Positions 1 to 11,722 of a DNA stretch of 11,722 bases are shown here, in pieces. The notes below the pieces were generated by a model. It was not told where the DNA came from, ran no database searches, and saw nothing but the letters and a program-made list of their open reading frames with translations. Made by a program: the position numbers and the translations under genes. Every line of letters starts with the position of its first letter. Positions within the stretch are counted from its first letter, which is position 1. Source of the stretch: a bacterium (lineage in GTDB: Bacteria; CG2-30-53-67; CG2-30-70-394); contig JAJRSX010000004.1 of assembly GCA_024278555.1 (NCBI GenBank), positions 1 through 11,722 on the forward strand. The letters run 5' to 3'.

Positions 1-1
1 G

Positions 2-1735
2 GCATGGTTTCTCCTCGGGGCGGTTCACGGCGAGTCGGGGCGGTTTGAAAAGGTGATCGTGTGCTGTGAACGTGTGCTGCAACTCGATCCGAAGAATATC
101 GTGGCATATACCAACATCGGTAATGCCCACGCCGCGCTCGGGCGCCACGAGGAGGCTGTGCGTGCCTATGCTCGTGCCCTGGAACTCTCTCCAGATGATC
201 CTGGAGTATTGAACAATTTTGGCAAGGCGCTTTGTCTCGCGGGACGTCTGGAGGAGGCCGCTGAGAAGTTCGCGCGTGCGGTTTCCAAGAAGGTGAATTT
301 TCCAGAGTGCCATTACAATCTTGCAAACGTATATGTGAAGTTGGGAAGGAATGAGGAAGCTCTTTTTCATTATGAGAAGACGGTAGATCAGAGCCCCGAT
401 TATCTCCACGGTCGCCTGTCCTACGCCAAGCTCCTCGGGTCGTTGGGGAGGTTGGAGCCGGCGGAAAAGGAGTATCGCGCGGCCCTACAGTTGTATCCCG
501 ATTCGGTGGAGGCGATGTATGGGCTTGCTGCGATACAGGGCTTCTCCGGCGCGTACGACGATGCGATCAGGACGTGTGAAGAAATCCTTCGCACACGTCC
601 TGATGATCCGCGAGCGATGACGGCGAAGGCCGATCTCTATGAGCGAAAAGGCAAACGTAGAGAGGCGTACTCATTGGTGAGCCTGTTGATCGATCGCGGT
701 CATGTGTCACCTACCTGTGCCAGCCTCCTGGCGCGCCTGTGCGGCGAGTACGGGAACTGCGAGAAGGCGATCGAGATTTGTCGCAGTTTCGTGATGGAAC
801 CCGGTCTTGCTCCACGAGGGCGGCAAGAGATCCTCTTTACGCTCGGAAAGCTTCTCGATCGCCTTGGTCGCTACGATGAGGCGTTCGAATGTTTTGTCGA
901 GGGAAACAGCCTAGAACGTGTGCCATTCGACAGGGAGAAGACCGCGGACGAGGTAGATTGTCTGATTGCGGCATTTGGGCGTGACGCATGGCGGGAGTTG
1001 CCACGGGCGCGATGCGTGGACGAGCGTCCGGTCTTCATCGTTGGGATGCCGAGGTCAGGGACGAGCCTGGTCGAGCAGATACTCGCAAGCCATCCGCAGG
1101 TGTTCGGTGCCGGTGAGTTGACCGATGTAGGAGATCTGGTCCGTTCCCTGCCGGCTACCCTCTACCCGCACTCGATGGTCTCGGCGGGGCAGGACCTTCT
1201 CGATGATCTGTCCTGCAGGTACGTGGAACGATTGAACAGGTTGGATGAGGATTCCCTCCGCGTTACGGACAAGATGCCGCAAAACTTTTTCCATCTTGGC
1301 CTGATCGCAATGCTCTTCCCGCGGTCACGCGTGATTCACTGCATCCGTGACGCGCGAGATACCTGTCTGTCGATCTACTCGCAGAGCTTCAATCTCGCCC
1401 ACACCTACGCAAACGACCTGGACGATCTCGGGTTTTTTTATCGGGAGTACGCGCGACTCATGGCCCACTGGAAGGCGGTGCTTCCGATTCCTATCCTCGA
1501 TGTCGTGTACGAGGATCTCATCGAGAACCAGGAGGCTGTCATCCGCGAGATGGTGGAGTTTTGCGATCTTCCCTGGGACGAGCGATGCCTTCGCTTCTAC
1601 GAGACCAAGAGGGCCGTGGCAACGGCGAGCTACGACCAGGTTAGGAGGCCGATCTACAAGGGAGCGGTGGGTCGCTGGCGGAACTATGAAGGGCACCTGG
1701 CGCCGTTGTTCAGGGTCTTGGGGTTGGAAGAGTAG
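2..1735 (+). CDS. TPR-repeat sulfotransferase, 5'-truncated by the window edge
   Basis: The frame is open from base 2, and the codons before the first candidate start (GTG at 53) already encode TPR-like sequence (AWFLLGAVHGESGRFEKV), so the true start lies outside the window. 577 residues are visible. Residues 1 to about 310 hold about nine tetratricopeptide repeats, a protein-docking superhelix. The C-terminal half is a PAPS-dependent sulfotransferase of the Sulfotransfer_3/tyrosylprotein-sulfotransferase-like type. The 5'-phosphosulfate loop GMPRSGTS is at residues 348-355. A Glu at 372 in HPQVFGAGELTD sits where TPST enzymes have their catalytic Glu. The 3'-phosphate-binding segment CIRDARDTCLSIYSQ carries Arg449 and Ser457. 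Known for the family: transfer of sulfate from PAPS to a protein or small acceptor. Inferred: the TPRs choose a protein acceptor. No signal peptide can be judged. The stop codon abuts the next gene's start. Domain call is firm; the acceptor is unknown. Confidence 0.93.
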   Translation, partial: AWFLLGAVHGESGRFEKVIVCCERVLQLDPKNIVAYTNIGNAHAALGRHEEAVRAYARALELSPDDPGVLNNFGKALCLAGRLEEAAEKFARAVSKKVNFPECHYNLANVYVKLGRNEEALFHYEKTVDQSPDYLHGRLSYAKLLGSLGRLEPAEKEYRAALQLYPDSVEAMYGLAAIQGFSGAYDDAIRTCEEILRTRPDDPRAMTAKADLYERKGKRREAYSLVSLLIDRGHVSPTCASLLARLCGEYGNCEKAIEICRSFVMEPGLAPRGRQEILFTLGKLLDRLGRYDEAFECFVEGNSLERVPFDREKTADEVDCLIAAFGRDAWRELPRARCVDERPVFIVGMPRSGTSLVEQILASHPQVFGAGELTDVGDLVRSLPATLYPHSMVSAGQDLLDDLSCRYVERLNRLDEDSLRVTDKMPQNFFHLGLIAMLFPRSRVIHCIRDARDTCLSIYSQSFNLAHTYANDLDDLGFFYREYARLMAHWKAVLPIPILDVVYEDLIENQEAVIREMVEFCDLPWDERCLRFYETKRAVATASYDQVRRPIYKGAVGRWRNYEGHLAPLFRVLGLEE

Positions 1736-3502
1736 GTGAATCCTGGGAGTACGGCATCGTTTCGGAGTCGTGCGCGACAGCTCGCGCGGGCGGGGGATGT
1801 GCGCGGTGCCCTCGTCCTCTACCGCCATCTCTGCGAGCGCGATGGGGGGGTGGCGGAAGTGTGGCTGGAGCGAGGTTCGCTCTACGGTGCTCTACGCGAG
1901 GTGGGGGAGGCACGTGTCTGCTTCGAGCGCGCGATCGCCCTTCGCCCGGACTTCGCGGAGGCGCACTGCCAGCTCGGTGTGGTCCTCCTCTTTCAGGGCG
2001 ACATGGAGGGTGCGATCGAGAGGTGTGAGGAGGCTCTGCGCCTCGACCCGGAGTCGGTGAATGCGCGCTGTCATCTGGCCTACGCTCTCGATTCGTGTGG
2101 CCAACTGGAGCGTGCGGTCAGGGAGTACCGGACGGCCTACGCGCGGCAGCCCTCGGTGCCGATCTTGCACAGCATCGGCTTCGCCCTCTTGCGTCTCGGG
2201 CGGGTGCGCGAGGCGGTCGAGACCTTCGAGGAGGCGTTGCGCAAGGGGGGCGGAGCCGAGTCGCATGCAAACATCGCGTTCGCCTTGAACTACCTCCCGG
2301 GTGCTCCGGCGGAGGAGGTGTTTGCCGCCCATCGAAGGTGGGGGGAGGCGGTGCAGCAGGGGACGGTGGCCGCGCGGACGGCGTTTCGGAAGCGGCGGGC
2401 GGGTGAGCCTCTCCGTGTCGGATACGTGTCAGGGGATTTTCGCCGCCACTCGGTCGCCCATTTCATCATGCCGCTGCTGGCAAACCACGACCGCAATCGG
2501 GTGACGGTTTTCGGATACTCGAACGTATTGCAGCCGGATCGCATGACCGAGCGGATCCGCGGCCTGTGCGATCGCTGGACCGACATCTCTTCGATAAACG
2601 ATCGTCAGGCGGCCGACAGGATCCGTGGTGACGCCATCGACATCCTCGTGGACCTCTCGGGTCTCACGCGTGGCAATCGCCTGCGTATGTTTTCGCTGCG
2701 GCCGGCGCCAATCCAGGTGACCTACCTTGGATATCCGAACACGACCGGCCTGCGGGCGATCGACCACCGCCTGACCGACCCCCTGGCGGACCCCGTGGGT
2801 GAGACGGATGGTCTCTATACCGAGAGCCTCGTGCGGCTGCCCGAGGGATTCTTGTGCTATGAGCCGCCGGCGGCGGCGCCCGATGTGGCGCCGATGCCCG
2901 CAGACGCGGCGGGCTACGTTACCTTCGGGTCTTTCAACAACCTGGCCAAGATATCTTCCTCCGTACTGGACGGGTGGGCGGAAATGCTTGAGGCCGTTCC
3001 GGGATCTCGGCTCCTGTTGAAGAATGAGGGCCTTGCAGACGGCGCGGCCCGAGAGCGCTTGCGCTCCGAGTTCGCCGCGAGGGGCGTGGATCCGGCGAGG
3101 CTCGAACTTCACGGGCCGGTGCGCAGCCTGTCGGCCCACCTCGACCTCTACCGCCGTGTCGACATCGCCCTGGATACCTTCCCCTACAACGGCACCACGA
3201 CCACCTGCGAGGCGATGTGGATGGGGGTGCCGGTGGTCTCGCTGGCCGGGGATCGACACGCGGGGCGGGTGGGCGTGAGTCTCTTGAGCCGGGTGGGGCT
3301 CGCTGAACTCGTCGCCGAGGGCGAGGCGGCCTACTGTCGGGTGGCCGTCCGGCTCGCGGAGGAGAGGGATCGGCTTCGGGCACTTCGCCGGGGCCTGCGT
3401 GCCCGGCTGGCGGCATCGCCGTTGTGCGATGGCGGCCGGTTCGCTCGGGAGGTGGAGGCGGCTTACGCGGAGATGTCGGGAGGGGGCGCTCGTCGCGGGT
3501 AG
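1736..3502 (+). CDS. TPR-repeat SPINDLY/O-GlcNAc-transferase-like glycosyltransferase (GT41)
   Basis: 588 residues from a GTG that begins on the base after the upstream TAG. GGAAG at 1726-1730 can serve as ribosome binding site, and no in-frame ATG occurs before the TPR region, which supports this start and translational coupling. Residues about 5-175 form five TPR repeats. From about 227 the SPINDLY/OGT catalytic domain starts with RVGYVSGDFRRHSVAH; His238 aligns with the active-site region His of human OGT. Further hallmarks are ILVDLSGLTRGNR, RPAPIQVTYLGYPNTTG, FGSFNNLAKIS (Lys405, equivalent of the UDP-diphosphate-contacting Lys), DTFPYNGTTTTCEAMWMG and PVVSLAGDRHAGRVG, so both Rossmann halves look complete. 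Family role: transfer of a sugar from a nucleotide sugar to Ser/Thr of proteins; plant SPY uses GDP-fucose, so the donor here is open. No signal peptide, so cytoplasmic. Paired with a TPR sulfotransferase, it probably belongs to a protein-modification cluster. Confidence 0.94.
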   Translation: MNPGSTASFRSRARQLARAGDVRGALVLYRHLCERDGGVAEVWLERGSLYGALREVGEARVCFERAIALRPDFAEAHCQLGVVLLFQGDMEGAIERCEEALRLDPESVNARCHLAYALDSCGQLERAVREYRTAYARQPSVPILHSIGFALLRLGRVREAVETFEEALRKGGGAESHANIAFALNYLPGAPAEEVFAAHRRWGEAVQQGTVAARTAFRKRRAGEPLRVGYVSGDFRRHSVAHFIMPLLANHDRNRVTVFGYSNVLQPDRMTERIRGLCDRWTDISSINDRQAADRIRGDAIDILVDLSGLTRGNRLRMFSLRPAPIQVTYLGYPNTTGLRAIDHRLTDPLADPVGETDGLYTESLVRLPEGFLCYEPPAAAPDVAPMPADAAGYVTFGSFNNLAKISSSVLDGWAEMLEAVPGSRLLLKNEGLADGAARERLRSEFAARGVDPARLELHGPVRSLSAHLDLYRRVDIALDTFPYNGTTTTCEAMWMGVPVVSLAGDRHAGRVGVSLLSRVGLAELVAEGEAAYCRVAVRLAEERDRLRALRRGLRARLAASPLCDGGRFAREVEAAYAEMSGGGARRG

Positions 3503-3537
3503 GGGAGGGGCGCGGGAAGTCCTCGCCGTCCTCTCTC

Positions 3538-3570
3538 TCGTCGCCGTTCCGGCTTGATCAAGCGCGACGA
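3538..3570. terminator. inverted repeat between convergent genes, weak terminator candidate
   Basis: TCGTCGC (3538-3544) pairs with GCGACGA (3564-3570), and the 3' part of the loop is a perfect palindrome GCTTGATCAAGC (3552-3563). It lies where the + strand glycosyltransferase gene and the - strand small gene converge, and it overlaps the minus gene's stop codon. There is no T-run on either side, so if it terminates it is not a classic Rho-independent site. GC-rich sequence makes chance pairing likely. Confidence 0.3.
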
Positions 3571-3977
3571 AAGCCCTCTTCCTTCGTCTGGTCGCAAATC
3601 TGGGCATGGGTACGCCGCAGGGAGGCGGGGGTGGAGTAGCGGTGTTGGGCCACTTTGCCGGTGAGGTTCCACACCTCGACCACACGCTCCATGATCTCAG
3701 GCCGCGCGGGGGGAAGCTCCGGGTTGTGGTCGTGGATCTGGATGGTGTCGCCGGAGAGGGAGAGGGAGAAGTGGTCCACGGGAACGAGGCACTTCGCCGG
3801 CAACCCGATGATGACCTTCTCGGGAGGTCCGGTACCCGCGAGGCGAATGCTCAAGTCACCACGGCGACAGACGATAGCCAGGCGATCACTGAGCCGTGCC
3901 CCATGCGAGCCCAATGATTCCAGCAGGTTCTTGATTGCCTTCGCCACCGGGGCCGAGTCGATGTCGATGGTGATCAT
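3558..3977 (-). CDS. hypothetical protein, 139 aa, convergent with the glycosyltransferase gene
   Basis: ATG at 3977 is preceded on the minus strand by a GGGAG-type ribosome binding site about 8 bases upstream; TGA at 3558-3560. The product has an ordinary soluble-protein composition: an N-terminal amphipathic stretch (APVAKAIKNLLESL), a middle part that looks like beta strands (DRLAIVCRRGDLSIRLAG, KVIIGLPAKCLVPVDHF, SLSLSGDTIQIHDH), then a helix with PEIMERVVEVWNLTGKVAQH. No signal peptide, membrane segment or catalytic motif is visible. I do not recognise the family with confidence. The IGLPAKCLVPVDHF segment faintly recalls the start of some SET-domain-like methyltransferase proteins, but the length would cover only a small part of such a protein and no SET motif is present. 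The opposite-strand frames here read as low-quality Arg/Gly-rich sequence, which supports this strand as coding. Transcribed towards the + strand gene pair, so not in its operon. Confidence 0.6.
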   Translation of the reverse strand: MITIDIDSAPVAKAIKNLLESLGSHGARLSDRLAIVCRRGDLSIRLAGTGPPEKVIIGLPAKCLVPVDHFSLSLSGDTIQIHDHNPELPPARPEIMERVVEVWNLTGKVAQHRYSTPASLRRTHAQICDQTKEEGFRRA

Positions 3978-4529
3978 GTCACGGCTCCCGGCGGGCCTTT
4001 ATCGGGCAGCCACGCCGGCGCCTCTCCTGTCGGTTCAGCGCCCGGCTAACGTCCCCAGAGCTGCGTGAATAGCGCTGGCGCCTGAGAGGGGGCATTCTGA
4101 TTTTCGACAATTCCCCATACCGGGAGTGTGGTTTCCCAGGTGTCGTCTGGTCGGGTTGCGGCGACCGACTTCCGGTCAGTGGCACGGACCCCGAGTAGTG
4201 CGCCCGACTGTATCGATCGGATTTCGCTCCTATGGCCGTCTGGATAGCGGTGGTGCGGAAAACGGTCAGCGTTGGTCATCGGCGCGACATTCGATGGCCC
4301 CCTGATGAACGCGGATGGGTGGACCTGTGGCCGGGTGGCGTCGGTGGTGCTCGGACCTCTCTGGTCTGGTCGCGGGCATGGCCTGTTCCTACCAGGGCCG
4401 CGGGTTGCGGCACTTGTTGAGTACACGGGGTCTGTTTGTTCAACTGGCACCCTGTCCATTGTGGTCGGGAGGGCGGCGGTCAGGCGGGCTGGCGGCTCCA
4501 CCTCGTGATCCTACGCAGGGAGGTGCCCC
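3978..4529. other. intergenic region without a recognisable gene
   Basis: About 550 bp between the divergently transcribed 139-aa gene (minus) and the exported-protein gene (plus). Open frames exist on both strands, for example about 4046-4501 minus, but they give Arg/Pro/Thr-rich sequence with no recognisable domain and are not preferred. It should hold promoters for both flanking genes. I see no consensus sigma-70 or sigma-54 site I would defend. A decayed gene is possible. The ribosome binding site of the next gene (GGGAGGTG, about 4518-4525) closes the region. Confidence 0.5.
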
Positions 4530-5603
4530 ATGAGGTCCATCGTCACGGCGTTGCTCGGTCTGTTGGTCGCGGTGGGGACGGCGGCGGCTGTCCCCCTGGT
4601 GGGAGAGATGCAGGTCCTGGATCCATCCGGAAGGGTTGTGCTGCCGCCCACCCCGGTGGCTGGGGTGCTGGACGAGGCGGCGGGGACCATGACGGTCGAC
4701 CCGGTGATGTTCTTCGGATTGCTGATCACGCCGCACCCCTTCGAGCTCCTCGGGGAGGGGAGCCACACGCGGACCGACCCGGCCACGGGTACCCCGCTCA
4801 CCACCACCGTGGGGCCAGGGCAGCTCGGCGCCTTCATGGTGCTCGACTGGGGGGCCAACACCTTCTCCAGCTTCCTCGTCTGGGACGTGGTCACCCACCC
4901 GGGCGGCCGCGCCTTCACCCCGGCGGACAGCGACGGGGACGGGATTCCGGGTCAGGCCTTTACGACCGGCCCCTTCCCTGGCTTCACCCTCATCTACACG
5001 ATGCAGGAGGGGACGCCGCCGCCGGCGGCGATGCTCTCCCTGACCGTGGCGGGCGGCATCCGCCAGGAGTGTGCCGAGGCCGGGGGCAACACGGTCACCG
5101 CCACGGCCTCGGTTGAGCTGGTGGGCGGTGCCGAGCTCTCCGAGGTGCAGTGGACGGTGGACGGTACCAGCGCCGGCACCGGCACGACCATCACCCCCTT
5201 CCTCTCGCTCGGGAGCCATACCATCGAGGCGACCGCGATCCCGGTGGTGGGGGGCTCGGACACGCAGCACCTCATCGTCACCGTGGTGGACACCCAGCCG
5301 CCGGTGGTGGATGCGGCCTTCGTCGACCACCGGACCGGCGAGGTGGTGGCCGAGGCCGCGCGCGGCAAGGTCGAGGTGCGCTACGCGGCCACCGACGCCT
5401 GCGACCCGAACCCCACGGTGGAGGCGGTGGTGGTGCCGGTCTTCGCGGTAGTCGACGGCCAGGTCCTGAAGGTGAAGGGTGAGCACCTGCAGGTGCGCCT
5501 CCCCACCTCGGCCCTCGACCTCACGGTGACCGCCACGGACGCGGCGGGGAACAGCGCCGGCGGTGAGGCCGTCCTCCACCTCCTCCGGTCGCCGGAAGAT
5601 TGA
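4530..5603 (+). CDS. exported protein: shared N-terminal FFG/LDWG domain plus Ig/HYR-like domains
   Basis: 357 residues. The ATG follows a strong GGGAGGTG ribosome binding site. Residues 1 to about 20 are a Sec signal peptide (MRSIVTALLGLLVAVGTAAA, cleavage near AAA/VP). Residues about 24-160 form the domain shared with the genes at 6027 and 8218: DPVMFFGLL, a central LGAFMVLDWG followed by FLVWDV, then DSDGDGIPGQAFTTGPFPGF, which also looks able to bind calcium. After a Pro-rich linker, residues about 170-260 resemble a PKD/Ig-like sandwich (VQWTVDGTSAGTGTT, LSLGSHTIEATA) ending in TVVDTQPPVVDAAF. This leads into a HYR-like domain with TDACDPNPTVEAV and DLTVTATDAAGNS. Such domains occur in adhesive extracellular proteins. 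The C-terminus (HLLRSPED) has no PEP-CTERM tail or anchor, unlike the next gene, so the product is probably released. A perfect long hairpin follows the stop. Specific function unknown. Confidence 0.88.
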   Translation: MRSIVTALLGLLVAVGTAAAVPLVGEMQVLDPSGRVVLPPTPVAGVLDEAAGTMTVDPVMFFGLLITPHPFELLGEGSHTRTDPATGTPLTTTVGPGQLGAFMVLDWGANTFSSFLVWDVVTHPGGRAFTPADSDGDGIPGQAFTTGPFPGFTLIYTMQEGTPPPAAMLSLTVAGGIRQECAEAGGNTVTATASVELVGGAELSEVQWTVDGTSAGTGTTITPFLSLGSHTIEATAIPVVGGSDTQHLIVTVVDTQPPVVDAAFVDHRTGEVVAEAARGKVEVRYAATDACDPNPTVEAVVVPVFAVVDGQVLKVKGEHLQVRLPTSALDLTVTATDAAGNSAGGEAVLHLLRSPED

Positions 5604-5612
5604 CCCGGATTT

Positions 5613-5660
5613 CTCACCGGGAGCGGTGCAGGCCCGGGCACCTGCACCGCTCCCGGTGAG
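5613..5660 (+). terminator. perfect 20-bp-stem hairpin just after an exported-protein gene
   Basis: The left arm 5613-5632 (CTCACCGGGAGCGGTGCAGG) is perfectly complementary to the right arm 5641-5660, with an 8-nt loop CCCGGGCA. It begins 10 nt after the TGA of the upstream gene. There is no T-run after the stem (GAGGCCGTGG follows), so it departs from the classic Rho-independent pattern. Likely roles are transcription termination by a very stable stem or protection of the mRNA 3' end. Confidence 0.65.
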
Positions 5661-5905
5661 GAGGCCGTGGCCGCCAAGGGTTCGGGCGGCGCCACGGGAG
5701 CGCCTGACCGCGGCCGTCGCCGCATCCGGCGGCGTTCCTCGGCGGGGGGGAGGGGGGGCGGACCGATCCGGCGGCCGCGGCTGGTGAAAAACCACCACTG
5801 CTTCCGGGTGGCGTTGTCTCAATATGAGATTGGCATGGGGGAACCGTAAAGAAATACGTCACATTGCTGCGCCGCCGGCACCGCTCGGATCGGGGCCATT
5901 CTTCG

Positions 5906-5931
5906 ATTTATCAGGAGGTTGGGTGATAAAT
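5906..5931. promoter_or_regulatory. AT-rich dyad, candidate operator or leader hairpin
   Basis: ATTTATCA (5906-5913) and TGATAAAT (5924-5931) form a perfect 8-bp inverted repeat separated by 10 bp, so the arm centres are 18 bp apart. It stands out in a GC-rich genome and lies about 95 bp before the ATG of the PEP-CTERM gene. The spacer contains GGAGG, so as RNA the hairpin would hold a Shine-Dalgarno-like sequence in its loop. The binding factor is unknown; chance cannot be excluded. Confidence 0.4.
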
Positions 5932-6026
5932 GCGGTATATGGCGCAGAAATTGCATATTGTTCGAAAGAGTCATGTTCACCGAGGGCTGCATCCGACGGT
6001 GCGGCCCGTGTCGAGAGGAGGGTGTC

Positions 6027-6581
6027 ATGGGTGGTGTTCGGGGTTGGTGGGTGGCCATCTTCGTGTTTCTGGGGGCGGCGTCGGCGCAGGCGGGTGCGCG
6101 GACCGGATGGGGGTGGCGAGCCGCCGATTTCGTGGGGACAGCGACCTTCTACGATGGGGCAGGGGGCGTCAGCGGGGTCTACAGTGCCCAGGGCAGCTTC
6201 GACTTCGATGTGGGAACGGTCGCCCTGAGCGGGATCTCCGATCTCTTCTTCGGGACGACCTGGTCGGTGCCCGGCGGGGCGCTGACCTACAACGGCGGTG
6301 CCGGCCCCTTCAGTTACACCGGTGACCTCTCATTCGACTGGGGTGCCTCCTCTTACCCGGTGGTCGTTCCGTGGGAGCTTACCGACCTCGGTGGGGGGAG
6401 CGCCTCGCTGGCGACGGTCGATGGCAATGGCGACGGGATTCCCGGCCTCCCCATGGCGGCCGGCCCCCTTTCCGGCGCCAGCCTCGCCATTGACGGCACC
6501 CTCACCGCCATTGTCCCGGAGCCGGTGTCGATGGCGCTGGTGGCGGGTGGTTTCGGGTTACTGGGGCTGAGGCGGCGGTAG
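6027..6581 (+). CDS. PEP-CTERM sorting domain protein with the shared FFG/FDWG domain
   Basis: 184 residues. I place the start at ATG 6027 because GAGGAGG lies just upstream and a signal peptide begins at once (MGGVRGWWVAIFVFLGAASA, cleavage near AQA/GA). Residues about 30-155 are the domain shared with the neighbours: a Gly/Asp/Phe-rich start, SDLFFGTTWSV, GDLSFDWGASSYPVVVPWEL, then DGNGDGIPGLPMAAGPLSG. The last 22 residues are a textbook PEP-CTERM signal: VPEP, a hydrophobic helix (MALVAGGFGLLGL) and a final RRR. Known for the family: export by Sec, recognition and cleavage by an exosortase, and delivery to the surface or extracellular polymer matrix in exopolysaccharide-producing bacteria. 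The exosortase gene is not in this window. Probably its own transcription unit, since more than 400 bp with a hairpin precedes it; a possible operator lies at 5906-5931. Confidence 0.9.
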   Translation: MGGVRGWWVAIFVFLGAASAQAGARTGWGWRAADFVGTATFYDGAGGVSGVYSAQGSFDFDVGTVALSGISDLFFGTTWSVPGGALTYNGGAGPFSYTGDLSFDWGASSYPVVVPWELTDLGGGSASLATVDGNGDGIPGLPMAAGPLSGASLAIDGTLTAIVPEPVSMALVAGGFGLLGLRRR

Positions 6582-6672
6582 AAATGTGGGCAGGAGCGGG
6601 TTGCTGCCGCAAGCCTGGGTTGAGCTTGATTTCACGTTTCATCAATTCGTATTCATTTTGAAGGAGATTCCC

Positions 6673-7428
6673 ATGAACGTACCGGAACGATTTCGCACCC
6701 TCGGGACGGGGTGTCGGCAGGGGCAAGCCTGAGCGATTTTGTCCCGGGTGACCCCAACGGCCGCAGTGTCTTCCTGTATGTCCCCAGTGGCGGAGCGGCC
6801 GAGCTGCTCCTCCGCTATCCCCTTGATCCCGCCTCGCCACAGGTGGCGGCCACTGCCGATGGCTCGGGGAGCTGGACCACGGTGACCACGCCGCTCACCG
6901 GTCACATCTGGCTGGAGGCGCCCGCCTCCATGCCGCCGGATCCCTTCGCGCCGGTCCCCTTCACCCTCTACACCGACTTCGTCACCCCCACGCCTACGAA
7001 CCTGTGGGTCGGCGGCAACGGTAACCCGAATCTGCCGGTGACCATGGGCTCGGCCGACGCCCTCGCCGGCGGTGCGAGCTTCGTGTCGGGGCTCGACGCG
7101 AACAATATGCCCTACACCTCGGGCTCCCTCCGTACCGTGGGGGACTTCGGTGGCGAGGGGCTCCTTCCGTGTGTGGCCGCGGGGTGTGAGGTGAGCGCCG
7201 AGCTCAACCTTGTGGAGCTCGACTATGGCTCCGGGATCCCCGGCTTCCCCCTCGATCCCGGCGACCCGCGTTCCCTTCTCTACCGCCAGAGCTCCCGGTT
7301 CCCGGGCAGCGGTGGTTGGGACACCACCCAGTCGTACTATAGTCGCCCCGGTCCCGGAGCCGGCGAGCGCCCTGCTTCTCCTCCCCTGCCTCGCGCTCCT
7401 CGTGGTGTGGCGGTGCCGTACGGCATGA
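6673..7428 (+). pseudogene. PEP-CTERM protein gene with two frame disruptions
   Basis: A strong AAGGAG (6661-6666) precedes ATG 6673, which reads MNVPERFRTLGTGCRQGQA and stops at once. The main body continues in another frame from about 6711 (VSAGASLSDFVPGDPNGRSV and onward, about 210 residues) with normal protein character: VFLYVPSGGAAELLLRYPLD, FTLYTDFVTPTPTNLWVGGN, SAELNLVELDYGSGIPGFPL. It runs out of frame after about GGWDTTQSYYS (near 7340). The PEP-CTERM tail (VAPVPEPASALLLLPCLALL, then WRCRTA, stop at 7426-7428) is in the frame of the original ATG. The two shifts therefore cancel. The N-terminus also lacks a hydrophobic core: MNVPERFRTL runs straight into what looks like the end of a signal peptide (VSAGAS), suggesting a small deletion there. 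Decay or base-calling errors are both possible. The body domain is not recognised and is not obviously the FFG/FDWG domain. Confidence 0.7.
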
Positions 7429-7629
7429 GCTGCGGGGGGTAGGAGGGGGCCATGGGCCCGATCCGCGCCGTAGGCGTGGCGGGCCCTTCGGGCCGGCGGG
7501 ACCTGCCGCCCCGGATCGCGGAGGGAACAAGGGTGTGGTTTGACATGGGGGGCTGGGGTGGCGAGGGGTGGAGGTCAGGCGTCTCCGGTGGTGACCATCC
7601 GCGCGCAACGGCCTGGAAGGCGGTTTTTT

Positions 7630-7790
7630 GCCACGGAACCCACGGAAGCACACGGAAGTAGGGGGCTCCCGTTGGGTTGGGCGAGCGACCCGGACCCCAT
7701 TCCTGCTCGAAGCAGGACCGGCGCTACCTCGTTCTCTTCCCCTCGCCGCGCCTTCTCGCCCCTTCCGTGCGCTTCCGTGGTTTCCGTGGC
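7630..7790. repeat. inverted CCACGGAA-type intergenic repeat arms
   Basis: The left arm 7630-7658 is three tandem units of about 10 nt around CCACGGAA/ACACGGAAG. The right arm 7762-7790 is its reverse complement (CTTCCGTG, CTTCCGTG, TTTCCGTG units) with 27 of 29 positions matching. About 100 bp separates them. A run of six T (7624-7629) directly precedes the left arm. From memory, similar short-unit arrays are scattered between genes in many bacterial genomes and often give spurious hypothetical proteins. A hairpin TCCTGC-TCGAA-GCAGGA (7701-7717) lies between the arms. Confidence 0.7.
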
Positions 7791-7822
7791 CCATTCCCTG
7801 CCGGACCGGAATGGGAGTCCGG
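7690..7822. repeat. second, interleaved inverted repeat (CCGGACCCCATTCC type)
   Basis: CCGGACCCCATTCC (7690-7703) is the reverse complement of GGAATGGGAGTCCGG (7808-7822) apart from one extra base in the right copy. The right copy also forms a local hairpin with CCCATTCC at 7790-7797. The order is arm X (CCACGGAA), arm Y, then inverted X, then inverted Y. The two inverted repeats therefore overlap rather than nest, as if two repeat units with different internal order were inserted in opposite orientation. Confidence 0.55.
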
Positions 7823-7860
7823 CACCGCAACGACGGCGCCATCTTTTCCCTCTTCTCTCC

Positions 7861-7887
7861 CTCTGCGCCGCCGCGCCTCTGCGCGAG
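7861..7887. repeat. CTCTGCG-type short repeat
   Basis: CTCTGCG at 7861-7867 recurs as CTCTGCGCGAG at 7877-7887 with a GCCGCCGCGC spacer. It resembles another common type of short-unit intergenic array (CTCTGCG.CTTTGCG.CTCTGCG). Only two units are clear here and the sequence is GC-rich, so confidence is modest. Confidence 0.4.
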
Positions 7888-7922
7888 ACCCACCGCCGAC
7901 GATGGCGGGCCGCCGCACGGCG

Positions 7923-7952
7923 TTGACACCCGTGTGGCTCATCCATTAGCTT
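7923..7952 (+). promoter_or_regulatory. possible sigma-70 promoter upstream of the large exported-protein gene
   Basis: TTGACA (7923-7928) matches the -35 consensus exactly. TAGCTT (7947-7952) is a poor -10 candidate (3 of 6) at 18 bp spacing. It lies at the edge of the repeat region, about 265 bp before ATG 8218, which would leave a long GC-rich leader. The -35 match alone could be chance. Confidence 0.3.
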
Positions 7953-8217
7953 TCCGCTCTGATTTGTTGGCGGGCGCGGGTCGCGCTGGGTTGGGAGGCG
8001 CGGCCGGAGGGATGCCCGCCGAGGGAGGCGTTGGATGGGTAGTCCATGGACCGGGTGTGAGACGTTGGCCGAGGCGGTGGGTGGCTTCACCCGCCGGCAG
8101 GCGTCAGCCGCCCCGTGGAGGCGTTGGGCCGCCCGCCGCCGTTCCATGGACCTGCCGCACACGTGAACCGTCGCCGGGGGCCACCGCGCCGCCCGGTGTG
8201 AGAAGAGGGAGACCGCC

Positions 8218-11200
8218 ATGAAGTGGATCAAGGGAATGATGCTGTCCGCCGGCCTGATTGTGGCGACCGCGGGCGGGGCGCAGGGCGCGGCGATGACGTC
8301 GGGCACCTTCACGATGCTGGATGGCACCGGAGGCGGCGTCGGCACCTTCAACGATGTCACGGGAGCCATTGACGAGGTGGCCGGCACTTTCTCGGTGGCC
8401 TCACCCTCGCCCTTCTTCGGCCTCCCCTGGACCGCCCACGGCGGCACTACCTTCGGGCCGGGGACCTACACCTTCGACACGGTGGAGGGGGGGATCTACA
8501 CCGGCGTGGTGGTGAGCGCAGGTCAGGTGGGAGGGCACATCCTCTTCGACTGGAGTACCTCCGCGGACATCGACGTGATCAACGTGTGGGACGTGACGGT
8601 TGCCGGTGGCGTGAAGACCTACACCTCCACCGACCCCACGGTCGGCGGCCCCGACGTGAACCCCGACGGTAAGCGCGGTGTGGGAATGGTCGATGGCCCG
8701 TTTACCACCTTCAACGCCAACTTCGACTTCACCGTCGCCTCCTGCGGCGACGGCGTCGTGGACACGGCGGCGAACACGACGAGTATTGATACGCCGGAGG
8801 TGTGTGACGACGGGAATACCACCGGCGGCGACGGCTGCTCCGCCGACTGTCTCTCGGACGAGACGTGCGGCAATGGGATTGTCGATACGAGCGTTGGGGA
8901 GCAGTGTGACGATGGCAATACGCAACCCCTCGATGGTTGCGACGCCTCGTGTCAGCTTGAGACGTGTGGCAATGGGTCGCTCGACCCGGGTGAGGCGTGC
9001 GACGACGGCAATACCACCGGCGGCGACGGCTGCGCGGCCGACTGCCTGTCGGACGAGACGTGCGGCAACGGGATTGTCGATACGAGCGTTGGGGAGCAGT
9101 GCGACGACAGTGGTGAGTCTACGAACTGCAACGTGGACTGTACGACGGCCGTCTGCGGGGACGGTAAGGTGAATACCACCGCGAATGAGGGGTGCGACGA
9201 CGGCAATACCACCGGCGGCGACGGCTGCGCGGCCGACTGCTCGAAGCTCGAGGTGTGCGGTGACGGTACTCTGGACATAGGTGAGATGTGTGACGACGGG
9301 AATATCGCCGAGGGGGATGGCTGCGCCGCGGACTGCTCCGCGGTGGAGAGCGGCTACACCTGCGCCACGGCCGGTTCAGCTTGTACGACCACCTGTGGCG
9401 ACGGGATCGTCGCCGGTAGCGAGGCGTGCGACGACGGGAATACCACCGACGGCGACGGCTGCTCCGCAGACTGTCTCTCGGACGAGACGTGCGGCAACGG
9501 GATTGTCGATACGAGCGTTGGGGAGCAGTGCGACGACGCCAACACTAACGAGCGTGATGGCTGTCTTGTTACCTGTGAGACGGACGGCGATCAGGACGGT
9601 GTCTCGGATGCCGCCGACGCCTGCGATGCAGGAGGCGGTTTTTCCGGGCCCTTCCCGGACGGTACCCTCCTCGCCTTCGAAATGGGTCAGCAGCCGGGCG
9701 GGGCGGGTACCGATGTGACCAGCGGCTCGTACTTCCAGATGGGGGCGACCGGGGATCCGAACGCGGCACAGGTGCCGATCGGGCCGGGGCCGGCTGGGGG
9801 AATCGTGACCGGTCAGGTGCAGGCGGCTTCGGGAAGCCATGGCGGCTCGCCGGATGACGCGGGCCATTGGTGTGCTGAGAAGACCACGGCATGCACCACC
9901 GATGGGGATTGCGCAGGGCTGACGCCATCCTGCGATCTGGGGACCCAGACCTGCAACGACAAGGAGACGGGCTGTACCTCGGCTGCCGACTGTCCGGCGA
10001 TTGATACATGCACTGTTTCCGAGTCGCCGACCATTGACACTCCATGGGCCTTCTTCAACAACACAGGAATGCATTTCACTACCTCGCCGATTACCGACAT
10101 CGGCGATGGGACCATGGATTTCTCCGGTTGGCGAGTAACGTGGAACGGCATCCCGGCGATCAACATGGGGGCTGGCGCCCCAGCCACGGTGGCCATCGAT
10201 GGTGACCGTTTCACCGTGGATTACGCCACGACGGTGCCCGAAGGCGATCCCTCCGGGTTTGGGGGGGTTCCGTACTCCCTTCACCTCGAGGGGACCTTCG
10301 TCCTCCCCGGCGGCGCTCCTGGCGACCAGGATTCGGATGGTGTGGCGGACGAGAGTGATAACTGCGTCAACGTCCCCAACGTCGACCAGGCGGATGCCGA
10401 CGAAGACGGCCTCGGTGATGCCTGCGACGCATGTCCTAACGATGTCTTTAACGACCTCGACGAGGATTGCCTCTGTGGCGACTTTGATTCGGACCGCGAC
10501 GGCGACGGCATCGCCAACGCCGACGATCCCACGCCGGATGACACCACCGACACCGACGGCGATGGCCATATCAACAACGTGGACGACGATGACGACGGCG
10601 ACGGCATTTTCGATGTGGACGATGCCAACCCGCTGGTCTTCGACGACTTCGACGGTGACGGTATCGGGGACGGGTTTGACGACGACGATGACGATGACGG
10701 CGTCCTCGACGTGGACGACGCCTTCCCGTTCAACGAGTTCGAGTCGGTCGATGCGGACACGGATGGCCTCGGTGACGAGGCGGATGCTTGCGATGGTGCG
10801 CCGGCCGGTACGGTCTTCGCTGGGGTGAAGAGCTCCTCGTTGGTCCACGCCTCGGCGGTGGGGGATCCCATCGGGCCGGGGACGCTGCTGACGATCACCC
10901 CGGCGACGGGTGATTGCGCGCCCAATGACCCCTCCACCGGGTCGTGCTTCTACATGGAGGTCTCCACCGGGATCTTCACGATCACCGCCCTGCACGCGGG
11001 GGCGGACGGGGGCATCGTCTTGGGCCAGGCCCAGGGCCATCCGGCCTTTGCCGACCAGCAGGTGCTGGTCTCCGATCCCAGCGCGCTAGATCCGGATCCC
11101 ACGACCCTCGATGAGACGTGGTCTTTCTTCTCCAACCCGGGAAATTCCTTTACCACCGGGGATGGCATCACCACGACCACCCTGTCGGACGGGGTGACCG

Positions 11201-11722
11201 ATGCGTGGTCCTTCCGCACCTGGACGATCTTCTGGAACAACAAGGAGATCCCCCTGACCGCGGGGCTTGATCAGGTCTTCGGCAACGACGACGACCTGGT
11301 GCCCATCGTGACCGACACCACGGGGCTCGATCCGTTCGTGGATAATTATTTTATGGAGCACGCGGACGGTACGTATGAGCTGGTCTACAACGCCCTGGTG
11401 CCGAACACGCCGCCGTCCGGCTTCGAGGGGGTCCACTACACGGCCTTCCTGCGCGGGCGGGTGGTGCGCTCCTCTGGTGGGGTGGTGGACCAGGACGGTG
11501 ACCTGGTGCCCGATGGTGACGACAACTGCATCTCGGTGGCGAACACCACCCAGAAGGATACGGACGGTGACGGCGCGGGCGATGCGTGTGATGTCTGCCC
11601 GACGGATGCCCACGACGACGCCGACGGCGATTGCCTGTGCGCCAACCCGGACGATGTCGCGGGAGCCTTCGGTTTCGACTCGGACAACGATAACGACGGC
11701 GTGGCCAATGTGGACGACGACA
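8218..11722 (+). CDS. giant exported protein: shared FFG/FDW domain, cysteine-rich repeats and TSP3 repeats, 3'-truncated
   Basis: Open from ATG 8218 to the window end (1168 codons, no stop), after GAGGGAGA. Residues 1 to about 24 are a Sec signal peptide ([23 protein letters not shown]). Residues about 27-172 are the domain shared with the genes at 4530 and 6027: [62 protein letters not shown]. Residues 176-454 are eight Myxococcus-type cysteine-rich repeats, consensus CG.G..D.GE.CDDGNT..GDGC.ADC. Next comes a Cys-containing module with W610 in [16 protein letters not shown] and [18 protein letters not shown]3 calcium-binding repeats follow at about 702-861 ([27 protein letters not shown]). 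A second copy of the module is at about 862-1090 (W968 in [16 protein letters not shown]), then a second TSP3 array from 1091. Extracellular, disulfide-bonded and calcium-stabilised, probably matrix or adhesive. Whether it ends in a PEP-CTERM or other tail cannot be seen. Confidence 0.92.
8743..9576 (+). repeat. eight tandem cysteine-rich repeats (Myxococcus cysteine-rich/DUF4215 type)
   Basis: Repeat starts (the Cys of CGDG/CGNG) are at 8743, 8866, 8965, 9061, 9154, 9256, 9394 and 9490, giving units of 31 to 46 residues. Each has the pattern CGxGxxD...CDDGN...DGC..DC; unit 4 is degenerate after CDD ([11 protein letters not shown]) and unit 6 carries a longer tail with three extra residues pairs around [15 protein letters not shown]. 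Some stretches are identical at DNA level (see 8854-9537), showing recent unit duplication or conversion. Confidence 0.9.
8854..9537 (+). repeat. three copies of a 60-bp sequence inside the cysteine-rich repeats
   Basis: Copies at 8854-8913, 9049-9108 and 9478-9537, each encoding [20 protein letters not shown]. The second and third are identical over all 60 bases; the first differs at three third-codon positions (AAT/AAC, TGT/TGC, GAT/GAC). A further pair of near 48 bp, 8998-9045 and 9193-9240 ([16 protein letters not shown]), is also identical. Such identity where synonymous changes would be free indicates recent copying. Confidence 0.85.
10321..10800 (+). repeat. thrombospondin type 3 calcium-binding repeat array, first copy
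   Basis: Encodes residues about 702-861, very rich in Asp, with repeated DxDxDGxxD motifs: [96 protein letters not shown]. Paired Cys residues occur in the typical DNC/DACDACP positions. Such arrays fold around many calcium ions in exported proteins. Confidence 0.88.
11488..11722 (+). repeat. thrombospondin type 3 repeat array, second copy, cut by the window edge
   Basis: Starts [20 protein letters not shown] and continues [39 protein letters not shown]. It follows the second copy of the large module just as the first array follows the first copy, including the D.D.DCLC element, so the whole module plus array is an internal duplication with a period of about 360-390 residues. Confidence 0.85.

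Follow-up and report, generated by a model that had tools for sequence, protein, structure and literature searches.

Three neighbouring genes in the window (the whole 11,722-nt stretch of bacterial DNA analysed here) encode proteins, A (4530), B (6027) and C (8218), that have one domain in common, which we named FFG. By sequence, FFG is a previously uncatalogued domain and a family of its own, and we consider it rather probable that it is a secreted calycin-like barrel, used as an interchangeable head on surface or matrix proteins, of the choice-of-anchor kind. Most of the many surface proteins of the PEP-CTERM and related kinds lack an assigned role; FFG, as a defined domain that combines a predicted barrel fold, a fixed repertoire of exchangeable tails and conserved gene neighbours, provides a concrete handle on them.

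A shared domain in proteins A, B and C

An earlier note on this DNA had described motifs shared in the same order by the three proteins, at low identity. Every quoted motif was located in the order claimed, including VMFFGLL, DLFFGTTW, DLSFDWG, NGDGIPG and GVGMVDGPF, and pairwise BLASTP gave 30-35% identity: 31% over 143 aa for A and C (E 3e-10), 35% over 78 aa for A and B (E 5e-7) and 30% over 141 aa for B and C (E 1e-3). A profile built from 30 FFG copies, all from other genomes, recovered all three (C 6e-39, A 2e-14, B 6e-8), so none is missed by a profile that detects the others; the best of 1000 shuffled sequences reached E 0.6. For B, global alignment by HHalign gave a probability of 97. 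The conserved residues, in C-domain numbering, are F42 F43 G44, W47, H50, G58, D87 W88, D115, D126 G127, G130 and F138.

A fourth FFG copy, with a PEP-CTERM, had been overlooked; this genome carries it on contig C52. Searches of Pfam, NCBIfam and the PDB found no family covering FFG by sequence, the best PDB sequence match reaching only E 0.35. Among curated NCBIfam models, none lay over FFG at E <= 1 in the window and related proteins, bar Npun_F0296_dom in the C52 protein (14.7 bits, below the cut-off of 29). Phage, plasmid and viral-contig searches returned no relatives.

Table 1. Features of the window, with positions, strand and supporting evidence
Feature	Position	Strand	Evidence
TPR-sulfotransferase (Sulfotransfer_3), 5' end open; conserved neighbour	2..1735	+	PF13469 2.4e-44
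TPR-glycosyltransferase family 41 (OGT-like); conserved neighbour	1736..3502	+	PF13844 3.5e-58
Protein A, 357 aa: signal peptide, FFG, conserved unanchored tail	4530..5603	+	
FFG of A, about residues 22-164	4593..5021	+	external-only profile E 2e-14; alignment
Tail of A, module of about 190 aa	5019..5600	+	41% identity to tail of G166 D2-headed protein
Inverted repeat directly 3' of A	5606..5667	.	27-nt arms, 89% complementary, 8-nt loop
Sigma-54-type (-24/-12) promoter-like site TGGCGCAGAAATTGCA	5940..5955	+	one mismatch to TGGCACRNNNNTTGCW; 71 nt upstream of B
Protein B, 184 aa: signal peptide, short FFG, PEP-CTERM	6027..6581	+	
FFG of B, about residues 22-165	6090..6521	+	profile E 6e-8; HHalign 97; pLDDT 87
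PEP-CTERM sorting signal VPEPVSMALVAGGFGLLGLRRR of B	6513..6578	+	TIGR02595 above cut-off
Protein C, 1168 aa or more, running off the contig	8218..11721	+	
FFG of C, residues 25-176	8290..8745	+	external-only profile E 6e-39; pLDDT 88.9
Seven Cys-rich DUF4215/TIGR02232 repeats of C	8740..9582	+	PF13948 2.9e-32, TIGR02232 7.5e-51
D2, copy 1 in C	9658..10305	+	
TSP type-3-like acidic calcium-binding repeats of C	10324..10389	+	PF02412 E 9e-4, below cut-off
D2, copy 2 in C	10960..11469	+	

Predicted fold

AlphaFold modelled FFG of C (pLDDT 88.9, pTM 0.84) and of B (pLDDT 87.2, pTM 0.81) as all-beta meanders with the long strands in the same order, and the domain is predicted to be a small meander (up-and-down) beta-barrel. 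Far from being unrelated, the two models are alike and aligned to the same YceI/BcnA structures. This lipocalin-like group comprised the nearest natural soluble folds to both (Z 8.6-10.3): against BcnA (5ixh), E. coli YceI (1y0g) and TT1927b (1wub), the C model scored Z 10.3, 9.9 and 9.6, and the B model 8.6, 9.1 and 9.0. Over YceI-type chains, Z ran from 10.3 to 8.8 for C (six chains) and from 9.7 to 8.5 for B, the fold alone being generic; for B, designed barrels, OmpA and OmpW scored equal to or above the YceI-type structures, such barrels likewise being generic. Foldseek with the FFG model found no PDB match under E 0.001 and nothing among viral proteins.

FFG was rejected as a member of the YceI family (PF04264). 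The likeness is one of fold only: hmmscan gave no PF04264 match among 11 FFG members at E <= 10, and HHalign of FFG against YceI rows from the examined genomes returned a probability of 0.1. Unlike that family, FFG is found within modular anchored proteins.

Interchangeable tails

FFG is N-terminal in A, B and C, as first described, but it lies in the middle of the protein or is repeated in loci L011, L013, L033 and L034. Elsewhere it occurs in tandem or between Ig-like domains, tandem copies alternating with Ig-like and cadherin-like domains. Single FFG copies as whole proteins are seen in B and the C52 protein. The tails comprise PEP-CTERM, Cys-type hydrophobic anchors, dockerins, DUF4215/TSP3 arrays, A's own tail and choice_anch_U, which bears out the suggestion of a shared domain on parts with different predicted fates (PEP-CTERM, Cys-type anchor, dockerin and no anchor). 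Like the NCBIfam choice-of-anchor domains (e.g. choice_anch_U, NF041766), FFG is a homologous extracellular domain found upstream of at least two kinds of C-terminal anchor; it differs from those families in that existing models leave its stretch unmatched above cut-off. In 4 of the 9 proteins scanned, choice_anch_U (NF041766) itself followed FFG or D2, a second domain described below. Heads and tails are mixed independently, which accounts for the many predicted destinations of one domain.

Within the window, the end of A had been read as Ig/HYR-like. Assignment to a named Ig/HYR family was rejected, since Pfam gave no such recognition (best E 0.18-0.3); what stands is a conserved module, with a homologous tail in a D2-headed protein of the gammaproteobacterial genome G166 (L076:14188-15510, - strand; 41% over 191 aa, E 2e-39).

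The PEP-CTERM end ascribed to B was upheld by TIGR02595 (19.7 bits, cut-off 16); PF07589 reached 10.9 bits, below its cut-off of 20.7. On direct reading, VPEPVSMALVAGGFGLLGLRRR at the C-terminus of B consists of a PEP motif, a hydrophobic stretch and a basic end. Two exosortases are encoded in this genome (PF09721 2.9e-77 and 1.9e-63), and sigma-54-like sites lie 5' of both PEP-CTERM FFG genes (B and the C52 copy), the pattern search having an expectation of 0.17 sites per window. Sites of this type upstream of PEP-CTERM genes were described by Haft et al. 2006 (PMC1569441), according to whom PEP-CTERM proteins have little homology to known proteins. In their signal peptide, PEP-CTERM, sigma-54-like site and the presence of two genomic exosortases, B and the C52 copy resemble those PEP-CTERM/exosortase proteins, whereas A has no anchor and the FadL-linked relatives (see below) carry other tails. 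The FFG module probably belongs to an exosortase/exopolysaccharide system.

The Cys-rich/TSP3 end reported for C corresponds to seven DUF4215/TIGR02232 repeats, the TSP_3 matches being weak. No continuation of C past the contig end was found; contig C84 encodes another D2 protein, which ends in a dockerin-like part. D2, repeated within C, had escaped the earlier reader. It was rejected as a distant relative of FFG, with no profile-profile support, and its tails are of three kinds also used by FFG: that of A, PEP-CTERM, and choice_anch_U with a Cys anchor beside a FadL gene.

Origin of the FFG copies

The earlier note had attributed the three copies to old duplication. They are homologous and divergent, but a tree of 35 FFG domains did not group them, C being placed with gammaproteobacterial copies and not with A or B. 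AU tests rejected holding A, B and C together (p 9.7e-6) as well as all five FFG copies of this genus (p 0.0034), A and B being long branches in each case; with that proviso, local duplication was rejected by the tree and the AU test. C has 66-70% identity to the gammaproteobacterial L011 and the sister genome, and about 31-34% to A and B, and FFG was absent from the six other genomes of the phylum examined. Separate gains by horizontal transfer fit better than local duplication. Relatives in other PEP-CTERM-rich proteobacteria, as mentioned in the note, were indeed found, in PEP-CTERM-rich Gammaproteobacteria.

Gene neighbourhood and possible roles

Linkage was counted over 12 genomes, which are not fully independent, with the families noticed first and tested after. 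FadL-family genes lay no more than 200 bp from FFG genes in 9 of 46 cases (0.08 expected, P 1e-16), GT41 genes within 10 kb in 11 of 18 (0.19 expected) and sulfotransferase genes within 10 kb in 19 of 65 (0.75 expected). The sulfotransferase and GT41 neighbours, common to unrelated bacteria, hint at an unstudied cell-surface system. Among the papers searched, none joins PEP-CTERM to FadL, to sulfotransferase plus tetratricopeptide, or to choice-of-anchor.

In the reading that we favour, FFG proteins would undergo Sec export, after which the tail would hold them on the outer surface or within the exopolysaccharide matrix, its kind predicting the destination: exosortase for PEP-CTERM, a Cys-type hydrophobic anchor, a dockerin, or none. 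The barrel, plausibly a recognition or assembly domain, might bind a ligand (a glycan or small hydrophobic compound) or pack with other heads, and the TPR enzymes probably modify the FFG proteins or a co-produced polysaccharide. The window would then be one such set of heads, tails and enzymes, put together from separate lineages and not by local duplication. Arguing for this are the homology detected with external copies only, the same fold in C and B, the variety of tails, the two exosortases, the sigma-54-like sites and the gene linkage, together with a Wza-like export gene directly 3' of the FFG gene in L011 and the FlmG precedent (PMC7591256); the generic nature of the barrel fold weakens it, as does the lack of a FadL gene beside the FFG copies of this genome and its sister.

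That same lack in the window's genus counts against a surface lipocalin, in which the barrel would hold a hydrophobic ligand (lipid, isoprenoid or hydrocarbon) and pass it to an adjacent FadL-like channel, with PEP-CTERM and unanchored forms gathering ligand farther out. A gene for a FadL-like outer-membrane protein does adjoin the FFG gene in nine Gammaproteobacteria, plus one D2-headed case in G166, and PEP-CTERM is present on most unlinked heads but on no FadL-linked one (Fisher p about 1e-3 to 1e-4). Moreover, the closest soluble folds for C, YceI/BcnA, are known lipid and antibiotic binders (BcnA: PMC5350466). However, there is no profile-profile similarity to YceI, and FadL-type proteins also serve other roles; we judge this reading unlikely. 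Still more doubtful is its extension to a two-part surface system, in which anchored FFG and D2 barrels would capture hydrophobic ligand for the FadL-like channel, tail swapping and decoration by TPR enzymes spreading the head over envelope and matrix layers.

FlmG, whose TPR part selects the client of a cytoplasmic glycosyltransferase (PMC7591256), offers a different analogy: FFG could be the handle by which TPR-GT41 and TPR-sulfotransferase bind FFG and D2 proteins and modify them in the cytoplasm before export. The 1736-3502 product likewise joins a TPR part to a GT-B glycosyltransferase, clustering with both enzyme types is strong and spans two phyla, and TPR-sulfotransferase, TPR-GT41 and FFG occur together at three separate loci of the window's genus (the window, C52 and L012 of G001). 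FlmG differs in that its clients are flagellins. On the other hand, some FFG genomes (G043, G044 and G181) have no GT41, and an exopolysaccharide export gene set lies near the TPR-enzyme cluster in L077 of G166, making polysaccharide an equally good substrate for these enzymes. This role seems improbable to us. Very unlikely is an inert spacer, in which case FFG would be a stable beta module comparable to Ig or cadherin repeats and would bind nothing: the alternation of tandem FFG copies with such domains would suit it, but the strong conservation of specific residues, the single-copy proteins B and C52 and the pairing with FadL genes speak against it.

Other features of the window

The inverted repeat 3' of A is a possible terminator. 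A broken PEP-CTERM gene, also overlooked earlier, lies at 6711-7428, and C contains further D-rich stretches beyond the TSP type-3-like repeats.

One exported domain is common to A, B and C

The three neighbouring exported proteins of the window, A, B and C, all start with a signal-peptide-like stretch, and when read in the products, the motifs quoted in the earlier note are present in each, in the order claimed. Pairwise BLASTP related A to C (3e-10), A to B (5e-7) and B to C (1e-3). We then used a profile of 30 domains, all from other genomes and with no window rows, though the set was originally collected with a profile that did contain them. It detected C (6e-39), the copy in the sister genome (2.5e-38), a further copy on contig C52 of the source genome (7e-21), A (2e-14) and B (6e-8), with a best value of 0.6 against 1000 shuffles. 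The proposed common N-terminal domain (hereafter FFG) is thus borne out by a single external-only profile. FFG is absent from Pfam and NCBIfam, and no kinship by sequence was found to Pfam, PDB, or YceI rows from the same genomes.

Gene order in the window (the entire contig C83; the genome totals 3.06 Mb and is split into 211 contigs)
Feature	Position	Strand	Gene order
TPR-sulfotransferase	2-1735	+	first
TPR-GT41	1736-3502	+	second
A	4530-5603	+	third
B	6027-6581	+	fourth
Broken PEP-CTERM gene	6711-7428	+	between B and C
C	8218 to contig end	+	last

The PEP-CTERM gene between B and C appears broken, either by a real frameshift or by an assembly error: ORF 6711-7442 leaves frame near 7335, and frame 7312-7428 reads ...IVAPVPEPASALLLLPCLALLVVWRCRTA.

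Predicted fold and conserved residues

The FFG model of C (mean pLDDT 88.9, pTM 0.84) has 11 strands and no helices, and that of B (pLDDT 87.2, pTM 0.81) has long strands in matching order. Nearest to the C model was BcnA (Z 10.3, 115 residues, 2.8 A), followed by E. coli YceI (9.9), TT1927b (9.6), 7bwl (9.5) and designed barrels (9.0); the B model aligned with designed barrels and OmpW/OmpA (9.3-12.3), YceI (9.1), TT1927b (9.0) and BcnA (8.6). Foldseek alone gave no match under E 0.001. The fold comparison proposed earlier therefore places both models, by their alignments to YceI, BcnA and designed barrels, in one class of up-and-down barrels; the likeness to YceI is one of fold, whereas sequence comparison finds no kinship. 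This class is widespread and says little about function. Hydrophobic and polar columns alternate in the strands, and conserved positions (C-domain numbering) include FFG, W47, H50, DW at 87-88, D115 and the D126-G127 loop, a possible calcium site. H50 and H83 tend to co-occur (both 21, neither 6, one 8; p 0.015, kinship ignored).

Copies and descent

The source genome holds four FFG copies, three in the window and the one on C52, where TPR-sulfotransferase and TPR-GT41 genes again adjoin; the sister genome has a C orthologue adjoining the same two enzyme genes. Among the eight phylum genomes sampled, the remaining six had none (0/6), and FFG occurred in 8/369 genomes of a spread sample of Gammaproteobacteria, with at most eight matches per genome. 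In the tree, C falls into one group with the copy of the sister genome and a single copy from Gammaproteobacteria. An AU test rejected A, B and C as a single clade (p 9.7e-6), as it did the five genus copies (p 0.0034); the A and B branches are long and their exact placement is unsure. The old duplication once suggested to link the three is thus not supported. Unlike the window copies, two near-identical tandem FFG copies in a 467-aa protein of another genome (G126, L065 12703-14103) are a recent internal duplication.

Heads and tails

FFG is joined to a PEP-CTERM tail in B, the C52 protein and many gammaproteobacterial copies, and elsewhere to a Cys-type hydrophobic tail (e.g., GGCSISTKPVNARERGDWWLVAGFLAWLGL-RR), a dockerin, DUF4215/TSP3 arrays or the tail of A. 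Some proteins carry two or three copies, which alternate with Ig-like domains in L013 and follow cadherin-like repeats in L011. A second domain, D2, occurs twice in C and shows no detectable relation to FFG. In genome G166, one D2 protein ends in the tail found on A (41% identity across 191 aa, E 2e-39), another in PEP-CTERM, and a third, directly behind a FadL-like gene, combines choice_anch_U with a Cys-type tail. FFG and D2 are thus distinct heads sharing an overlapping tail set. One domain with several anchors is a known concept ("choice-of-anchor").

Cys-type tails with the pattern G-C-[ST/A]-x...-W-[WL]-L...-RR occur on FadL-linked heads at L065, L069, L070, L071, L074, L011 and L077. 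None of the NCBIfam models for sorting signals matched them at E <= 1, and they may be a sorting signal that is not yet listed. On contig C84 of the source genome (L057), a D2 protein (676-2625) and a 1047-aa NHL-like repeat protein (3451-6594) have near-identical dockerin-like C-termini, ending SITDLI...VRSHFGSHLGP / SITDLILVRGHFGSHLGP.

A sigma-54-type site with a single mismatch lies 71 nt upstream of B, where the window would be expected to hold 0.17 such sites, and a weaker one lies upstream of the C52 gene (2 mismatches; 0.95 expected). Such motifs are reported to precede PEP-CTERM genes (Haft et al. 2006, PMC1569441), and these predicted sites support the B and C52 proteins as ordinary members of that system.

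Gene neighbourhood and proposed role

Linkage was counted in 12 FFG-bearing genomes, where contig breaks conceal part of it; the statistics assume uniform placement and rounded genome sizes, and the families were picked after being noticed. With kinship ignored, an FFG gene lay no more than 200 bp from 9/46 FadL-family genes (0.08 expected, P 1e-16), and no more than 10 kb from 11/18 GT41 genes (0.19 expected) and 19/65 sulfotransferase genes (0.75 expected). With tails typed by eye, PEP-CTERM was found on 0/9 FadL-linked FFG proteins vs 11/16 to 16/21 unlinked ones, depending on which of two counts is used; the Fisher p ranged from 1e-3 to 1.4e-4. At L011, GT41, FadL, FFG and Wza-like genes all adjoin, and in G166 genes of exopolysaccharide export type, judged by sequence appearance, follow a FadL and D2 pair. 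We did not find the pairing of FFG with FadL-like proteins and TPR enzymes in the literature searched, most subscription journals being outside its scope.

Taking FFG homology, predicted fold class, tail variety and gene linkage as established, we favour with moderate confidence a reading in which FFG proteins would be exported by Sec and sorted by their tails, the barrel binding a ligand or packing in the matrix. The TPR enzymes would modify either these proteins, in parallel with FlmG, which modifies flagellins, or the polysaccharide. That the barrel instead feeds the adjoining FadL-like protein seems unlikely, and we give equally little credence to FFG being a handle for the TPR enzymes found beside it.

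In the sister genome, a contig with no FFG gene (C2, L081 386-6213) holds three consecutive TPR-sulfotransferase genes with a TPR-GT41 gene close behind. Divergent FadL-family gene pairs also recur away from FFG genes (L106, L107, L108 and L109), one member being canonical and the other nearer the FFG-linked subfamily.
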